Below, one piece after another: positions 1-64,000 of a DNA stretch of 64,000 bases (positions are counted from its first letter, which is position 1; the number at the start of each line of letters is the position of its first letter). Under the pieces are notes generated by a model. That model searched no databases. It was not told the DNA's origin and saw only the letters and a list, made by a program, of their open reading frames with translations. The stretch lies in contig JAJDAC010000027.1 of the NCBI GenBank assembly GCA_029262065.1, positions 1-64,000 on the forward strand, given 5' to 3'. Source of the stretch: Candidatus Krumholzibacteriota bacterium (GTDB lineage: Bacteria > Krumholzibacteriota > Krumholzibacteriia > JAJRXK01). Both the position numbers and the translations under genes were made by a program.

Positions 1-13
1 TGGTTGGGTTTGT

Positions 14-53
14 GGGGGGGGGGGGGGGGGGGGCCCCCCCCCCCCCCCCCCCC
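14..53. repeat. G20C20 homopolymer palindrome
   Basis: Twenty G (14-33) run directly into twenty C (34-53), a perfect 40-base self-complementary tract that ends 33 bases before the first gene. Such a tract is very unlikely in a normal promoter and could be a sequencing or assembly artefact near a contig end; a real slipped-strand phase-variation tract is the alternative. Confidence 0.9.
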
Positions 54-86
54 GCCTCCACCCACCGTAGACGCCAAGGAGAGCCC

Positions 87-1013
87 ATGACCACGGACGC
101 GAACGCGTGGCCCGAGCTACCGCTCGAGCCCTGGCAGGACACCTACGAAACCGTCCACCTGTGGACCCAGATCGTCGGCAAGATCCGATTGGCCAAAACA
201 CCTTGGTTCAACCAATCGTGGCACGTTCCTCTATACGTCACGGTACGCGGGTTCACCACATCGCTCATCGCCCACGAGGGACGCAGCTTCGAGATCGAGT
301 TCGACTTCCTGGACCACGCCCTTCACGTCACCGCGTCCGATAGCACGCGCCGATCGTTCGCGCTCGAGCCCATGTCCGTGGCCGCTTTCTACAACAAGGT
401 CATGCATGCCCTGGAAGAATTGGGCATGGAAGTGAAGATCTACACCAAGCCGGTGGAGATTCCCGACCCGATCATCGATTTCCGCGAGGACGAACAACAC
501 GCGTCGTACGACGCGGTGGCGATCGAACGGTTCTGGCGCGCGTTGCTGCACATCCACCGCGTATTCACGATCTTCCGATCGCGCTATGCCGGCAAGGTGA
601 GCCCCGTGCATTTCTTCTGGGGCGCATTCGATCTGGCGGTGACCCGTTTCTCGGGCCGCACCGCGCCCAAGCATCCCGGTGGCGTGCCCAACTGCGCCGA
701 CTGGGTCATGGAAGAAGCCTACTCCCACGAAGTATCCAGCGCTGGATTCTGGCCCGGCGCCGGCTTGGGCGAAGCCTCGTTCTATTCCTACGCGTATCCC
801 GCGCACGACGATTTCAAGAAGGCGATCGTACAGCCCGACGCGGCGTACTACCTGGAAGCCATGGGTGAATTCGTTCTGCCGTACGAAGCAGTGAGAACCG
901 CGAAGGATCCCGATGTGACGCTGTTGACGTTTCTGCAGAGCACGTACGATGCGGCGGCCGACCTGGGGAAGTGGGATCGGAAAGCGCTGGAAGGTTCGAG
1001 CCCCAAGATTTGA
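87..1013 (+). CDS. DUF5996 family protein
   Basis: A 308-residue cytoplasmic protein with no signal peptide or membrane segment. I recognise the DUF5996 family from its conserved core: a WHVPLYVT-like N-terminal strand, PVHFFWGAFDLAVTRFSGR near residue 175, then HPGGVPN and a run of aromatic/acidic residues (AGFWPG, EASFYSYAYP) around residues 225-250. No biochemical function is established for the family to my knowledge. The ATG at 87 is preceded by AAGGAG (76-81) at normal spacing; upstream in-frame codons only translate the G20C20 tract. It is convergent with the next gene. Confidence 0.85.
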   Translation: MTTDANAWPELPLEPWQDTYETVHLWTQIVGKIRLAKTPWFNQSWHVPLYVTVRGFTTSLIAHEGRSFEIEFDFLDHALHVTASDSTRRSFALEPMSVAAFYNKVMHALEELGMEVKIYTKPVEIPDPIIDFREDEQHASYDAVAIERFWRALLHIHRVFTIFRSRYAGKVSPVHFFWGAFDLAVTRFSGRTAPKHPGGVPNCADWVMEEAYSHEVSSAGFWPGAGLGEASFYSYAYPAHDDFKKAIVQPDAAYYLEAMGEFVLPYEAVRTAKDPDVTLLTFLQSTYDAAADLGKWDRKALEGSSPKI

Positions 1014-1027
1014 CATTCAACCGCGTT

Positions 1028-1051
1028 GCCATGGGACCCGGGTCCCATGGC
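1028..1051. repeat. 24-bp perfect palindrome between convergent genes
   Basis: GCCATGGGACCC (1028-1039) is followed at once by its reverse complement (1040-1051), in the 42-base gap between two convergent stop codons. As RNA it gives a 9-bp stem with a 6-base loop in either direction. There is no T-tract, so a bidirectional terminator or mRNA 3' end stabiliser is possible but not shown. Confidence 0.7.
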
Positions 1052-1055
1052 CCAC

Positions 1056-1976
1056 CTACAATCGCGCTTCCCTCAGTACGCCCTCAAACCCCGCCTCGCC
1101 CAACCAGCGAGATACCTCGCCCAGCGAGAGATCGGTGTGATCCGCGTCTTCCGACGGCGTGCGTTCATCCAGGCACATGTACCCTTCCACATCGTCCGCG
1201 CCCGCGGCCAGTGCCAGGTGCGCCAGCTTCAGGTCGCTGCGATCGTAGTAGGTGCGAACGTGCGGCACCGACGGAATGCCCAGGCGACACGCAGCCAATA
1301 CGCGCATGTCTTCCAGACCGGTGGACAACAGTGAATCCTGCACGCCACCGTACATTTCCGCGCGGTAGATGACCGGGGCGACGCTTTGGAAAACGCCGGT
1401 GTTCTTTTGTAGGGATTCGATCGCTTCGATCTGCGTCGCAATGGCATCGGCCGAGAAATCGGGGCCATACAACACCACGGTATTGCCCTTGAGGCCCGCC
1501 TGGGCGGCGGCCTTCCAGAAAGCCTCCCACGCGTCCGGGTCAGCCGAGCAGTGCAGGCGCGGACGTATTCCGTCGCTGACTACTCGCAGTCCAGCCTCGA
1601 ACCAGCTCGCCAGGTATCCTGAAGCATCACCTGCCGCGCCTTCAGCGTGATGGGCGCTCGTGGCAACCTGCCACTTGCCTGCCGCGCCCAAGGCGTTGTC
1701 AACGAACGTTGAAATGCCCGAAACCGAGACGGGAGCCACGATATGAAGGTCGGTGGCCGCGGCGTTCACCTGACCCGCGGAAGTAAAGTGATCCTTGCTG
1801 GCGCCACAAATACCGCACCACTCGGCCAGGCCCGAGGGATCCACGTGGTCCAGAGCCGCAAACGTCGCGCGGCATCCGTGTCGCTCGGCGCGAATTTCGT
1901 GCGCGGCCTCGGAGGCCTCGTGCGGAACGCCGGCACTCAATATTTTCTGCAACTCGGAACGATCCGGAGCGGTCAA
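1056..1976 (-). CDS. MqnE/MqnC-like TIM-barrel protein lacking radical-SAM cysteines
   Basis: About 306 residues. The C-terminal half aligns by eye with the menaquinone (futalosine pathway) radical SAM enzymes MqnE/MqnC: a TGVFQSVAPVIYR segment (TGGFQTFIPLPFHP-like), LEDMRVLAACRL, PHVRTYYDRSDLKLAHLALAAGADDVEG, close to the usual IPHIKAYW...LKLAQVAL..GADD.DG. The CxxxCxxC motif that binds the 4Fe-4S cluster is absent; the only clustered cysteines are CGIC near residue 50. It is therefore likely a pseudo-enzyme or a member with another chemistry. I place the start at TTG 1976, seven bases after GGAGG; a longer TTG start at 1997 is possible. It lies 53 bases downstream of the UbiA-type gene on the same strand, which supports a quinone role. 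Confidence 0.65.
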   Translation of the reverse strand: MTAPDRSELQKILSAGVPHEASEAAHEIRAERHGCRATFAALDHVDPSGLAEWCGICGASKDHFTSAGQVNAAATDLHIVAPVSVSGISTFVDNALGAAGKWQVATSAHHAEGAAGDASGYLASWFEAGLRVVSDGIRPRLHCSADPDAWEAFWKAAAQAGLKGNTVVLYGPDFSADAIATQIEAIESLQKNTGVFQSVAPVIYRAEMYGGVQDSLLSTGLEDMRVLAACRLGIPSVPHVRTYYDRSDLKLAHLALAAGADDVEGYMCLDERTPSEDADHTDLSLGEVSRWLGEAGFEGVLREARL

Positions 1977-2029
1977 GACACTTCCTCCAGGAAACAAACC
2001 AACCAGAGCGGCCCACCCAAGCAGCCCGC

Positions 2030-2884
2030 CTAGAACAGATAGATATCCAGCGCGGCGAACGCGAACAACGTGAGCCCCACGTAGCTATTCACCGTGAAGA
2101 ACGCCTTGTCGATGCGCGACAGATCGTTCCCACGCACCAACCAGTGTTCGTACACCAGCAGCGCCGCCACCGCGGCCACGCCCAGCAGGTACATCCAGCC
2201 CAGGCCACCCAACCATGCGGCCCACACCCACAAACCAACCGCGAGCACATGAAACACCCGCGCCACCCGCATCGCGCCCGCATCGCCCAACGCGGCGCTC
2301 ATGCTGTGCAATCCCGCGCCACGATCGAACTCGGTGTCCTGACATGCGTAGATGACATCGAATCCAGCCACCCAAAGCAACACCGCACCCCCCAACACCA
2401 ATGGAAAAACCGCGAAGCCACCTTGGACCGCCAACCACGCACCAATGGGAGCGATCGCCAAGCCCAGGCCCAGCACCAGGTGACTGAGGGAAGTGAAACG
2501 CTTCGTGGCCGAATAGAAATACACCACGGCCAGCGCCACCGGCGACAATGCGAAACAAAGGAAATTCAGGTTGTAGGCCGCGAACACCAGCAACAACGCC
2601 GAGACAACCGTGAAGCCTATAACCGGCCCGCGCTGAAGTCTCCCCGCCGGCAATTCCCGCTCCGCCGTGCGCGGGTTGCGGGCGTCGATGCGATGATCGA
2701 CCAATCGATTGAACGCCATGGCCGTGGACCTTGCGCCCACCATGGCCAATAGAATCCAGCCCAGCGTCGCCCACCCGGGCTTGCCATCGCTGGCCACGAG
2801 CAGCGAGAACAGGGCAAACGGCAGCGCGAACACGGTGTGTTCGAACTTGATCATGCGAAGGGTGAGAGACAGGTTCTGAAACAC
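2030..2884 (-). CDS. UbiA-family prenyltransferase (MqnP/UbiA-like)
   Basis: An integral membrane protein of about 284 residues with roughly eight hydrophobic segments. Members transfer a polyprenyl chain to an aromatic acid in quinone synthesis. The two Asp-rich Mg/diphosphate motifs are visible: NRLVDHRID near residue 60 and DVIYACQDTEFD near residue 185. The N-terminus (MIKFEHTVFALPFALFSL) is typical of the futalosine-pathway and 4-hydroxybenzoate enzymes. GTG 2884 fits best, six bases after AGGGG; TTG 2890 is in frame as well. The neighbouring MqnE-like gene and the UbiX and UbiE genes in the window favour menaquinone over ubiquinone; the exact substrate is inferred. Confidence 0.85.
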   Translation of the reverse strand: MFQNLSLTLRMIKFEHTVFALPFALFSLLVASDGKPGWATLGWILLAMVGARSTAMAFNRLVDHRIDARNPRTAERELPAGRLQRGPVIGFTVVSALLLVFAAYNLNFLCFALSPVALAVVYFYSATKRFTSLSHLVLGLGLAIAPIGAWLAVQGGFAVFPLVLGGAVLLWVAGFDVIYACQDTEFDRGAGLHSMSAALGDAGAMRVARVFHVLAVGLWVWAAWLGGLGWMYLLGVAAVAALLVYEHWLVRGNDLSRIDKAFFTVNSYVGLTLFAFAALDIYLF

Positions 2885-2893
2885 AATCAACCC

Positions 2894-3841
2894 CTACGGC
2901 ATGCGCAGTGGACGCGCCGACAGACCCAACTTCTCCAACATCTTCTCCCCGCCGGGGCCATTCAATGCCCAATAGGCCATGCGCTCACTGCCAAGGAGTT
3001 TGGCTTCGTCACCGTTGGAGTTCTCCCACTGCACCAGACGATGCGGCCAGGCGGTCTCTACGTAGAACGTCCAAGCAGGACCGCCCTGTACCTCGACCGT
3101 GCGCATCTCCACTTCGAATTCGCCGGCCGGAACCGTGAGCTCGCCACGATCGCCCGAACGCATGATGACGGCGTCTTCCCATTTGGGAGTCTGGTGCGAC
3201 AATCGCGCGCGTTGGCTACCCATGAGCAGGCTCACTTCGCGCGATTCCCCCGGTTCCAAAGCGGGACCGGCCAGGCCTCGTGCCCAAAGCAGCAGAACAT
3301 CTTCTGAAAGAGGAACGCGCGGCGTGTAGAGCACCATGTTTCGATCGGCCTCGCCGTCGAAGTAGCTGTGCGACTCGATCCGCACCGCATCGGCGTCGAA
3401 TCTCGATTGTTGGTATACGTGCCCGCACCATTCCTGGCTGCTGAATGAGGTCTTCAACGGAGACCCCGCGGGCATTCCCACCGCGTCGGTCACCTGCACA
3501 AAGGCGCTGGTCATGAGGTTGTAGTCGTAGATTCCGGTGGGGAAGTCCTGCACCAGGTTCAGCTTGATGACCGGAATCTCGTCATCCTTGGCGTGACGCC
3601 CGGGGTCGGCCTTTACGCGATCTTCGGCCGAGAACGTCTCGGTTACGAAGATGGCCACGGCCGTCCCCTCGCGTTCTTCGCCGTAGCGGTTGATGATCAG
3701 GTCGTAGGCGGCCAACTCGGCCTGACCGTCGCCCCAGTGCGACCAGAACTGGTCGCCATACTGCGGGGCGCGCACCAACGAATCGGCGACCACGGGGCTG
3801 GCGACCACCAAGAGCAACGCCAGGATGAAGAGCTTTCGCAT
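2894..3841 (-). CDS. Exported protein of unknown function
   Basis: About 315 residues beginning with a clear signal peptide (MRKLFILALLLVVASPVVADS), so the mature protein is periplasmic or surface located. I do not recognise a family. Features seen: an acidic beta-rich body, a single WCGHVYQQ segment near residue 155, and an RLVQWENSNGDEAKLLGSERMAYW stretch near the C-terminus. ATG 3841 follows AGGAAAGGA. Its stop lies ten bases before the UbiA-type start on the same strand, so co-transcription is possible. It is divergent from the sulfatase-like gene. Confidence 0.75.
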   Translation of the reverse strand: MRKLFILALLLVVASPVVADSLVRAPQYGDQFWSHWGDGQAELAAYDLIINRYGEEREGTAVAIFVTETFSAEDRVKADPGRHAKDDEIPVIKLNLVQDFPTGIYDYNLMTSAFVQVTDAVGMPAGSPLKTSFSSQEWCGHVYQQSRFDADAVRIESHSYFDGEADRNMVLYTPRVPLSEDVLLLWARGLAGPALEPGESREVSLLMGSQRARLSHQTPKWEDAVIMRSGDRGELTVPAGEFEVEMRTVEVQGGPAWTFYVETAWPHRLVQWENSNGDEAKLLGSERMAYWALNGPGGEKMLEKLGLSARPLRMP

Positions 3842-4011
3842 GGATAATTTCCTTTCCTGGAGGCCAACTCGGCGCTCCGGGGTAACGCTGCATATGATAG
3901 CGCCATCCGGTCGCTTCCACGAGGGTCCAGCTGGCGCGTTGCGAGCCGGGCGCGAGCCGCGTAAGATTATGGGACGCAACGATTCCCCATCTTCCTTGGT
4001 ACCCTTCGCCC

Positions 4012-5946
4012 ATGAACTTCCGGCGCAGACTGACCGTGGTTTCGGTCATCGCAACTATTGCCGCCTGCTCGCGAGCACCCGAGCCACGTGAACCCGTGGT
4101 CCTGGCCGACTACAACTTCTTGCAGCCCGTCGAAGACGAACTGTTTGGCAATGAATACGGTGCGACGCGTGGACTCCACTGGTTCGAAAGCGGCTGGAGC
4201 ACCCCCACCAGTGGTGGCCTGTGGTCGATTCGTGACGAAACCAACGCCATGTTCACGCTGGCCGGCCAGAGCGCGCAGCTCGAGATGGTATGCAACACCT
4301 CGCGCAAGCTGGCGGCCCAGGGACAGACGTTCGAGGTCCAGCTGAACGGGAGATCGCTGTCCACCTTCGACATGACCGAAGCCTGGCAAATCGATACATT
4401 GCGGGTGGATCTGCCCGACGATGCCTGGAAGCCAGGCTTGAACCGGATCACCTTCAAGCCGTCGCATTGGATGCCATCGAAGAACCCCCAACGCGGTGCA
4501 CCGGAACTCGCCGTGAATTTTCGTACGCTGCGAATCACGTCGCAGCTCACCAGTGTCGAGCGCGACGAATGGACTGCGCTCACCGCTACGCCGCCCGCGC
4601 GCCAGGAAGACGAACTTCTTCACCTACCCGAAGGCGATTTGCCCGCGGCCCTGGTTGCCCAGCAAGAGGGACGGGTGCTGCCCGATGTAGTCGTGTTCCT
4701 CATGGATACCGTTCGCGCCGACCACGTGGGGTGTTACGGGTACCGTCGCGATACCACGCCGACCATCGACCGACTCGCCGCCAACGGTGTGAAGCTGGAC
4801 AACGTAATTGCCGAAGCGCCGTACACCCTGTGCTCGGTGCCCAGCTTCTTCACCGGCCAGAGCTGGCGCAACCATCAGGTGCAACACAACGGCGATGCGC
4901 TGGCCGACGAGTTCATTACGCTGGCCGAGATATTCCAGATTGCCGGGTACGAAACATTCGGTATTTCCGACAATCCCAACGTGTCACACGGCACCAATAC
5001 TTCGCAGGGATTCGACGAATTCGAAGAAATGTGGAAATACCACAACGAGTGGCGCGAGGTGGATCAGCGCGGGTGGGACCCCGAACGTCCTGAACGACGC
5101 TTCCGCGAGCGCCTGGACGAGGGCATGCCCGAAAGCCCCGTGTTCTTCTACGTGCATATCATGCCGCCCCACGCGCCGTACTTTCCCGGTCCGCAGCACG
5201 ACCTCTGGAAACCCAACGCTCGCAGCAAGATCACCGGCTCCGTGGCGCAGATGCAGCAATTCGACAAAGGCGCCATCAAAGCCGAAGGGGCTCCGCTGCG
5301 TCGCCTGGTCAGCCTGTACGACGGCGCAATGCACCGCAGCGACGCGGCCATTGGCCGCATGATCGACGCCTGGGACGGCCAAGAACGACAGCGTCCCACG
5401 CTCTACCTGTACGTAAGCGATCACGGCGAAGCGTTTGGCGAGCACGGGCGTTTCTCCCACAACTCAACGCCGTATGATGAAATGGTCCACGTGCCGGTCG
5501 TGTTCTCTCCCGCGAATCTGGTACCGGGCCTGGAAAAGAGTGCGACATCATTGCGCACGCTGTCCGACATCCACCCCATTCTTCTGCACTACCTGGACAT
5601 CCGCCCACCCGGTGGAACTGCGTGGCCACGACGGTACCTGGATGTACTGGCCGACCCCGCCGCGGCGCGCGAGCGTATCTTCATTCGCTGCCGGGAGCCC
5701 GTGTTCGCGACGCGCACGGTTGACAGACTCACGTTGCTGCAATCTTGGGGAGAGCAGGAGTTCTATCGCCTGGACAAGGACCCCCAGGCCCAGGACAACC
5801 AACGCGCGGCCGGCCACGACGACTACCTGGCCGAACTGCGGGAGTTGCGCGCGTGGCTGGAGAATCCCGCCGCAGGGCCGGACGCGAAGGCCGCCGAACT
5901 GACGCCAGAGGACATCGCCCGGCTCAAGGCGTTGGGCTACTTCTAA
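4012..5946 (+). CDS. Sulfatase/alkaline-phosphatase-superfamily lipoprotein
   Basis: 644 residues. The N-terminus has a lipobox ending in IAAC (Cys 19), so it should be membrane anchored. Residues ~25-190 form a beta-rich extra domain; the sulfatase-like domain begins at DVVVFLMDTVRADHVGCYGYRRDTTPTIDRLAANG (~residue 225), with a later metal-ligand motif YVSDHGEAFGEHG (~470). At the position of the formylglycine Cys/Ser of true sulfatases the sequence reads PYTLCSVPSFFTG, which puts Thr at the nucleophile position. A phosphoesterase or phosphotransferase activity is therefore as likely as a sulfatase. The C-terminus LTPEDIARLKALGYF is common in this exported family. Confidence 0.85.
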   Translation: MNFRRRLTVVSVIATIAACSRAPEPREPVVLADYNFLQPVEDELFGNEYGATRGLHWFESGWSTPTSGGLWSIRDETNAMFTLAGQSAQLEMVCNTSRKLAAQGQTFEVQLNGRSLSTFDMTEAWQIDTLRVDLPDDAWKPGLNRITFKPSHWMPSKNPQRGAPELAVNFRTLRITSQLTSVERDEWTALTATPPARQEDELLHLPEGDLPAALVAQQEGRVLPDVVVFLMDTVRADHVGCYGYRRDTTPTIDRLAANGVKLDNVIAEAPYTLCSVPSFFTGQSWRNHQVQHNGDALADEFITLAEIFQIAGYETFGISDNPNVSHGTNTSQGFDEFEEMWKYHNEWREVDQRGWDPERPERRFRERLDEGMPESPVFFYVHIMPPHAPYFPGPQHDLWKPNARSKITGSVAQMQQFDKGAIKAEGAPLRRLVSLYDGAMHRSDAAIGRMIDAWDGQERQRPTLYLYVSDHGEAFGEHGRFSHNSTPYDEMVHVPVVFSPANLVPGLEKSATSLRTLSDIHPILLHYLDIRPPGGTAWPRRYLDVLADPAAARERIFIRCREPVFATRTVDRLTLLQSWGEQEFYRLDKDPQAQDNQRAAGHDDYLAELRELRAWLENPAAGPDAKAAELTPEDIARLKALGYF

Positions 5947-5973
5947 GGTTGTTCTCTACAGAGGATTCGCGTT

Positions 5974-8109
5974 CTAGGCCTCGACCGCAGCGCCTTCCAA
6001 CCACTTTTCCAGCACCGCATCGATCTCTTCGGCCCGAACCGGTTTGGAAAGATAGTCATTCATGCCTGCTTCCAGGCATCGTTCGCGGTCGCCCTCCATG
6101 GCATGCGCGGTCAACGCAACGATCGGCACGTTGGCGAAGCCGGTCTTGGATTCGCGGATCCGTTCGGTCGCGGTGTAGCCGTCGAGCACCGGCATGGCGC
6201 AGTCCATGAACACCACGTCGTAGGTCTCGCGTTCCAAAGCCTCGATGGCTTCTTGCCCGTCGTCGACCACCAGCACGTCGTGCCCCATTTTTTCGATCAC
6301 GCGGCGAATGACTTGCTGATTGATGCCGTTGTCCTCGGCTACCAGGATCCTATGACGCCGGGGCTCGACTGACTGGACGGGAGTATCTGCTGGGTCGGTA
6401 GCTTCAGCGGTATCGCGCACATCCAACTCGAACCAGAAAGCGCTCCCCACGCCCAGATTGCTGTCCACTCCAATACGTCCGCCCATGAGTTCGACCAGAC
6501 GACGGGATATGGCCAATCCCAACCCCGAACCACCGTGTTCCCGAGCGGCCGAGCCGTCGAGTTGGGTGAACTGACGAAACAGCTTTCCCTGGTCGGCGGG
6601 ATCGATTCCCATTCCGGTATCGAGTACCTCGAATCTCAGGGTCGTGGCGTTCGGACCGCGAGGGGTCAGCGGTACCGCTACCGTCAATCCCACGTGACCC
6701 TCGTTGGTAAACTTGACCGCGTTGCTGAGCAGGTTCACCAGTACCTTCTGGATGCGGTCGGCGTCGGCCACGATTCTGGTGGGGGCGGCGGGTGATATGT
6801 TCACCGTGAGCCGAATATTCTTGGCGCGCGCCCGTGGTCGAATGAGGGTCACGGCTTGTTCGACCACGCTGGCTACGTCCATGGGCTCGTCACGCACCTG
6901 GAGGTCGTTGGCTTCGATCCGCGCGAAATCCAACACGTCTTCCATCATCTGTAAGAGCCCGAGCGCCGATGAATGAATCGTGTCGGCGCAGTCGGCTTGC
7001 TCTGCGTTGAGCTTCGTGTCGCGTAGGATCTCAGTCATGCCAAGCACCGCCGACAGCGGAGTCCGAATCTCATGGCTCATGGTGGCCAGAAACGCCCCCT
7101 TCGATTGCAGCGCGGCCGTGGCCGCGTCCTTGGCCTCAGAGTGCTCGAACGCCGCCAGGCGTTCTTCGCTGGCGTCGCCAAACACCAGGAGTGCACCGCC
7201 CTTACCGCCGCTGCGACGAAGGGGAGTGACCGAATAGCTCACCGGCAACGCGGCTCCATCTTTGCACCAGAACGTATCCTCGGGACACGTACGTGGCTGC
7301 GTGGTGGCCAACACCTCGAACACCGGCGAATCAACCCAGTCCGAAGCCGACCCGTCGGAGTTCGAGTGATGAAACAGCTCATGCTGCGATCGACCCTTCA
7401 TTTCCTCGCGCGAGAAACGCAGCATGTTGGCACCGGCACTATTGATGAACGTAACGTGGCCGCGGTCGTCGAGACCGCAAATGCCCACCGGGGTAGCTTC
7501 CAGAATCAGTTCTTTTTGTTCGGCCAGTGAACGTGCTTCCCGCGCCAGCCGATCGCGCTCCACCGCGGCACCCAGAATCAAGCACGCCTGGTCCACCACC
7601 TCCAGCGTTCGCTCTCCCAACGCATCGAGGCGTGTACCGAAGAACTCCAGGGCAGCGACGGTACGGCCGCCGTACATCACCGGAAAGACGAAGGCGCTAC
7701 TGAGGCCCAACGCGTGCGCCAACTTCATGCGCGACTCCGTCGACTTGCCCAACTCGAACGAGTGGCGCGGTTGGTGCGTGACAATTGCCTGGGATACCAG
7801 ACCGTCGTCGCCTTCAATACGGGCGAACTCGGTGCTCGTCTGCAGCACGGCGTAGCGGTCCCGATCGTGTAGATACCACACGCCCGATGACACGAGCTGA
7901 CCGCTCTGGCGCACCCAGGCGTGCCCCACCGCCAAACCGGTGAGCTCGCAGAGCTTGTACAGACCAAGTTGAGCCGCTACCGAAAAATCGGCCGCGGCGT
8001 GGATCGCGTGCGAAATATCCTTCAGCGCATCGAAGGTGGATTCCACCGGGGTTGCCGTGTCGACCTCGCGTTGGCTCACGATTCTTCCAGGCTCCGGGAC
8101 GTGTGGCAT
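5974..8109 (-). CDS. Hybrid sensor histidine kinase (GAF-PAS-HisKA-HATPase-REC)
   Basis: 711 residues, no membrane segment, so a cytoplasmic sensor. Order: GAF domain (~30-185), PAS domain (~200-310, [25 protein letters not shown]), HisKA with the phospho-acceptor in [15 protein letters not shown] (~345), HATPase_c with N box [10 protein letters not shown]1 DTGMGI and G2 GGSGLGL, then a receiver domain (~590-705) with VAEDN, the phospho-Asp in [13 protein letters not shown], and the conserved Lys of NDYLSKP. The signal and the partner are not evident; no response regulator or Hpt gene is adjacent. The region before ATG 8109 has only a weak ribosome binding site. Confidence 0.93.
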
Positions 8110-8166
8110 GGGAGTGCACCAAGGATATCGGCGCTCATCCGCTATACCTTTAGCCTGGGATCAGGC

Positions 8167-8763
8167 CTATTCCGCTCCCCAGGCCCGGACGATCCGTACG
8201 TCCACGGCCAACTGGTCACATAGACGCTGGACCATGAAATCGACCAGATCAGCCACCGTTTGAGGTTTGTAGTAGAAACCCGGGGATGCTGGAATGATCA
8301 CGCCACCGGCCTGGGTGACCCGGGTCATCGACTCCAGATGGATGAGGCTGAGCGGGGTTTCCCGGCAAAGCAAGACCAGGCGTCGCCGCTCTTTCAGCAT
8401 GACATCGGCGGCGCGCGTCAGCAGATCCGCGCTCATGCCGTGGGCGATACGACTCAGCGTGCCCATGCTGCACGGGACGATGGCCATGCCATGGTATGGC
8501 GCCGTGCCACTCGCCATGGGCGCATAGAAGTCGTTCGATTCGAATACGCGATATCGACCCCTACCGCCCGCCGCGGCGTGCGCCTGCTCCAGACCCTGAG
8601 CCACCGTGATGTCTATCTCGGCCTGGGCGACCGCGTTGGCATTCGAACTATGGGTAATGTGGAGTTCATAGTCGGCCTGCAGCAGAACTTCGGCCAACCG
8701 GCGCCAATACGGCGCACCGCTGGCGCCGGTGATACCAAGAGCAATGCGGGGGGAATCAGACAT
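8167..8763 (-). CDS. ubiX: UbiX flavin prenyltransferase
   Basis: 198 residues. UbiX joins dimethylallyl phosphate to FMN, giving the prenylated flavin cofactor of UbiD-type decarboxylases used in quinone synthesis. Visible family motifs are the N-terminal flavin loop GITGASGAPYW, VPCSMGTLSRIAHGMSADLLTRAADVMLKERRRLVLLCRETPLSLIHLESM in the middle, and PASPGFYYKPQTVADLVDFMVQRLCDQL at the end. It is the last gene of the haem operon, 41 bases after hemL. No UbiD partner is present in the window. Confidence 0.93.
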   Translation of the reverse strand: MSDSPRIALGITGASGAPYWRRLAEVLLQADYELHITHSSNANAVAQAEIDITVAQGLEQAHAAAGGRGRYRVFESNDFYAPMASGTAPYHGMAIVPCSMGTLSRIAHGMSADLLTRAADVMLKERRRLVLLCRETPLSLIHLESMTRVTQAGGVIIPASPGFYYKPQTVADLVDFMVQRLCDQLAVDVRIVRAWGAE

Positions 8764-8804
8764 GTCTCTGCCTCATCGGTGCACGATCGAGCGGGACGAT
8801 TCGA

Positions 8805-10103
8805 CTAGGAACCGGCGACCTGAGCGAACGATTTCGCGGCCGCCTCCAACGTGAATTCCACTTCTTCGGCGCCATGGGCCGCGCTTACGAAGAAGGCCTC
8901 GAACGGTGAAGGCGCCAGATAAACGCCGTGTTCGAGCATGGCCGCGTGGAACCTATAGAAGGTATCCGTATCGGTGGCCGCCGCCTCATCGAAGTTTCGC
9001 ACGGGCGTCGGCGAGAAGTAGGCGCAGCCCATACTGCCCACGCTCTGGACGGTGATCTGAATATCGACCTTGGCCGCCGCCCTGGTCAGGCCTTCGCCAA
9101 TGGTCTGCGTGGTTCGCTCAAGCTGGTCGAAGAAATCTGGATCGCGCATGATGATGTCCAGCGTGGCGAGACCCGCGGCGACCGCGATGGGATTGCCGCT
9201 GAGCGTTCCCGCTTGATACACCTTGCCGGCGGGACTGATGTGTTGCATGAGATGCGCAGCGCCACCGTACGCACCCAACGGCAGACCGCCGCCTACAACC
9301 TTACCGAACGCTACCAGGTCCGGAGCCACGCCAAAGCGGCCCTGTGCACTCTGGGCTCCCACCCGAAAGCCGGTCATCACTTCGTCGTAGATGAGCAACG
9401 CCCCGTTCCTGGTGCACAGCTCACGCATTCCCTCCAGGTACCCGTCCACGGGCGGCACACAACCCATGTTGCCCGCCACCGGTTCCACGATGACCGCCGC
9501 GATATCGCTCCCGTGCCTTGCGAACAGTTCGGTCAACGAGGCCAGGTCGTTGTACGGAGCAGTAAGCGTGTCGGCCGCGGTGCCCTCGGGAACCCCCGGG
9601 CTGCTGGGCACGCCGTGCGTGGCCAGCCCGCTGCCGGCTTCTATGAGAAACGCGTCACCGTGACCGTGGTAGCAACCAATGAACTTCACGAATTTCGCGC
9701 GGCCGGTCACGCCACGCGCCAATCGTACCGCGCTCATGGTGGCCTCGGTGCCGCTGTTCACCAGCCGTACCATTTCCACCTGCGGCATCAGCTGGCACAG
9801 GCGCTCGGCCAACTCCACTTCGCGCGCGGTCGGCGCACCGAAACTGGTACCGTTGCGCGCGGCCTGTTCCACGGCCCGCACCACCTCGGGATGGGCATGA
9901 CCGACAATGAGCGGGCCCCAACTCCCGACATAGTCCACGTAGCGATGCCCGTCCTCGTCGAACAGGTACGCGCCCTTGCCCTTCACGATGAACGGCGGCG
10001 AGACATGCGCGGAAGCGAACGCGCGCACCGGGCTGTTCACGCCGCCGGGAATGACCGCGCGGCCACGTTCAAGCAACTTCTGACTCTTGGATTGATCGAG
10101 CAC
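8805..10103 (-). CDS. hemL: Glutamate-1-semialdehyde 2,1-aminomutase
   Basis: 432 residues, normal length. This PLP enzyme converts glutamate-1-semialdehyde to 5-aminolaevulinate in the C5 route to haem. The PLP lysine lies in AFGKVVGGGLPLGAYGG (~residue 268), with YHGHGDAFL, IYDEVMTGFR and the N-terminal IPGGVNSPVRAF motif all present. It starts at GTG 10103, seven bases after GAGGAG, 14 bases after hemB. Its presence shows that 5-aminolaevulinate comes from glutamyl-tRNA; hemA is not in this window. Confidence 0.96.
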   Translation of the reverse strand: MLDQSKSQKLLERGRAVIPGGVNSPVRAFASAHVSPPFIVKGKGAYLFDEDGHRYVDYVGSWGPLIVGHAHPEVVRAVEQAARNGTSFGAPTAREVELAERLCQLMPQVEMVRLVNSGTEATMSAVRLARGVTGRAKFVKFIGCYHGHGDAFLIEAGSGLATHGVPSSPGVPEGTAADTLTAPYNDLASLTELFARHGSDIAAVIVEPVAGNMGCVPPVDGYLEGMRELCTRNGALLIYDEVMTGFRVGAQSAQGRFGVAPDLVAFGKVVGGGLPLGAYGGAAHLMQHISPAGKVYQAGTLSGNPIAVAAGLATLDIIMRDPDFFDQLERTTQTIGEGLTRAAAKVDIQITVQSVGSMGCAYFSPTPVRNFDEAAATDTDTFYRFHAAMLEHGVYLAPSPFEAFFVSAAHGAEEVEFTLEAAAKSFAQVAGS

Positions 10104-10117
10104 CCGTTGTCTCCTCG

Positions 10118-11101
10118 TTACTCGGCCCAGCCGGCCTTCAACAATCGTGCGGCGTCTATCGCGCCGTAGGTAAGGATCATGTCGGCCCCCGCGCGCCGAA
10201 ACGAAACCATGGTCTCCATGAGCACCTTGTCGTAGTCGATCCAGTCGTTGGCGGCCGCGGCCTTGAGCATGGCGTACTCGCCGCTCACGTGATAGACGCC
10301 GGTGGGCAGACCAAACGTGGTCTTCACCCGGTACAGGATATCGAGATAGGGAGTCCCCGGCTTCACCATGACCATATCGGCGCCTTCGGCCACATCCAGC
10401 TCCACTTCGCGTATCGCTTCGTCGCCGTTGGCGGGGTCCATCTGGTAGCCCTTGCGATCACCAAACTGAGGCGGTGACTCGGCGGCATCGCGAAACGGAC
10501 CATAGTAGGAACTGGCATACTTGGCCGCGTAGCTCAGTATGGGAATGTCGGGGAATCCCGCGTCGTCCAACGCGTCGCGAATGGCGCCCACGCGCCCGTC
10601 CATCATATCGCTGGGGGCAATAACGTCGGCACCGGCCTGCGCGTGCGACACGGCTTCGCGGGCCAACAGTTCGAGCGTTTCGTCGTTTGCAACGTCGCCG
10701 TTGTCAATTACACCGCAATGACCGTGGTCCGTGTATTCGCACATGCAAACGTCGGTAATGACGTTCAGACTGGGCAGCGATTTCTTCAACGCCTTCACGG
10801 CCTGCTGGATGATGCCATCGTCGGCGTAGGCTTCGCTACCTACCGAATCCTTCGAGGCGGGGATGCCAAACAAGATGGTCGACATGACGCCCACGTCCAT
10901 GGCCTCGCCCATGAGGTCCACGAGTGAATCGATGGACAGTTGATACTGTCCGGGCATGGAACGGATTTCCTTGCGCACGCCAGAACCCGGCACGATAAAC
11001 GTGGGGTAGATGAGTTGCGCCGCGTCGAGCCGGGTTTCGCGAACCATGGCGCGCAATTGAGGTGTCTTGCGTAAACGGCGCATGCGGCGCTGGGGAAACA
11101 T
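10118..11101 (-). CDS. hemB: Delta-aminolaevulinic acid dehydratase (porphobilinogen synthase)
   Basis: 327 residues. It condenses two 5-aminolaevulinates to porphobilinogen. The Zn-type cysteine site is visible as [14 protein letters not shown] (~residue 120), and the Schiff-base lysines lie in [17 protein letters not shown] and [11 protein letters not shown]. The start is ATG 11101 after AAGGAG and overlaps the hemC stop by one base (TGATG), indicating translational coupling; in-frame codons further upstream belong to antisense hemC. Confidence 0.96.
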
Positions 11102-12036
11102 CACAGCTCTCCTTCTTTGGCCGCGCGCACGATATCCGCACCGCCCTGATCGAGTAGTTCGTGGGCTACCTGGCGCCCCAGTTCCTGTGGATCGGTGCCG
11201 CGGGCTTCGGCCGCGAGCACCTTCGACCCATCCGGCCTTCCCAGGCGCGCGCGCAACCACAGTCGCTCGCCACGTTCCCAGACACAATGCCCCGCCAACG
11301 GCACCACACATCCACCCGCCACCGCGGTCAGCAGAGATCGCTCGGCCCACACGCAGGGGGCCAGCGAGGGATCGTGACAGGCCAACGCCAACTCTCCGGC
11401 GCCGTCGTTCTTGCGTGTCTCCAGGCCCAGAACGCCCTGTGCGACCGCGGGCAACATGGTGTCCACGCCGATCCACTCGGTAACCAGATCCGACCACCCC
11501 AAACGCTTCACGCCCGCGGCGGCCAGGATCATGGCATCGAAATCGCCGCGTTTGAATTTTTCCATGCGTGTGTTCAGGTTTCCACGCAGGGGAACGACTT
11601 TCACATTGGGCACACGGTTCAACAGTTGACTGCGCCGACGCAGACTACCCGTGGCCACGGTTGTGTCGGCATTTTCTCCCGCCTGGGCCAGGGTCAAACC
11701 AGCTTTGTGGAACCACACGTCCCGAGGATCTTCACGCGGGGAAAACGCCACCAGCTCCAGGTCGTCGGACAACAGTTGGGCCGGAACGTCCTTCAGGCTG
11801 TGCACGGCCAGATCGATTTCTTCGTCGAGCAACCGACGCTCGAGCGTCTGCGTGAAGATTCCCACGGTACCCAGCTGGGTAAGATCGGTGGTGACATCCC
11901 GATCACCGTGGCTGGTTACCTCGATGATCTCGATATCCACTTCGGGATAGGTCCGTGCAATGGTGTCGCGAACCCAGTGTGCCTGCCATAGCGCCAGCGC
12001 ACTGCCCCGGGTTCCAATACGTAGCCGACGACTCAT
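11101..12036 (-). CDS. hemC: Porphobilinogen deaminase (hydroxymethylbilane synthase)
   Basis: 311 residues. It polymerises four porphobilinogens into hydroxymethylbilane. The N-terminal [16 protein letters not shown] and the central [12 protein letters not shown] motif are classical, and the dipyrromethane-cofactor cysteine is in [13 protein letters not shown] (~residue 240). ATG 12036 overlaps the hemG stop by four bases (ATGA). No hemD follows, so uroporphyrinogen-III synthase must be encoded elsewhere. Confidence 0.96.
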
Positions 12037-13520
12037 GCGGTGGCTCCGTTGGCGGCTGGTACCTGGGTCAGGAATTCGAGCACCTGGCTCGAAACCACTT
12101 CCGAGTGGGCCACGCAGTGGTTCACGCCAATACCCGCCACGCTGTTACCGGTGAGAAACACACCAGGAGGCAACGCTTCCCGGGCGCTGGCGATACGATC
12201 GTCGTGGCCGCGCTCGTATTGAGGAATTCCCGCGGACCAGCGGGCCACGTGTACAAATGAAGGCTCGCCCTTGATGCCGTACACCGGCGTGATCTCGCGC
12301 AGAACCAGAGATACCAGCTCCTCGTCCGTGAGTTCGTTTGCACCCGGGTCGTGGGCGCCACCTACCATGGTGCGTAGAAGAACCGTTCCCTCGGGGCTGC
12401 GCCCTTCGAAAATCGAACTGGTCCACAGGGTTCCCAGCGATCGCAAGTGTTCCTTGCGAGGAACCAATGCCCCGAAACCCAGCAGGTCATGAGATACCTG
12501 CGCGCGGGAAAAGCCCGTGCATACCACGTGGACTCCCGCGACTGACACCTCCCCCAACGAACGCGCGGCGGGCGGGGCCAACTCGGCCACCAACTGGGCC
12601 GCCACGGGCGCAGGCACCGCCAGCACGACCGCGTCGACGTCCCACGTTTCTGCGCCGGCTACCACACGAAAATCTCCAGCGTCACTTCGAATGACACGGC
12701 TAGCCGTGAGATTCGTTCGGATATGATCCTCGCCCAACGCCTGCGCCAGCGAATCCGTCAGCTGCCCCATACCACCGCGGAACGAATGCAACACGCCGGC
12801 CGCAGACGCCACGGACCGCTCCGTCTCGGGCGCATCATCTTTGCCAGAGGCATTGTTGGAATTCGCGTTCGCGGCTCTTGCGCGGCGAGCCAACACGCGC
12901 GCGCGTACTTCTCGGCGTTTTTCCCGCAGCGCCTTGAGCAGGCCGCCGTACTTCTGTTCCATCTCGGCCACGCGGGGAAAAGCCGCGCGTAGACTCAATC
13001 TATCTACATCACCCGCGAAAATGCCACTGACCATGCTGTCCAGCAGCACCTGAGTGAACTCCTTGCCCAGGCGCCGCCGGCCAAACTCACCGATGGTCTC
13101 ATCCTTGTCACCGCGGTAGGGCTTCACGAAGAACTCACAGCCGGCGCGCACACGACCCCATCGTGACAACAAAGGGCTGCGCATGAACTTCACGGGGTTC
13201 ATCTCCAGCTCGTGTAGCGTACCCCGACGCAATAGGAAGCGACGGCGAGCTGAATCGTGGCTGCGGACCAGAGAGTCGCGAAGCCCCAGATCATCCACCA
13301 ACCGTAGCGTGGCCGGTTCATTGTCGAGAAAACCATTGGGGCCAGCTTCGCAGACGTATCCATCGCGAACGTCGGTGCGGATCTTTCCACCCACACGTTC
13401 GCTCTCGACCACGCCCACCTGTACGTCGAACGATTGCTCGGAGGCCGTGCGCAGAATCCTGTACGCGGTGGCCAACCCGGCCACACCGCCACCAATGATC
13501 GCTACACGTCGGGTGGTCAC
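12033..13520 (-). CDS. hemG: Protoporphyrinogen oxidase (HemY type, FAD)
   Basis: 495 residues, the oxygen-dependent FAD enzyme (called HemY in Bacillus, HemG in many annotations) that oxidises protoporphyrinogen or coproporphyrinogen. The FAD dinucleotide-binding motif VAIIGGGVAGLATAYRI opens the protein, followed by GGKIRTDVRDGYVCEAGPNGFL. A low-complexity Ala/Asn/Asp insert lies at ~215-240. The C-terminal LTGNSVAGIGVNHCVAHSEVV is the second FAD contact. The GTG start (13520) overlaps the hemE stop by four bases. Whether it acts in the coproporphyrin- or protoporphyrin-dependent branch cannot be told here. Confidence 0.93.
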   Translation of the reverse strand: MTTRRVAIIGGGVAGLATAYRILRTASEQSFDVQVGVVESERVGGKIRTDVRDGYVCEAGPNGFLDNEPATLRLVDDLGLRDSLVRSHDSARRRFLLRRGTLHELEMNPVKFMRSPLLSRWGRVRAGCEFFVKPYRGDKDETIGEFGRRRLGKEFTQVLLDSMVSGIFAGDVDRLSLRAAFPRVAEMEQKYGGLLKALREKRREVRARVLARRARAANANSNNASGKDDAPETERSVASAAGVLHSFRGGMGQLTDSLAQALGEDHIRTNLTASRVIRSDAGDFRVVAGAETWDVDAVVLAVPAPVAAQLVAELAPPAARSLGEVSVAGVHVVCTGFSRAQVSHDLLGFGALVPRKEHLRSLGTLWTSSIFEGRSPEGTVLLRTMVGGAHDPGANELTDEELVSLVLREITPVYGIKGEPSFVHVARWSAGIPQYERGHDDRIASAREALPPGVFLTGNSVAGIGVNHCVAHSEVVSSQVLEFLTQVPAANGATA

Positions 13521-14566
13521 GACGATGCCGAGCGATCGGACGCCCGCACGGTTTCCACGAACGCCTGCACGCTGTCGAGCGGCGTCTGTGGAATCACCCC
13601 GTGTCCCAGATTTACGATGTATCCGGGGCGCCCGTCCATTTCCTGCAGCATGCGGTTGGTACGCTGAGCAACCACCTCGGGAGACGAAAGCAACACCAGT
13701 GGGTCCAGGTTCCCCTGTATTCCTACGTTACTGGGTACCTTGCGATTCACCTCACGCAGCGTGGATCGCCAGTCGACACCTACGATAGTGCTACCGGCCG
13801 CGCTCTGCGCCGACAACAGCGATGGATTGCCATTTACGTAGTAGATCGTGGGCGCGCCGGTCTGGGCCACGCGATCGAAGACCTGGCGAGCGTAAGGCAA
13901 TGCAAACTCTTCGTAGTCGTCGGGATGCAGCAAACCGGCCCACGTGTCGAAGAGCTGGACTGCGTCGGCGCCGTGCTCCAACTGGGCCACCATGTACTCG
14001 CCGATCTGTTCGGCCAACAGTTGCAACAGCTCCCGAGCCAGCTCGGGCTGACGGAACATCATCTGTTTCACCTTGGGAAACAGTTTCGAGCCCATTCCCT
14101 CCACCAGGTAGCAGAACAACGTGAACGGAGCGCCGGCAAATCCCAGCAGGGCCTTCGAAGGATCCAACTGGGAGCGGGTGAGCGACAACGCTTCGTGCAC
14201 CCAGGGCATGCCCGTAACCGCGTCCACCCGCTTCAGGCGCTCGAGCGCCTTGGCGTCATCGAATGGCTCGGCCAGACGTGGACCGCCCTCGGGAAACTCG
14301 AACGGAGCCCCCATGGCAATCAGCGGAATGAGAATGTCGCTGAAGATGATGGCCGCGTCGAAATCGTAACGGCGAATCGGTTGCAGTGTGACTTCGCTGG
14401 CCAGCTCTGGCGTGTGACACATGTCCAGGAAACTTGCAGTCTTGCGAACCTCGCGATACTCCGGCAGGTAACGCCCCGCTTGGCGCATCATCCAGACGGG
14501 CGGACGAGGAACTTTTTCGCGACGACAGGCCTTCAGGAACAGGCAGTCGGCGTTGACGCTCGGCAT
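13517..14566 (-). CDS. hemE: Uroporphyrinogen decarboxylase
   Basis: 349 residues, first gene of the haem operon. It decarboxylates the four acetates of uroporphyrinogen III to give coproporphyrinogen III. Signature motifs are PVWMMRQAGRYLPEYR near residue 23, the aspartate in FSDIL, GFAGAPFTLFCYLVEG, and the C-terminal GYIVNLGHGVIPQTPLDSVQAFVETV. ATG 14566 follows GAGGG at four bases; an in-frame extension to 15031 is antisense to the next gene and is rejected. Confidence 0.96.
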   Translation of the reverse strand: MPSVNADCLFLKACRREKVPRPPVWMMRQAGRYLPEYREVRKTASFLDMCHTPELASEVTLQPIRRYDFDAAIIFSDILIPLIAMGAPFEFPEGGPRLAEPFDDAKALERLKRVDAVTGMPWVHEALSLTRSQLDPSKALLGFAGAPFTLFCYLVEGMGSKLFPKVKQMMFRQPELARELLQLLAEQIGEYMVAQLEHGADAVQLFDTWAGLLHPDDYEEFALPYARQVFDRVAQTGAPTIYYVNGNPSLLSAQSAAGSTIVGVDWRSTLREVNRKVPSNVGIQGNLDPLVLLSSPEVVAQRTNRMLQEMDGRPGYIVNLGHGVIPQTPLDSVQAFVETVRASDRSASS

Positions 14567-14617
14567 GCTACCCTCGGGGCAAGAGGCGGGAATTGAACTA
14601 TCGTATGTACGTAGCTC

Positions 14618-14646
14618 AGAGTAGATACGAGCCGCATACGGGTCAA
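14618..14646 (-). promoter_or_regulatory. Candidate promoter of the haem operon
   Basis: Reading leftward, TTGACC (14646-14641) and TACTCT (14623-14618) are 17 bases apart, and the predicted start point lies about 45 bases before the hemE ATG. The -10 is a weak match, so this is a tentative sigma-70-type assignment. Confidence 0.35.
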
Positions 14647-14656
14647 GGTGTGGGCC

Positions 14657-15298
14657 ATGGAAAATCAAGGGAATCAAGGGCTTACTCCGCCAATGCGTGA
14701 ACATCGCCGCACCCGGTACGGCCCGGCCACGGTGTTGGCGGTAGTAGTCGCCATGGTGGCCTTGTGGTTGGCCCCCACCCGGTGGCTGCTGGAACATCGA
14801 GCCCCGTCGGCGGAAGATTTCGACAGCCGAGCCCGTGCGCTCGCTGACCGGTTCGACCAGTCCGTACGAATCATTCCCACCCTTTCCCCGCCCGGACCCG
14901 CACCCCACGAGGCTGAGCCGGTGGTGGTCCAGATCGAGATTCCCGTCGACGCGCCGGTGGAGATCAAGACCGACGTCGAGGGCACCGGGTCGGCCAGGGA
15001 AAAATGGTCCTACGACCCCCTCACCGCCCACGCGTTCGGTCGAGACGCGCTGCTCGCGCCCGCCGATCGGCCTACCGCCATTCTCCTGAGTGGACTAAAC
15101 GCCAAAGGGCTGAGTGCCGAGGCCATGGGAGCATTCGCCGGAGCGGATACGTCCCTGGTGGCCAGGGCCCGGGAGAACTTCACCACGGTGGCCGCGTCTC
15201 TCTTCCGCCGGGAGATCCCCGACTACTGCGAACAACAGCGTCAGAGGCGCCTGGACAAGTATTGGGACCGCTACATCGTGGGCGACGGAAGCCAATAA
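14657..15298 (+). CDS. Single-pass membrane protein of unknown function
   Basis: About 213 residues with one hydrophobic segment (TVLAVVVAMVALWLAP, ~residues 23-40) and a charged, Pro-rich then helical periplasmic or cytoplasmic part ending in FRREIPDYCEQQRQRRLDKYWDRYIVGDGSQ. I do not recognise a family. Starts at ATG 14657, GTG 14648 or a later ATG (14694) are all possible. It is divergent from the haem operon and 77 bases before the exported EEP-domain gene. Confidence 0.6.
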   Translation: MENQGNQGLTPPMREHRRTRYGPATVLAVVVAMVALWLAPTRWLLEHRAPSAEDFDSRARALADRFDQSVRIIPTLSPPGPAPHEAEPVVVQIEIPVDAPVEIKTDVEGTGSAREKWSYDPLTAHAFGRDALLAPADRPTAILLSGLNAKGLSAEAMGAFAGADTSLVARARENFTTVAASLFRREIPDYCEQQRQRRLDKYWDRYIVGDGSQ

Positions 15299-15375
15299 CG
15301 CCTCTTTGCCTTTTCGCATGGTATGCTTGTGAATTGAGCGCTCCACACCAAGACATTCAACGAAAGCCGTCGTCC

Positions 15376-17163
15376 ATGCGAATCAGCCTTCTCATAGCCC
15401 TGACCCTGGCTGCGTTGACCGGCCCCGCGCAAGGCGGCCAGAGCCTACCCATCGTTCTGGATGGATCGTTCGACGACTGGTCGGGGGTGGCCTCCAGCTT
15501 CACCGATCCCGCGGGCGATGACGGCAGCTCGAACGTGGACTTCGGTCAGGTATGGTTCGCCAACGATCAAGACTATCTATACCTGCGATTCGAAACGGGA
15601 ACCGAGGTCCAGGGCGATGAAGGTCAGTCGCTTACCATGTACCTGGACACCGACAACGACGCCGGCACGGGCCAATCCACCGGCGGCATCGGCGCCGACC
15701 TGGTGTGGAACCTGGGTAGCCGATCGGGAACGTTCTACACCCCTGGCGCCAACTCCATCGGTCACGCCGATATCGGACTGCTGTTGGGCCCCACGGTCAG
15801 CAACACCGAGTTCGAAATAGCGCTGCGCCGTGACGCAGTTCCCGCGGGTGGTCAGGCGCTGTTCCCGGGCAACCAGATCCGTCTGTTCCTGCGCGACGAA
15901 TCGGGTGGCGGCGACCGCGTTCCCGACGGTGGTAGCCTGTCCTACGATTTCGATGCCACGACACAGCCCACGCCTCCGTTGTCGTTGGCCCGTGACATGG
16001 CGGACCATGTCCGCGTCGCGTCCTACAACATCGAACAAGACGGATTGTTCGAAGGCGGCAGTCGAGAAGATGCACTGGATCGCCACTTCGACGCCATCGA
16101 CGCCGACGTGTGGGTCATCAGCGAGGTGTGGAACCATGACGCCAGCGAAGTGTTGGCCATGGTCGAACAGTTCCTACCCAGCGGTCCGGGCGAGAGTTGG
16201 AACGCCGTCAAGCGCGACGGGGGCAACGTGATCGTGAGTCGCTTCCCCATTACCCAGAGCTGGGAGATCTTCCCGGGGCATCGGCTGACCGGCGCTCTGC
16301 TGGACCTGAGGCCACAGATCGACAGTGACCTGCTGGTCGTCGCCAATCATTGGCGTTGTTGCACGGCCGACAGCGAGCGTCAGGACGAGGCCGACGCGCT
16401 GGTGGAATTCCTTCGCGACGCGAAGACCGTGGGCGGCGTAATCGACCTGCCCGACGGCACGCCCATGGTCGCGGCCGGAGATTTCAATCTGGTGGGTCTG
16501 TCGCAACAGATCACCACCCTGCTCACCGGCGATATCCAGGACGAAGGCCAGTTCGGCGCCGACGCCGCACCCGACTGGAACAACCTGCCGTTCGTATTTC
16601 CGCCGTCGCGCCATCCTGAACAGCGCGTGGGCTGGACATGGCGGCGCGATAGCAGCAGCTTCTACCCGGGCATCCTCGACTGGATCTTCTACGGAGCCAA
16701 CGATCTCAACCTGGGCAACCATTTCATCCTGGACTCGCGCACGCTTTCAGCCAGCACGCTGTCGGCATTGGGCATGTCGACCGGCGACTCACCGCTGGCC
16801 AGCGATCACTCGCCACGCGTAGCCGATTTCAGTCTAAAGGTAAGCACCGCCACGCCGCCTTCGGTGGGATCGTCGGGTGGTTCGTCAGCGTGGTTTCACC
16901 GCAACGTTCCCAACCCGTTCAATCCGGCTACGCAGATCGTGTTCGAACTTGGGGTTGAGACCGTGGCCTCGCTTACGGTATTCGACGCGCGAGGACGCGA
17001 GATTCGTACGTTTGACGCCCGCCAACGGAGTGCGGGCATCCACCGGGTTGTCTGGGACGGCCGCGACGACCGGGGGCAATTAATGGCGTCAGGCGTGTAC
17101 CTGGTCCAATTGCAGGCCGCGCGTCAACCCTCGGTGGCCCAGTCGATCGTGCTGGTTCGCTGA
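15376..17163 (+). CDS. Exported endonuclease/exonuclease/phosphatase-domain protein with FlgD-like sorting domain
   Basis: 595 residues. A signal peptide (MRISLLIALTLAALTGPAQG) is followed by a beta-sandwich region (~25-205: IVLDGSFDDW and acidic DTDNDAGTGQ), an EEP-type domain (~215-500) with RVASYNIEQDGLF, ADVWVISEVWN, VVANHWRC, MVAAGDFNLVG and the terminal SDHSPRVADF, and a C-terminal FlgD/T9SS-like Ig domain (~515-595: NVPNPFNPATQIVF...WDGRDDRGQLMASGVYLVQL). The EEP residues expected for metal and catalysis (N, E, D-x-N, D-H) are all visible, so nuclease or phosphodiesterase activity outside the cell is likely. The C-terminal domain suggests surface export. Confidence 0.88.
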   Translation: MRISLLIALTLAALTGPAQGGQSLPIVLDGSFDDWSGVASSFTDPAGDDGSSNVDFGQVWFANDQDYLYLRFETGTEVQGDEGQSLTMYLDTDNDAGTGQSTGGIGADLVWNLGSRSGTFYTPGANSIGHADIGLLLGPTVSNTEFEIALRRDAVPAGGQALFPGNQIRLFLRDESGGGDRVPDGGSLSYDFDATTQPTPPLSLARDMADHVRVASYNIEQDGLFEGGSREDALDRHFDAIDADVWVISEVWNHDASEVLAMVEQFLPSGPGESWNAVKRDGGNVIVSRFPITQSWEIFPGHRLTGALLDLRPQIDSDLLVVANHWRCCTADSERQDEADALVEFLRDAKTVGGVIDLPDGTPMVAAGDFNLVGLSQQITTLLTGDIQDEGQFGADAAPDWNNLPFVFPPSRHPEQRVGWTWRRDSSSFYPGILDWIFYGANDLNLGNHFILDSRTLSASTLSALGMSTGDSPLASDHSPRVADFSLKVSTATPPSVGSSGGSSAWFHRNVPNPFNPATQIVFELGVETVASLTVFDARGREIRTFDARQRSAGIHRVVWDGRDDRGQLMASGVYLVQLQAARQPSVAQSIVLVR

Positions 17164-17232
17164 CGGCCAGGTTTCGTTGACGGTCGGGTAGGTCACGATT
17201 TCGCACCGGCGGCGAGAAACGCCGCACCAGGG

Positions 17233-17261
17233 TTGAGCCTTTGCATCGGCGTGACTACCTT
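17233..17261 (+). promoter_or_regulatory. Candidate promoter of nfeD-slipin
   Basis: TTGAGC (17233-17238) and TACCTT (17256-17261) are separated by 17 bases. Transcription would start near 17268, too close to ATG 17273 for a ribosome site but suitable for GTG 17288. The -10 match is weak. Confidence 0.3.
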
Positions 17262-17287
17262 GAGAGCCCTACATGCGAGGTGATATC

Positions 17288-18622
17288 GTGCCTCGATCGG
17301 TCACCGTGAAAAGTCGGCTGGGCGCTACTCTCGTGGCGCTCATGAGCCTCTTGCTACTGTTCCTACCTGGCCCGCGGTCATCGGCCAACGCCCAGACCGT
17401 GCACCTGCTGCCGTACGAGGGCGCCATCACTCCGGTGGCGTCCGAGTACATCGTCCAGGGTATCGAAGCCGCCGAAGATGCCGCGGTCGAAGCGGTGATC
17501 GTGCGTCTGGACACACCGGGCGGGCTCGATTCTTCCATGCGTGAAATCATCAAGGCCACGATGGCGTCCGATGTGCCGGTGATATTCTTCGTGGCGCCGG
17601 GCGGCAGCCGCGCCGCCAGCGCCGGGGTGTACATGACCATGGCGGCGCACGTAGCCGCGATGGCTCCGGGGACCAATATCGGATCGGCTTCGCCGGTGGC
17701 TATGATGGGCGCGGCCATGGACTCCACCATGTCGAAGAAGGTAACCAACGACGCGGTGGCTTACCTGGAGTCGATCGCCCAAAAACGCGGCCGCAACGCC
17801 GAGTGGGCCAAACGTTTCGTGGTTGATGCCGAGAACATCCCCGCCGAACGCGCCGTGGAAGAACGTGTGGTCGACCTGGTGGCCGACGACGTGCCCGGGC
17901 TTCTCGATGCCATCGACGGCTGGACGGTGGATGTCGACGGCGAGTCCTGGACGCTCGCCACGGCCAATGCCACCGTCGACGAGCGACCCATGAGCCTCCG
18001 TCTGGCGTTCCTGAAGCGACTCGTCGACCCGAACGTGGCGTACCTCCTTCTGTTGCTGGGCATCTACGGACTCTTCTTCGAACTCAGCAACCCCGGCGCA
18101 CTGGCTCCGGGAATTCTGGGTGGCATTTCGATTCTGTTGGCCTTGTACGCACTGAACAGCCTGCCCACGAACTTCGCGGGAATTGGCCTGATGGTCCTGG
18201 GCGTGATCATGCTCATACTGGAAGTGAAGATAACCAGCTACGGCGCGCTGAGTATCGGCGGGCTTGCATCGCTCGTGCTGGGCTCGCTCATGTTGTTCGA
18301 ATCGCCCGCCAGCTGGGCTCGCGTGAGTATGAAAGTTCTCATTCCCGCCCTCCTGGGTTTCTCGGCCTTCTTCCTGGTTTGCGCGTGGTTGGTCGTGCGC
18401 TCGCAACGTCGCCCGGTGAGCACGGGCATGGCGGCGCTCATTGGTGAGCACGGTCGAGTACTGAACGCGATCACGCCGGGAGAGCCGGGCAAGGTTGTAT
18501 TCCACGGAGAAGTGTGGGACGCCGTGGCGGATGAACCCGTCACCTCGGGCGCCTCGATCGAGGTGGTGGCCATAGAAGGACGCATCGCGCGCGTCCGCCA
18601 CCTCGCCACGCCCGAGATCTGA
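17288..18622 (+). CDS. NfeD1b-type membrane-bound serine protease
   Basis: About 444 residues. A signal/anchor segment is followed by a ClpP-class (SppA-like) protease domain (~30-225) with RLDTPGGLDSSMREII, the catalytic Ser in GGSRAASAGVYMTMAAH and the Lys in MSKKVTNDAVAYLESIA; then four to five membrane segments (~265-385) and a C-terminal OB-fold NfeD domain (GEHGRVLNAITPGEPGKVVFHGEVWDAVAD). NfeD proteases pair with and cleave stomatin/slipin proteins, whose gene follows 21 bases later. GTG 17288 is preferred because GAGGT lies nine bases upstream; ATG 17273 is in frame. Confidence 0.92.
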   Translation: MPRSVTVKSRLGATLVALMSLLLLFLPGPRSSANAQTVHLLPYEGAITPVASEYIVQGIEAAEDAAVEAVIVRLDTPGGLDSSMREIIKATMASDVPVIFFVAPGGSRAASAGVYMTMAAHVAAMAPGTNIGSASPVAMMGAAMDSTMSKKVTNDAVAYLESIAQKRGRNAEWAKRFVVDAENIPAERAVEERVVDLVADDVPGLLDAIDGWTVDVDGESWTLATANATVDERPMSLRLAFLKRLVDPNVAYLLLLLGIYGLFFELSNPGALAPGILGGISILLALYALNSLPTNFAGIGLMVLGVIMLILEVKITSYGALSIGGLASLVLGSLMLFESPASWARVSMKVLIPALLGFSAFFLVCAWLVVRSQRRPVSTGMAALIGEHGRVLNAITPGEPGKVVFHGEVWDAVADEPVTSGASIEVVAIEGRIARVRHLATPEI

Positions 18623-18643
18623 CCCTTCGCGAAAGGACCCATC

Positions 18644-19396
18644 ATGGGTTACCTGGTTTTTCCCGCGATCGTGGCCTTCTTCATTCTGGTCGTCTTGGCG
18701 AACTCCCTGCGAATCCTGCGGGAGTACGAGCGGGGCGTAGTGTTTCGTTTGGGTCGTCACGTGGGTGAGCGCGGGCCCGGACTGATCATTCTGGTGCCAT
18801 TCATCGAGCGCATGGTCAAAGTGAGCTTGCGCACGATCACCATGGACATTCCGCCGCAAGACGTCATCACGCGAGACAACGTATCCGTGCGCGTAAACGC
18901 CGTGCTCTACTTTCGCGTTACCGATCCCAGCCGTTCGATCATCGAGGTCGAAGACTTCCTGTTCGCAACCAGTCAGCTGGCCCAAACCACGCTGCGTAGT
19001 GTGGTAGGACAGGCTGAGCTGGACGAGATCCTGGCCGAGAGGGACAAGCTGAACGCTCAGGTGCAGACCATCCTGGACGAAGGTACCGATCCCTGGGGTA
19101 TCAAGGTCGTTACGGTGGAAATGAAGGACGTGGACCTGCCCATAGAAATGCAACGGGCCATGGCCAAACAAGCCGAAGCCGAACGCGAGCGGCGAGCCAA
19201 GATCATCCACGCGCAGGGCGAACTCCAGGCCAGCGCCAAACTCAGCGAGGCCGCCGCGGTCATCGAGAAACATCCCATTGCGTTGCAGCTGCGCTACCTG
19301 CAGGCGCTCACCGAAGTGGCGGCCGAGAACAACAGCACGACGATTTTCCCGGTGCCGATCGACCTACTGAGTCCGTTCATGCACAAGAACGGCTAG
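18644..19396 (+). CDS. Slipin (stomatin/prohibitin SPFH family)
   Basis: 250 residues. One N-terminal membrane hairpin segment ([21 protein letters not shown]) is followed by the SPFH domain: [67 protein letters not shown] is the textbook slipin sequence. A helical tail rich in Ala, Glu and Lys (~175-215) should drive oligomerisation. It forms membrane microdomain scaffolds and is the expected partner of the NfeD protease encoded just upstream. The last four bases overlap the convergent hypB stop. Confidence 0.95.
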
Positions 19397-20061
19397 ACCA
19401 ACGTCGCCTGGGACTGCACCGCAGTGCGTACCCAGTTGAGCCAATGCACGAATCCGGCGTCGTTCGGATCCGTCGATGAGAGTTCGATCAGCCTGAGCCC
19501 GGGATGAAGCCGGCCGACTTCGTCGCGGAATTGTTCGCGGTCGAACGTGAGATGCGGCGCCAGGTCCATCTTGTTCAAGAGCATGAGATCACACGCGGTG
19601 ACGATGGACGGGTGCTTGGCCGCCTTGTCGTCACCCTCGGTCAAGCTGAACATTCCCACCTTCACATCCTGCCCCAGATCAAAACCCACCGGGCAGATCA
19701 GGTTGCCAACGTTCTCGATGATCAAAAGATCGAGGTCGGCCAACGGAAGATGGGTCAGCGCCTGTTTCACCTGATTCGCATCCAGATGACAGGACCGACC
19801 CGTGTTGATCTGCACCGCCTGCACGGCGTGACGATCGAGTCGATCGGCATCGCGGGTCGTCGCCAGGTCTCCCACGCAGACACCTACACGAAGTTCATTG
19901 GCAAACTTCGCCAACGTAGCCTCGAGCAGCGTGGTCTTGCCACAGCCTGGCCCACCCAACAGATCAATGCAGAATACGTGGCTGGCCCGCAACATCGCTC
20001 GGTTGGACTGGGCAATTTCGTCGTTCAGTTTCAGCACATTGTCTACTACGGGCACTTTCAT
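19393..20061 (-). CDS. hypB: Hydrogenase maturation GTPase HypB
   Basis: 222 residues. HypB is the SIMIBI GTPase that, with HypA, delivers nickel to the hydrogenase large subunit. Walker A is [17 protein letters not shown], followed by [15 protein letters not shown], the metal-site Cys/His in [29 protein letters not shown] and the guanine-specific NKMDL. There is no His-rich N-terminal nickel store nor the N-terminal CxxGC motif, so storage may be done by another protein. It is the last gene of the hydrogenase operon, three bases after hypA. Confidence 0.95.
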
Positions 20062-20064
20062 GAC

Positions 20065-20439
20065 TTACTCCCGGCCTTGGACCACCGACCGGTGCTGCCC
20101 CGGCGGCGACACCAGATCGATCTCCTCCAGAATCAGCTCGTCATCGGCGGCGCGAAGCTCAGCCGCGCCGCCACATATACAGGACGTCTGCCAGTCGTCG
20201 CTCTGGAACTGCCGACCACACTTGCGACAGCGCAGTGCCCAAGGGTCGACGGTCAGGTTCAACTTGCTTCCCGCCGCCGCGCTATCCAAGCAGGTGACCT
20301 GCCATGCGAATTCCAGCGCCTCGGGCTCAAGGGCACGGGCAGCACCAGCCCGCAAGCGCAAAGCTTTCACGTGCCCCCCCGTGGGGATGATGTCTTCGAC
20401 CATGCGCAGTACCGCTCGGGCAATGGATATTTCATGCAT
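20065..20439 (-). CDS. hypA: Hydrogenase nickel incorporation protein HypA
   Basis: 124 residues. The nickel site MHEISIA (Met1-His2-Glu3) opens the protein, as required. The structural zinc site reads CRKC near residue 72 and then SCICGG near residue 87, so the second pair is CxC rather than the usual CxxC. The rest (ALRLRAGAARALEPEALEFAWQV) is standard. ATG 20439 lies inside the end of the protease gene (eight-base overlap). Confidence 0.93.
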   Translation of the reverse strand: MHEISIARAVLRMVEDIIPTGGHVKALRLRAGAARALEPEALEFAWQVTCLDSAAAGSKLNLTVDPWALRCRKCGRQFQSDDWQTSCICGGAAELRAADDELILEEIDLVSPPGQHRSVVQGRE

Positions 20440-20920
20440 GACTACCTTCCCCCTGCGATTGAAGTGCGATCTGAACCACCAGCCGGGCTGCTTCCTGCAC
20501 GAACTCGCTCAAGTGTGGATGTCGATCGCAACCCATCGTGAGATCCTCGACGGGAGCCGCCACCAGTTGAACTATTTCGGGCAGAACACCGAGGGTACGC
20601 GCCAACTCGATTTGATCGGCCAGGCCCATTCCATGGCTGCTCAGAGCGTCGTCGTGAGCCAGTTCGGGAAGCGGTTGTCGCTGCAGATCCCATTGCAGCA
20701 ACGGACCACCGAACTGCGCGGGGAAGACCGCCGCGTCCACCAGTATCAGAGTTCGGGGACCAGGAAGGTGATCGAGCAACGCGGCCGGCTTGATGTCCAG
20801 GTCGACCACGCGCAGATCCGGCAAAGCCATGGCCCGAAGCCGTTCGCCCACCAGGGGCCCGAAGGCATCGTCCCCCGCCATGGAGTTGCCGCACGTGGCG
20901 ACCAGGATATCGGTACTCAT
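20432..20920 (-). CDS. Hydrogenase maturation protease (HyaD/HoxW family)
   Basis: 162 residues. This nickel-dependent endopeptidase removes the C-terminal peptide of the large subunit after metal insertion. Conserved acidic metal ligands are seen in ATCGNSMAGDDAFGPLV (~residue 16) and LDIKPAALLDHL, with the His in LSSHGMGLADQIELAR (~95). ATG 20920 follows GGGGAAGAG. It sits directly after the large subunit gene, its predicted substrate. Confidence 0.92.
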   Translation of the reverse strand: MSTDILVATCGNSMAGDDAFGPLVGERLRAMALPDLRVVDLDIKPAALLDHLPGPRTLILVDAAVFPAQFGGPLLQWDLQRQPLPELAHDDALSSHGMGLADQIELARTLGVLPEIVQLVAAPVEDLTMGCDRHPHLSEFVQEAARLVVQIALQSQGEGSHA

Positions 20921-20934
20921 TGTCTCTTCCCCTT

Positions 20935-22278
20935 CTAGGCCCGGCACTTTTTCTGACTACGATTGAAGTCCAGGAAATGAACCGAACAACTGATGCACGG
21001 ATCGTAGTTCCTTATAAGGTGCTCGCACTGCAAAGCCGCCTGCTCGTCCGGTGTATCTACCAGTCGATTTGCCAGCAAACGCAGGTCTTCTTCTATGGTC
21101 GACTGGTTCTGGCTGGTCGGCGGAATGATGCGTGCGTCGGTGATCATTCCGGCGTCGTCCGTGCGGTATTGATGCCAGCACAACCCTCGCGGCGCTTCGG
21201 TGCCATGGCCACCGATTCCCGCCCGCGGCGTGATGTCAATACGACTGCGCGCCGGGCGTTCGTAGTTCTCCAGAATGTCGGCCGCCAACGCCAGCGCATG
21301 TACCGTCTCCAGGCCTCGCGCGGGCAGGCTCAGGAAACTGTTGGTCCAGGGAAGTTTCTTGCCCAGGGCATCGCACACCTTGGGTAGCAACTCAGCCGCG
21401 CGCGGATGGAGTTTTTCGGCGTTCAGATTCAGACGGGCCAACGGGCCCACCATGTACGAACCCCGTGTGCGTATGCGCGCGTGCAAAGCTGTCGAGTGCT
21501 TCACATGCCGCTCTTCGATAGCGTCCAGGAATTCTTCCTGCTCCACGTCCAAGCCCTTGTTGCTCCGAATGCGACCCAGGTTCATGGGATAGCCCTCGTC
21601 CGGACACAACGACAGGAACTCGTAGTCGCGTTCGAGGTCGGGATACTCCAGATTCCTGGCAACGAAAAGTACGAGCTCGCACATGTCATCCAGGCACGCC
21701 TTTACCTCCGGCAACAGCGCCGTAGCTTTCTTGGGATCCAATGGCGCGTAGAACCCACCCACACAAACACCCACCGGATGCACTGAGCGCCCGCCAATGG
21801 AACTGACGATGGCGTTGCCCAGCTTCTTGATTCTCAGCGCGCGCTGCACGATGTCAGCGTGGTCAGCCGCCATGCTGATCGCGCTTTCGTATCCCAGGAA
21901 ATCGGGCAGGTGGAGCAGAAACATGTGCAGTACGTGGCTCTCGATCCATTCGCCCGCATAGAGGTAGTCGCGCATGAGATGAATGGAGTCGTCGACCTGA
22001 TCGAAGACTCCCATGGCCTTTTCCAACGCGTGACAAGAACCCATCTGGTAGGCCACGGGACAGATACCGCAGATCCGCGCGGTGATATCAGGTACTTCTC
22101 GAAAGCTCCGTCCTCGCAGGAATGCCTCGTAAAAGCGTGGCGGCTCGTAGATTTCCAGACGCACGTCATCCACCTGGTCGCCGTCCATTACCAGGTGCAG
22201 TGCGCCCTCACCCTCGACCCGCGCGAGTGCGCCGACTCGGATGGTGCGGATATCAGACTTGGTTTGCTCTGCGCTCAT
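20935..22278 (-). CDS. hydA: [NiFe] hydrogenase large (alpha) subunit, group 3b type
   Basis: 447 residues. The catalytic subunit carries both NiFe-binding cysteine pairs: RICGIC near residue 60 and DPCISC near the C-terminus. The tail after the SVH processing site (13 residues, FLDFNRSQKKCRA) should be cut by the maturation protease. RICGICPVAYQMGSCHALEKAMG, with Tyr at the usual His position, is in line with group 3b enzymes as I recall them. Start ATG 22278 overlaps the small subunit end by 26 bases; an in-frame codon at 22317 is less likely. With HydD, HydG and HydB it should form a cytoplasmic, bidirectional NAD(P)-linked hydrogenase. Confidence 0.94.
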   Translation of the reverse strand: MSAEQTKSDIRTIRVGALARVEGEGALHLVMDGDQVDDVRLEIYEPPRFYEAFLRGRSFREVPDITARICGICPVAYQMGSCHALEKAMGVFDQVDDSIHLMRDYLYAGEWIESHVLHMFLLHLPDFLGYESAISMAADHADIVQRALRIKKLGNAIVSSIGGRSVHPVGVCVGGFYAPLDPKKATALLPEVKACLDDMCELVLFVARNLEYPDLERDYEFLSLCPDEGYPMNLGRIRSNKGLDVEQEEFLDAIEERHVKHSTALHARIRTRGSYMVGPLARLNLNAEKLHPRAAELLPKVCDALGKKLPWTNSFLSLPARGLETVHALALAADILENYERPARSRIDITPRAGIGGHGTEAPRGLCWHQYRTDDAGMITDARIIPPTSQNQSTIEEDLRLLANRLVDTPDEQAALQCEHLIRNYDPCISCSVHFLDFNRSQKKCRA

Positions 22279-23092
22279 GGCTCTCACTCGCTTGCTTGAA
22301 TGGCTCGAGGTACCCATTGAAACTCCGGAACATGTGGCTCAACTCACGGTGACCCCGTGCCTGGCGTTCGTTCAACCATGATCCCAGGGACTCGACGTTG
22401 GGGTGCTCCATGGGACCAAAACACCCGTAGCACGCACGCGAACAACTGGGGCATAGCGCCCCACAGCCCGCGTGGGTTACCGGCCCCAGACAGGGTTCGG
22501 CCTGACTCACCAGGACACACGGATATCCCTTCCGTTTGCATTCGATACACACGCTGTGCGATGGAATGTTCGGGCGTCGCCCGGCCAGATGCGCCGTGAT
22601 CAGTTCCAGCAACTGTCGCTCGTTCACCGGACAGCCGCGCAACTCGAAGTCGACGAACACGTGGGCCGCGATTGGCGTGGCCGTGTCGAGCGTGTCGATA
22701 TACTCGGGGTGCGCGTAGACGTACCGAACGAATTCTTCGGTGTCGCCCCAGTTCTTCAGCGCCTGGATGCCTCCCGAGGTGGCGCAGGCACCAATGGTAA
22801 TGAGTGTCCGACAGTCGCGACGAACCTGTTGTATGCGTTCGGCCTCTTCCGGCGTGGAAATGCTGCCTTCGACGAGACCTACGTCGTAGGGCGGAGGAAC
22901 TACGGCTCTACGAGCCTCGAGGAAAAACGCAATCTCGACCGCATTCGCCAAGGCCAGAAGCTCATCTTCGAGATTCAACAGTGACAATTGGCAGCCATCA
23001 CAGCTCGAGAACTTGTACACGGCCAACTTGGGCCTCACGGCCGTAGCTGCGTTTGTTTCCTGAGCAGATGTTGTGCTCGGCGTCGACATCAT
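22253..23092 (-). CDS. hydD: [NiFe] hydrogenase small (delta) subunit, group 3b type
   Basis: 279 residues without a Tat signal, so cytoplasmic. The proximal cluster motif YKFSSCDGCQLSLLNLEDELL opens the protein, followed by GACATSGGIQALKNW, ELRGCPVNERQLLELI, and the medial/distal cluster cysteines in CIECKRKGYPC, PCLGPVTHAGCGALCPSCSRACYGCFGP. Electrons pass from the NiFe site through these clusters to HydG/HydB. The ATG at 23092 follows AGGAGGAGG and overlaps the hydG stop by one base. Confidence 0.94.
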   Translation of the reverse strand: MMSTPSTTSAQETNAATAVRPKLAVYKFSSCDGCQLSLLNLEDELLALANAVEIAFFLEARRAVVPPPYDVGLVEGSISTPEEAERIQQVRRDCRTLITIGACATSGGIQALKNWGDTEEFVRYVYAHPEYIDTLDTATPIAAHVFVDFELRGCPVNERQLLELITAHLAGRRPNIPSHSVCIECKRKGYPCVLVSQAEPCLGPVTHAGCGALCPSCSRACYGCFGPMEHPNVESLGSWLNERQARGHRELSHMFRSFNGYLEPFKQASESHERRANQV

Positions 23093-23967
23093 CACACCTC
23101 CTCCTTGCCGAATATCGAGGCGATCTCCGAAAACGGGAACACCGGCCCGTCCTTGCAAACAAACTTCGATCCGTACTGGCAGTGGCCACACCGACCGAAG
23201 CCGCAATTCATGTTGCGCTCAAGGCTGACGTACACTCGATCGGCCGGAACGTGGCTTTGCAGGAATTGCCAGGCGGCCACACGATTCAAGATGCGTGGAC
23301 CACAGACCATGACCACGCTATTGGAGGAGTCGAGCTTCAGGCGCGCGAGCAGCTTGGTTACAACTCCCACGGGCCCGGCCCAATCGCCGGTGGCGTTGTC
23401 CACGGTCACCAGCACGTCGATGCGGGGATCGTCGTACCACTCGCGAATCTCGTTCGCGTACAAACATTCCTCGGGGCTGCGACTGCCATAGAGCAGCACC
23501 AGTCGGCGCACGCGCTCCCGGTGATGAAGCAGTGAGTACACCACCGGACGCAAGGGAGCCAAGCCAATGCCTCCTGCCACCAACACCACGTCGCGACCCT
23601 CTACCTCCTCCATGGGCCAGCCGCGTCCGAACGGACCGCGCAGACCCACGATGCCTCCGGGCCCCAGCTTCTTCAGGCCACTGGTCACCGAGCCGGCGAT
23701 TCGAATGGTATGGAGCAGCTCCTTGCCGTTTTCGGGGTCGGAGCAGATGGAAATGGCGGCCTCGCCAACGCCCGGCAGGTACAGCATGTTGAACTGGCCC
23801 GGAGCCCACCGATAGCGCCGCGCAAGTTCGTCGTCCAACAGCTTCAATGCGAATGTGTGCGTGTTGAAATTCTCGTCGATGATGGATTCGATTCGGGCGG
23901 GAACCGGCATCCAGGTATCCATGCCACAGATGGGCTCGGCACGGTCGAAAGCTACCTGCGCGCTCAT
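23092..23967 (-). CDS. hydG: Hydrogenase FAD/NAD(P)-binding (gamma) subunit
   Basis: 291 residues of the ferredoxin-NADP reductase/dihydroorotate dehydrogenase electron-transfer subunit family. Visible are the FAD-binding barrel (PGQFNMLYLPGVGEAAISICS), the NAD(P) domain (VVLVAGGIGLAPLRPVVYSLL) and a C-terminal 2Fe-2S motif CGFGRCGHCQYGSKFVCKDGPVF. It exchanges electrons between NAD(P)H and the iron-sulfur chain. Four-base ATGA overlap with hydB. Confidence 0.94.
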   Translation of the reverse strand: MSAQVAFDRAEPICGMDTWMPVPARIESIIDENFNTHTFALKLLDDELARRYRWAPGQFNMLYLPGVGEAAISICSDPENGKELLHTIRIAGSVTSGLKKLGPGGIVGLRGPFGRGWPMEEVEGRDVVLVAGGIGLAPLRPVVYSLLHHRERVRRLVLLYGSRSPEECLYANEIREWYDDPRIDVLVTVDNATGDWAGPVGVVTKLLARLKLDSSNSVVMVCGPRILNRVAAWQFLQSHVPADRVYVSLERNMNCGFGRCGHCQYGSKFVCKDGPVFPFSEIASIFGKEEV

Positions 23968-25151
23968 GACGTTGCCTCCAGTGTCGAAGAAACCCGCTGG
24001 GCTTCACGCGATTCCACTTCGCGTTGCAACTGGGCAATGTCCTGGGTCCAGTCGATGGCTACCGGGCACCAGGTCAGGCAGCGCCCGCACCCCACGCACC
24101 CGGACATGTCGAACTGTTCCCACCATCCGCTCAGCTTGTGCCGCAACCAGTGCCGGTAGCGGGACGAAATGCTCGCGCGCACGGGGCCCGAAGTGACATA
24201 GCTGAACTGATGAGTGAAGCACGATTCCCACTCGCGCGTACGTGTCACGTTGCCGGTAACCAGGTCATTGCTGTCGGTCACCGTGCTGCAGAAGCAGGTC
24301 GGGCACACCATGGTACAGTTACCGCAACCCAGACACCGGTCGCCGATTTCCTGCCAGATCTGGTGCTCGGGATTGTTCCTCAGCAGTTCGCCCAAGCCGT
24401 CGGTCTTGAGGACCCGGCCCATGTGCTCACGTGCCCGCAACACCTTCAAGTAGGCCAGCTCCCGCTCGGCTTCGGTCGCCGGTTCGGTGCTCAGGGCGTC
24501 AAGCACCGACACACCACTCGAAGAACCGGCCCTTACCAGGAACGAACCGCGTAGTTCCGTGAGCGACAGATCGAACCCTTCGGTGGCCTCGGGTCCGGTG
24601 CCCCATGAACCACAGAAGCAACTCCCACCGGGCCGCGTACAGTTGACCACGATTATGAGCGCGGCCTCGCGTGCGCGCATGTAGTACGTCTCGGATTCGC
24701 ACCGGAACACCTGGCCGTTGTCCTCGTGACCGAACACGCGATCCTGAACGCGAATAGCGCTAAGGTCACACGGACGGACGCCCAGGAAAGCCAACCGGGG
24801 CGGCTCGGGCGCGACTTGCTCGAGCACGAAGCCGTCGTCATCTACCGAAAAGCTGAACAACGGGAGGTGGGGAGGGAAGAAATAGCGCTTGGGTCCGTCT
24901 GGACCCACGACGTTGTCGAAGTAGGTCGGGGCGGGACCGTCGAGTATGCGGTAGTGACCGGGAGCCTGCGTGTCCTCTATTCCGCACGCGATCTCGCCCG
25001 CGTCCGAAACAGGACGCATGGCAAGCACACTACCCTCTTCGACCGGCGCTACCACCTGGTATCCCTGTTCCTGCAGAATCCGTATCAGTTCTGGCAGTCT
25101 GTCCTTCGGCAAGATCTGGGGTTCCACCATGCCGGGTCGCGACGCGTTCAT
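23964..25151 (-). CDS. hydB: Hydrogenase 4Fe-4S (beta) subunit
   Basis: About 395 residues. Related to anaerobic sulfite reductase subunit A and HydB of sulfhydrogenases. The N-terminal domain contains LAFLGVRPCDLSAIRVQDRVF and CTRPGGSCFCGSWG; two 4Fe-4S ferredoxin motifs follow at the C-terminal part, CLGCGNCTMVCPTCFC (~residue 280) and CVGCGRCLTWCPVAID (~355). ATG 25151 follows GGAGG at seven bases. The gene order hydB-hydG-hydD-hydA is the classical group 3b order. Confidence 0.93.
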   Translation of the reverse strand: MNASRPGMVEPQILPKDRLPELIRILQEQGYQVVAPVEEGSVLAMRPVSDAGEIACGIEDTQAPGHYRILDGPAPTYFDNVVGPDGPKRYFFPPHLPLFSFSVDDDGFVLEQVAPEPPRLAFLGVRPCDLSAIRVQDRVFGHEDNGQVFRCESETYYMRAREAALIIVVNCTRPGGSCFCGSWGTGPEATEGFDLSLTELRGSFLVRAGSSSGVSVLDALSTEPATEAERELAYLKVLRAREHMGRVLKTDGLGELLRNNPEHQIWQEIGDRCLGCGNCTMVCPTCFCSTVTDSNDLVTGNVTRTREWESCFTHQFSYVTSGPVRASISSRYRHWLRHKLSGWWEQFDMSGCVGCGRCLTWCPVAIDWTQDIAQLQREVESREAQRVSSTLEATS

Positions 25152-25155
25152 GGCA

Positions 25156-25371
25156 TCACCTCCGACCACGAGTTCGATGGCCCACAAGAAGCGCTCCGAC
25201 CGCACCAAGACAGGCCGCGAGTAACAGCGACTCACCGCCGTGCACCGACCCTCCATGCGCGTGGGGCGTAGGATGGGTGTGGGCCTGTGCGATCTGAACC
25301 AGCAGCAGAAGAAGGACCGCGGCCATCGCACCAGCGAGGCCGAACCTGGAAGATTGAACGAGCCGTCGCAT
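25156..25371 (-). CDS. Small His-rich membrane protein in hydrogenase operon
   Basis: 71 residues with a very strong ribosome site (AAGGAGGA) before ATG 25371. Two hydrophobic segments (AGAMAAVLLLLLVQIAQA and LLLAACLGAVGALLVG) flank a loop AHTHPTPHAHGGSVHGGES with five histidines, ending in a basic tail. It lies 20 bases after hypE and four bases before hydB. I recognise no family; a role as a nickel-binding or membrane-anchoring accessory is an inference from the His loop and the operon position. It resembles only loosely the N-terminal part of HupE/UreJ permeases. Confidence 0.65.
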   Translation of the reverse strand: MRRLVQSSRFGLAGAMAAVLLLLLVQIAQAHTHPTPHAHGGSVHGGESLLLAACLGAVGALLVGHRTRGRR

Positions 25372-25391
25372 GGACTTCCTCCTTGGCGAAG

Positions 25392-26444
25392 TCAGCAGAT
25401 ACGCGGCAGTTGCTCACCGTATGGTTTCGCCAGCAACCGCCGACCACCAATTCGGGTAAAGAGTTCACACCGGGGAGGCATCTGGGCCGGCACTGACTCC
25501 ACATGCCCGATCAAACAAGCTTCACGACCACGAGGGTGTTCGCGCCAAACCGCCAACGCGTGATCGGAGGCCGTGGCCCGCACTACCGCCACCACCTTGC
25601 CTTCGTTGGCTACTTCCAGCGGGTCGAGGCCCAGCAGGTTTGCTGCGTGTCGCGTCGACGGCCGCACGGGGATGCGTTCTTCTTCGAACACCACACGGTG
25701 GCCGCAAGCTACCGCCAGATCGGCACCAACACCGGCCAGACCACTACGGGTGGGATCGCGCAGAAACACCACGTCGTCTCGCAACTCACTCAAGAGATCT
25801 TCGATCAGATGGTTGAGTGGTGCGGCATCGCTTTCGATGGCGGATTCGAGTTCAGGCATCTCACGCGCCAACATCACACTGAGACCGTGGTCGGCAATGG
25901 GCCCGTTGATGAGAATGGCGTCGCCTGGCTGCACTCGAGCCGCGCGCAAGTTACGGCCGTGGGGAACGAAGCCAACCCCCGCTGACGTCAGATAGATACC
26001 GTCACCCGCGCCTCGGCCCACCACCTTGGTGTCGCCGGTCACGACGAAAACCCCAGCTTCCCTCGCGGCTTCGCCGGCCGAATCCAGCACCCGCTCCAAC
26101 AGATCACGACGGCAGCCCTCTTCTGCAATCACACCCAGAGCAATTCCAGCTGGACGCCCGCCAACCACGGCCAGGTCGTTCACGGTTCCGCAAATGGCCA
26201 GGCGGCCCACGTCACCGCCGGGAAAGCAGGTGGGGTGGACTACGTAGCCGTCGACGCTGAACGCAATCCGATGTCCGGCCGGGACGTCCAGAATGGCCGA
26301 GTCCATGAGCTCGTTCAGGGTGTCGTTGCCTATGCGCGGCAAGATGGTGTCGCGAATGAGATCGTCTGTGAGCTGGCCGCCGCCACCGTGGGCCAAACTG
26401 ATATGCGTGGGTAGAGCGAGGGCTGCGTGGGCTAGAGTTTTCAT
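25392..26444 (-). CDS. hypE: Hydrogenase maturation protein HypE
   Basis: 350 residues of the PurM/ThiL-like family. HypE dehydrates the carbamoyl group received from HypF into a thiocyanate on its C-terminal cysteine, the source of the CN ligands. The C-terminal PRIC carboxy-cysteine tail is present, with HGGGGQLTDDLI, AFSVDGYVVHPTCFPGGDVGRLAICGTVNDLAVVG and FLRDPTRSGLA. ATG 26444 overlaps the hypD stop by four bases. It is distinct from the related SelD. Confidence 0.96.
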   Translation of the reverse strand: MKTLAHAALALPTHISLAHGGGGQLTDDLIRDTILPRIGNDTLNELMDSAILDVPAGHRIAFSVDGYVVHPTCFPGGDVGRLAICGTVNDLAVVGGRPAGIALGVIAEEGCRRDLLERVLDSAGEAAREAGVFVVTGDTKVVGRGAGDGIYLTSAGVGFVPHGRNLRAARVQPGDAILINGPIADHGLSVMLAREMPELESAIESDAAPLNHLIEDLLSELRDDVVFLRDPTRSGLAGVGADLAVACGHRVVFEEERIPVRPSTRHAANLLGLDPLEVANEGKVVAVVRATASDHALAVWREHPRGREACLIGHVESVPAQMPPRCELFTRIGGRRLLAKPYGEQLPRIC

Positions 26445-27544
26445 AGCTTGGCCGCCTCTCGCTTCGCTACTTCGTGTCGGTGGTACTTGAACCAGGCTTG
26501 GCACGTACCCTCTGAGCTCACCATGCAGGGGCCCAGTGGATGCACCGGCGTGCAGGCGGTACCGAACAACTTGCAATCGCTCGGTTGCACCAACCCGGTT
26601 ATGATTTCCCCGCAACGACACGCTGGGTGCTCACGGCCCTCGATCGGCCGCACGCCGTAGCGGCGCCCTGCATCGAAATCATCGAACGCCGGCGCGAGAA
26701 TCAGGCCACTGTCGGGAATGTTTCCCAGGCCGCGCCACTCGGCATCACCCAATTGGAAGACGACGCGCAAAAGCTGCTGGGCGTGAATGCTCCCTTCGGG
26801 TGTAACCACTTCTGGGTACATATTCTCCAGGACCATTTGCCGGCCCGCTGCGAGCTCCATCAATCGGGCCACGGCCTCCACGATCTGCCAGTCCTCGAAC
26901 CCGGCAATGACCATGGGAAAGTCGTAGAGCGAAGGCAGGGCGCGGTACACGTTGGATCCCAGAATGACTGACACGTGCCCCGGAAGGAGGATTCCGTCGA
27001 TACGAGTGGTATCGGCCGCGAACAGCGCGTGCAGTGCGGGAACCACACGCTTGTGACTGCACATGACCGACCAGTTGCGAAGCTTCAGTCGGCGTGCCTC
27101 CAACACGGCGGCCGCGGTGGCTGGCGCGGTGGTCTCGAAACCAACGGCAGCAAATACAAACTCCCGGGTAGGCTGGGCCTGGGCCATCCGCACCGAGTCA
27201 AGCGCGCTGTACACCACACAAACGTCAGAGCCCTTGGCTCGCGCCGATTCCAGACTGCCATCCTGACCGGGCACGCGTAGCATGTCGCCGTAACTGCAGG
27301 TGACCACCGGCAGCTGAGCCACGGCCAGAATGCGATCAATATCTCCCTGCGACGTGACACACACGGGACAACCCGGACCGCTCAGCAATTTCAGATTGTC
27401 CGGCAAGAGGCTGGGAATTCCGCTGCGAAAGATGCTCATGGTGTGCGTTCCGCATACCTCCATCAGACGAACGGTGTCGTCACGGCGTTCCGCCACGGCG
27501 GCGATGAGATCCAACCAAAGCGGAATCTTCTCAGCCAATCGCAT
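26441..27544 (-). CDS. hypD: Hydrogenase maturation protein HypD
   Basis: 367 residues. HypD holds a 4Fe-4S cluster and, with HypC, assembles the Fe(CN)2CO unit. Conserved motifs include EVCGTHTMSIFRSGI, LSGPGCPVCVTSQGDID, GFETTAPATAA, and the C-terminal cluster cysteines CRCGEIITGL and CKLFGTACTPVHPLGPCMVSSEGTC. The ATG at 27544 lies within the hypC coding end. Confidence 0.96.
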   Translation of the reverse strand: MRLAEKIPLWLDLIAAVAERRDDTVRLMEVCGTHTMSIFRSGIPSLLPDNLKLLSGPGCPVCVTSQGDIDRILAVAQLPVVTCSYGDMLRVPGQDGSLESARAKGSDVCVVYSALDSVRMAQAQPTREFVFAAVGFETTAPATAAAVLEARRLKLRNWSVMCSHKRVVPALHALFAADTTRIDGILLPGHVSVILGSNVYRALPSLYDFPMVIAGFEDWQIVEAVARLMELAAGRQMVLENMYPEVVTPEGSIHAQQLLRVVFQLGDAEWRGLGNIPDSGLILAPAFDDFDAGRRYGVRPIEGREHPACRCGEIITGLVQPSDCKLFGTACTPVHPLGPCMVSSEGTCQAWFKYHRHEVAKREAAKL

Positions 27545-27776
27545 GCGAATCCTCCTCTACTCGCCGCTCAAGGTCTTCCAGTAGATCCCAAGTCTTGCGC
27601 ACGGCTTGCTCCGACAGGCGATGGATTGCAAAACCGGCGTGGATCAGAAGCCAGTCGCCGGGCACGGCATCGGGCACCATGACGCAGTTCACGGGCAACT
27701 TGTTGCTGTGCGCATCGACGAAACCTTGAAGCTGAGCGTCGACTTCGATCAGACGGGCGGGCACGGCCAGACACAT
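27531..27776 (-). CDS. hypC: Hydrogenase assembly chaperone HypC
   Basis: 81 residues. HypC carries the Fe(CN)2CO unit to the apo large subunit through its N-terminal cysteine; the protein starts with MCLAVPARL as in the family, which decides for ATG 27776 over GTG 27779. AGGAGG precedes it. The start overlaps the hypF stop by one base and the end overlaps hypD by 14 bases. Confidence 0.95.
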   Translation of the reverse strand: MCLAVPARLIEVDAQLQGFVDAHSNKLPVNCVMVPDAVPGDWLLIHAGFAIHRLSEQAVRKTWDLLEDLERRVEEDSHAIG

Positions 27777-30121
27777 CACACGCCTCCTGACTTGGTACAG
27801 AAGGAGGGCTGCGCGAAACGCGCACAGGCTACCGCAGCCTGGCCCAACGACAGGCCGCCATCATTGGGTGGGAACGACCCATGGGTCAGAACGCGAAACC
27901 CTTTGGACCGCAGAGCGGCCACGAGTTCCGAGGAGAGCAATTCGTTGCACAGGGCACCACCAGACAGGACGACGGTATGCAAGCCGGTGCGGCCAGCGGC
28001 CAGGGTGGCGGCGGTAGCCAAGGCCTGGGCCAGATCAAGATGGAAACGACGAGCAAGGTCGGGCACTGGCTCACCCGCCAACAAGCGCTGCGACAGCTCG
28101 CGCACCAGCTTCGTTGGATTCAATTCCAGCGCTGGACTCACGTGGATCCAACGCTGATTGTGTTCGACATTGCTGCGTTGGGCGCACGCCTCCAAGGCAA
28201 TGGGAGCCTCGGCCTCGAACCGGTTGGTCGTGCAAATACCCAACAGCGCTGCGACGGCGTCGAACCAACGGCCTGCGCCATGACTGGGAAAGCAGTTCAT
28301 GCCGCGTTGCAGCAAAGCCACCATGGTGGCGCGCTCTTTGGCTTGGGGAAACAGCCGCTCGACCAGCCAGTGCTCATGGAATTCTGATCCGTAGGCGATT
28401 GAAAGCATGGCCAACGCAGTGCGGCGAGGGTCGCGAGTCGCCGCATCGCCTCCCAACAAGGGCAGGGCGTGCAAGAATCCCAATCGCTCGAAATCGAGAA
28501 GGTCAAACTTCAGGAGCTCGCCCCCCCAGATCGTTCCGTCGGTCCCGTAGCCAGTGCCGTCGAGCACCAAAGCCAGTGCAGGTCCCGATTCACCGTGTTC
28601 CGCCAACACTGATGCTGCATGCGCGTGGTGGTGCTGCACGGCGATACGCGGGACACTCAACGTCTCAGCAAGTTCCTTGGCGTAAGCTGTACTGGCGTAG
28701 CCAGGATGCAGGTCGTGCGCTATCCACTTCGGCTTCACATCGAGCAATTGGAGCAGGTCCGCCACACTGCGACGCGCATGGTCGTCGGCCAGGGATTGTA
28801 CGCGGTTACCCAGATGTTGCCCGCATACCACGTTTCCGCCCCGCACGACCGCAACTACCGCTTTCAATTCACCGCCCACCGCCAAACCGTCCGATACCTC
28901 CACATTGCGCAGAGGAAAAGGAACCGGTGTGAAGCCGCGTGACCGCCGCAACGGCAGCGGGGCAGCGTCGACACGATCCAACCATATCGAGTCGTCGACG
29001 GGACGCACGATCGGGCGATCGTGGCATAGCAATCCATCGCACAGTCCACCCAACCGCGCTTTGGCCTCAGCGTTGGTGGTGGCCAGAGGCTCCTCGCTGC
29101 GATTTCCACTGGTCATCACGAGCACGTCGAAGTTGGCCTTGGGGTGCGCGAACAGAAGATGATGCAGCGGTGTGTACGCCAACATGACGCCCAATCGATC
29201 GTTGTCGGGAGCCACGGCCGGATCCACCGAGGCGTTTTCGCGGCGCCGAGCAAGCACGATGGGCGCGGAGGGACTGGTCAAGAGCTCGCGGCCCGATAGC
29301 GAAAACTTGGCAAGTCGCTTGGCTACTTCAAGGTCACGCGCCATGAGAGCGAACGGTTTCGCTTCGCGATTTTTTCGAGCACGCAGTCGCGATACCGTCG
29401 TGTGTGAATCGGCCCGACACGCCAGATGAAAGCCACCCAGGCCCTTCACGGCCACGATCTGCCCGCGCGCCAGAAGAATTACAGCTTGCTCGAGTGGATC
29501 GCCTTCGATGCGGTGCCCGTCAGGAGCAATCAGCTCGACCTGCGGCCCACACGCGTCGCAAGCAATGGGCTGGGCGTGGAAGCGACGATCGTCCGGGTTT
29601 TCATACTCCGCGCGGCAGCGATCGCACATCTCGAATCCGGCCATGCTGGTATTGGGACGATCGTAGGGGACCGCACGCACAATGCTGAATCGGGGGCCGC
29701 AGTTGGTGCAATTGATCAGGGCGTACCCGTGCCGCCAGTTCTCGGCGTCGAGCAATTCGAACCGGCAATCCGGACACGTCGCCGCATCCGGAGTTATCTC
29801 GGCGCGTGCTGTTCCTCCACGCTGACTCAGTTCAATGTGAAACGGACCATCGGCGTCAATGGGGCTGCGACGCTCCAGCTGGAGAGAATCGATACGAGCC
29901 AGCGGAGGAAGCTCGCGATACAAACGCAGGAAGAACTTGTCGATGGAGGACGCCGAACCCTGGACTTCCAGAAAAACGCCGTTCTCGTCGTTTGCCACAA
30001 ATCCGGTCAGGGCGAGGCTCTTGGCCAGTGAATGAACGAATGGGCGAAACCCTACTCCCTGTACCAAACCACTGATTCTGGAGTACTTGCGCGTCCGCGG
30101 GTGTTGGAGAACTCTTGCCAT
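27776..30121 (-). CDS. hypF: Carbamoyltransferase HypF
   Basis: 781 residues, normal length. HypF makes the carbamoyl-adenylate that feeds CN ligand synthesis. Domains in order: acylphosphatase (SGLVQGVGFRPFVHSLA, ~residues 17-33), two Cys4 zinc fingers (CPDC...CTNC and CDRC...CDAC, ~105-180), a YrdC-like domain (~200-385, with KGLGGFHLACRADS), and a Kae1-like domain with the metal-binding HHHAHAASVLAEHG (~480). It is the first gene of the operon; ATG 30121 follows a purine-rich GAGAGG site. Confidence 0.95.
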   Translation of the reverse strand: MARVLQHPRTRKYSRISGLVQGVGFRPFVHSLAKSLALTGFVANDENGVFLEVQGSASSIDKFFLRLYRELPPLARIDSLQLERRSPIDADGPFHIELSQRGGTARAEITPDAATCPDCRFELLDAENWRHGYALINCTNCGPRFSIVRAVPYDRPNTSMAGFEMCDRCRAEYENPDDRRFHAQPIACDACGPQVELIAPDGHRIEGDPLEQAVILLARGQIVAVKGLGGFHLACRADSHTTVSRLRARKNREAKPFALMARDLEVAKRLAKFSLSGRELLTSPSAPIVLARRRENASVDPAVAPDNDRLGVMLAYTPLHHLLFAHPKANFDVLVMTSGNRSEEPLATTNAEAKARLGGLCDGLLCHDRPIVRPVDDSIWLDRVDAAPLPLRRSRGFTPVPFPLRNVEVSDGLAVGGELKAVVAVVRGGNVVCGQHLGNRVQSLADDHARRSVADLLQLLDVKPKWIAHDLHPGYASTAYAKELAETLSVPRIAVQHHHAHAASVLAEHGESGPALALVLDGTGYGTDGTIWGGELLKFDLLDFERLGFLHALPLLGGDAATRDPRRTALAMLSIAYGSEFHEHWLVERLFPQAKERATMVALLQRGMNCFPSHGAGRWFDAVAALLGICTTNRFEAEAPIALEACAQRSNVEHNQRWIHVSPALELNPTKLVRELSQRLLAGEPVPDLARRFHLDLAQALATAATLAAGRTGLHTVVLSGGALCNELLSSELVAALRSKGFRVLTHGSFPPNDGGLSLGQAAVACARFAQPSFCTKSGGV

Positions 30122-30163
30122 TGCCCCACCTCTCCTTGAAGCACTCCAAGGATCGCTCCGCCG

Positions 30164-30193
30164 CATCACAGTTCCCAGCGTGGTACTGTGATG
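30164..30193. promoter_or_regulatory. Inverted repeat upstream of hypF (candidate operator)
   Basis: CATCACAGT (30164-30172) and its exact complement ACTGTGATG (30185-30193) flank a 12-base spacer, centred about 57 bases before the hypF ATG, between the sulfatase-like stop and hypF. It could bind a dimeric regulator or form a 5' hairpin. There is no adjacent T-tract to make it an intrinsic terminator. Confidence 0.5.
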
Positions 30194-30223
30194 GGTGGTG
30201 AGGGTCACGATTTCGCACGGCTA

Positions 30224-31573
30224 TCAGTCGATATAACCCAGGCTCTTGAGGGCTTCCTTGGTTTGTTCGTCGAGCTCGCCGGCCACGGTAGGATCGGGGC
30301 GAGGCAGCCCGTCCAGGTAGGTACGCAGGCTGGCGTCCAGCTCAGCTGCGCGTGCGGCCTGAGGGCCCGTGAGGTTGGTCAATTCGTCGGGGTCTTTGGC
30401 CAGGTCGAACAACAGGTGTTTGCCGGCGCTGTTCCAGGCGTACTTCATGTCGCCCTCGTACAGCGCGCGCCAGTGTCCGTGCGGAGAAATTGCCTCGAGC
30501 GGATACGTTTCGGCCACGATGGGATGCGTACCACGACCCGGCACCACACCCTGAATATCGTCCGGCAACTCCAGACCCAGCTCGTGCAGAACGAGCGGCA
30601 TCACGTCCACCAGCTGGACGTAACCAGACTCCCGCCTGGGAGCGTGCATCCCGGCGGGATACTTCACGATGAAGGGAATGTGCAACTCGGGCTGGAACAG
30701 GAATTTTCCGTGACCCTGCAGTCCGTGCTCGCCCAGAAGTTCACCGTGGTCGGCGGTAATGATGATCCAGGCATCGTCGTAGAGTTCCCATTCCTTCAGG
30801 CGATCGAACAGGCGACCAAGATGTTCATCCATGTAGGCAATTTCACCGTCGTACAGGCCGATCATTTCTTCTTCGCTGGGGCGCCGGTTGGCCAGGTCGG
30901 CGGGATTGGTATCCGAAGGTAGGTACCGCGTAAGGTATGCGCCCGGCGCGCCGTACGGCGTGTGGGGATCGTAGTAGTTCAGAAACAGGAAGAACGGCGC
31001 GGTGCGTTTGGACTCGAGCCAGCCAAGCGCACGATCGGTTACATCGGTGGCCAGTCGACCCGCAACACTGCTGATCTGTTCGTCGTCGTACCAGTCGAAT
31101 CCCGTTTGCAAACCGAAGGGCTTCTTCATCCACGGCCCCGCCACGACGGCTCCGGTGGCGTAGCCTGCCTCTCGCAGCGAAGACGCCAGCGTGCGATCGG
31201 TGGGCGCGATTCCGCGCGCGCGGTAGGAGTCCCAAGAAGGACGGCCATCGATTGCATCCAGAAGTCGCAACGGACCCTCGGGGTCGTAGTGGGCCCCATG
31301 ACTCGTGGTGAACTTCCCCGTGAACAACGACGCGTGCGCGGGCAACGTCCAACTGGACGTCGAGATAGCCCGCTCGTACACCACGGATTCCGCCGCCAGA
31401 GCGTCGATACGAGGACTGGTATCGCGCTCGTAGCCGTAGCAGCCCAGATGATCGGCCCGTGTGGTGTCGAGCGTGATGACGACGATGTTCGGGCGGGCGG
31501 GTTCGCGGTCGCAGGCGGTGAGCCCCGTCGTCAAGGCCAATGCCAATATCCAGCCGATCCGGCCGCGGAACAT
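30224..31573 (-). CDS. Sulfatase/alkaline-phosphatase-superfamily lipoprotein
   Basis: 449 residues. The N-terminus ends in a lipobox LTAC, so it is a lipoprotein. Core: PNIVVITLDTTRADHLGCYGYERDTSPRIDALA (metal Asp), STSSWTLPAHASLFTGKF, FLFLNYYDPHTPY and the metal motif IITADHGELLGEHGLQGHG. At the formylglycine position there is Thr (SWTLPAH), as in the first sulfatase-like gene, so hydrolysis of sulfate esters is not assured. ATG 31573 overlaps the stop of the CDF gene by one base. The ending KSLGYID is common among these proteins in FCB and deltaproteobacterial genomes. Confidence 0.87.
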   Translation of the reverse strand: MFRGRIGWILALALTTGLTACDREPARPNIVVITLDTTRADHLGCYGYERDTSPRIDALAAESVVYERAISTSSWTLPAHASLFTGKFTTSHGAHYDPEGPLRLLDAIDGRPSWDSYRARGIAPTDRTLASSLREAGYATGAVVAGPWMKKPFGLQTGFDWYDDEQISSVAGRLATDVTDRALGWLESKRTAPFFLFLNYYDPHTPYGAPGAYLTRYLPSDTNPADLANRRPSEEEMIGLYDGEIAYMDEHLGRLFDRLKEWELYDDAWIIITADHGELLGEHGLQGHGKFLFQPELHIPFIVKYPAGMHAPRRESGYVQLVDVMPLVLHELGLELPDDIQGVVPGRGTHPIVAETYPLEAISPHGHWRALYEGDMKYAWNSAGKHLLFDLAKDPDELTNLTGPQAARAAELDASLRTYLDGLPRPDPTVAGELDEQTKEALKSLGYID

Positions 31574-32520
31574 CAAGTCGATCCCGCTTGGTGACGGGCA
31601 AATGCGCCCGCTTCTATATAGATGCTCTTGGCCGAAGGCAGTTGTTCACGAATCAGCTGTTCGATGGCAACGACCGCGTCCTCGACGTCGCGGGTCTGCA
31701 ACTGATCGGCGAAGTCCAGCTCGATGGCCACCAGTAGATGACCCGGCCCCAAGTGAAGGGTCTTGAGGTCCACCAACTTGTCTACGACGGATTGACCGTT
31801 CACGATCTCCTTGATGGCGGCCCGGTCTCTGCTCGAGGCGGCCTCGCCGATGAGCAGACTATGGCTCTCGGTGGCCAGAAACCACGCCACACTCAGCAGA
31901 ATGAGACCAATCATGACCGACGCCGCGCCGTCGTAGACTCCATTCTGGGTCACGTGCGCCAGCGTAATGCCCACCGCCGCAATCAGCAGGCCCAGCAACG
32001 CCGCGGTGTCTTCGAACAGCACCGTAGGTAGGGACAGGTCCTTGGCGTTGCGCAAGCTGCTCCACAGCGAACCCGATGTTCCGCTGCGCCAATGCTGGAA
32101 CTCCTTCCAGGCCACACTCAGCGCATACGCCTCGAACACCGCGCCAACTCCCAGCGCAATGTAGTTCCAGGTGGGATCGTGCATCACGTGCGGGTGGAGG
32201 ATCTTCTCTATGCCTTCGTAGATCGCGAACACCGCCCCCAACAGGAAGATGTTGATGGCAACCACGAACGACCAGAAGTAGCGCTCGGGAGCGTAGCCGA
32301 ACGGATGACGACTGGTGGCTTTGCGACGGCTGCGCACGAGCCCCATGAATAGCAGGGCCTGGTTGGAGCTGTCGGCAACGGAATGCAGGCTCTCGGCCAG
32401 CATGGCCGCGCTGCGCGTGAAATAGAAGGCGACGAATTTGATCACGGCCACGCCAAAATTGGCGACGATGCCCGCAATCAATGCCTTGCGAAGTCCGGCT
32501 TCGTGATCGTGGCTATTCAT
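31573..32520 (-). CDS. Cation diffusion facilitator (CDF) transporter
   Basis: 315 residues with about six membrane segments. Family motif AMLAESLHSVADSSNQALLF in the second segment carries the metal-binding HxxxD; RHPFGYAPERYFWSFVVAINIFLLGAVFAIYEG and a cytoplasmic C-terminal domain (DLKTLHLGPGHLLVAIELDF) follow. It exchanges divalent metals (Zn, Co, Fe or Mn) for protons; the specificity cannot be read. It is translationally coupled with the sulfatase-like gene. Confidence 0.92.
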   Translation of the reverse strand: MNSHDHEAGLRKALIAGIVANFGVAVIKFVAFYFTRSAAMLAESLHSVADSSNQALLFMGLVRSRRKATSRHPFGYAPERYFWSFVVAINIFLLGAVFAIYEGIEKILHPHVMHDPTWNYIALGVGAVFEAYALSVAWKEFQHWRSGTSGSLWSSLRNAKDLSLPTVLFEDTAALLGLLIAAVGITLAHVTQNGVYDGAASVMIGLILLSVAWFLATESHSLLIGEAASSRDRAAIKEIVNGQSVVDKLVDLKTLHLGPGHLLVAIELDFADQLQTRDVEDAVVAIEQLIREQLPSAKSIYIEAGAFARHQAGST

Positions 32521-32628
32521 GGGTCATATCGGTGGGGTGGGTGGTTCTGGAAGATTCCCTGGGGCTGGCCACTGGGAACTCGACTCGGCCGAAAACGGTA
32601 CCATCTGGGCGGGCCGGGTGCGATGCCT

Positions 32629-32634
32629 TATAAT
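32629..32634 (+). promoter_or_regulatory. Possible -10 hexamer (TATAAT)
   Basis: A perfect TATAAT lies 160 bases before the CGC-type phosphatase-like gene, in the divergent gap shared with the CDF gene. No convincing -35 is present, so this is only a candidate. Confidence 0.25.
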
Positions 32635-32793
32635 CAAAAGGCACTCGGCAGTCCAACCTACGGGCTCGCTTGGGGTTTCGCTATTTTACCCCCCATTGAC
32701 GGCAGCTTCGCCCAGGATCGACGAAACTCTAGATCACGACGAGCGACTCAGCTTTCTTCGACATGGGCTCTTATCTCGCGAGGTAACCAGGAA

Positions 32794-33747
32794 ATGCAAG
32801 GCAAGAACATCAAATCGCTACTTCGGGGCGCGCTGTGCCTGACCGCAGCAATCGTCCTGGCCACCACGGCCCAAACAACCACGGCCGATGCCGCGACCAA
32901 GGAATGCACCATCGTGTTCCAGGGCGCCGTCCAGGGTGAAATCAAGGACTGCGGCTGCAAGAAGCGCCCGCTGGGCGGTCTGGCCGGTCGCTCGGCGCTC
33001 ATCGACACCATTCGCGAGGAGAATCCCAACCTCGTGTTGCTCGACGGTGGCAACACCTACGCGGAACCGCGCGAGGAACGCCGAATCCAAACCGAGTTCC
33101 TGCTCGAGCAAACTGGCAAGTTGGGCTACGAGGTATTCGGCGTGGGCCCGTGGGACTTCAACTACGGCGTGGATTTCATACGCGAGCACGACGCCAAGCA
33201 CGGATTCGTGCACGTGAACTGCAACCTCATGCGTGATGGTGAGCTCTTGTTCGAGCCCTACCGGGTCATCGAGCAAGGCGGCGTGCGCGTCGGCGTCATC
33301 TCGGTGTTCGACGACAAACTGAAAATGGCTTCCATGCAGAACGATCTCGAAGGCATCGAGATTCTCAACCCCATCATGGCCCTGGAATCGTATCTGCCCG
33401 AGCTGAAGGAAAAGTGCGACGTCGTGGTGCTGCTGTCCAACCTGAACAAGCAGACCATTCCCAGCGTGTTGGAAGGTCTGGGGGCCGGCAACGTCATTGA
33501 TCTGGTCATCGACGGGTACAACGGTCAGAAGCTGCTCAAGCCGCAGCAGGTTGGCGATACCGCGGTGGTTTCGGCCAACAACAAGGGCAAGTACATGGGC
33601 CAGGTCGACCTCATCGTGGAAGACGGCGAAGTCACGGACCTTCAGTACCAACTGCACTACCTGGACATTTCGGCGCCCCAGAACAAGACCATCGAGAAGG
33701 CGGTCAACGAATTCCTGGAGGCCAACCCCCACGTGTCCACCAGCTGA
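32794..33747 (+). CDS. Exported 5'-nucleotidase/UshA-like protein with DCGC motif
   Basis: 317 residues. A signal peptide ends near residue 34. The body follows the metallophosphatase/UshA N-domain pattern (GGLAGRSALIDTI, NLVLLDGGNTY, ELGYEVFGVGPWDFNYGVDFI-like, VRVGVISVF), but usual metal ligands are altered: the first DxH region reads FQGAVQGEIKDCGCKKRP, and the GNHE/D motif reads GPWDFN. The DCGC pair points to a subfamily that may bind metal or haem through cysteines, or may be inactive as a phosphatase. It is followed by a terminator. Confidence 0.7.
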   Translation: MQGKNIKSLLRGALCLTAAIVLATTAQTTTADAATKECTIVFQGAVQGEIKDCGCKKRPLGGLAGRSALIDTIREENPNLVLLDGGNTYAEPREERRIQTEFLLEQTGKLGYEVFGVGPWDFNYGVDFIREHDAKHGFVHVNCNLMRDGELLFEPYRVIEQGGVRVGVISVFDDKLKMASMQNDLEGIEILNPIMALESYLPELKEKCDVVVLLSNLNKQTIPSVLEGLGAGNVIDLVIDGYNGQKLLKPQQVGDTAVVSANNKGKYMGQVDLIVEDGEVTDLQYQLHYLDISAPQNKTIEKAVNEFLEANPHVSTS

Positions 33748-33777
33748 CCCTGGAACACCTACGGACTTGTCGATTCG

Positions 33778-33806
33778 AGGCCCGGGCGCAAGCGTCCGGG
33801 CCTTCT
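33778..33806 (+). terminator. Intrinsic terminator
   Basis: GGCCCGG and CCGGGCC form a 7-bp stem around a ten-base loop, followed by TTCTT, 30 bases after the CGC-type phosphatase-like stop. Confidence 0.7.
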
Positions 33807-33816
33807 TCGTAGGTGC

Positions 33817-35340
33817 TCAGTTCACCAGACTCTGACCGCGGCGAAAGTCGTAGAGGGTCTGTCTCTGCAGCTCGGCCGTGGCCAGTTGGTACTGGACGAA
33901 CGCTCCCAGGTAGCTTTCGCGTGCTTGCGTCAGGCGATTGCGATCCAGCGTCAGGTCCTGGGTGGTGATTTCGCCGTTCTCGAACCGCGCGAGTGAAATC
34001 TGGTAACTGCGCTCGGCCAATTGTTCGCTTCGCTCCAACACCTGCAACCGTGACTCGGCCTCGCGCAACGACGTAATAGCATCGTTCACGGCCTGCACGA
34101 CGCGCCGGCGGTTTTCCTCCTGATCCATGCTTCGTTGTTCCAGGGTAAGGCGAGCCGCGGCAACTTCGGCCCCGTTCACACCCGAGTCCCACATGGGTAC
34201 CGTGAGCGAGAGCGTAACGCCGCGATTGTTCGGCCGGTCGCGCAAGTCTTCCAAGGAAGAGTCGAAGAGGTCGTATGAGCTGGTACCGTAGTCCAGACCG
34301 GGGTCGCTGACGCCGGCAATGTCGTAGAAGGCGCTCAGATCGGCGCGAATGGTCGAACGGGCATCGGTTTCCTTCACGTTGATTTCGGCCAGGCGATAAT
34401 TGATCTCGGACTCGCGGATCTCGGCCCGGTTCTTCAGGGCATGCTGAAGGGCCAGCTCGTCGTCGACGACGATCAACTGGACGTTGAGATCGGCGTCCAC
34501 GGCCACCGGCTCGGTCAACGGAAGCCCCACCGCAATCTTGAACGCCTCTTCGGCGCGGGCCAGCGCTCCCTGGCGCGCCAGCAGATCATTGCGACTCTCG
34601 GCCATGTCCACCTCGCTTTGCAGCGCCTCGACTTCGGGAATGAGCCCCGCACCGAATTTGGTACTGGCGAGCTGAAAGCTACGATCGGATTGGGCGACTT
34701 CTTCGGTGGCAATCTCGAAGCTACGTTTGGCTCGGTGGAAAGCATAGAACGCGCTGGTTACGTTGAACACCACGTCGAGTTGGGTGCGCGTGTACTGCAT
34801 CTCGGCCCGCTCCAACTCGAGTTCGGCCTGTTCCAGATTCAACTTCAGGGTATTGGGAACAAACAGGGGTTGGTTCAGGCCCAATCGAAGCGACGTGAAG
34901 AACCGATTGTCTCTGATTCTCTCGTCGGTTTCATCGATGAAGGTGCTGGTATTCACCTGTTGGAGACTGGACGTGAGCGATAGCGCTCCGTTGGTTGGCA
35001 ATGGCTGCCTCACAGTGATGCGCCCATTCCAGTCGGTGGTACCCGTGGCATTGTATTGCACCGGTTCGTTTGGCACCTCGACCGCCGAAAAACTCTCGGC
35101 GAAGCTTGGCGAATCGATGGCCAGCTCGGCGTTGGTCTTGAAGCGACCCGCCGCGGCCAACTTCGACTGCTCGGCGCGTTGCTTCTCCAACAACAGCGAG
35201 CGCGCCTGGTAACTACCACTGAGAGCCAACTCGATGGATTGATCCAGGGTGAGACGCGTGGCCGCGTCCTGGGCTTGGGCGGTGGAAGCAACTACCACCG
35301 CGATGCTCACCAGCATCGAACAAACATGTTCTTTCATCAT
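33817..35340 (-). CDS. TolC-family outer membrane efflux protein
   Basis: 507 residues. Signal peptide (MMKEHVCSMLVSIAVVVASTAQAQ), then two outer membrane efflux protein repeats rich in heptads (LTLDQSIELALSGSYQARSLLLEKQRAEQSK; LNLEQAELELERAEMQYTRTQLDVVFNVTSAFYAFHRAKRSFEIA). It should form the trimeric outer-membrane exit duct. ATG 35340 overlaps the permease stop by four bases, so it is the last gene of the efflux operon. Confidence 0.93.
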   Translation of the reverse strand: MMKEHVCSMLVSIAVVVASTAQAQDAATRLTLDQSIELALSGSYQARSLLLEKQRAEQSKLAAAGRFKTNAELAIDSPSFAESFSAVEVPNEPVQYNATGTTDWNGRITVRQPLPTNGALSLTSSLQQVNTSTFIDETDERIRDNRFFTSLRLGLNQPLFVPNTLKLNLEQAELELERAEMQYTRTQLDVVFNVTSAFYAFHRAKRSFEIATEEVAQSDRSFQLASTKFGAGLIPEVEALQSEVDMAESRNDLLARQGALARAEEAFKIAVGLPLTEPVAVDADLNVQLIVVDDELALQHALKNRAEIRESEINYRLAEINVKETDARSTIRADLSAFYDIAGVSDPGLDYGTSSYDLFDSSLEDLRDRPNNRGVTLSLTVPMWDSGVNGAEVAAARLTLEQRSMDQEENRRRVVQAVNDAITSLREAESRLQVLERSEQLAERSYQISLARFENGEITTQDLTLDRNRLTQARESYLGAFVQYQLATAELQRQTLYDFRRGQSLVN

Positions 35341-36569
35341 TCGTACCGTAGGGATTCGATGGGATTCAATTGCGCCGCACGACGCGCGGGATAGAAGCCG
35401 AAGACAATGCCCACGGCCGCGGAAACACCGAAGGCCAACACCACCGAGGGAATGGAAACGATAGTGAGCCAACCGGCGTACGACGCAATCAGGCGCGTCA
35501 GGAAGATTCCCAGGAGAACACCGATGATACCCCCCATTACGCTCACCACCGTGGCTTCGAGCAGGAACTGGCGCAGGATGTCGGCCTGGCGCGCTCCCAC
35601 CGCCCGCCGCACACCGATCTCCCGGGTTCGCTCCAGGATCGACGCCAGCATGATGTTCATGATGCCAATGCCCCCCACCAGGAGCGAAATACCGGCAATG
35701 GCGCCCATGACGATATTGAAAATGCGTTGGGTGGCCTGACGTTGGCGCAACAGAGCCTCGGGCACCACGATCTGGAAATCGCGCACGCCGTTGTGGCGTC
35801 GCTCCATGGTCATCTGTAGCAGATTCGCCGCTTCCACAACGCGCGTGGCGTCGGCCACCTCTACGGTGACCCGGCTTAGTTCGCTGGCGAAGCGATCACT
35901 CGTAAAGCGGGACAACGCCGACGACACCGGCACGTAGACGTCTCGATTCGTATCCCGTACCTCGTTGCTCGACTCGTCAGCAAGGTTGGCGCGGTGCTCC
36001 ATGACGCCAATCACGGTGTACCAGTCTTGCCCAATGCGCACCCGTTCGCCCACGGGATCACGATAGTAGAAGAGTTCGCGCGCTATCTCGGCCCCCAGCG
36101 CGCACACGCGATGTAGGTCGAGCACCTCTCGAAACGAGAAGAAACGTCCCGCCGAGGGCGTGTAGTTCAGCGCCGGTGCGTAGTCGGGTGTAGTACCCAC
36201 GATCGTGGCTTCGATCGACTCGGGGCCGAAGTAGACCGTGTCTTCGAATTGGTGCTCGGGAACCACGCGTAACACCACTGGGTGCACCTTCGAGATCGCC
36301 CGCACGTCAGCCATGCTGAGTCCCGACGACTGATTGCTGCGACCCTCTCCCTCTTCCTGATCTTCCAACGGAATGTCATAGATGAGGATGTTCTCGATGC
36401 CCATCAGCTGGATCTGCTCGAGCGCCTCTTGCCGTGCGCCCTCACCAATGGAAAGCATGGCCACCACCGCGGCCACACCAAAGATGATGCCCAACGCCGT
36501 CAGAAACGAACGCAACCGGTGCGACCACAGACCTTCCAGGCCAATGCGAAGCGCTTCCAGAAACTGCAT
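35337..36569 (-). CDS. MacB-like ABC transporter permease
   Basis: 410 residues. MacB_PCD periplasmic domain between the first membrane segment (RSFLTALGIIFGVAAVVAMLSIGEGA) and the FtsX domain (~280-410: IFNIVMGAIAGISLLVGGIGIMNIMLASILERTREIGVRRAVGARQADIL). The ERTREIGVRRAVGA coupling motif contacts an ATPase, yet no ATPase gene is in this operon and none is fused, as in true MacB. It must use an ATPase encoded elsewhere. Confidence 0.92.
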   Translation of the reverse strand: MQFLEALRIGLEGLWSHRLRSFLTALGIIFGVAAVVAMLSIGEGARQEALEQIQLMGIENILIYDIPLEDQEEGEGRSNQSSGLSMADVRAISKVHPVVLRVVPEHQFEDTVYFGPESIEATIVGTTPDYAPALNYTPSAGRFFSFREVLDLHRVCALGAEIARELFYYRDPVGERVRIGQDWYTVIGVMEHRANLADESSNEVRDTNRDVYVPVSSALSRFTSDRFASELSRVTVEVADATRVVEAANLLQMTMERRHNGVRDFQIVVPEALLRQRQATQRIFNIVMGAIAGISLLVGGIGIMNIMLASILERTREIGVRRAVGARQADILRQFLLEATVVSVMGGIIGVLLGIFLTRLIASYAGWLTIVSIPSVVLAFGVSAAVGIVFGFYPARRAAQLNPIESLRYE

Positions 36570-36588
36570 GGCGGTAGACTCAGCTCCC

Positions 36589-37803
36589 CTAGGATGGCGG
36601 CGGTTCGGTGCCCAGGTCTTCGAGCGGGCGATTCGGGTCGCGTAGCGAGACTTTTTCACCGACGCTGAGACCACTGGTGATCACCACGAAGTCGGAGTTG
36701 CGGGGGCCCAATTCGATTTCGCGCGCCTTCACGCCCCCGCTCACGACGTAGCACAGGGTGCGGCCCTCTTCTTCGAACACCGACTCCAGCGGTACGAACG
36801 TGGCCTCGGCAATTCGATCCACCACAATGCGGCAGGATGATGTCATTCCTGGTCGCAGACGCTCGTCTTCTGTTTCCACCACGACTTTCAACTCGAACGT
36901 CTTGACGTCGGAGTTGCCCTCTCGTTGCGCCAACGTTGCGACCGACGTGACGTTGCCGCGAAAAGTCTCACCCGGCAACGCATCCACCTCCATCAACACC
37001 TCGAGTCCTACCGAGATGCGATTCACATCCACTTCGTTGACCTTGGTTACCACTTCCATCTGACTCAGGTCGGGAATTTCGATGAGGTCCTGGCCGGGCC
37101 AGGGAGAGTCGCCCACCTGGACCTTGCTGCGCCCCCCGCCGTTTCGCCAGATTTCCTTGTAGACCACGAGGCCACCGATGGGCGCATTGAGCGTGAGAGC
37201 CTCGAGTGATTCTTCGTACTTGGTGACCTCCAACGCGGCCTGCTGCACCGCCAGCTCGGCCTTGCGTATGATCGCCTGGTCGACAATGCGCTGGCTTTCG
37301 GTGCGGGCGTTTGCCTCGTCGAGCGAAAGCTCGGCCTTCTTCAGTTCCAGTTCCTGTTCACGTTTGCGAATGTCAGCTTCGTATTCCATTTGCTCGAAGC
37401 GGATCTTGGCCTGTTCGAACGAGAATTCCTGGTTCTTGCGTTGGCTTTCCAGCTCGGCCATGCGCGAGGCAATCGACGCCCGTTCCGACGCCAACTGTGC
37501 CTGCGCGTCTTTCCAGGCGTTGCGCTTTTCTTCGAGGTTGCGTTCGGCTTCGGCGGTATCGAACTGCACCAGGAAATCGCCCTCGGCGACCACACTTCCC
37601 TCGGGAGCCATGGTCACGATCTGAGCGCGTGACCAACCTCGACGAGGCTTCGACACCGCTCGTGATTGCACCGCCTTCAGTTCGCCGGTGGTTTCAATGT
37701 CGACCAGGAATTCTCCCTGTTCCACGGCTACACTCGACAACTCGGCTTCGTCACACGCCGCCGTCAAAACCAGAACGAGAAACAAGACGGGAAGGCACTT
37801 CAT
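36589..37803 (-). CDS. HlyD/MacA-type periplasmic adaptor lipoprotein
   Basis: 404 residues. Lipobox LTAAC (Cys 17). Barrel-sandwich (VAEGDFLVQFDTAEAERNL), a long coiled-coil (~75-210, with ELESQRKNQEFSFEQAKIRFEQM), lipoyl half (LNAPIGGLVVYKEIWRNGG) and beta-barrel domains. It links the inner permease with TolC. Overlaps the second adaptor by four bases. Confidence 0.9.
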   Translation of the reverse strand: MKCLPVLFLVLVLTAACDEAELSSVAVEQGEFLVDIETTGELKAVQSRAVSKPRRGWSRAQIVTMAPEGSVVAEGDFLVQFDTAEAERNLEEKRNAWKDAQAQLASERASIASRMAELESQRKNQEFSFEQAKIRFEQMEYEADIRKREQELELKKAELSLDEANARTESQRIVDQAIIRKAELAVQQAALEVTKYEESLEALTLNAPIGGLVVYKEIWRNGGGRSKVQVGDSPWPGQDLIEIPDLSQMEVVTKVNEVDVNRISVGLEVLMEVDALPGETFRGNVTSVATLAQREGNSDVKTFELKVVVETEDERLRPGMTSSCRIVVDRIAEATFVPLESVFEEEGRTLCYVVSGGVKAREIELGPRNSDFVVITSGLSVGEKVSLRDPNRPLEDLGTEPPPS

Positions 37804-39113
37804 TGCACTTCAACCTCGGTCGCAGGCGGAACTACAACATCTTCGACCACGACAGCCGGAGATGGCAATTCTTCCCAGCGCGCTGCTTGGGTGTGAAAGT
37901 CACGGTATCCCCACGGCTGAACCTGGAGGTCATCGGTAGGAGGCTGAACGGCGAGTTCCCAGTCTTCCTCGAGGGGTTCCACGGTCACGGCCAACATGTC
38001 GTTGTAGGCTTCGATCTCTACGATGAACGGTTCGGGCCAACGTTCGCGCGGAAATACCACCGCGTCGCCGTCGCGCTCGTAGACGGCGACCAAAGGCAAA
38101 ACCACGACATCTTCGCGCCGTTCGAGCACCACGCCCAGACGAGCCGAGAGTTCGGGACGCAGAAGATCGAAGGAAGTATCCAACGCGGCCCGCACCTGAA
38201 ATTGGCGAACCTGCGATTCTTCCTCGGGTGACTCGGCCAGGCGCCCAATGTGGGTAACCGTGGCCCTCAATTCGTTCTCCGGATACGCCACCAGGGACAC
38301 GTTGATGGGCATGCCCAGCGAAAGCTTTTCGCGGTCGACCTCGTGGACCGAGAACCGTACCTCCATGGCCTCGAGGTTGGGAATTTCCAGTACGGTTCCG
38401 CCGGCCGATACCTCGTCGCCCACACGTAGTTTGCGCCGCCCCTCGCCACCGTCGTCCCGGGTACCGTAGATGACCAGGCCAGAAATCGGTGCCGTCAGCG
38501 TCATGCCCAGCAACCGTTCCTGCTCTTCTTCCAGACGCGACTTGGCGTTGGCAATCTTGAGATGCGCGGCTTGGGTGGCCAGGGAATCCAGCGTGATCTG
38601 CGACGCAAGTTTCGTGGTGGCCTCGGTCAGCGACACGTGGGCTTTCTTCAACGACAACTCGGCCTGCATGCGTCGCGACTCCGACTCGTGTTCGAGCTTC
38701 TCGATTTCGAGCTCCGATTGCTCCAGCGCGTAGTGGGCCGAGGTCACGGCGTTGTTCAACGCCACGCGTTGCGCACCCTGCTCCGCCTTTCTCTTGCGCA
38801 GATCGGCTTCGAGTGTCTCGAGCTGATTGCGGACTTTCTGGATTTCGGCGTCGAGAAACGCGGCGTCAAACGTGGCCAGCGTATCGCCCGCGACGACCAT
38901 CGATCCTTCCGACACCATTCGGGTGATCTGCAGGTTCGATCGCCATTCGCGCGGCGCCGGCACCACGCGCGATTGCACCGCGAACACTTCACCGCTCTCG
39001 ACCAATTCCAGGGAGAAGTCGGTTCGGAAAGTACGGACCCACGACCCGTTGGCGCGGACGCACACCGGCAGCACCGTCACGAAGACCAGCGTCGCTACTA
39101 TTGTTCGGAACAT
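37800..39113 (-). CDS. Second HlyD/MacA-type periplasmic adaptor
   Basis: About 437 residues, first gene of the efflux operon. Signal peptide (MFRTIVATLVFVTVLPVCVRA), hairpin coiled-coil (~95-210) and lipoyl part (LTAPISGLVIYGTRDDGGEGRRKLRVGDEVSAGG). The C-terminus has a 70-residue acidic, Pro/Val-rich extension. It is a diverged paralogue of the adaptor downstream, so the system has two adaptors in tandem. ATG 39113 is chosen because upstream codons are in the putative promoter region; the ribosome site is weak. Confidence 0.85.
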   Translation of the reverse strand: MFRTIVATLVFVTVLPVCVRANGSWVRTFRTDFSLELVESGEVFAVQSRVVPAPREWRSNLQITRMVSEGSMVVAGDTLATFDAAFLDAEIQKVRNQLETLEADLRKRKAEQGAQRVALNNAVTSAHYALEQSELEIEKLEHESESRRMQAELSLKKAHVSLTEATTKLASQITLDSLATQAAHLKIANAKSRLEEEQERLLGMTLTAPISGLVIYGTRDDGGEGRRKLRVGDEVSAGGTVLEIPNLEAMEVRFSVHEVDREKLSLGMPINVSLVAYPENELRATVTHIGRLAESPEEESQVRQFQVRAALDTSFDLLRPELSARLGVVLERREDVVVLPLVAVYERDGDAVVFPRERWPEPFIVEIEAYNDMLAVTVEPLEEDWELAVQPPTDDLQVQPWGYRDFHTQAARWEELPSPAVVVEDVVVPPATEVEVQ

Positions 39114-39286
39114 GCGTTTCAGAGCGGTCTCCCGAAAAGGACCGGCGGGGAGGTCCGGCAATGGTCCCACCGAACCGGGCCAAGAACAAGCCTTGTACAC
39201 CGCGCGGGCCCCGTGAGTTGCGGTTTGGAAGGTCACGGGGGGCGCTTTTTTCGGCGCTCGCCCATACCGGTTAACTCTTTATTCGT

Positions 39287-39394
39287 TAGCATCTTACATC
39301 AAACAGCCTCGGTATGCTAAAAAAATAGCATGAAACCTGTTGACGTTGGGATGCGTCCTGCTAAAAATCCAGCACACTGTTGGTTTTCTAGCAT
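39287..39394. promoter_or_regulatory. TAGCAT repeat cluster and promoter, likely BlaI operator region
   Basis: The divergent gap between the efflux operon and the BlaI gene has TAGCAT at 39287-39292, a dyad ATGCTA-N6-TAGCAT at 39314-39331, CTGCTA at 39358-39363 and TAGCAT at 39389-39394. A sigma-70-type promoter for blaI, TTGACG (39340-39345) and TAAAAA (39362-39367, 16-base spacing), overlaps the third site. Repeated dyads beside a BlaI-family repressor gene suggest autoregulation and control of the divergent efflux operon. Confidence 0.55.
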
Positions 39395-39442
39395 CACGGT
39401 GCGGGACCCGAACCCATGAGACTGAAAACGGAAGCGAAGCCC

Positions 39443-39832
39443 ATGTCCAAGAATCCCGGTCAGGATCTGAGCCGCCGCGAGCGGCAGATCATGGAAATCA
39501 TCTATCGCCTGGGCCGTGCCTCGGCCTCGGACGTCGAGAAGGACCTCGACGATGCCCCCAGCTACTCCGCCGTACGGGCCCATCTTCGGATCCTTGAAGA
39601 GAAGGGCCACCTGACGCACGAACAGGACGGTCCCCGCTACGTTTTCCTCCCCACGGTGTCATCCGACGTGGCCGGCGAATCGGCCCTGCGAGGACTGCTG
39701 CGAACCTTCTTTGGAGGCTCGCGCGAACAAATGGTCGCGGCGCTGCTCGACTCCGCCCAACGCGACCTCTCCGAAGACGAACTGGATCGCATGGCCAAGC
39801 TGATCGACGAAGCCCGGAAGGATGGACGATAA
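39443..39832 (+). CDS. BlaI/MecI/CopY-family repressor
   Basis: About 129 residues. The winged helix is plain: LSRRERQIMEIIYRLGRASASDVEKDLDDAPSYSAVRAHLRILEEKGHLTHEQDGPRYVF, followed by a dimerisation helix region (LLRTFFGGSREQMVAALL...). BlaI-type repressors leave DNA after cleavage triggered by a BlaR1-type membrane peptidase, encoded two bases later. ATG 39443 has GGAAG nine bases upstream; ATG 39416 is in frame. Confidence 0.93.
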   Translation: MSKNPGQDLSRRERQIMEIIYRLGRASASDVEKDLDDAPSYSAVRAHLRILEEKGHLTHEQDGPRYVFLPTVSSDVAGESALRGLLRTFFGGSREQMVAALLDSAQRDLSEDELDRMAKLIDEARKDGR

Positions 39833-39834
39833 CC

Positions 39835-42603
39835 ATGAGCCCCATGATCGAGCCTTCAACCCTGAACGAGCTGGCCCGCGCCTGGGCCGACACGAGCATC
39901 GCACTCACGCTGAAGGGGAGCATGGTCCTGGCCTTCTTCGCTTTGGCGGCTATTTCGCTGCGGCGCGGCTCGGCCGCCCTGCGGCACCTGAGTTGGACCA
40001 CCGGCGTAATGGGCCTGTTGCTGGTCCCGGTACTCAGCTTGGCATTGCCAGCCTGGCAGGTCGCTGTTCTTCCCGCGCCCGAGGCGCCACTGAAGTCCAC
40101 GACCCAGCCGGGGCAGTCGAGTCCTGCCGGAGACTTCCTTCTGGTGAGCGGACCGCAGACCAAGCTCAGCCCAAGTCGCGACAACCAGACGGCATCGATT
40201 CCCTTCGCGGCCTACGCCAACCCTACGACGACCAGATCCTACGAGCCGGCGCGTGCGCTCGAATCCGATACGTCGATTACATCTTCGGTGATGGACTATG
40301 CGCGTCAATTGAACGGCTGGTCGTGGGCGTTCTTCGTCTGGGAAACCGGCATGCTATCCGTACTGGTGTTGTTTGGCGTAGGTGCATTTCGCCTGTGGTG
40401 GCTACGCCGCAACGCGGTGGAGGTCCACTACGGAAGTTGGCGCTCGCAGACCGACGGGCTGGCCGAACAACTTGGTATCAAACAACCCATCAAGCTGCTG
40501 AAGAGCCCGCGAGCCATGACTCCCATGACATGGGGCTACCTGCAACCGGTGGTGCTGCTGCCCGGGAGTGCCGATGAGTGGTCCCTTTCTCAACGACGTG
40601 ACGTGTTGCTGCACGAGCTGGCCCACGTGAAACGTCGCGACTGTCTTACTCAAGCCTTCGCGCAAGTCGCCTGCGCCACCAACTGGTTCAATCCGTTGGT
40701 ATGGATCGCGGCGGCCCAGATGCGCATGGAACGGGAGCGGGCGTGTGACGACCAGGTCTTACTGGCGGGTTCGAAGGCCTCGTCGTACGCCAGCCATCTA
40801 TTGGAGATGGCACGCTCCCTGAAATCGGAGAACTGCGCCTCGCTGGCCAGCGTGGCCATGGCGCGACGCTCGCACCTGAGCGACCGGCTGGTGGCAGTTC
40901 TCGACCCCGAGGCGCGGCGTTGGGCGCCCAACCGGCTGTTGCTGGGCGCCGCCAGCGCGCTGGCGCTGTTCGTTGCAATTCCGGCGGCCACGATCATGCC
41001 GGTGGCCCTGGACAACACGCAGACCGCGCAGGCTGCCCCTCCTGACAACTCGCGTGCACCCAGAGTCCGGTACCCCGTGGCCACCGTGCCATCGGCCCCG
41101 CGGGCGTTCGCAGTACGCCCGACTCCCGCGGTGCCACGCGAACCCGCGTCCCAGCAAACGTGGACGGTACCGGGTCTCGCGGAGGCACCGGTTGCCCCGC
41201 TTACGGTTCGCTGGCCACGCGTGGTCTCCGGATGGGCGCAAGATCCCGGTGACGAACACACCTACATACTGGCCGACCCCGGCCAGCCACTGGTCTTTAC
41301 ACCCGACTCGCAGTCGGGCCCGGTCGTGGCCCAACTCTTCGGCCGCAATTCGCGTAGCAATACCGAATTCAACGGTCGTAGCCGCTGGACCATCAACGAC
41401 GGCTCACAGAAGCTGAGCATCGAGGTAGAAGGCGAGATCGAGTTCAACGACGACCTCACCGATGTCGTGTCGATGGCCGACGACAGCTACTTCGAGATCG
41501 AGCAACGTAAGCGCGGCCGTCGCTATCGCGTGGAGATCGACGTCAACCGTGACGGCGAGCTGGAGAGGTCGTTCTTCGTGCGCGGACGGCGCGAGGAATG
41601 GAACGAAGAAGCCCAGGAGTTCATGGAAGAGGTGCTGCCCGAAGCGCTCCTGAACATGGGCGTGAACGCCGACGCGCGAATGCAGAAGATCTACGAGCGC
41701 GATGGCCTCGACGGCGCGCTGCGCGAGATCAACCGCCTGGATGGTGACCACGCTCGAAGCGCCTACTACCGTGCCCTCATGGGCACCGAAGGCCTTTCGG
41801 ACAAGGAACGCTCGCAGGTACTCGAAGAGGCCGCCCGCGACATCGAGAGTGACTTCGAGCGCGCCCAGCTGTTGGTGAACGGCATGGATCAGTTCATGGA
41901 GAACGATCACATGCGAACGTCACTTCTGGAAGCCGTGGATCAGATCGATTCCGATTTCGAACGCCGGCGGGTTCTGTCGAGCGCCTTGAATCACGATGAC
42001 CTGAAGGGCGAGCACCTACTGCTCCTGCTGGAGAGCATCAACGATATCGACAGCGATTTCGAACGCACCCAGATCCTCACGCAGATCGACCCCGACCTGC
42101 TGGATTCCGAGCCCCTGCTCGACGCCTACTTCCTGAGCGTCGAGCAGATCGACAGCGATTTCGAAACGGCCCGCGCGTTGTCGGAACTGCTGTCCGAGCA
42201 CGGCGATCGACCGGGCATGCTGGCGCGCATTCTCGACACCATGCGCAGCGTCGATTCAGACTTCGAATCGGCCCGCATTCTCACCGGCGCCGCCGGCTAC
42301 TTCGTGGACGACGATGAGCTGCGCGAGTTGTACTTCAATGCCGTCGACGACCTCGACTCCGACTTCGAACGGGCCCGGGTGCTCACGAAAGTGCTGAACC
42401 ATCGTGATCTCTCCGACGCGTCGAAAATGCGGGTCCTGGAGAGCGTCTACGACATCAACTCCGACTTCGAGAAGGCAAGGGTATTGGTGGAGCTGAGCCG
42501 CCGGGGCATCGAGCAGGAAGAACTTCGAGAAGCGTACCTGCGAGCGGCCAAGTCGATCGACTCCGATCATGAGTACGGAAGGGTCATGCGCGCGCTGCGC
42601 TAG
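39835..42603 (+). CDS. M56-family (BlaR1-like) sensor metallopeptidase with SDFE repeats
   Basis: 922 residues, much longer than the ~600 of BlaR1. N-terminal M56 region with membrane segments (~20-80, ~155-180, ~365-390) and zinc motif LLHELAHVKRRDC with NWFNPLVWIAAAQMRMERERACDDQVL (~260-310). No penicillin-binding domain follows. Instead there is a linker, a beta-rich region (~460-600), and eight repeats of about 36 residues from ~669 to the end, each with a core like QIDSDFERARVL. The repeats look like a helical solenoid and are presumably the sensor or interaction part, on the periplasmic side. The partner is the repressor just upstream. Confidence 0.9.
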   Translation: MSPMIEPSTLNELARAWADTSIALTLKGSMVLAFFALAAISLRRGSAALRHLSWTTGVMGLLLVPVLSLALPAWQVAVLPAPEAPLKSTTQPGQSSPAGDFLLVSGPQTKLSPSRDNQTASIPFAAYANPTTTRSYEPARALESDTSITSSVMDYARQLNGWSWAFFVWETGMLSVLVLFGVGAFRLWWLRRNAVEVHYGSWRSQTDGLAEQLGIKQPIKLLKSPRAMTPMTWGYLQPVVLLPGSADEWSLSQRRDVLLHELAHVKRRDCLTQAFAQVACATNWFNPLVWIAAAQMRMERERACDDQVLLAGSKASSYASHLLEMARSLKSENCASLASVAMARRSHLSDRLVAVLDPEARRWAPNRLLLGAASALALFVAIPAATIMPVALDNTQTAQAAPPDNSRAPRVRYPVATVPSAPRAFAVRPTPAVPREPASQQTWTVPGLAEAPVAPLTVRWPRVVSGWAQDPGDEHTYILADPGQPLVFTPDSQSGPVVAQLFGRNSRSNTEFNGRSRWTINDGSQKLSIEVEGEIEFNDDLTDVVSMADDSYFEIEQRKRGRRYRVEIDVNRDGELERSFFVRGRREEWNEEAQEFMEEVLPEALLNMGVNADARMQKIYERDGLDGALREINRLDGDHARSAYYRALMGTEGLSDKERSQVLEEAARDIESDFERAQLLVNGMDQFMENDHMRTSLLEAVDQIDSDFERRRVLSSALNHDDLKGEHLLLLLESINDIDSDFERTQILTQIDPDLLDSEPLLDAYFLSVEQIDSDFETARALSELLSEHGDRPGMLARILDTMRSVDSDFESARILTGAAGYFVDDDELRELYFNAVDDLDSDFERARVLTKVLNHRDLSDASKMRVLESVYDINSDFEKARVLVELSRRGIEQEELREAYLRAAKSIDSDHEYGRVMRALR

Positions 42604-42625
42604 ACCCGGCCCAATTGGCTTGAAG

Positions 42626-42664
42626 CGGCCAGGCTCCCATGAGCCTGGCCGTTTTCGTCGTTTT
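42626..42664 (+). terminator. Intrinsic terminator after the M56 gene
   Basis: CGGCCAGGCT and AGCCTGGCCG form a perfect 10-bp stem with a six-base loop, followed by TTTTCGTCGTTTT, 22 bases after the stop codon. Confidence 0.92.
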
Positions 42665-42757
42665 ACGGTGCTTTGACAGCTATACTTCCAATCGGCGCAC
42701 TACACTTGCTGAACGACACCGACCGTAGACCGTATCCACCCCGGATTGCCAAGGGCC

Positions 42758-43444
42758 ATGAACGTACTGATCGTCGAAGACGAAGCCTCGCTGCGCGAGG
42801 CCCTGGTGGACCTGCTACAGAATGCGGGCCACGACGTTGCCGCCGTGGCCGACGGCGAGTCAGCCGTGGACCGTTGCCTGGCCCAACGTTTCGATCTGGT
42901 CCTGCTGGATCTCATGCTACCGCGCCTGGACGGAATGGAAGTGTGCCGCCGGGTGAAACAAGAACGGCCCGAGCAGGCCATACTCATGCTCACCGCCCGC
43001 GGCTCCGAAGACGACAAGGTCGACGGACTGAAGGCCGGCGCGGACGACTACGTCACCAAACCGTTCGGCGCCCGCGAACTACTGGCCCGCGTCGAGGCCC
43101 TGGGACGGCGAGCCAGCCGCCAGGAAAGCATTTCCGAGCACCTTTCCTTCGACGGATGCGAAATCGACCTGGGGCTGTGCCAGGCCCATCGCGACGGCGC
43201 AACGGTGAAACTGACCGCGCGCGAAGCCCAGATTCTGCGTTGGTTGCACGCGCACCGGGCTCGCGCCGTGAGCCGGGGCGAACTGCTCGAACACGTTTGG
43301 GGAGCCAGGTCCGACCTGCAAACGCGCACCGTCGACATGACCATCGCCAACCTCCGGCAAAAGGTCGAACGCGACCCCGCTCACCCGCGCATCGTGACCC
43401 CCGTCAAAGGGGTGGGCTACGCGTGGGGTGAACTGGGGACATGA
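42758..43444 (+). CDS. OmpR/PhoB-family response regulator
   Basis: 228 residues. Receiver domain (1-115) with VEDEASLREAL, phospho-Asp in LVLLDLMLPRLDG (~51) and Lys in GADDYVTKPFGARELLARV; winged-helix DNA-binding domain at the C-terminus (LTAREAQILRWLHAHRARAVSRGELLEHVWG...TVDMTIANLRQKVERDPAHPRIVTPVKGVGYAW). It shares an ATGA overlap with its kinase. Target genes are not evident. A TTG start at 42746 is in frame. Confidence 0.95.
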   Translation: MNVLIVEDEASLREALVDLLQNAGHDVAAVADGESAVDRCLAQRFDLVLLDLMLPRLDGMEVCRRVKQERPEQAILMLTARGSEDDKVDGLKAGADDYVTKPFGARELLARVEALGRRASRQESISEHLSFDGCEIDLGLCQAHRDGATVKLTAREAQILRWLHAHRARAVSRGELLEHVWGARSDLQTRTVDMTIANLRQKVERDPAHPRIVTPVKGVGYAWGELGT

Positions 43445-45075
43445 GATCACGTCGCATCTTCGTGGCCGCGTTGCTCATCGTTGGGGCCATCATTGCTCCC
43501 TGCACCGCCTGGTACCTCACGGGCAGTCGGGCCGCCGAACGCGAAGCCGTGGCGCTCGAAACCGAACCGTTCAACCGGGGCTGGGACACCGCCAACGGCT
43601 TGGCTGAACGCTTGGCAGGCCGGCTGGAATCCATTCGGGGCGGAGAAACCAGACGCCCGTACTACCACTACGCCCACACGTTTCACGATCCCACGAGCAC
43701 GTGCAGTTGCGCTTCGGTTGCACCATCACCGTTGTCCGATTCCCCCAGCGATCCGCTGGTACGTTCGTACTTCCAGATCGATTCAGATCTGCAGGTCATC
43801 CTCCCGTCACTCGACGACGGTTGGGCTCTACCGCCCGCCGACGCCGCCACCCAGGAGCAGTTGCGCGATCGACTGGGCCGGGCCGCCGCCGTGTGTTTCG
43901 CGGCGGTAGAGACGGCGAATCCGCGGCCGGTTTCCCAGAGCCATGGCTTCACTCCCACGACCGTCACCTCGGCCGAGCCGATCGTTGGCGTGGGCGATCT
44001 GGTGTGGGTCACCGTGCCGCTGGATGACGAACCCTTCCTGGCCGCGCTACGTGCGATCGAAAGCAGCGCGGGCACCAGTGTACAGGGGTTCCTGGTGGCA
44101 ACCGACGAAGTGAACGCGTCGCTTCGCCCTTCTGACTTCCCCGTGCGCTTCGCCCCGGAGCGAGCCGGGGCGGCCGATGCAGTAGTACAGGCGCCGGTGT
44201 ATCTGGACGGCGCGGAATGCGACTGGGCCGTTGAACTGGACGTGGGCAGCGCCACTCTCGAAGCAATGGAATCGGGCCGGGCCGTACGGGCCGGTTTTCA
44301 GCGCAGCTTCCTGGTGGGGTCGAGCTTCGCCGGACTGGCCGGACTGTTGGTGGTTTGGCTTCTTTGGCAAACCGAACAGGTAGGGCGTCAACGTTCACGA
44401 TTCGCCGCTTCGGCCGCCCACGAGCTGCGCACGCCGCTGGCCGGTATGCGTCTCTACAGCGAGATGCTGGCTGAGAATCTGGGCGATCCGGATCGGAGCC
44501 AGGACTACGCGCGGAAAATTGCCGACGAGTCAGAGCGGCTGGGCCGCGTGGTCACCAACGTGTTGGGGTTCAGTCGGCTTGAGCGCGGTGCGCTCACGTG
44601 CAATCCCACCGCCGGCAATATCGGCGAGGCATTGGAACACTGCCTTACGCGGCTGCGTCCGGCCATTGAGCACCAGGGCTGCACGTTGAATTCCAAAATC
44701 GCGGCCGATCTGCCGCCCGCCATGTTTGATGCCGAGGGCCTGTTCCACGTGGTGCAGAACCTGGTCGACAACGCTGAAAAGTACTCACGTGGAGCCAGTA
44801 TTCGCACCATCGATGTCGACCTCGGCAAACACGACGACAGAATTCGCCTGAGCGTTACCGACCACGGGCCTGGAGTTCCGAACCGGCTGCGAGGCAAGCT
44901 CTTCGAGCCGTTTGCCCGCGGCGATCAAGTCGACGCACCCGCGGGGCTGGGCCTGGGGCTGGCCCTGGTCCGGTCGCTCGCGCGCGCACAAGATGCGAAG
45001 GTAGGTCATGAGACACCCGCGCAGGGCGGTGCCCGATTCAACGTGGACTTTCGTCGCGCCGGTTCGAACTCGTAG
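43441..45075 (+). CDS. Membrane sensor histidine kinase
   Basis: 544 residues. Two membrane segments (~6-28 and ~285-312) enclose a periplasmic sensing region of ~255 residues that I do not recognise, containing CSCASV. HisKA motif AASAAHELRTPLAGMRLYSEML (~322), then HATPase_c with N box NLVDNAEKYS, DHGPGVP and GLGLGLALVRSLA. It pairs with the response regulator encoded directly upstream. Confidence 0.93.
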   Translation: MRSRRIFVAALLIVGAIIAPCTAWYLTGSRAAEREAVALETEPFNRGWDTANGLAERLAGRLESIRGGETRRPYYHYAHTFHDPTSTCSCASVAPSPLSDSPSDPLVRSYFQIDSDLQVILPSLDDGWALPPADAATQEQLRDRLGRAAAVCFAAVETANPRPVSQSHGFTPTTVTSAEPIVGVGDLVWVTVPLDDEPFLAALRAIESSAGTSVQGFLVATDEVNASLRPSDFPVRFAPERAGAADAVVQAPVYLDGAECDWAVELDVGSATLEAMESGRAVRAGFQRSFLVGSSFAGLAGLLVVWLLWQTEQVGRQRSRFAASAAHELRTPLAGMRLYSEMLAENLGDPDRSQDYARKIADESERLGRVVTNVLGFSRLERGALTCNPTAGNIGEALEHCLTRLRPAIEHQGCTLNSKIAADLPPAMFDAEGLFHVVQNLVDNAEKYSRGASIRTIDVDLGKHDDRIRLSVTDHGPGVPNRLRGKLFEPFARGDQVDAPAGLGLGLALVRSLARAQDAKVGHETPAQGGARFNVDFRRAGSNS

Positions 45076-45082
45076 TTGATCG

Positions 45083-46732
45083 CTAGAAGCGGCTGGTTAC
45101 CCGGACTTCAACGCCTTTGAAATCGGGTACCACATAGCAGGTACCAGAAACGCAGTTGGTGCCACCCCGCCGACTTCCCGCAAACAGGGTGACATCGTGA
45201 CGCCAGCCGATGGATCGGCGCACGACCATGGCCAACCATTCACGTGTGTCAGTTTCCACCTCAGTCGTTTGGACGTCGTCAGCCTCGTCCGGATCGTTGG
45301 AACGTTCGTAGTCCAAACCCACGGTCAAGGCACCCGGCAGGGTGGCGATGAGTGCCGCCGCGAAGTTGTCGACGCGCTCGACCACCTGCACCAATTGCAT
45401 TCCCTGAACTCGGGTGAACAATAGATCCTCCACCTGATGCGACAAATCGAGTTCGACGCTCACGTCGGATGTGACCGTGGTCTCGGCCGACAATCCCACG
45501 GTGCGTTGAAAGTCCACCGGCACGATCTCGAATTCATCCAAGCCATCGGCGGCATACACGTTCACACGGAGGTCGCGGGCCGGATCGCTGGCGATACGGG
45601 CGTAGCGCAGCTCGTACTCGCGCCGCGTGCCGAACATACCCAGTGTTTCTTCGCGCCCGGATGCCTGCGCGTGGACGATCTCGGCGGTAACGTCTCCCCA
45701 GGGCGAGGGAATCGACTGACTCCAGGCCAACTGGTGGCCTTTCTCGTCGCGCGACTGAAGCACGTGGGTGGAGCGGTTCAGGAGCTTGGGATCCAACTCG
45801 GGCACCAGCGAAGGCGGATCGTTTACCCGCAGATCAAACTGGTGGTAGTCCTTGGTCTCGAAACTGAATCCGCCACCGGGGTAACTGACCTCGGCGCTGG
45901 AATACAAAGCGTGCGGCGTACCCGTGTTCGTATTGAACCCGTCTTGCCAGGGATTCCAGGCGTCCGCGGCGTACTCGCCATACAGCGAAACATCAACGTC
46001 GTGTTCGACCAGAAGCGGCACAAAACGGGACACCTGCAACGCGACATCCACCGCGCCGCGCTTGCCCTCGGTAAGCTCGGATGTTTCTTCCAGACGAAGG
46101 TAACTGCCGGCCACCCACACGCCGGGCCACGGGCGCGCAGCCAACCTGCCGCCGCTGGCTTCGCCAGAGCGTCGGTCCGGCGGCAGTCCGGGTGGCGCGT
46201 CGGGTAAGATGGTGGGCTCACCGTGAAACACGGTGGCCTCCAACCACTCCGACGAATGCTGCGCGGTAACGCCGTCGAGGTCGCGGTTCTCGGCGTATCC
46301 AATGGTGGGAATCAGGGTCTGACGCACGACTCCCGGAAGTTCAAATGCGCGGAACAGGAGCCCGCGGCCGAGAATCGCGTAGCCGTTGCCCAAGCGAACC
46401 GTGTTGGTCAGGTCCGACCACTCCAGGTATCGCTGCGTAATCTCGTCGTACTCGTAATCATCTCCGCCTGGCCCCACGGCCATTTCGGCGTTGGCTGAAT
46501 CGTGGAACACGTCGACGCGCAGTCCAGCCGCGAGACTCTTAATGCGGTAGTCCAGAATGAACTGGTTGAACAAACGGTTGCGGCCGTCTTCCTCGAGCGT
46601 ACTTCGCGGATTGCGACCGACCTCGAAGATCAGCAGGTTGCTCCCCTGCAGGCTACCGATGTCACGCGCACCAACTCGTTCGGGAACCAGAACGAGAACT
46701 GCGATGACCAGCGACCAAACTCGAACATTCAA
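45083..46732 (-). CDS. DUF6029-like outer membrane beta-barrel protein
   Basis: 549 residues. Signal peptide (MNVRVWSLVIAVLVLVPERVGA), followed by alternating strands typical of a barrel (NRLFNQFILDYRIKSLAAGLRVDVF, LEWSDLTNTVRLGNGYAILGRGLLFRAFELPGV) and a C-terminal phenylalanine (RVTSRF), the usual outer-membrane assembly signal. The N-terminal NRLFNQ...DYR pattern matches the DUF6029 family as I know it. It is coupled by a four-base overlap with the TlpA-like gene upstream. Confidence 0.75.
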   Translation of the reverse strand: MNVRVWSLVIAVLVLVPERVGARDIGSLQGSNLLIFEVGRNPRSTLEEDGRNRLFNQFILDYRIKSLAAGLRVDVFHDSANAEMAVGPGGDDYEYDEITQRYLEWSDLTNTVRLGNGYAILGRGLLFRAFELPGVVRQTLIPTIGYAENRDLDGVTAQHSSEWLEATVFHGEPTILPDAPPGLPPDRRSGEASGGRLAARPWPGVWVAGSYLRLEETSELTEGKRGAVDVALQVSRFVPLLVEHDVDVSLYGEYAADAWNPWQDGFNTNTGTPHALYSSAEVSYPGGGFSFETKDYHQFDLRVNDPPSLVPELDPKLLNRSTHVLQSRDEKGHQLAWSQSIPSPWGDVTAEIVHAQASGREETLGMFGTRREYELRYARIASDPARDLRVNVYAADGLDEFEIVPVDFQRTVGLSAETTVTSDVSVELDLSHQVEDLLFTRVQGMQLVQVVERVDNFAAALIATLPGALTVGLDYERSNDPDEADDVQTTEVETDTREWLAMVVRRSIGWRHDVTLFAGSRRGGTNCVSGTCYVVPDFKGVEVRVTSRF

Positions 46733-47253
46733 CGGGCGTCGTCTGCCTCGGGCTCGAGATTCAACAGTTCGCGAATGTATTTCTCGAGCTCACGCTCGTG
46801 CCCGTCGATGAACCCCACCTGCTGCATCCGGATGTTTCCCTCGGTGTCGATGAGAAAAGATGTGGGCAGCACCTGCACACGCCACTTCCGCCCGACCTGC
46901 TTGTCCGAGTCCAGAACGCACGGCAAGTCCAGCTTCTGCGACTTGAAGAACGCGCCAATCTTGGGCTGGCTACGCGGGTCGTCCTGGCTGACTGCGATTA
47001 CCTGGAAACCTTGTTCGGCATATTTCTCGTATAGCTTCTGGTAGTGCGGAAGCGCCTTCTTGCAGGGTGCGCACCAGGTGGCCCAGAAGTCGAGCAGCAC
47101 GGGACCCTTCTCCAAAGCCTTGGAGAGTTGGAGGTTTCCCCCACCGTAGAGTTTCAGTTTGAAGTCATTCGCGGGCCCCAGATCCTGCAGCTCGGCCTGG
47201 GCCGGCAGCACGAAGAAAAGGGCCAGGACTCCTATGATCAGGAATGTTCGCAA
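46729..47253 (-). CDS. TlpA/ResA-like periplasmic thioredoxin
   Basis: 174 residues. Signal peptide (RTFLIIGVLALFFVLPAQA) and thioredoxin fold with the active site FWATWCAPCKKALPHYQKL near residue 47, then FQVIAVSQDD and the cis-Pro loop QVLPTSFLIDTEGNI. It reduces or isomerises disulfides in the periplasm, for example in cytochrome c maturation. The TTG start at 47253 is set by AGGAG eight bases upstream; no ATG/GTG is available nearby. It is divergent from the selenoprotein pair. Confidence 0.92.
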   Translation of the reverse strand: MRTFLIIGVLALFFVLPAQAELQDLGPANDFKLKLYGGGNLQLSKALEKGPVLLDFWATWCAPCKKALPHYQKLYEKYAEQGFQVIAVSQDDPRSQPKIGAFFKSQKLDLPCVLDSDKQVGRKWRVQVLPTSFLIDTEGNIRMQQVGFIDGHERELEKYIRELLNLEPEADDAR

Positions 47254-47417
47254 GATGTTTACTCCTGTGGGTAGGCGAGGTTCAAACACGATACCGTAGG
47301 CTTTCCATTGGAGCCACAAGCGGGTGACCCCATCGCTACGCGGGCGGGACCCTGCCGTGACGGCCTCGTGGTGTTAGTATTGAACGCTGGTTCCCCAACG
47401 AAGTTTCTGGAGATGAT

Positions 47418-47987
47418 TTGCTAGTGAAGACGCCAAGATTCATCCGGCAGGGGCTCGCGGGCCTCTCGCTGATTTCCGTCCTTTTCGCGATCCCGGCCCA
47501 GGCCGCAATCTCGGTGGGAGACGTCGCGCCCGACTTCACCCTGAACGACATTTTCGGCAACAGCTACACCCTCAGCGAGTTGGAAGGCAGCGTTGTCGTC
47601 TTGTTCATCGTGGGGTATGGCTGAGTATTCTGCCGCCAGGCCGGTCCGGCCTCCGAAGCTCTCTATCAAGAATATCAGGGCCGCCGTGTGGTGTTCCTTG
47701 CCCTCGACGCCTGGAACGGCAGCACGTCCCAGGTCGGTAGCTTCATCAGCGCTACGGGAATTACCTACCCGGTGCTCTCGCAGGCCTCGTCCGTCGCGAG
47801 CACCTACGGGCTGAGCTACGACACCGTGTTCATCGTCGGCGGCGACGGGACCATCGGCATGGCCGACGCCACCGGATTCAACGCCGAGAGCGTGCGATCG
47901 ATCATCGGCTTCGAACTAACGCAGCTGCCCGTGCCCACGACGGCCGAAAGCTTCGGGTCGGTGAAGGCGCTGTTCAACACACCCTAG
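47418..47987 (+). CDS. Exported thioredoxin-like selenoprotein (UVFC)
   Basis: 189 residues if UGA at 47622-47624 is read as selenocysteine (Sec69). Signal peptide ends near AIPAQA; mature part is a redoxin fold: ISVGDVAPDFTLNDIFGNSYTLSELEGSVVVLFIVGYG, Sec, then VFCRQAGPASEALYQEY and VVFLALDAWNG, with TYPVLS and DTVFIVGGDGTIG. Sec69-Val-Phe-Cys72 replaces the CxxC of thioredoxins. The frame continues without any other stop to TAG-type end at 47985. The TTG start has GGAG five bases before. TGA is a normal stop in neighbouring genes, so recoding is local. A paralogue with UGA at the same place follows 71 bases downstream. Confidence 0.88.
47638..47652 (+). promoter_or_regulatory. Candidate bacterial SECIS hairpin (gene 1)
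   Basis: AGGCCG-GUC-CGGCCU forms a 6-bp stem with the conserved-type G at the loop; the sequence GGUC lies 19-22 bases after the UGA. Known bacterial SECIS elements have an apical loop with G in the first positions 16-37 bases after UGA. Confidence 0.75.
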
Positions 47988-48058
47988 GCCCTGTCACGAC
48001 CAGCAGCAGAGCGGCGTAGGAGTACTGAAGTTCGCACCACGTTCTGGAGCTGGAAAAC

Positions 48059-48622
48059 ATGAACCCATTTCGCCCCATCCAGCGCCGTGTGGCGGCCCTG
48101 ACGCTGGCCGCCACGCTACTGGCCGGGTCGGCCAGCGCCGCGATCCAACCCGGTGATCCCGCCCCCGACTTCACGCTTTCCGACATTTTCGGCAACAGCT
48201 ACACGCTGAGCGCGCTGCGAGGCAACGTCGTATTCCTGTTCATGATTGGGTATGGCTGACCCTTCTGTCAGCAGGCCGGTCCGGCCTCTCAGGCTCTCTA
48301 CATGGAATTCCAGGATCGCCGCGTGAAGTTCCTCGCCCTGGACGCGTGGGACGGCAACATCGGACAAGTAGGCAGCTTCATTACCGCCTCGAGCATCTCA
48401 TATCCCGTACTGATGCGCGCGTCGAACGTGGCCAACACCCTCTACGGATTGCGACACGACAGCGTGTTCGTGATCGGCGGCGACGGCATCGTGGGCTTCG
48501 CCGATGCTCGCGGTTTCAGCCCCATCAATATTCGAGCGGCCATCGAAATCGAGCTCGAGAAGTTGGCGGTGCCGGTGCGGGGGGAGAGTTTCGGGGCGGT
48601 CAAGGCGTTGTTCGTGGAGTAG
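48059..48622 (+). CDS. Exported thioredoxin-like selenoprotein (UPFC)
   Basis: 187 residues with UGA at 48257-48259 read as Sec67. Signal peptide (RRVAALTLAATLLAGSASA), mature part IQPGDPAPDFTLSDIFGNSYTLSALRGNVVFLFMIGYG, Sec, then PFCQQAGPASQALYMEF and VKFLALDAWDG, with VFVIGGDGIVG. It is a close paralogue of the gene upstream (same order of motifs; many identical residues). Sec67-Pro-Phe-Cys70 is the likely redox site. Start ATG 48059 is preceded by CTGGAG. The pair probably forms one transcript. Selenocysteine machinery (selA, selB, selC, selD) is not in the window. Confidence 0.88.
48273..48287 (+). promoter_or_regulatory. Candidate bacterial SECIS hairpin (gene 2)
   Basis: The same 15 bases AGGCCG-GUC-CGGCCU as in gene 1, with GGUC again at 19-22 bases after UGA, while flanking codons differ between the two genes. 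The conservation of a hairpin at a fixed distance is what a SECIS requires. Confidence 0.75.
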
Positions 48623-48676
48623 ATGGAACCGGGTGCGGTGGGGGCCGGGTGCGGGTTGCGTTGGTGCTGGCCGGTT

Positions 48677-48800
48677 GCGTGCACATACATGATCGTTCGC
48701 TAGTCCTCGCTTTGGCCCGGCCTGTTGGCATCGTGGGTACAACAGGCTAAGGCGGGCCGGGCCTCGCTGCGGAAACGCTCTCGACCATGTATGTGCACGC
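48677..48800. repeat. Inverted-unit repeat, left copy (MITE-like)
   Basis: 124-bp unit bounded by 15-bp terminal inverted repeats, GCGTGCACATACATG (48677-48691) and its complement (48786-48800). The subterminal 34 and 26 bases are shared with the right copy; the ~55-base centre differs but still has inverted ends (GGCCCGG...CCGGGCC). Confidence 0.8.
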
Positions 48801-48956
48801 GCCCTACTTCTCGGAAATGCGTTCGACCTGACGGCCACGCGACTGTCTGAACTGCCGATCTCGAACGGCCCGCGCGGCCGTTGCCGCGCCAGCCCTCGCA
48901 CGAGAACCCAGGAACGAGACTCCGCGTTCTTCGCCGGAACATCTGAGCGCTAGGTT

Positions 48957-49084
48957 GCGGGCTCATACATGGTCGAGAGCGTTTCCGCAGCCACCCCGGC
49001 CGCTGCAATACCCCCCCGCCAGGCCCCGAACCAAAACCCGGCCGGGGTAGGCGAGGACTAGCGAACGATCATGTATGTGCACGC
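48957..49084. repeat. Inverted-unit repeat, right copy (MITE-like)
   Basis: 128-bp copy in the opposite orientation. Its outer end (49051-49089) is the exact complement of 48672-48710, a 39-base match; a second 28-base match joins 48964-48991 and 48766-48793. The inner terminal repeat is slightly decayed (13 of 15). The centre has CCCCGGCC...GGCCGGGG, paired but different in sequence from the left copy. The 559-base gap between the second selenoprotein and the Cys-repeat gene contains only these units, a 156-base spacer and a terminator; no gene is supported. Confidence 0.8.
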
Positions 49085-49118
49085 AACCGACCCACCGCAA
49101 CCGGCCCAAAAAAGGGCA

Positions 49119-49151
49119 GAAAAGAAAACGACCCCCCCGATACCGGGAGGG
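49119..49151 (-). terminator. Intrinsic terminator of the Cys-repeat gene
   Basis: Leftward, CCCTCCCG-GTAT-CGGGGGGG forms an 8-bp stem (one G-U) followed by TCGTTTTCTTTT, 31 bases after the stop codon. Confidence 0.88.
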
Positions 49152-49181
49152 CCGCTTCCAACTAAACCTGGAGAAGCGCGA

Positions 49182-49982
49182 TTACTCGCCTTCAGTCTCC
49201 ACGGCCGGAGTGGCCAGGGCCACTTCGTACTGCTTCTGGTACTCGTCGATGACGTCAGCCTTTTCGCTGGTCACGAGGAACATCACGCCGTTGGCCATCT
49301 TGGTCATTTCGACGTTGCAGCTCTCGTTCTTGGCCATCGAGCCAGCCAGCGCACAACCGAAGTTCTCGGCGCCGCCCGCGGCCTTGGCCTGCAGGCCAGC
49401 GACGGTGGCATCGGTGGTACCGGTGTAGAACACAGCCAGCGTGCCCGAGGGCAGACGCACGGCTTCGACCTTCATGTCGGCCGGGTAGGCAGCCGACTTG
49501 GACGAGCAGCTACCGGCACCGGCGACGGCCGCGTCAGCGGTCTTCGAGGCACAGCTGGCCTTGGTACCGGCGACGGCGGCGTCAGCGGTCTTCGACGAGC
49601 AAGCAGCCTTCGTACCGGCGACGGCGGCGTCAGCGGTCTTCGACGAGCAAGCGGCCTTGGTACCGGCGACGGCGGCGTCAGCGGTCTTCGAGGAACAAGC
49701 AGCCTTGGTACCGGCGACGGCGGCGTCAGCGGTCTTCGACGAGCAAGCGGCCTTCGTACCGGCGACGGCGGCGTCAGCGGTCTTCGACGAGCAAGCAGCC
49801 TTGGTACCGGCGACGGCGGCGTCAGCGGTCTTCGAGGCACTGCTGGCCTGGGCGACCTTGGCGTCCGCGGTCTTGGCGGCAGCCGAGCTGGCGGTCTTGT
49901 CACAGGCGAGGGCCATCGAGGCCATGGAAGCCACGACCATCACGGACAAAGCCGCTACAGCAAGGATCTTCAGAGTACGCAT
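49182..49982 (-). CDS. Exported Cys-rich protein with 16-residue tandem repeats
   Basis: 266 residues. Signal peptide (MRTLKILAVAALSVMVVASMASMALA) followed by Ala-rich sequence and seven tandem copies of a 16-residue unit, SKTADAAVAGTKAACS, encoded by 48-bp repeats at about 49500-49840; most copies carry one cysteine. The C-terminal ~105 residues form a compact domain (MKVEAVRLPSGTLAVFYTG...NFGCALAGSMAKNESCNVEMTKMANGVMFLVTSEKADVIDEYQ). I recognise no characterised family. ATG 49982 follows GGAGAGG. The free cysteines suggest a metal- or thiol-buffering periplasmic role; this is an inference, supported only by the nearby TlpA and selenoprotein genes. Confidence 0.85.
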   Translation of the reverse strand: MRTLKILAVAALSVMVVASMASMALACDKTASSAAAKTADAKVAQASSASKTADAAVAGTKAACSSKTADAAVAGTKAACSSKTADAAVAGTKAACSSKTADAAVAGTKAACSSKTADAAVAGTKAACSSKTADAAVAGTKASCASKTADAAVAGAGSCSSKSAAYPADMKVEAVRLPSGTLAVFYTGTTDATVAGLQAKAAGGAENFGCALAGSMAKNESCNVEMTKMANGVMFLVTSEKADVIDEYQKQYEVALATPAVETEGE

Positions 49983-50141
49983 TGAGTTTGCCTCTCCAAG
50001 AGGGGGTTGGGTTGTTACGGATTCTTTGATGAACCGGGCGGGCCAAAGACCCACTGGGCTCACGAGCAATTCGTACGCCCTAGTATACGCATGGGTGCCC
50101 AAAATGGTGTCAATTCCCTGTCACATGGGAACGAAGAATCT

Positions 50142-50870
50142 CTAGGGTTTCCGCGCCACCACGAGGTGGGCCACCCCGAAGGACTGCGGGAGCACGGCAG
50201 AATTCTGGCTAAATCCTGCTTTTTCAAGCGCTTGGACGAATTCTGGCACCGTCACGAAGCGTCCCATGGACTGCGGCAGGTAAGTATATGCCGATTGATC
50301 GCCGCCGAAGACCTTGCCCATTCGGGGCACAACGTTCGACAAGTAGAACGAAATCGGTGCCTGCACCCAGCTACGGCGGGCTCGGAAGAACTCCAGCACG
50401 AGCAGCTGGCCCCCAGGCCGAAGCACCCGGAAGAGTTCGGCCAACCCACGGTCCAGCTCGGCCAGGTTTCGCAGCCCAAACCCCACCATGGCGGCGTCAA
50501 AGGACGAATCTGCCAGCGGCAGGCGCTGCGTGTCGGCGGCCAGCACCTGGGCCCGCTCGGAGAACCCATGGTCGCTTACGCCGGCGCGGAGCATCGGGAC
50601 GCAGAAGTCCCCTGCGACGTGCCAGGTGCCCTTGCCCATGGCCTTGGCCGTCAAAATCAGCTCGCCCGTGCCACAGCAGGCATCGAACAGATCGCGAGCG
50701 TCGTCATCGATGGCTCGGGCCAGATTTCGTCGCCAGCTAGCGTCCTGACCCAGACTCAGCAGCCCGTTCATACGGTCGTACACGCCGGCGATGCCCGCGA
50801 ACATGTCGCGGATGGTGCGGTCGTGAACGGCGGCTTCCGTTCCTGTGGTATTGCCCGTCGGATTCGTCAA
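50142..50870 (-). CDS. ubiE: Demethylmenaquinone/2-polyprenylphenol methyltransferase (UbiE/MenG)
   Basis: About 242 residues. Class I methyltransferase with motif I LFDACCGTGELILTAKAMG, motif II DTQRLPLADSSFDAAMVGFGLRNLAELDRGLAELFRVLRPGGQLLVLEF and the family ending YLPQSMGRFVTVPEFVQALEKAGF. The N-terminus MFAGIAGVYDRMNGLLSLGQDASWRR is typical UbiE/MenG. With the mqn-like genes in the window the substrate is probably demethylmenaquinone. TTG 50870 has GAGAGG nine bases upstream; longer in-frame starts overlap the divergent gene. Confidence 0.92.
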   Translation of the reverse strand: MTNPTGNTTGTEAAVHDRTIRDMFAGIAGVYDRMNGLLSLGQDASWRRNLARAIDDDARDLFDACCGTGELILTAKAMGKGTWHVAGDFCVPMLRAGVSDHGFSERAQVLAADTQRLPLADSSFDAAMVGFGLRNLAELDRGLAELFRVLRPGGQLLVLEFFRARRSWVQAPISFYLSNVVPRMGKVFGGDQSAYTYLPQSMGRFVTVPEFVQALEKAGFSQNSAVLPQSFGVAHLVVARKP

Positions 50871-51007
50871 TTTGGTATGCCTCTCGCAGGCCTCCACATA
50901 AAGCCCATGTGCCCAGTGGCGCCAGCCGGAGAACCTGGGATAGAATCCCAGGTCGGCTCTCCTTTGCCAAGTCTCTCCCCGGGGTCCCCCCAACAAAGTC
51001 CGAACGG

Positions 51008-51967
51008 ATGCCCGACGATATCCAGGTGCTGCCATCGCCGCCGGTACGCAACCAGGCCCACCACTTCGTGGGCCTGGCGTTCATGGCGTTGAATATGGTG
51101 CGTCACAAGCTCCGGGGCTATCGTACGCCGAGGCGCCACACCACGAATGACGCAGCTCAGGCCGTCGCCTACGACCAGGCCGTGGTCCGCAACTGGCGAA
51201 CGCACCTCGAACACTACCTGGGCAACACGAATCCTTTCGCCGGCCGTCGTGTGCTGGAGATCGGTCCCGGCCCAGATGTGGGTACCGGCCTGTTCTGCCT
51301 GGCCAATGGCGCCACCTCGTACCTGGCCGTGGACGCCCATGCGCTGGTGCATCGTGACGAGCGCGACTTCCACCGCGACCTCGCCCGGCTTATCACCAAG
51401 GAAACCCAGTGTTCGGAGAAGCTGACCACGTTTCTACTGAAGCAAGCCGAGCTGTTCCTGAACGAAGACCCCGACTCCTTGTTGACCTATCGTCACCTTC
51501 CAAACTTCGACCTGGCGCAGATTGAACCGGAGAGCGTCGACCTGGTGGTCAGCCATTCCTGTTTCGAACACCTGGGCGACGTGGAGCGTTCGTTCGCCCA
51601 ACTCACCGCGTCGCTGCGTCCAGGCGCCGTATTGGTGTCGGAAATTGACCTGCAAACCCACACGCGTTGGATTCGCGACGCTGACCCGCTCAACATCTAT
51701 CGGTATCGACACCGTCTCTACCGATCACTGGCCTTCTCGGGAACCCCCAATCGGTTGCGGCCTGATTCGTATTTGAACTACCTCGAGTCGCAGGGTTGGG
51801 GAAATTTCCGCCTCTACCCGCGCCGTGTGCTCGAGAGTAGCTACGTGCGACGGGTCGAACCGACGCTGCATTCCCGATTCCGTGGCGATATCGAGCAACT
51901 GGGTTGGCTGAGCGTTGTGTTGTGCGCCACGCGGCGCGGCAAACAACGACGAAGGGCCACGACATGA
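51008..51967 (+). CDS. Class I SAM-dependent methyltransferase
   Basis: 319 residues. Motif I is VLEIGPGPDVGTGLFCLANGATSYLAVD (~residue 82); motif post-I/IV DLVVSHSCFEHLGDVERSFAQLTASLRPGAVLVSEIDL (~180) places it in the Methyltransf_11/23 type. No signal peptide. The substrate is unknown; the gene overlaps the multi-pass membrane protein by four bases, which suggests glycan or lipid-linked work. Confidence 0.85.
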   Translation: MPDDIQVLPSPPVRNQAHHFVGLAFMALNMVRHKLRGYRTPRRHTTNDAAQAVAYDQAVVRNWRTHLEHYLGNTNPFAGRRVLEIGPGPDVGTGLFCLANGATSYLAVDAHALVHRDERDFHRDLARLITKETQCSEKLTTFLLKQAELFLNEDPDSLLTYRHLPNFDLAQIEPESVDLVVSHSCFEHLGDVERSFAQLTASLRPGAVLVSEIDLQTHTRWIRDADPLNIYRYRHRLYRSLAFSGTPNRLRPDSYLNYLESQGWGNFRLYPRRVLESSYVRRVEPTLHSRFRGDIEQLGWLSVVLCATRRGKQRRRATT

Positions 51968-53250
51968 GTGATCTGGTTTCGCCACTGCCGCGCATATCGC
52001 CCTCGCGTCACGTGCTCGCACTGGCGATGTTGTTGGCCGTTTCGTTCGCGTTCTACGCGTCCACGTTGAACAATCCGTTTTGGCACGCCGAGGACTTCCG
52101 ATTCCTGGGGACAGTGCAGGAGCTCGCCGAGACTCCCTCAAAAGTGTTCAACCTCGATCTCACCGAGCGCCACCACCCGGTGCCCCTGGCCATTTTCCTT
52201 CTTGAGTACAAGGTGTTCGGCCTGAACCCCGCGGGCTACTACGCGGTAAACCTCTTCCTACACGGAGTGAACGCATTCCTGGTGTACTGGCTGGTTACGG
52301 CGTTACTCCCAGACCGGCGAATCGCGGGACTGGCAGGAATCCTGTTCGCGATGGGCGTGGGCAGCTACGGCAAAGCAGTCATGTTCGTGGCCGGAATTGA
52401 GAACCTGCTCATCGCGTCGCTGTACCTACTCATATTGAATCTCTATGTTCGCAATGACCTTTGGCACAAAGGAAGCATCGCATCGGTGCGCTACGCATTG
52501 GTGGTAGTGCTGTTCCTGATGGTGAGTTTCGCGAAGCCCACCACGTTCAGCCTCATCGCGGGACTGCTGGCCTACAAGGTCTTCTTCCGCGGCGAACGCG
52601 GCCCCAACCGCCGCGTGTTCGAGCTGAACTTCACCATACTATTGGTTGCGGCGTTGGTATTCTGGATCATTCGCCAACTATCGGGCGTCGTGGACTTCAG
52701 CACCGCCATGGCGGGACGCAATCCGTTCGAGTTCGCGGTGAACTTCGTGGGCAATGCCATGTACTACCTGGTGCACATGTTCTTTCCCATTCACCTGAGC
52801 ACGATGGTGAAAATGAACCCCGTGGTGGCGAAGGTCTACGAAGCCGCGCCCGTCATTCGATTCCTCATTGGCTGGGCGCTCATCAGCTACACGTTCTTTG
52901 GATTCGTATTCGGCAACCGCACGATCCGGTTCTTCCTGAGTTGGACGGTTATCTCGGTGCTGCCCTATTGCGCTTTCGTGTTCCCCGATGACTGGCTGAA
53001 TATCCGATACCTGTACCAGGTGTCGGTCGGATTCACGTTCATCTTGGCCGCGGGCACCGCACTGTCCATGGATCTATTGCACCGGCAACCGCGACGGCGT
53101 TTTCTACCGTTGATCGTGCCGATACTGTTCGCGGTCTTGTCGGGGTACATCACCCACTCGCTCGATTCCAAGTACGAGACCGCCGGTGGCTCGGCGGAGA
53201 ACCAACTTCTCCTCGAGGAGCTGACGGCCCGGGCCGACCGCCAGATCTGA
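51964..53250 (+). CDS. Polytopic membrane protein, GT39/TMTC-like glycosyltransferase candidate
   Basis: 428 residues with about ten hydrophobic segments. The first loop between segments 1 and 2 (FYASTLNNPFWHAEDFRFLGTVQEL) has the acidic residues typical of C-type (PMT-like) glycosyltransferases; LTERHHPVPLAIFLLEYKVFGLNPAGYYAVNLFLHGVNAFLVYWL is also of this kind. Such enzymes use polyprenyl-linked sugars. The acceptor is unknown. Function is inferred from topology and motifs. Confidence 0.7.
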   Translation: MSDLVSPLPRISPSRHVLALAMLLAVSFAFYASTLNNPFWHAEDFRFLGTVQELAETPSKVFNLDLTERHHPVPLAIFLLEYKVFGLNPAGYYAVNLFLHGVNAFLVYWLVTALLPDRRIAGLAGILFAMGVGSYGKAVMFVAGIENLLIASLYLLILNLYVRNDLWHKGSIASVRYALVVVLFLMVSFAKPTTFSLIAGLLAYKVFFRGERGPNRRVFELNFTILLVAALVFWIIRQLSGVVDFSTAMAGRNPFEFAVNFVGNAMYYLVHMFFPIHLSTMVKMNPVVAKVYEAAPVIRFLIGWALISYTFFGFVFGNRTIRFFLSWTVISVLPYCAFVFPDDWLNIRYLYQVSVGFTFILAAGTALSMDLLHRQPRRRFLPLIVPILFAVLSGYITHSLDSKYETAGGSAENQLLLEELTARADRQI

Positions 53251-53493
53251 ATCCCACGGGCGAGCGCGAGCATATCTTCTTCTGCGCAGTAAAGTTATGG
53301 CCCCATCCACCCGATCTACAAGGTGGAGGCTCATAGGCAGTTTTTCCAACCACCGCCGCAACGCGTTTTTTGACAACAGGTTGGATATCGAGGGGCACAA
53401 TCTGGCGGGATCTCAGCCGGGATTGAATCCTGGCGCTTCGGCCAGGCGAATGAGTTCTTGGTAGGAGACCCCAAGCCAGGACCCAAGGCGACG

Positions 53494-54552
53494 ATGATTC
53501 GAATCGAAAAACTCAGTAAGAAGTTCCGCGACGGCGAGCGCGAGCACGTCGTACTCGATGGCCTGGACCTGTCGCTCGCGGCCGGTGCGTTCGTGGCTCT
53601 GGTTGGTCGCAGCGGCTCGGGCAAGAGCACGCTGCTGAACTGTGTGGCCGGCCTGGAACAACCTGACTCCGGTCGCATCTTCCTGGGGAACGAGGAAATC
53701 ACGGGGCTCGACGATCACCATGTCACCCTCCTGCGTCGCCGCACCGTGGGCATCATCTTCCAGTTCTTCAACCTGCTGCCCACGCTATCCGTGCTGGACA
53801 ACGTGGCCCTGCCCGGGCTGTTGGACGGCGGCGGACGCCGCGAGATCAACGAGCGGGCTTTGGAGTTGTTGGTTGGTCTGGGCCTGGGCGGACGTGAACA
53901 CGAAACCCCCGACCATCTCAGTGGCGGAGAACAACAGCGAGTAGCCACCGCGCGAGCGCTGATCAACGAACCCATGGTACTGCTGGCCGACGAGCCTACG
54001 GGCAACCTCGACTCGATCACCGGGGCCAAGACGCTGGAGCTGCTGCAGGACGTGAACACGCGCTTCGGCGTCACCATTCTCATGGCCACCCACAGCCGCG
54101 AGGCGGCGGCTGTGGCCAATCAAACCCTTGGCCTCGACGACGGTCGAATCGTGGAGTTGGCCGAAAATGTTCGCCCGACCCAAGCCGCAACGAAATCGGA
54201 CGATTCACCCGTACCGGGGGCCAAGCCGGGCAAGGGAGTCAACCGTTCCAAACTGGAGTCCCTGATTCAGGAAATCACCGTGGAACAAGCCGCCAAGGCG
54301 GCCGTGGTAGGCACTACGGCGGCGATCGCCGAAGAGTCAGAAGGCGATGCTGGCGCCATCGACGCAGACTCGGTTCCGGTGGATTCGAACATCGAGGAGC
54401 CCGTCGCCGAAGACGCCGCCGAAGAAACAAACCCGGCCACCGCTCCCGACGGAAATGAATCGCCGACCGAGGACGAAGAAATCGCCGAGGTCCTCGAGCA
54501 ACTCGACGAATCGTCCGACGACGACACGCCGACCGCCGCGAAGAAATCATGA
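53494..54552 (+). CDS. ABC transporter ATPase (AttE/LolD-like) with acidic tail
   Basis: 352 residues. ATPase domain (1-225): Walker [14 protein letters not shown]-loop [20 protein letters not shown], signature [15 protein letters not shown], Walker [15 protein letters not shown]-loop ATHSREAA. The last ~125 residues are a low-complexity acidic segment ([24 protein letters not shown]...) absent from usual family members. ATG 53494 is the first Met in a conserved position. The permease starts inside its stop. Confidence 0.92.
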
Positions 54553-57101
54553 TCCGACTATTCCGGTTGGTGCACCTCCCGTTCTGGCGGCGTATGCCGT
54601 TGCAGGCGATCCTACCCATCCTGGGCATCGCGGTGGGCGTGGCGGCGATCGTCGCCATCGACCTCGGCAGCGGCAGTACGGTCAGCAGCTTCCGGCACAC
54701 GATGCAGAAGCTCGACGGCAATGCCACCGACCAGGTGTTTCCATCGACCGAACCGCTACGCGGACAACTGGCGTACGAGCTGGCCAGGGTAGACGGCGTG
54801 ACGGCCGCGGCGCCCGTGTTGGAAACAATGGTACTGGCCGGCGGCGAACCCTTGCGGGTGTACGGCGTGGATCCATTCGCCGAGTCGGGGGTACGCCAAC
54901 TGGGGTTGACCGACCTGGGCAGCGAAGACCTCGACACCAATACCTTGTTCACGCGTTTTCTGAGCGAGCCCGGTGCATTGGTGGTATCGGCACCCTTCGC
55001 GCGACGGCAGAACCTGGCACCAGGCGACCGGTTGACGGTGGCGGTCGGGGCTCAGCTACGCGAAGCGTTCATCCTGGCCACGCTTCCCGAGCGGGTCGGC
55101 GACGTGGATGTCCCCGACAACCTCGCTCTGTGTGACGTTGCCACGGCGCAAGAACTGACCGGCCGTGACGACGTGTCGCGCATCGATCTCGTGCTGGAAG
55201 AGTCCGACCGTGGCACCACCCTGAACGAGCTGCAACGGCTGGTGCCCTCGGGCAACTCCCTGCAAAAGCCCGGCGGACGCACCGCCCATCTGTCGGGCAT
55301 GTTGCGCGCGTTGCGTACCAACCTGGAAGCGCTGAGCTATCTGGCCCTGTTCGTATCGTTGTTCCTGATCTACAACGCCATGGTGCTCGCCGTGCTCCGG
55401 CGTCGGGCGCAAATAGGATTGGTGCGCTGCCTCGGTGCCACGCAAAGGTCGGTCCTGGGCGCCTGGCTGATCGAAGCCGGCATCATGGGCGCAGTGGGCA
55501 CGGCGCTGGGGCTCGCCCTGGGACTCTTTGGCAGCCGCTTCGCGCTGACCGGAATCGCACAGACCGCGAGCGACCTGTACGGATACGTGCAGGCCGAGGC
55601 CGTCACGTTGGTGCCGCGTACTTTCCTGAAAGCGTCCCTCGTGGGAATCATTGCAAGCCTGGCCACGGCTTTTCTGCCGGCGCTGGAAGCCGCGCGCACA
55701 ACGCCCGCGCACACCGCGTCTCGCGGTGAGGTAGAGGCCAAAGCGCAACGCCAATCCCTGCGCGCGTGGCGCCTGGCCATCCCATTCGCGCTACTGGCCG
55801 CGGTTTGCCTGTTGATCCCCAGTACTCAGGCCACGTTGGGCTACGTGGCCGCCATCGCCATCGCCTTTGCCGTGGCGTTGGTGACGCCGGCCCTGGGTGC
55901 GCTCCTGCTCGAGCGGATTCGCGGACCACTGGCCGCGAGCTTTGGCGTGGTGGCGGGCATGGCCGCCGAAAACATCCGCGGGTCGCTTAGCCGTACCGGC
56001 GTGGCCATGGCCGCGTTGACCGTGGCGCTTTCCATGTCCATCGCCATGGGCACCATGGTTTCAAGCTTCCGGCAGGAGATGCTGAATTGGATTGCCGACG
56101 TCGTGCGTGCCGATGTGTACGTGAGCGCCGCCACCGCCGAAATCGATCGGCTGAACGCACGTATCGATGAAAGCATCGTGGACGAACTATCGGGTCGCGC
56201 CAACGTAGTCGCCGTCGACACCTATCGCGGGCAGATGGCGCGTGTGGGCAACGTCGACACCTACGTGGGTGGCGTACACATCGACACCTACCGTTCCCGT
56301 GCCCGCGTGAACATGGTCAAGGGGCCCAGCGCCGATCTGTTTCTCGATCGCATCCAGGCCGGCCAGGCTGGCATTTCCGAAACCCTCATGCGCAAATCTG
56401 GACTCTCGCCCGGTGATACTTTTGTCATGCAGGCCGAAGGCCAACCGGTGTCGCTCGAGGTCGCCGGTGTGTACCGGGACTATTCGAGTGATCGCGGCGT
56501 GATCCTGTTGGATCGCTCGACCTTCGAACGCGTCCTGGGATCACGACCGCCCAACGGCGTAGCCCTGTACCTGGCCGAGGGCGTGAACGTGCGCGACGAG
56601 GTAGACGCCATCAAGCGTGACACGGCAGGTCGCTACGCTTTGGAGATCAGCAGCAACCGCGACCTGCGCGACAACGCAATCGTGGTCTTCGACCGAACGT
56701 TCCGAATCGCGCGTTCTTTGGAGATCATTGGTATTGGCGTGGCGGCCATCGGCATTCTGGCCGCGCTTCTGGCCATGCTCATGGAACGTCGCAAGGAGAT
56801 GGCCATACTGCGCGCCATGGGTCTGACACCGCGTCAGCTCTACGCCATGTTGGCCGCCGAGTCGGCCTTGCTGGCCATGGTCGCCTGGATCTTCGCCGTG
56901 TTGGCGGGCAGCGGTCTGGCCTGGGTCCTGTTGCGAGTCATCAACCTGCGCAGCTTCGGCTGGTCGCTGCCGTATCACATTCCGCTCGACGGATGGATCG
57001 CCAACCTGGGGCTTAGTCTGTTGGCCGCGGCATTGGCTACCATCATCCCGATTCTACGAAGCCGAGGCCTGCCGGTGGCCGTGGCACTGAGAGAAGAATG
57101 A
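54549..57101 (+). CDS. Double-FtsX ABC permease (AttF/AttG-like)
   Basis: 850 residues. Two halves, each with an MacB/FtsX-type periplasmic domain and FtsX membrane domain: TM1 ~18-38, TM2-4 ~260-390 (LFLIYNAMVLAVLRRRAQIGLVRCLGATQRSVLGAWLIEAG), then the second half with its FtsX domain ~720-850 (ALLAMLMERRKEMAILRAMGLTPRQLYAMLAAESALLAMV). The RRRAQIGLVRCLGA and ERRKEMAILRAMGL motifs contact the ATPase. Fusion of both permeases in one chain matches the AttFG/predicted lipid- or hydroxylipid-export type. Starts with ATGA overlap. Confidence 0.92.
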   Translation: MIRLFRLVHLPFWRRMPLQAILPILGIAVGVAAIVAIDLGSGSTVSSFRHTMQKLDGNATDQVFPSTEPLRGQLAYELARVDGVTAAAPVLETMVLAGGEPLRVYGVDPFAESGVRQLGLTDLGSEDLDTNTLFTRFLSEPGALVVSAPFARRQNLAPGDRLTVAVGAQLREAFILATLPERVGDVDVPDNLALCDVATAQELTGRDDVSRIDLVLEESDRGTTLNELQRLVPSGNSLQKPGGRTAHLSGMLRALRTNLEALSYLALFVSLFLIYNAMVLAVLRRRAQIGLVRCLGATQRSVLGAWLIEAGIMGAVGTALGLALGLFGSRFALTGIAQTASDLYGYVQAEAVTLVPRTFLKASLVGIIASLATAFLPALEAARTTPAHTASRGEVEAKAQRQSLRAWRLAIPFALLAAVCLLIPSTQATLGYVAAIAIAFAVALVTPALGALLLERIRGPLAASFGVVAGMAAENIRGSLSRTGVAMAALTVALSMSIAMGTMVSSFRQEMLNWIADVVRADVYVSAATAEIDRLNARIDESIVDELSGRANVVAVDTYRGQMARVGNVDTYVGGVHIDTYRSRARVNMVKGPSADLFLDRIQAGQAGISETLMRKSGLSPGDTFVMQAEGQPVSLEVAGVYRDYSSDRGVILLDRSTFERVLGSRPPNGVALYLAEGVNVRDEVDAIKRDTAGRYALEISSNRDLRDNAIVVFDRTFRIARSLEIIGIGVAAIGILAALLAMLMERRKEMAILRAMGLTPRQLYAMLAAESALLAMVAWIFAVLAGSGLAWVLLRVINLRSFGWSLPYHIPLDGWIANLGLSLLAAALATIIPILRSRGLPVAVALREE

Positions 57102-58177
57102 TGAAACGCGTATTCGTGTTTGCTCTTTGTCTTTTCGCACCTGTCTGGGCAATGGCCGACTTCGACGAGTTTCAGCGCGCGCACCAGCCCCGCGACTGGT
57201 CGTTTCCGCGCGACCACGGTAGCCACCCCGAGTACGGCACCGAATGGTGGTACTTCACCGGCAGCCTGCAGGACCTGGACGGCCGACGGCTAGGCTACGA
57301 ACTCACCTTCTTCCGCGTGGCCCTACGACCCGACACGGTCCAGCCCGCCACTACCGCGGCGTCTTCATGGCGAGCACGTGATCTTATCTTGGCGCACATG
57401 GCCGTTACCGAAGTGCATTGGGACAACTTCTTCATGCACGAACGCGTGCAACGAGCCGCGGCGGGATTGGCGGGCGCCGATACAACTACGCTGAACGTCT
57501 GGGCCGGGGATTGGGGCGCGCGCATGGACGGCAGCGACGTGTTGCTATCGGCCAGTTCCAACGACGTCCGTATCGAGTTGACGCTCACGCCGACGCGCGG
57601 GCCAATTCTGCACGGTGAGAACGGGCTGTCTTTCAAAGACGCGCAGGGCGACCAAGCCAGTCACTACTATTCCATGCCGAGGATGGTGACCGAAGGTTCG
57701 CTCTGGATCGAAGACAAGCACGTACCGGTTACCGGCACCACGTGGATGGACCACGAGTTCTTTACCGGTTCGACACCGGTGGAGGGACTGGGTTGGGATT
57801 GGTTCAGCTGCCGTCTGGAAGACGGACGGGATCTCATGCTGTATGTGGTGCGTCATCCCGATCGGGACGACTATCGATTTGGCACCTTGGTAGACACGGC
57901 GGGACGCAGCCATCCCCTCAACCTCACGGGGATGACCGCGACCCCAACCGAGTCGTGGAAGAGTCCTACCACAAATACAGTGTATCCGGTGGCATGGAAT
58001 CTTCAGCTTCCAGAAGAGGACGCCGTAATCGAGGTGCGCGCTCTACTGCCGCAGCAGGAGATCGTCGCTACCTCAACGGTTGGCTTTGCCTATTGGGAGG
58101 GCCTGAGCGAATATTCGGGTACCTTCGGTGGCGAGATGATCCGGGGCGACGGGTACGTGGAGCTCACTGGGTACTAA
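57098..58177 (+). CDS. AttH/CrtC-like lipocalin-domain protein
   Basis: 359 residues. Signal peptide ending WAMA, then the lipocalin-like CrtC fold: REFQRAHQPRDWSFPRDHGSHPEYGTEWWYFTGSLQDLDGRRLGYELTFFRVAL (E-WWYF-G is the family hallmark), ASHYYSMPRM and GTTWMDHEFFTGSTPVEGLGWDWFSCRLEDGRDLMLYVVR. The gene follows ATPase and FtsX permease by overlap, giving the AttE-F/G-H order. Its substrate is likely hydrophobic; carotenoid hydration is less likely without carotenoid genes. MMKR start. Confidence 0.92.
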   Translation: MMKRVFVFALCLFAPVWAMADFDEFQRAHQPRDWSFPRDHGSHPEYGTEWWYFTGSLQDLDGRRLGYELTFFRVALRPDTVQPATTAASSWRARDLILAHMAVTEVHWDNFFMHERVQRAAAGLAGADTTTLNVWAGDWGARMDGSDVLLSASSNDVRIELTLTPTRGPILHGENGLSFKDAQGDQASHYYSMPRMVTEGSLWIEDKHVPVTGTTWMDHEFFTGSTPVEGLGWDWFSCRLEDGRDLMLYVVRHPDRDDYRFGTLVDTAGRSHPLNLTGMTATPTESWKSPTTNTVYPVAWNLQLPEEDAVIEVRALLPQQEIVATSTVGFAYWEGLSEYSGTFGGEMIRGDGYVELTGY

Positions 58178-58221
58178 CCGCGTGCTCCTCCCGCTACGGT
58201 GCAATTGTAGACCATTTCAAC

Positions 58222-58371
58222 GGGCGGCGCTCGCCGCAAACGGAAAACCGCCCGGGCAAGCATGGTAGTTCCGGTCCAAAGCCCCAGAGGGACACCCCAT
58301 CCAGCCCGGCGTAAGCTTGGGGCCATACCCAGCTTGGCCCTGGAATGCCGCGGCCCCGGTCGACTACCATG
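58222..58371 (+). ncRNA. Structured leader RNA candidate upstream of modA
   Basis: A first hairpin has arms GGGCGG/CCGCCC (58222-58253 region). A long-range stem then pairs CATGGTAGT (58261-58269) with ACTACCATG (58363-58371), with an added CCGG/CCGG pair inside, closing about 100 bases that contain further GC-rich helices. It ends 21 bases before the modA ATG. It could be a riboswitch-like regulator, but I do not recognise the Moco motif. Confidence 0.35.
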
Positions 58372-58392
58372 GGACAAGCGAAAGGAAGCGCC

Positions 58393-59169
58393 ATGCATCG
58401 CCTGATCTTGCTGCTGGGCACCGCCTGCCTTCTGAGCGTGTCAGCGGGCACAGGAGCCTGCGGAGCCAAACCGAAGGAGTCGGTCGTGATTCTGTGTGCG
58501 TCGAGCGTGGGCGGGGCCATGGAGGAATTGGTCGAGACCTACCAGAAATCCCACCCAGAGGCCAATTTGGCCGTGAGCGTGGCGGGAACGCGCGTCCTGC
58601 GCGAGCAGATCGAACGCGGCGCCCCGGCCCACCTGTTCGTCTCGGCTTCTCCCGACCACCTGGACTACCTGCAACACAAGGGCTTCATCGCCGACAGTTT
58701 TGATCTGCTCGAAAACCAGTTGGTGGCCATCGCGCCCTCGCTCGGTATCGAGTTCGAACCCCCCATCGACCCCTCGGATCTTGGCCATGAGGGCCTGCGT
58801 GTGGCCCTGGGGTCACCCGGCGTTCCCGTAGGCGACTACGCGCGCGAGGCCCTCAAGGAACTGGGGCTGTTCTACGGGTTGGCCGAGGTCATCTCGTTCT
58901 CCGACGAGCAGTCGGTGGTTCACTCGGTCGAAACCCGCGCGGTTGATTGGGGCGTGGCGTACCTCAGCTCCACGGTCGGTACGAAAAAGGGCAAAGTGCG
59001 CATTCTGGCCAACTTTCCCCGCGAACTTCACTCGCGCATCGTCGTGTCGGTGGCCGTCCTGAAGGACGCCGGAGACGACGCGCGAGCGTTCGCGCAGTAC
59101 CTGCGGTCGGACGAGGCCAGCGCGGTCTTTACGCGTGAGGGTTTCAAGGTACTGGTCGACGACGAGTAA
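58393..59169 (+). CDS. modA: Molybdate ABC transporter substrate-binding protein
   Basis: 258 residues. Signal/lipoprotein-like N-terminus (LLGTACLLSVSAGTGAC) and type-II periplasmic binding fold: VVILCASSVGGAMEELVETY, SVAGTRVLREQIERGAPAHLFVSASPDHLDYL, LVAIAP, ALGSPGVPVGDYAREALKELG, and VDWGVAYLSS. These match ModA; the canonical oxyanion Ser in GTRVLREQ and ASSVGGAM is present. AAAGGAAG is the ribosome site for ATG 58393. Overlaps modB by one base. Confidence 0.93.
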   Translation: MHRLILLLGTACLLSVSAGTGACGAKPKESVVILCASSVGGAMEELVETYQKSHPEANLAVSVAGTRVLREQIERGAPAHLFVSASPDHLDYLQHKGFIADSFDLLENQLVAIAPSLGIEFEPPIDPSDLGHEGLRVALGSPGVPVGDYAREALKELGLFYGLAEVISFSDEQSVVHSVETRAVDWGVAYLSSTVGTKKGKVRILANFPRELHSRIVVSVAVLKDAGDDARAFAQYLRSDEASAVFTREGFKVLVDDE

Positions 59170-59843
59170 TGCTGTCGGCCGCTGAAGTCTCTGCGTTGTG
59201 GGTGTCGCTGAAGGTGGCGCTCACGGCGTTGGTGCTCATGGTCATTCCTGGCGTGCCATTGGCCTGGCTACTTGCCCGGCGTTCGTTTCCCGGACACGCG
59301 CTTCTCGACGCATTCACCAGCCTGCCACTGGTGCTGCCGCCCGTGGTGACCGGCTACGTATTATTGTGGTTGCTCGCACCATCGGGTTGGTTGGGGTCGC
59401 GGGTGGGACTCGATTTGCTGTTCACCTGGTTCGCCGCCGCGTTGGCCGCGGCGATCGTGGCGTTTCCCCTGTTCGTCAGAAGCCTCCGCGCCGCCATCGA
59501 AAACGTCGACCCGCGACTGGAAGAGGCCGCCGCCAACCTGGGAGCGTCGCCGTGGCGCGTGGCCACCCGGGTCACGCTTCCGCTCGCCCGTACCGGACTG
59601 TGGACCGGATTGGTACTGGGGTTCAGTCGGGCGTTGGGTGAGTTCGGTGCCACGATTCTCGTGGCGGGCAACATTCCTGGTCGCACGCAAACCATTCCGC
59701 TGGCTATCTTCACCACCTCGCAGACATCGGATCTGGGCGAAATACTGCCTCTGGTCGCGGTCATTTCGGGCATCTCATTTGTCGCAGTGCTGGTGGCCGG
59801 GCGCCTGGGACGACCACGATCGACGGGTTCGTCGTGGGTCTGA
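59169..59843 (+). CDS. modB: Molybdate ABC transporter permease
   Basis: 224 residues with five to six membrane segments; typical ModB sequence FTSLPLVLPPVVTGYVLLWLL and the EAA coupling loop VDPRLEEAAANLGASPWRVATRVTLPLARTGLWTGLVLGFSRALGEFGATILVAGNIPGRTQTIPLAIF. TAATG overlap with modA; the end overlaps modC by ten bases. Confidence 0.95.
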   Translation: MLSAAEVSALWVSLKVALTALVLMVIPGVPLAWLLARRSFPGHALLDAFTSLPLVLPPVVTGYVLLWLLAPSGWLGSRVGLDLLFTWFAAALAAAIVAFPLFVRSLRAAIENVDPRLEEAAANLGASPWRVATRVTLPLARTGLWTGLVLGFSRALGEFGATILVAGNIPGRTQTIPLAIFTTSQTSDLGEILPLVAVISGISFVAVLVAGRLGRPRSTGSSWV

Positions 59844-60880
59844 ACGCAAAACTCCAGGTGCGGCGCGGCGGCTTCGAAGCGGTGGTTGAGCTTCACGCCG
59901 ATTCCGGTTTCCTCGTGCTGTACGGCGAGAGCGGAGCAGGAAAAAGCACGGCCCTCGACGCCCTGGCCGGGACCATCGCGGGCAAGGCCAACACCAGTGG
60001 CCGTATCGTGCTGAACCAGCGCGTGCTGTTGGACAGCCAAAGCGGGGTTTGTATTGCTCCGCATGATCGTGGCATGCGACGCGTGTACCAGGATGGACGG
60101 TTGTTTCCCCATCTGTCGGTTCACGATAACCTGCGTTTCGCCCGCGGTAGTCAATCGAATTGGGACGAGGTGGTCTCAACCCTCGAACTTGGATCGTTGC
60201 TGGATCGTCGGCCCAACGACCTTTCCGGCGGCGAACGCCAACGCGTGGCGATTGGGCGCGCGGTGTTGGCCAATCCCCAGGCGCTGCTTTTCGATGAACC
60301 ACTCTCATCGCTCGACTGGTCGCGACGCCGCAAGATTCTAGGGTACCTGAACCAACTCGCAGCTCAGCTATCGGTGCCCATGGTCTACGTAACCCACTCG
60401 GCCGAGGAGATGTTCACGTTGGCTCGACGAGCCATTCGTTTGCACGCGGGACGGGTGGTCTGCCAGGGAACGCCGGCCGAGGTGTTGGCCTGGTCCCACT
60501 CGCACGAGTTCGAAGACTGCCTGTTGCAAGCGAAACTGGTCGAACGCCGCGGCCGCGACTGTGTACTGCACCTGGGCCAAGAGAAGCTCTTCGCCGCCGA
60601 TCTCGATGCCGCGATCGGGGACACCGTCTACTTGCGCTTGTCGCCGCGCGACATTGTGCTGGCCACGGCGGAGCCCGAGCACATCAGCGCCCGAAACTGC
60701 CTGCCGGGGCGCGTCGTCGATATGATCGACGACGATGGCACGTGGAAAGTCCGGTTGGAACTGAGCGATGGTTCATCGCTGTTTACCAGCGTAACCAAGG
60801 CGGCCCACGATGATCTGCAGCTGCAGCCGAAAGGCTCCATCCTGGCCCTGTTCAAGAGCATGGCGCTACGCCAGGAGTAA
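59834..60880 (+). CDS. modC: Molybdate ABC transporter ATPase
   Basis: 348 residues. Walker A YGESGAGKSTALDALAG, signature LSGGERQRVAIGRAVLANPQALLFDEPLSSLD, H-loop VTHSAEEMF, then a C-terminal TOBE (molybdate-sensing) domain (~280-345, SPRDIVLATAEPEHISARNCLPGRVVDMIDDDGTWKVRLEL). GTG start 59834 inside modB. Confidence 0.95.
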   Translation: MGLNAKLQVRRGGFEAVVELHADSGFLVLYGESGAGKSTALDALAGTIAGKANTSGRIVLNQRVLLDSQSGVCIAPHDRGMRRVYQDGRLFPHLSVHDNLRFARGSQSNWDEVVSTLELGSLLDRRPNDLSGGERQRVAIGRAVLANPQALLFDEPLSSLDWSRRRKILGYLNQLAAQLSVPMVYVTHSAEEMFTLARRAIRLHAGRVVCQGTPAEVLAWSHSHEFEDCLLQAKLVERRGRDCVLHLGQEKLFAADLDAAIGDTVYLRLSPRDIVLATAEPEHISARNCLPGRVVDMIDDDGTWKVRLELSDGSSLFTSVTKAAHDDLQLQPKGSILALFKSMALRQE

Positions 60881-60883
60881 CCC

Positions 60884-60920
60884 CAAACAAGAACGCCGCC
60901 CTCCCATCGGAAGAGCGGCG
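60884..60920 (-). terminator. Intrinsic terminator (for the lipoprotein gene; may also act for modC)
   Basis: CGCCGC-TCTTCC pairs with GGAGGG-CGGCG (one bulge, four-base loop), followed leftward by TTCTTGTTTG. It lies 25 bases after the lipoprotein stop and just after the modC stop. Confidence 0.8.
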
Positions 60921-60944
60921 CCTTGGATCGATTCGTTCAACCGG

Positions 60945-62225
60945 TCAGCGAATCGCGCCCAGAATGGCGGCGGGGCCAATTACCCCGTCGGCCAATCCCA
61001 GGATATCGCCAATGGCTTCACAGATGTTGACGGTGGCCTCCGGTGAGTCGCTGAACGTGATGTTCACGTTCGGGCAGGTTTCATCGGGATCGATCGTTCC
61101 GTCGCCGTCCGTGTCGAACGGTACATCGGTACTGTCGCCCACCATGGTGGCCACGGTGTCTCCGTTCAGCACGATGCTTCCCGTGATGTCGGCAATCACA
61201 CTTTCGGCATCCAACGGATCGGGACGAAAGTTGTTGGCGGACACGTTGAACACGAAGGGCGGGTCGGCGGGGTTCATGGTTTGGCCGAAACCGAACGAGA
61301 AGTCCACCTGCTCCAACTCGGTGGATGTCAGGGCATCCGCTCCCAAGGTCAGGCGAAGCGCGTAGTCGTCGATGGAGTCGAAGAGTTGGAAGGTCAGATC
61401 CACGTCCGTGCTCTCACCGTCCGCAACCACGTCGAGCCCTATGAAGAACAGCAATGGTCCCAGGAATGAAGCGCCACTGTCGGTCACCGAGTTTGCGTTT
61501 TCGTCGCCCAGGGCAAAGAAGGTCAGCTCGCCGGCAGCGTCGTAGGCGGCGCTGAATGCAATTCGTAGCACCGTCTCGGGTGTGCCGTCGGCCGGCCCCA
61601 CGTGGATCTCGAACACCACATCGGTCAGCAGATCGTCGAGGGGGTCGCTGGTCCCGCGATCGTCGCTGGCAATTCCCAGCAGGCGCAACTCGCCCGCGGC
61701 CGGAACCAGCTCCTCGCCTTCGTTTACGGTGAAATCATCGTCGCCGTCGAAACGAAAGATGATGCTGTCGCTGGTGGGCGGGTCGTCGGAGCTCAGCACC
61801 CAGCCGGGAAACGGGTCGGCCGACGACGAGACGTCGCGGTCATACACCCCGGCAAGATCTTCCAGGCCACGCTTGCTGATGCGACGCGGATTCTTGACGA
61901 GGTCGCGAGCCTCCTGCAGCAAGACTCGTGGCCGGTCGGCGTTCTTGGTCATGACGGTCTTCACCAGCCCGCCAGTGCCGGCCGGGAAAAGCTCGCCCAG
62001 GATCTCAACGATTCCGCCGTTGAAAAGCACTGAGGTTTCGTCCAGGGCCAGGGCATCCTGGCCGAAGTTCGTAAGCCCGGTCATGGCTCCATCGAGCTTC
62101 TGCGCATCGGTCTGCCCGCCGCCGCTGCCGCCGTTGGTGCCCGTGGAATCATCGCCGCAACCCGTGGATAACCCAAGGGTCACCAGCGCCAGGCCCAACA
62201 CCCACGGATGGATTCGTGACTTCAT
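60945..62225 (-). CDS. Lipoprotein of unknown function with calcium-like loop
   Basis: 426 residues. Signal with lipobox LGLSTGC, then a Gly/Ser/Asn linker. The body is acidic and beta-rich (many D and E; FRFDGDDDFTVNEGEEL). Near the C-terminus a DTDGDGTIDPDETCP segment looks like a thrombospondin type 3/EF-hand-like calcium loop. I do not recognise a wider family. It is convergent with modABC. Confidence 0.8.
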   Translation of the reverse strand: MKSRIHPWVLGLALVTLGLSTGCGDDSTGTNGGSGGGQTDAQKLDGAMTGLTNFGQDALALDETSVLFNGGIVEILGELFPAGTGGLVKTVMTKNADRPRVLLQEARDLVKNPRRISKRGLEDLAGVYDRDVSSSADPFPGWVLSSDDPPTSDSIIFRFDGDDDFTVNEGEELVPAAGELRLLGIASDDRGTSDPLDDLLTDVVFEIHVGPADGTPETVLRIAFSAAYDAAGELTFFALGDENANSVTDSGASFLGPLLFFIGLDVVADGESTDVDLTFQLFDSIDDYALRLTLGADALTSTELEQVDFSFGFGQTMNPADPPFVFNVSANNFRPDPLDAESVIADITGSIVLNGDTVATMVGDSTDVPFDTDGDGTIDPDETCPNVNITFSDSPEATVNICEAIGDILGLADGVIGPAAILGAIR

Positions 62226-62402
62226 GAGGCAACTCCTTCAAATTCGCTCGTGTTCCTGGTGTCCGTCTGGGACCCAGGCAGGATATGGCTTTTTGCACGG
62301 TTGCAAGACCCGGACCGGCGAACCAGCCGCGCGGCCAGACCGGGTGCACGCGCGCAAACCGTATTACCTTGGAACCGTCCAAAGCCACCTCAGAGGTACG
62401 CC

Positions 62403-63164
62403 TTGCTTCTAAAAAGACTCAAATGGTCCTGGCCCGTCCTTTTTTGCTCGCTGCTGGCGGGCAATGGATACGCGCCGCCTGACCACGATTCTTTCGACGG
62501 CCTGCTGGCGCGATACGTCGCGGACGGAGTCCGGTACGAGGAATGGGCGGCCAGCGAGGCCGACCGAACCGCCCTGGGCACCTACGTAGAGCAGCTACAG
62601 AGCCTGGACCCCGACAAACTCGATCGCGAAGACCAGCTTGCGTACTGGATCAACCTGTACAACGCCGTGACACTGCGGCTGATCCTCGACCATTACCCGG
62701 TGAAAAGCATTCGCGATCTGGCCGGCGAATTCGAATCGCCCTGGAAGAGACCCCTGGTGGAGGTGAACGGGAAATCCATCTCGCTCGATGCGATCGAACA
62801 CCAGATTATCCGGCCCCGCTTTGACGAGCCCCGGATTCACTTCGCCCTGAACTGCGCGGCCAAGAGTTGCCCCCCGTTGGCGGCCTTCGCATTCGAGGGT
62901 GAACAGCTGGAAGCTCAACTGGAAACCGTGACCAGTGCAACCATGCACGACCCTACGTTCGTACAGATAGACTGCGAGACCAACCGGACCATCTGGCTCA
63001 CGCCCCTGTTCCAGTGGTACGAGACAGACTGGAAAGAATCCGGCGTGCGCGGCTTCCTGGCGAAGTACCTTCCCGACCAGGAAAAGGCCATCACCGACCC
63101 CGACTGCGCGTTCTCCTACCGCGAGTACGACTGGACCCTGAACGAATCGATGACTGAGGAATAA
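62403..63164 (+). CDS. DUF547 domain protein
   Basis: 253 residues. Short hydrophobic N-terminus (KWSWPVLFCSLLAGNGYA) and the DUF547 domain: FDGLLARYVADGVRYEEWAASEADRTALGTYVEQLQSLDPDKLDREDQLAYWINLYNAVTLRLILDHYPVKSIRD..., HFALNCAAKSCPPL (conserved His-Asn-Cys-Ser-Cys), FLAKYL. Function of the family is unknown, though a papain-like fold has been proposed. TTG 62403 is chosen: AGAGG lies six bases before; upstream frame is not coding-like. Confidence 0.9.
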   Translation: MLLKRLKWSWPVLFCSLLAGNGYAPPDHDSFDGLLARYVADGVRYEEWAASEADRTALGTYVEQLQSLDPDKLDREDQLAYWINLYNAVTLRLILDHYPVKSIRDLAGEFESPWKRPLVEVNGKSISLDAIEHQIIRPRFDEPRIHFALNCAAKSCPPLAAFAFEGEQLEAQLETVTSATMHDPTFVQIDCETNRTIWLTPLFQWYETDWKESGVRGFLAKYLPDQEKAITDPDCAFSYREYDWTLNESMTEE

Positions 63165-63166
63165 CC

Positions 63167-63709
63167 TTGGATACCCTTGGCAACGTAGCCGCCAGCGCCG
63201 GACAGTGGATCGGGTATGTCGTATGGACCCTGCTGTCGCTGGTGTCACTGTTCGGCATCTTGATCTCCTTGCCCGGCGGGTGGGTCGCCCTGGCCCTGGC
63301 CGTTCTCTACGATCTGTTCTATGGATTCTCATCCATCGGTATTCCGTCGTTGGCCGTGTTCCTGGGCCTGATGATCGCGGCCGAGGCACTGGAGGCGGTG
63401 TTGGGCACGGTGTACGTGGCCAAGAAAGGTGCCACGGGATGGGGCATGGCCGGGGCGTTCGTGGGCGGGATCGCGGGCGCCGTGGTGGGCAGCAGCGCGG
63501 TGCCGATCGCGGGAACCATTCTGGGAAGCTTCGCGGGCGCCTTCGGGGGAGCCGTAGCCGGCGAGTACTACCGCGATCAACAGTTGGAGCCTTCGGTGCG
63601 TATTGGCGTTCACGCCACCATCGGGCGCCTGCTATCGATTACGGCAAAGTTTGCGTTGGCGTTGGCCGGCGTGGTCGTGGTCATTGTGGCCGGTACGCCC
63701 GGCCGATAG
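63167..63709 (+). CDS. DUF456 family membrane protein
   Basis: 180 residues, five to six hydrophobic segments with Gly-zipper runs (GWGMAGAFVGGIAGAVVGSSAVPIAGTILGSFAGAFGGAVAGEYY) characteristic of DUF456. The function is unknown. It starts with TTG 63167, four bases after GAGGAATAA-type ribosome site, and follows the DUF547 gene by two bases. Confidence 0.9.
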   Translation: MDTLGNVAASAGQWIGYVVWTLLSLVSLFGILISLPGGWVALALAVLYDLFYGFSSIGIPSLAVFLGLMIAAEALEAVLGTVYVAKKGATGWGMAGAFVGGIAGAVVGSSAVPIAGTILGSFAGAFGGAVAGEYYRDQQLEPSVRIGVHATIGRLLSITAKFALALAGVVVVIVAGTPGR

Positions 63710-63742
63710 TTTTGCCATCGCACCGACACGCCAATGCCCAAA

Positions 63743-64000
63743 CTAGAGCTCTCGTATACGCTCGGGGCGCCCCACAAACATCGGCTCGATCAACCTGAAC
63801 ACCTGATCGCGCGCGATGCCCTCGGAGAAATGTACCTCGCGCTTGGTTACGTTGAACAATCCCAGAATCTTGCCCGGCACCGGCCAGTGCGCATTCACGG
63901 TCAGCGTGCCATCTGCCTGCGGACAGATGTGGACCAACGTCGCGTCGTTGTGATCCCCAAACCCATCGTGTAGGCCAAGGCCCGGAGGACAATCGCGATC
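63743..64000 (-). CDS. Partial protein, N-terminus beyond the window
   Basis: The C-terminal 85 residues of an open frame that runs off the right edge without a stop, ending ...IEPMFVGRPERIREL. It is the longest frame that continues out of the window here and is convergent with DUF456. Sequence (PGLGLHDGFGDHNDATLVHICPQ...) is not assigned to a family; a TTG at 63937 could be an internal start. Confidence 0.5.
   Translation of the reverse strand, partial: DRDCPPGLGLHDGFGDHNDATLVHICPQADGTLTVNAHWPVPGKILGLFNVTKREVHFSEGIARDQVFRLIEPMFVGRPERIREL

Follow-up and report, generated by a model that had tools for sequence, protein, structure and literature searches.

How should two adjacent genes be read when each of them is interrupted by a UGA codon, and when the two interruptions fall at the same place of the same redoxin fold? 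The pair lies in a stretch of 64,000 nucleotides from a Candidatus Krumholzibacteriota genome (this whole stretch is what we call the window), and its features, with both genes read through the UGA, are as follows.

47424 to 47987, forward strand: Sec-redoxin gene 1, from a GTG start to a TAG stop; product of 187 aa with a signal-peptide-like N-terminus and a PF00578/PF08534 domain.
47622 to 47624, forward strand: UGA of gene 1, Sec67 counted from the GTG (Sec69 from a TTG), in GYG-U-VF-C.
48059 to 48622, forward strand: Sec-redoxin gene 2, from an ATG start to a TAG stop; product of 187 aa with a signal-peptide-like N-terminus and a PF00578/PF08534 domain.
48257 to 48259, forward strand: UGA of gene 2, Sec67, in GYG-U-PF-C.

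Our answer is that both genes very probably read the internal UGA as selenocysteine (Sec) and so give rise to two exported redox proteins, and we infer that Sec is inserted in vivo in both. More specifically, we hold with considerable confidence that the pair encodes exported, Sec-containing thiol:disulfide oxidoreductases. Each gene has a single in-frame UGA, at the position of the first Cys of a ResA-like CxxC active site; the initial annotation had placed the two codons at 47622 and 48257, at equivalent points of the fold, and we find both exactly there. It had also claimed that the two proteins match on both sides of the UGA, which holds as well: the read-through products align over 181 residues with 61% identity and without a break at the UGA. 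In a codon comparison of the two genes, 38 of 66 residues are identical before the UGA and 73 of 119 after it, and the third codon position is the most changed on both sides (differences at positions 1, 2 and 3 number 24, 16 and 29 before the UGA, and 35, 28 and 54 after it).

Upstream of both genes lies a common sequence, TTCTGGAG, which contains GGAG. This GGAG stands 11 nt from the GTG at 47424 and 9 nt from the ATG at 48059, but only 5 nt from the TTG at 47418; because of this spacing the GTG (187 aa, Sec67) seems the more likely start of gene 1, with the TTG (189 aa, Sec69) a possible one. The lengths first proposed, 189 and 187 residues, are thus kept for gene 2 and revised for gene 1, whose Sec is better numbered 67 than 69.

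Sec machinery, on which the initial annotation had made its reading depend, is present in the source genome (5.77 Mb, 95.6% complete): we find selA (467.8 bits), selB (354.1 bits), selD (336.2 bits, with an in-frame UGA of its own) and a tRNA-Sec with anticodon TCA (71.6 bits). An Rfam search of the window gave no match. Of the 36 stop-to-stop frames of more than 350 codons in the 64-kb window, 22 end in TGA, the commonest stop among them, and therefore UGA has not been reassigned, a point on which the earlier reading also hung.

Relatives of the two redoxins occur in 36 of the 80 genomes of the phylum that we searched, and nearly all of the stronger matches carry one in-frame TGA. Neither the Sec/Cys column nor that of the Cys at +3 (U67 and C70 in the window) varies among the 31 sequences aligned, which bears out the claim that Sec takes the place of the first Cys of CxxC. 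As had been expected of homologues, relatives have UGA or Cys exactly at this position: one member (L031) has Cys in place of Sec (GYACAPC), and outside the phylum UGA is found in members from Calditrichaeota and Gemmatimonadota, and Cys at the UGA site in KSB1, Balneola and another member of Calditrichaeota. The family tree requires several changes between Sec and Cys, with both Sec and Cys forms of the family spread over several FCB phyla.

A SECIS-like hairpin, a feature absent from the initial annotation, lies downstream of each UGA.

47638 to 47652, forward strand: SECIS-like apical hairpin of gene 1, AGGCC-GGUCC-GGCCU, loop at nt 22-26 from the U of UGA.
48273 to 48287, forward strand: SECIS-like apical hairpin of gene 2, AGGCC-GGUCC-GGCCU, loop at nt 22-26 from the U of UGA.

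Both genes therefore have what characterises a bacterial SECIS, a hairpin just downstream of the UGA with a G-containing apical loop; in E. coli fdhF, a GGUCU loop stands at the same distance from the UGA (nt 22-26). With detectors designed after the sequences had been seen, and with relatives in the counts that are not independent, an RGU-loop detector gave a score of at least 14 at 27 of 36 UGA sites, compared with 5.8% of 7097 other codons in those genes, and a broader one gave a score of 14 at 35 of 39 UGA sites, compared with 17% of other codons. The RGU-loop score of gene 2 is reached by synonymous-codon shuffles with p=0.003, that of gene 1 with p=0.014; the shuffle test is weaker for the broader detector, with gene 1 not significant (p=0.157). 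Four relatives (L028, L044, L052, L144) score poorly with the RGU-loop detector, and single-sequence folding after each UGA gave no unusual stability (z near 0). Among lineages the letters of the stem vary widely while the loop is kept, as in GUGUCC-GGUCA-GGACGC, GCGGUU-GGUCC-AACCGU and UCGGCU-GGUCC-AGCCAC.

It is on this combined evidence that other readings of the UGA codons have to be judged. Translation table 11 reads UGA as a stop, and were these ordinary stops the genes would be pseudogenes or the result of sequencing errors, reduced to fragments of 66 residues, a reading with which the unremarkable single-sequence folding of the SECIS region agrees. That reading would have to accommodate a UGA at one identical position in both genes here and in dozens of relatives from several phyla, the conservation of the part downstream of the UGA, with its third-position changes, and a full set of Sec machinery in the genome; we regard it as extremely improbable, and the claim that neither sequencing error nor pseudogenes account for the pair is upheld, both being refuted by the pattern of conservation. 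A genome-wide reassignment of UGA, for instance to Trp, would make the residue something other than Sec, and is to our mind next to impossible: we found no point in its favour, and we reject it given that long frames in the window end in UGA more often than in any other stop, that relatives have Cys and not Trp at the site, and that a tRNA-Sec with a TCA anticodon is present.

If Sec decoding belongs to the wider family, how old is the tandem? In the tree the two window copies are sisters with full support, and therefore the tandem is a local, lineage-specific duplication within that family; an ancient origin of the pair is rejected for the same reason. Elsewhere, two old paralogues stand in tandem in one genome (G053), another (G040) has a separate pair, and at locus L166 (G004:C174, 395-2150) three consecutive UxxC redoxin genes each have an in-frame UGA. 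A contig scan with gene 2 alone as query gave no match, and a scan with close relatives as queries was dominated by the FlgD/T9SS C-terminal domain of those relatives. At the loci that we group as family f6, the Sec-redoxin is often near a conserved HAMP-SpoIIE phosphatase, a metallo-beta-lactamase-fold hydrolase and an MFS transporter (loci with SpoIIE-type neighbours: L152, L153, L156-L158, L162, L163, L178, L182, L183, L185, L187); compared with the window, these three types of gene are not the neighbours found there.

The neighbours in the window are instead a TlpA gene and a DUF6029 gene.

46729 to 47319, reverse strand: TlpA/ResA-like exported thioredoxin with CxxC (WATWCAPC), open frame as listed, divergent from the redoxin pair.
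45083 to 46732, reverse strand: DUF6029 protein, predicted outer-membrane beta-barrel, with a 4-nt overlap with tlpA.
45137 to 45154, reverse strand: CVSGTC (C527/C532), the conserved Cys pair of DUF6029, within GSRRGGTNCVSGTCYVVPDFKG.

The true start of tlpA is probably a GTG near 47262. In 15 of the 18 genomes examined (11 genomes of the phylum with a strong DUF6029 match and 7 redoxin-holding genomes of other phyla) the redoxin adjoins TlpA-DUF6029, in at least three gene orders: redoxin-TlpA-DUF6029 (G008, G002, G070, G069, G061, G055 and the KSB1 genome G120), TlpA-DUF6029-redoxin (G013, G016, G102, G121 and the Balneola genome G112), and divergent or convergent arrangements (the window, G081, G105). 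All 11 of the strong-DUF6029 genomes carry a redoxin of the family, adjacent in 9 of them (it lies away from DUF6029 in G001 and G056), and the co-occurrence in these 11 has a hypergeometric P of 6e-5 when genomes are treated as independent. Outside the phylum the linkage is seen in 6 genomes of the family, from Calditrichaeota, Gemmatimonadota, KSB1 and Balneola; among the 7 from other phyla only G099 is without the neighbour, and in G105, at a contig end, DUF6029 is the only part of the TlpA-DUF6029 pair that is seen. The initial annotation had taken the tandem beside the TlpA/DUF6029 operon to be an undescribed arrangement, and so it is, but the redoxin family keeps TlpA-DUF6029 as its partner across phyla, and only the tandem is particular to this lineage.

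The DUF6029 protein of the window matches DUF6029 (PF19494) above the cut-off. Its predicted structure, a modest model from 8 sequences with a pLDDT of 74, is a many-stranded barrel with low-TM-score matches to barrels of the outer membrane, AlgE among them, and DUF6029 has been described as similar to the Wzi beta-barrel (PMC9603273); on the model, the protein looks like an outer-membrane barrel. A CxxGxC close to its C-terminus, in a stretch of the type RRGGxxCxSGxCY, is found at 16 of the 18 loci scanned, the window among them, and the other two have no match to the simple CxxGxC pattern. It is noted at 45137-45154 and at L149, L151, L154, L155, L160, L161, L164, L171, L174-L177, L186, L193, L197 and L200, in DUF6029 barrels linked to TlpA. 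In the literature we found no report of this CxxGxC or of a linkage of DUF6029 to redoxin or TlpA.

On the other side of the pair, just downstream, 48629 to 49104 holds nested inverted repeats with arms of 51 nt (90%) and 50 nt (84%), which look like a MITE or similar element. Beyond it, on the reverse strand at 49182 to 50102, is a protein that looks exported and consists of 6.6 copies of a 48-bp tandem repeat, with units that contain a Cys (CSSKTADAAVAGTKAA); a scan of this protein against Pfam and NCBIfam gave no match.

What kind of redoxin is this? An AlphaFold2 model (mean pLDDT 87.8) predicts a ResA-like thioredoxin fold in which the active-site helix (68-84) begins directly after Sec67, so that the active site stands where this helix starts. 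The model matches ResA (1su9) with a TM-score of 0.88 by target length; the closest solved relatives are ResA and CcmG-type proteins, and the top 30 structural matches are ResA and other TlpA/DsbE-type proteins, with some peroxiredoxins lower in the list. By sequence, the two proteins score 59.2 and 59.3 bits against AhpC-TSA (PF00578; gathering score 26), Redoxin (PF08534) is also above its cut-off, and an NCBIfam scan of the two gave no model at its cut-off. They are like the ResA/TlpA oxidoreductases (NF002854; PDB 1su9, 4nmu) in fold, export and position of the active site, but Sec replaces the first Cys, GYGU stands where the neighbouring TlpA has WATWC, and the ResA model scores 55.7 and 53.1 bits against a cut-off of 170, which leaves them outside that family. 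WAxxUGC_long (NF041054) is, like them, a ResA-like selenoprotein, but they score 24-27 bits against its cut-off of 300 and lack the motif WAxxUGC.

Nearer to them are selenoproteins that are already listed, namely the UxxC/UxxU Prx-like thiol:disulfide oxidoreductases of PF00578 and the UxxC Redoxin family of PF08534 (Table 1 of PMC13188914), which share with the window proteins a Pfam domain above gathering score and Sec as the first residue of UxxC; the kind is therefore known. Compared by description, the window family differs from these in its GYG-U with a DxWDG stretch, its tandem copies, its TlpA-DUF6029 context and its T9SS-type or WGxIKxLYR C-terminal ends. We found no published description of this branch, of Sec/Cys exchange inside a TlpA-DUF6029 module or of the C-terminal variants, and what is new here is the redoxin branch and its gene context.

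The C-terminal ends, which the initial annotation did not mention, bear on where the proteins act.

47946 to 47984, forward strand: C-terminal tail of the gene 1 product, ESFGSVKALFNTP, a variant of the phylum-wide WGxIKxLYR tail.
48584 to 48619, forward strand: C-terminal tail of the gene 2 product, ESFGAVKALFVE.

Both redoxins have N-termini that read as signal peptides, so the proposal that they are exported stands, while the periplasm to which it assigned them would be only one option for their exact compartment. Many relatives end in a FlgD/T9SS-type domain of the kind found on T9SS substrates (TIGR04183, FlgD_ig), which suggests that those relatives cross the outer membrane; in the phylum, the T9SS translocon protein SprA has a match in all 80 genomes and is over the cut-off in 72. 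A Por-type or FlgD-like sorting domain is absent from the window copies; they and other short relatives end instead in W/F-[SG]-x-[VIL]-K-x-[LI]-[YF]-R or something close to it. Because redoxins of the same family carry either this tail or the T9SS-type domain, the WGxIKxLYR tail may be an unrecognised C-terminal sorting signal. At the level of the phylum, a DNA pattern for W-[GS]-x-[VIL]-K-x-[LIM]-[YF]-R-stop has matches in 79 of 80 Krumholzibacteriota genomes (up to 35 per genome; reversed-pattern control 0 throughout), 28 of 30 sampled proteins with the tail have signal-peptide-like starts, and the tail is rare in other FCB genomes except for 68 matches in one (G087). In the proteins scanned against NCBIfam, the tail was matched by none of the models.

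Two other functions have to be weighed against an exported thiol:disulfide oxidoreductase working with TlpA. A peroxiredoxin active site needs Thr or Ser three residues before the catalytic residue. The window proteins have I/V-G-Y-G-U, with neither at that place, and the missing residue makes it less likely that they act as peroxiredoxin-like peroxidases in which Sec would be peroxidatic, Cys70 resolving, and the envelope protected from peroxides; the ResA and TlpA/DsbE-type proteins that fill the top 30 structural matches and the linkage to TlpA also speak against such a role. We judge it quite unlikely, even though the best Pfam match, AhpC-TSA, also contains peroxiredoxins, some of these appear among the lower structural matches, and reviews name the PF00578 UxxC selenoproteins Prx-like (PMC13188914). 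Alternatively, the redoxin could be a general periplasmic reductase of the CcmG/ResA kind, serving maturation of cytochrome c or copper sites, and its linkage to DUF6029 could reflect a shared envelope regulon only; the closest solved relatives fit this, as do the many family members in other gene contexts. It seems rather unlikely to us, given that the linkage to TlpA-DUF6029 is met with in several phyla and in three or more gene orders, and is therefore hard to explain by the inheritance of one old gene order, and that T9SS-type surface domains on many relatives would be odd for a cytochrome maturation factor.

In the reading that we prefer, the hairpin that closely follows the UGA would direct SelB and tRNA-Sec to insert Sec first in UxxC; once its signal peptide is cleaved off, the protein would, like those of the ResA/TlpA type, use Sec67 to attack a disulfide or a comparable oxidised sulfur and Cys70 to resolve the mixed selenenylsulfide that forms. 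Electrons would come from a DsbD-type protein, one of which is present, directly or through TlpA to the Sec-redoxin and then to envelope disulfides. An envelope thiol relay of this kind, from DsbD through TlpA/Sec-redoxin to a client, is the most likely role of the module, with the direction of electron flow and the client being what we infer. The CxxGxC of DUF6029 would be the best candidate client; that DUF6029 is a client of the redoxins is possible but doubtful, and on the model its Cys pair may face outside or be simply structural. We offer only tentatively the larger picture of a selenium-dependent outer-membrane relay, FCB-wide and with Sec and Cys versions, in which Sec-redoxin and TlpA would keep the DUF6029 CxxGxC in the right redox state as part of a redox-gated pore or surface redox switch.

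These findings add to the UxxC selenoproteins an exported branch that is common in one phylum and has a conserved gene partnership, and for DUF6029 they point to a role that can, for the first time, be tested. Because Sec and Cys replace each other within a single conserved module, nature offers an experiment on the purpose of Sec, and the Cys pair of DUF6029 gives a concrete target for asking why certain lineages bear the cost of Sec in the envelope when others have Cys in this module.

Follow-up and report, generated by a model that had tools for sequence, protein, structure and literature searches.

Probable bSECIS hairpins after the in-frame UGA codons of tandem ResA/TlpA-like genes in a Krumholzibacteriota genome

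Two neighboring genes in the window (the whole stretch of 64,000 nucleotides that was analyzed) each contain an in-frame UGA followed by the same small hairpin, and we consider it very likely, with a probability of roughly 0.94, that both hairpins are genuine bSECIS elements. This interpretation, which was that of the original prediction, is supported because the source genome has the full selenocysteine (Sec) machinery, 34 homologs carry the UGA, the homologs show constraint at the RNA level, and the hairpins agree with the published bSECIS rules. In such a system, SelB-GTP with Sec-tRNA(Sec) would bind the apical loop 3′ of the UGA as the ribosome arrives, and selenocysteine would be delivered at the UGA in place of termination. 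The mechanism is an ordinary, known one; the novelty lies in finding it in this protein subfamily and phylum and in a hairpin that appears to move, and these are the parts a specialist has possibly not seen before.

The two window genes and their hairpins

The two genes are arranged in tandem and their products have 61% protein identity (Table 1). The start codon of gene 1 is uncertain, being either TTG at 47418 or GTG at 47424. Both products have an AhpC-TSA domain (PF00578) and are ResA/TlpA-like with a UxxC motif; none of the NCBIfam models scored above its cut-off against either protein. The closest solved relatives by sequence were ResA and similar thiol-disulfide oxidoreductases, and by fold ResA ranked first (predicted model, mean pLDDT 87.8). 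The likeness to the ResA/TlpA oxidoreductases lies in the thioredoxin fold, whereas the difference is that here Sec stands for the first Cys of CxxC, in a GYG-U-xxC rather than a TWCxPC-like motif. From their sequences, both products are predicted to be ResA/TlpA-type thiol-disulfide oxidoreductases with Sec as the first active-site Cys and a presumed redox function, and the look of their N-termini suggests that both are exported. PF00578 and UxxC are also shared with the Prx-like thiol:disulfide oxidoreductase selenoproteins, a likeness by domain and motif definition only. According to two reports, selenoproteins with UxxC and PF00578 are already known (PMC13188914, PMC1794560), WP_010940744.1 being an example reference member of the Prx-like UxxC group.

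The open reading frames listed for the window end at both UGAs, and both genes are likely cut off by standard gene callers because of these in-frame codons. A divergent gene for a TlpA-like protein with cysteines (TWCAPC) adjoins the pair.

Table 1. Features of the window discussed in the text.
Feature	Positions	Strand	Remarks
Selenoprotein gene 1	47418..47987	+	189 aa translated with TGA=U; PF00578, 5e-16; GYG-U-VFC
Internal UGA of gene 1, putative Sec codon (U69)	47622..47624	+	First CxxC Cys column of the homologs
Probable bSECIS hairpin AGGCCG-GUC-CGGCCU, gene 1	47638..47652	+	Exact match; bare hairpin −8.6 kcal/mol
Selenoprotein gene 2 (paralogous to gene 1)	48059..48622	+	187 aa translated with TGA=U; PF00578, 4.8e-16; GYG-U-PFC
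Internal UGA of gene 2, putative Sec codon (U67)	48257..48259	+	Aligns with first Cys of ResA motif
Probable bSECIS hairpin AGGCCG-GUC-CGGCCU, gene 2	48273..48287	+	Exact match
TlpA-like protein	46729-47319	−	TWCAPC; divergent
Paired inverted repeats	48660-49101		~130 bases; arms 48660-48710/49051-49101 and 48766-48815/48942-48991
Protein with many repeats	49182-50102	−	Repeats of KTADAAVAGTKAACSS
922-aa protein	39835-42603	+	HELAH region, then repeated IDSDFE-like units

The hairpin 15-mer (AGGCCGGUCCGGCCU) occurs in two exact copies, one after each UGA as had been predicted, and no other mismatch-free copy was found in the window. With up to three mismatches there were 11 matches on both window strands, compared to 4.1 expected, two of which were the same sites on the minus strand. 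In both genes the hairpin starts at +14 from the last UGA base (a gap of 13 nt), which places GGUC at +19 to +22, and it consists of an unbroken, GC-rich stem of 6 bp and an apical loop of 3 nt, GUC. The loop codon is GGT in both genes; GGT accounts for 21.5% of the Gly codons in the long window ORFs.

The original prediction also held that the hairpin is identical between the genes while the flanks have drifted. The codons of the hairpin were indeed identical (5/5, including 4/4 of the 4-fold codons), compared to 13/28 identical codons 3′ of the hairpin and 9/17 5′ of the UGA, but this is weak evidence, as the two genes share a longer identical run of 24 nt in a coding part upstream (CGACATTTTCGGCAACAGCTACAC); identity of the hairpin was for that reason rejected as proof. 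Folding energy was also rejected as proof, since the energies of the 50 nt from the UGA were not unusual (z of 0.05 and 0.74). For gene 2, the minimum-energy fold of these 50 nt differs from the hairpin, having a loop without G and not being the fold of gene 1, and the centroid is the hairpin. Out of 100 synonymous recodings per gene, 25 and 31 equaled the window hairpins by energy, and by pair count 23.6% and 17.1% of 1000 did so; with 17–31% of recodings doing equally well, these single-gene tests were not accepted as proof either. By themselves, the window hairpins are not exceptional and are not significant evidence. Scans of the window against Rfam and for tRNAs each gave 0 hits.

The fdhF SECIS of E. 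coli is similar in being a hairpin in the coding sequence right after the UGA, with GGUC at +19 to +22. This distance, given in the original prediction, was borne out by a stretch of 42 fdhF bases that has GGTC at +19 to +22 after the TGA and matched 5,368 of 5,426 E. coli genomes, with fdhF as the annotation in the two rows listed. In the fdhF SECIS, the GGUC loop is closed by an A-U pair and the stem has a bulged U, whereas the window hairpins have an unbroken 6-bp GC-rich stem, G-GUC-C, and no bulge.

In PMC13188914, which restates the Zhang and Gladyshev model, a bSECIS element has an apical loop of 3-9 nt, an upper stem of 4-16 bp, a G within the first two loop positions that is usually followed by G or U, a distance of 16-37 nt from the UGA to the apical loop, and an MFE of −7.5 kcal/mol or lower. 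Both window genes have an in-frame UGA directly 5′ of the hairpin within the coding sequence, a GUC loop on a 6-bp stem, a G followed by U at the loop start, a UGA-to-loop spacing of 19 nt and, for the bare 15-mer, an MFE of −8.6 kcal/mol, so that none of the features tested departed from the consensus model. The energy rule is a weak test, being passed by 34/34 UGA homologs and also by 4/12 non-UGA control rows, and it was rejected as proof because of these controls. Across the homologs, the structure was kept and the position of the hairpin was not. The prediction of bSECIS elements is said to remain difficult in PMC12013277.

Selenocysteine machinery and homologs in the phylum

The source genome (G000; 5.77 Mb in 59 contigs) was found to contain all four components of a Sec system within one genome: SelA (468 bits), SelB (354 bits, matched over its full length and carrying both winged-helix domains, SelB-wing_2 and SelB-wing_3), SelD (336 bits, its GUAAK motif holding a single in-frame TGA) and a tRNA-Sec with the anticodon UCA. 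A survey of 80 Krumholzibacteriota genomes identified SelB in 74, tRNA-Sec in 69 and SelD in 77, the SelD genes mostly having one TGA, and Sec use appears to extend almost throughout the phylum. The hairpins of SelD in the phylum have their loop near +18 to +21 in readable cases; for the SelD of L118 and of the source genome the best-scoring fold is another one, and an AGUC/GACU pairing around CGGGC at +17 to +21 is visible by eye in the source-genome gene. SelD without a TGA was observed inside open frames of ~740-830 aa (G074, G079, G057, G003 and others), which are probably fusions, sometimes with a second SelD with a TGA beside them. In the literature collection searched, nothing was found on selenoproteins in Krumholzibacteriota and hardly anything on selenocysteine in this group.

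The search for homologs of the window genes in the 80 genomes (E ≤ 1e-18) gave 37 matches in 30 genomes. An in-frame TGA was present in 34 of these, from 28 genomes (33 genes with one TGA and one with two), and in 34/34 it occupied the column of the motif's first Cys. The three homologs without a TGA (L026, the minus-strand gene of L051, and L055) were excluded from the 34, as were two TWU genes of L051; two loci obtained by searching named genomes were apparently the genes of L029 and L030 and were not counted twice. L026 has TGT at the Sec position, and pairing around +20 is absent from it as read by eye. Sec and Cys stand in for one another at this conserved redox position, as seen in the TGT of L026 and in the alignment of U67 with the first Cys of ResA.

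Several of the relatives had features of their own. The homolog of L053 (G068) has two in-frame TGAs, giving UxxU. Two TlpA-like genes with TWU-PxC on the plus strand of L051 (G007, offsets 504 and 1054) have strong hairpins of 7-8 bp whose loops, GUU and GGA, lie at +22, and are further selenoprotein candidates. The homolog of L024 (G002) has a C-terminal extension with PNPFNP, which we take to resemble FlgD-like or sorting domains, and open frames of ~270-330 aa were seen in many relatives.

Constraint on the hairpin and its changing position

The comparative evidence for constraint at the RNA level is strong. At a fixed register of +26, pairing over the 34 genes was 187/272, whereas 1000 synonymous recodings gave 143.6 (sd 5.6, maximum 166), and sliding the partner strand gave at most 152 pairs. 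The +20 register was also above its null over the same rows (154 compared to 130.2, sd 5.9, highest 149). This test involved no choice of rows, yet the register was picked after the rows had been seen, related rows are not independent, and the null uses pooled codon usage. In 20 hairpins aligned by their loops, 85% of positions were paired, compared to 64.4% when shuffled and at most 48.8% when slid, and there were changes on both sides in 8/8 stem pairs. These hairpins (from 18 family genes and two L051 genes) were selected out of 36 because they pair cleanly, with the best register taken for every hairpin separately, and because of this choice the covariation leans towards structure.

Codon usage in the loop pointed the same way. 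At the codon at +25 to +27, Gly was encoded by GGT in 15/18 cases, compared to 18.3% elsewhere (p 4e-9), and by GGC in 0/18, although in the remainder of these genes 47% of the Gly codons are GGC; where the residue was Ser, it was encoded by AGT in 7/10, compared to 8.6% elsewhere (p 3e-6). The GGT share was lower in all other Gly columns with at least nine rows, the next being 0.56 (5/9) and 0.53 (10/19), and the latter column is the codon at +19 to +21, from which the window loop is made.

A covariance model built on the hairpin (R1) lacks genome-wide specificity: on the source genome it gave four weak hits, the best with an E of 1.62 and none in the window. When the search was limited to the window and L089, the two window sites came first (E of 0.023 and 0.084), both being members of the training set.

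The distance from the UGA, predicted to be fixed, is the same in both window genes and differs among the relatives. In most of these the loop is at +26, some 6 nt 3′ of its window position, with GGCC-CCG-GUN-CGG-A-GGCC or a similar sequence, and this includes L024, the closest relative outside the genus. The +20 register is found in the window genes, L025 and L052, the latter two pairing around GGT at +19 to +21; the loop is at about +17 to +19 in L028, L034 and L050, and at about +22 to +23 in L042, which has an extra codon ahead of the hairpin. The window hairpins and the covarying relatives have the CCG-GUN-CGG core in common. Loss of the hairpin from homologous selenoproteins would have spoken against the original prediction, and what the homologs showed was a hairpin moved, not lost. 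In a tree of 36 rows, which left out L055 through a TW-motif filter, the register-20 genes formed one group in 27% of bootstrap trees; the register labels were assigned by the analyst, the weak rows being L024, L032, the first gene of L033, L036 and L040.

The conserved feature is a small loop starting with G on a stem, and not its position, in agreement with the bSECIS model as given in PMC13188914. The observed loop range fits the 16-37 nt stated there, and so an exact E. coli-like distance is not conserved in the family. We lean cautiously towards the view that the SECIS hairpin moved within one homologous selenoprotein family (~+17, +20, +23 and +26) with no shift of the UGA or the active site, and that in G065-G068 one SelB serves both SelD at ~+18 to +21 and the redoxin at +26. 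If this is true, the family is a natural experiment on the tolerance of SelB for the distance from UGA to loop, and the moving hairpin provides usable data for bSECIS prediction.

Alternative readings and neighboring features

The UGAs might be Sec codons and the hairpins a by-product of coding, high GC and recent duplication, with another fold nearby as the recognition element. The frequency with which synonymous recodings equal the window hairpins, the differing minimum-energy fold of gene 2 and the +26 position in L024 would fit such a by-product. However, the competing gene 2 fold has a G-less loop and is not shared with gene 1, the register-20 homologs pair around the same GGT, and the core is shared with covarying relatives; we regard this explanation as unlikely.

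UGA is the commonest stop of the long window ORFs, terminating 20/37, as it might if both UGAs were ordinary stops in decayed or split pseudogenes. That reading is nearly refuted, and we consider it highly improbable, by the TGA at the same codon in the 34 homologs, by the purifying selection that persists 3′ of the UGA (pS 0.577, pN 0.246) and by the full Sec machinery in the genome. It is similarly improbable that a near-cognate or suppressor tRNA reads the UGA as Cys or Trp independently of the hairpin: the Cys at the UGA position of L026 is in keeping with this, but the genome has tRNA-Sec(UCA), SelA, SelB and SelD, and the hairpin is constrained across the homologs. As a near-perfect DNA palindrome, the hairpin could also be some other DNA or mRNA feature, for example a protein-binding site or attenuator. 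We give this almost no credence, since the hairpins of the homologs are tied to the UGA, the palindrome occurs nowhere else in the window and no T run follows it.

Other features were observed near the selenoprotein pair (Table 1). The paired inverted repeats are a REP-like element; a similar head-to-head pair is present in the source genome at G000:C17:31732-32055, with two partial copies elsewhere. Beyond these repeats, a gene on the minus strand encodes the protein with many repeats of a short sequence. The 922-aa protein with the HELAH region presumably resembles an M56-type peptidase.
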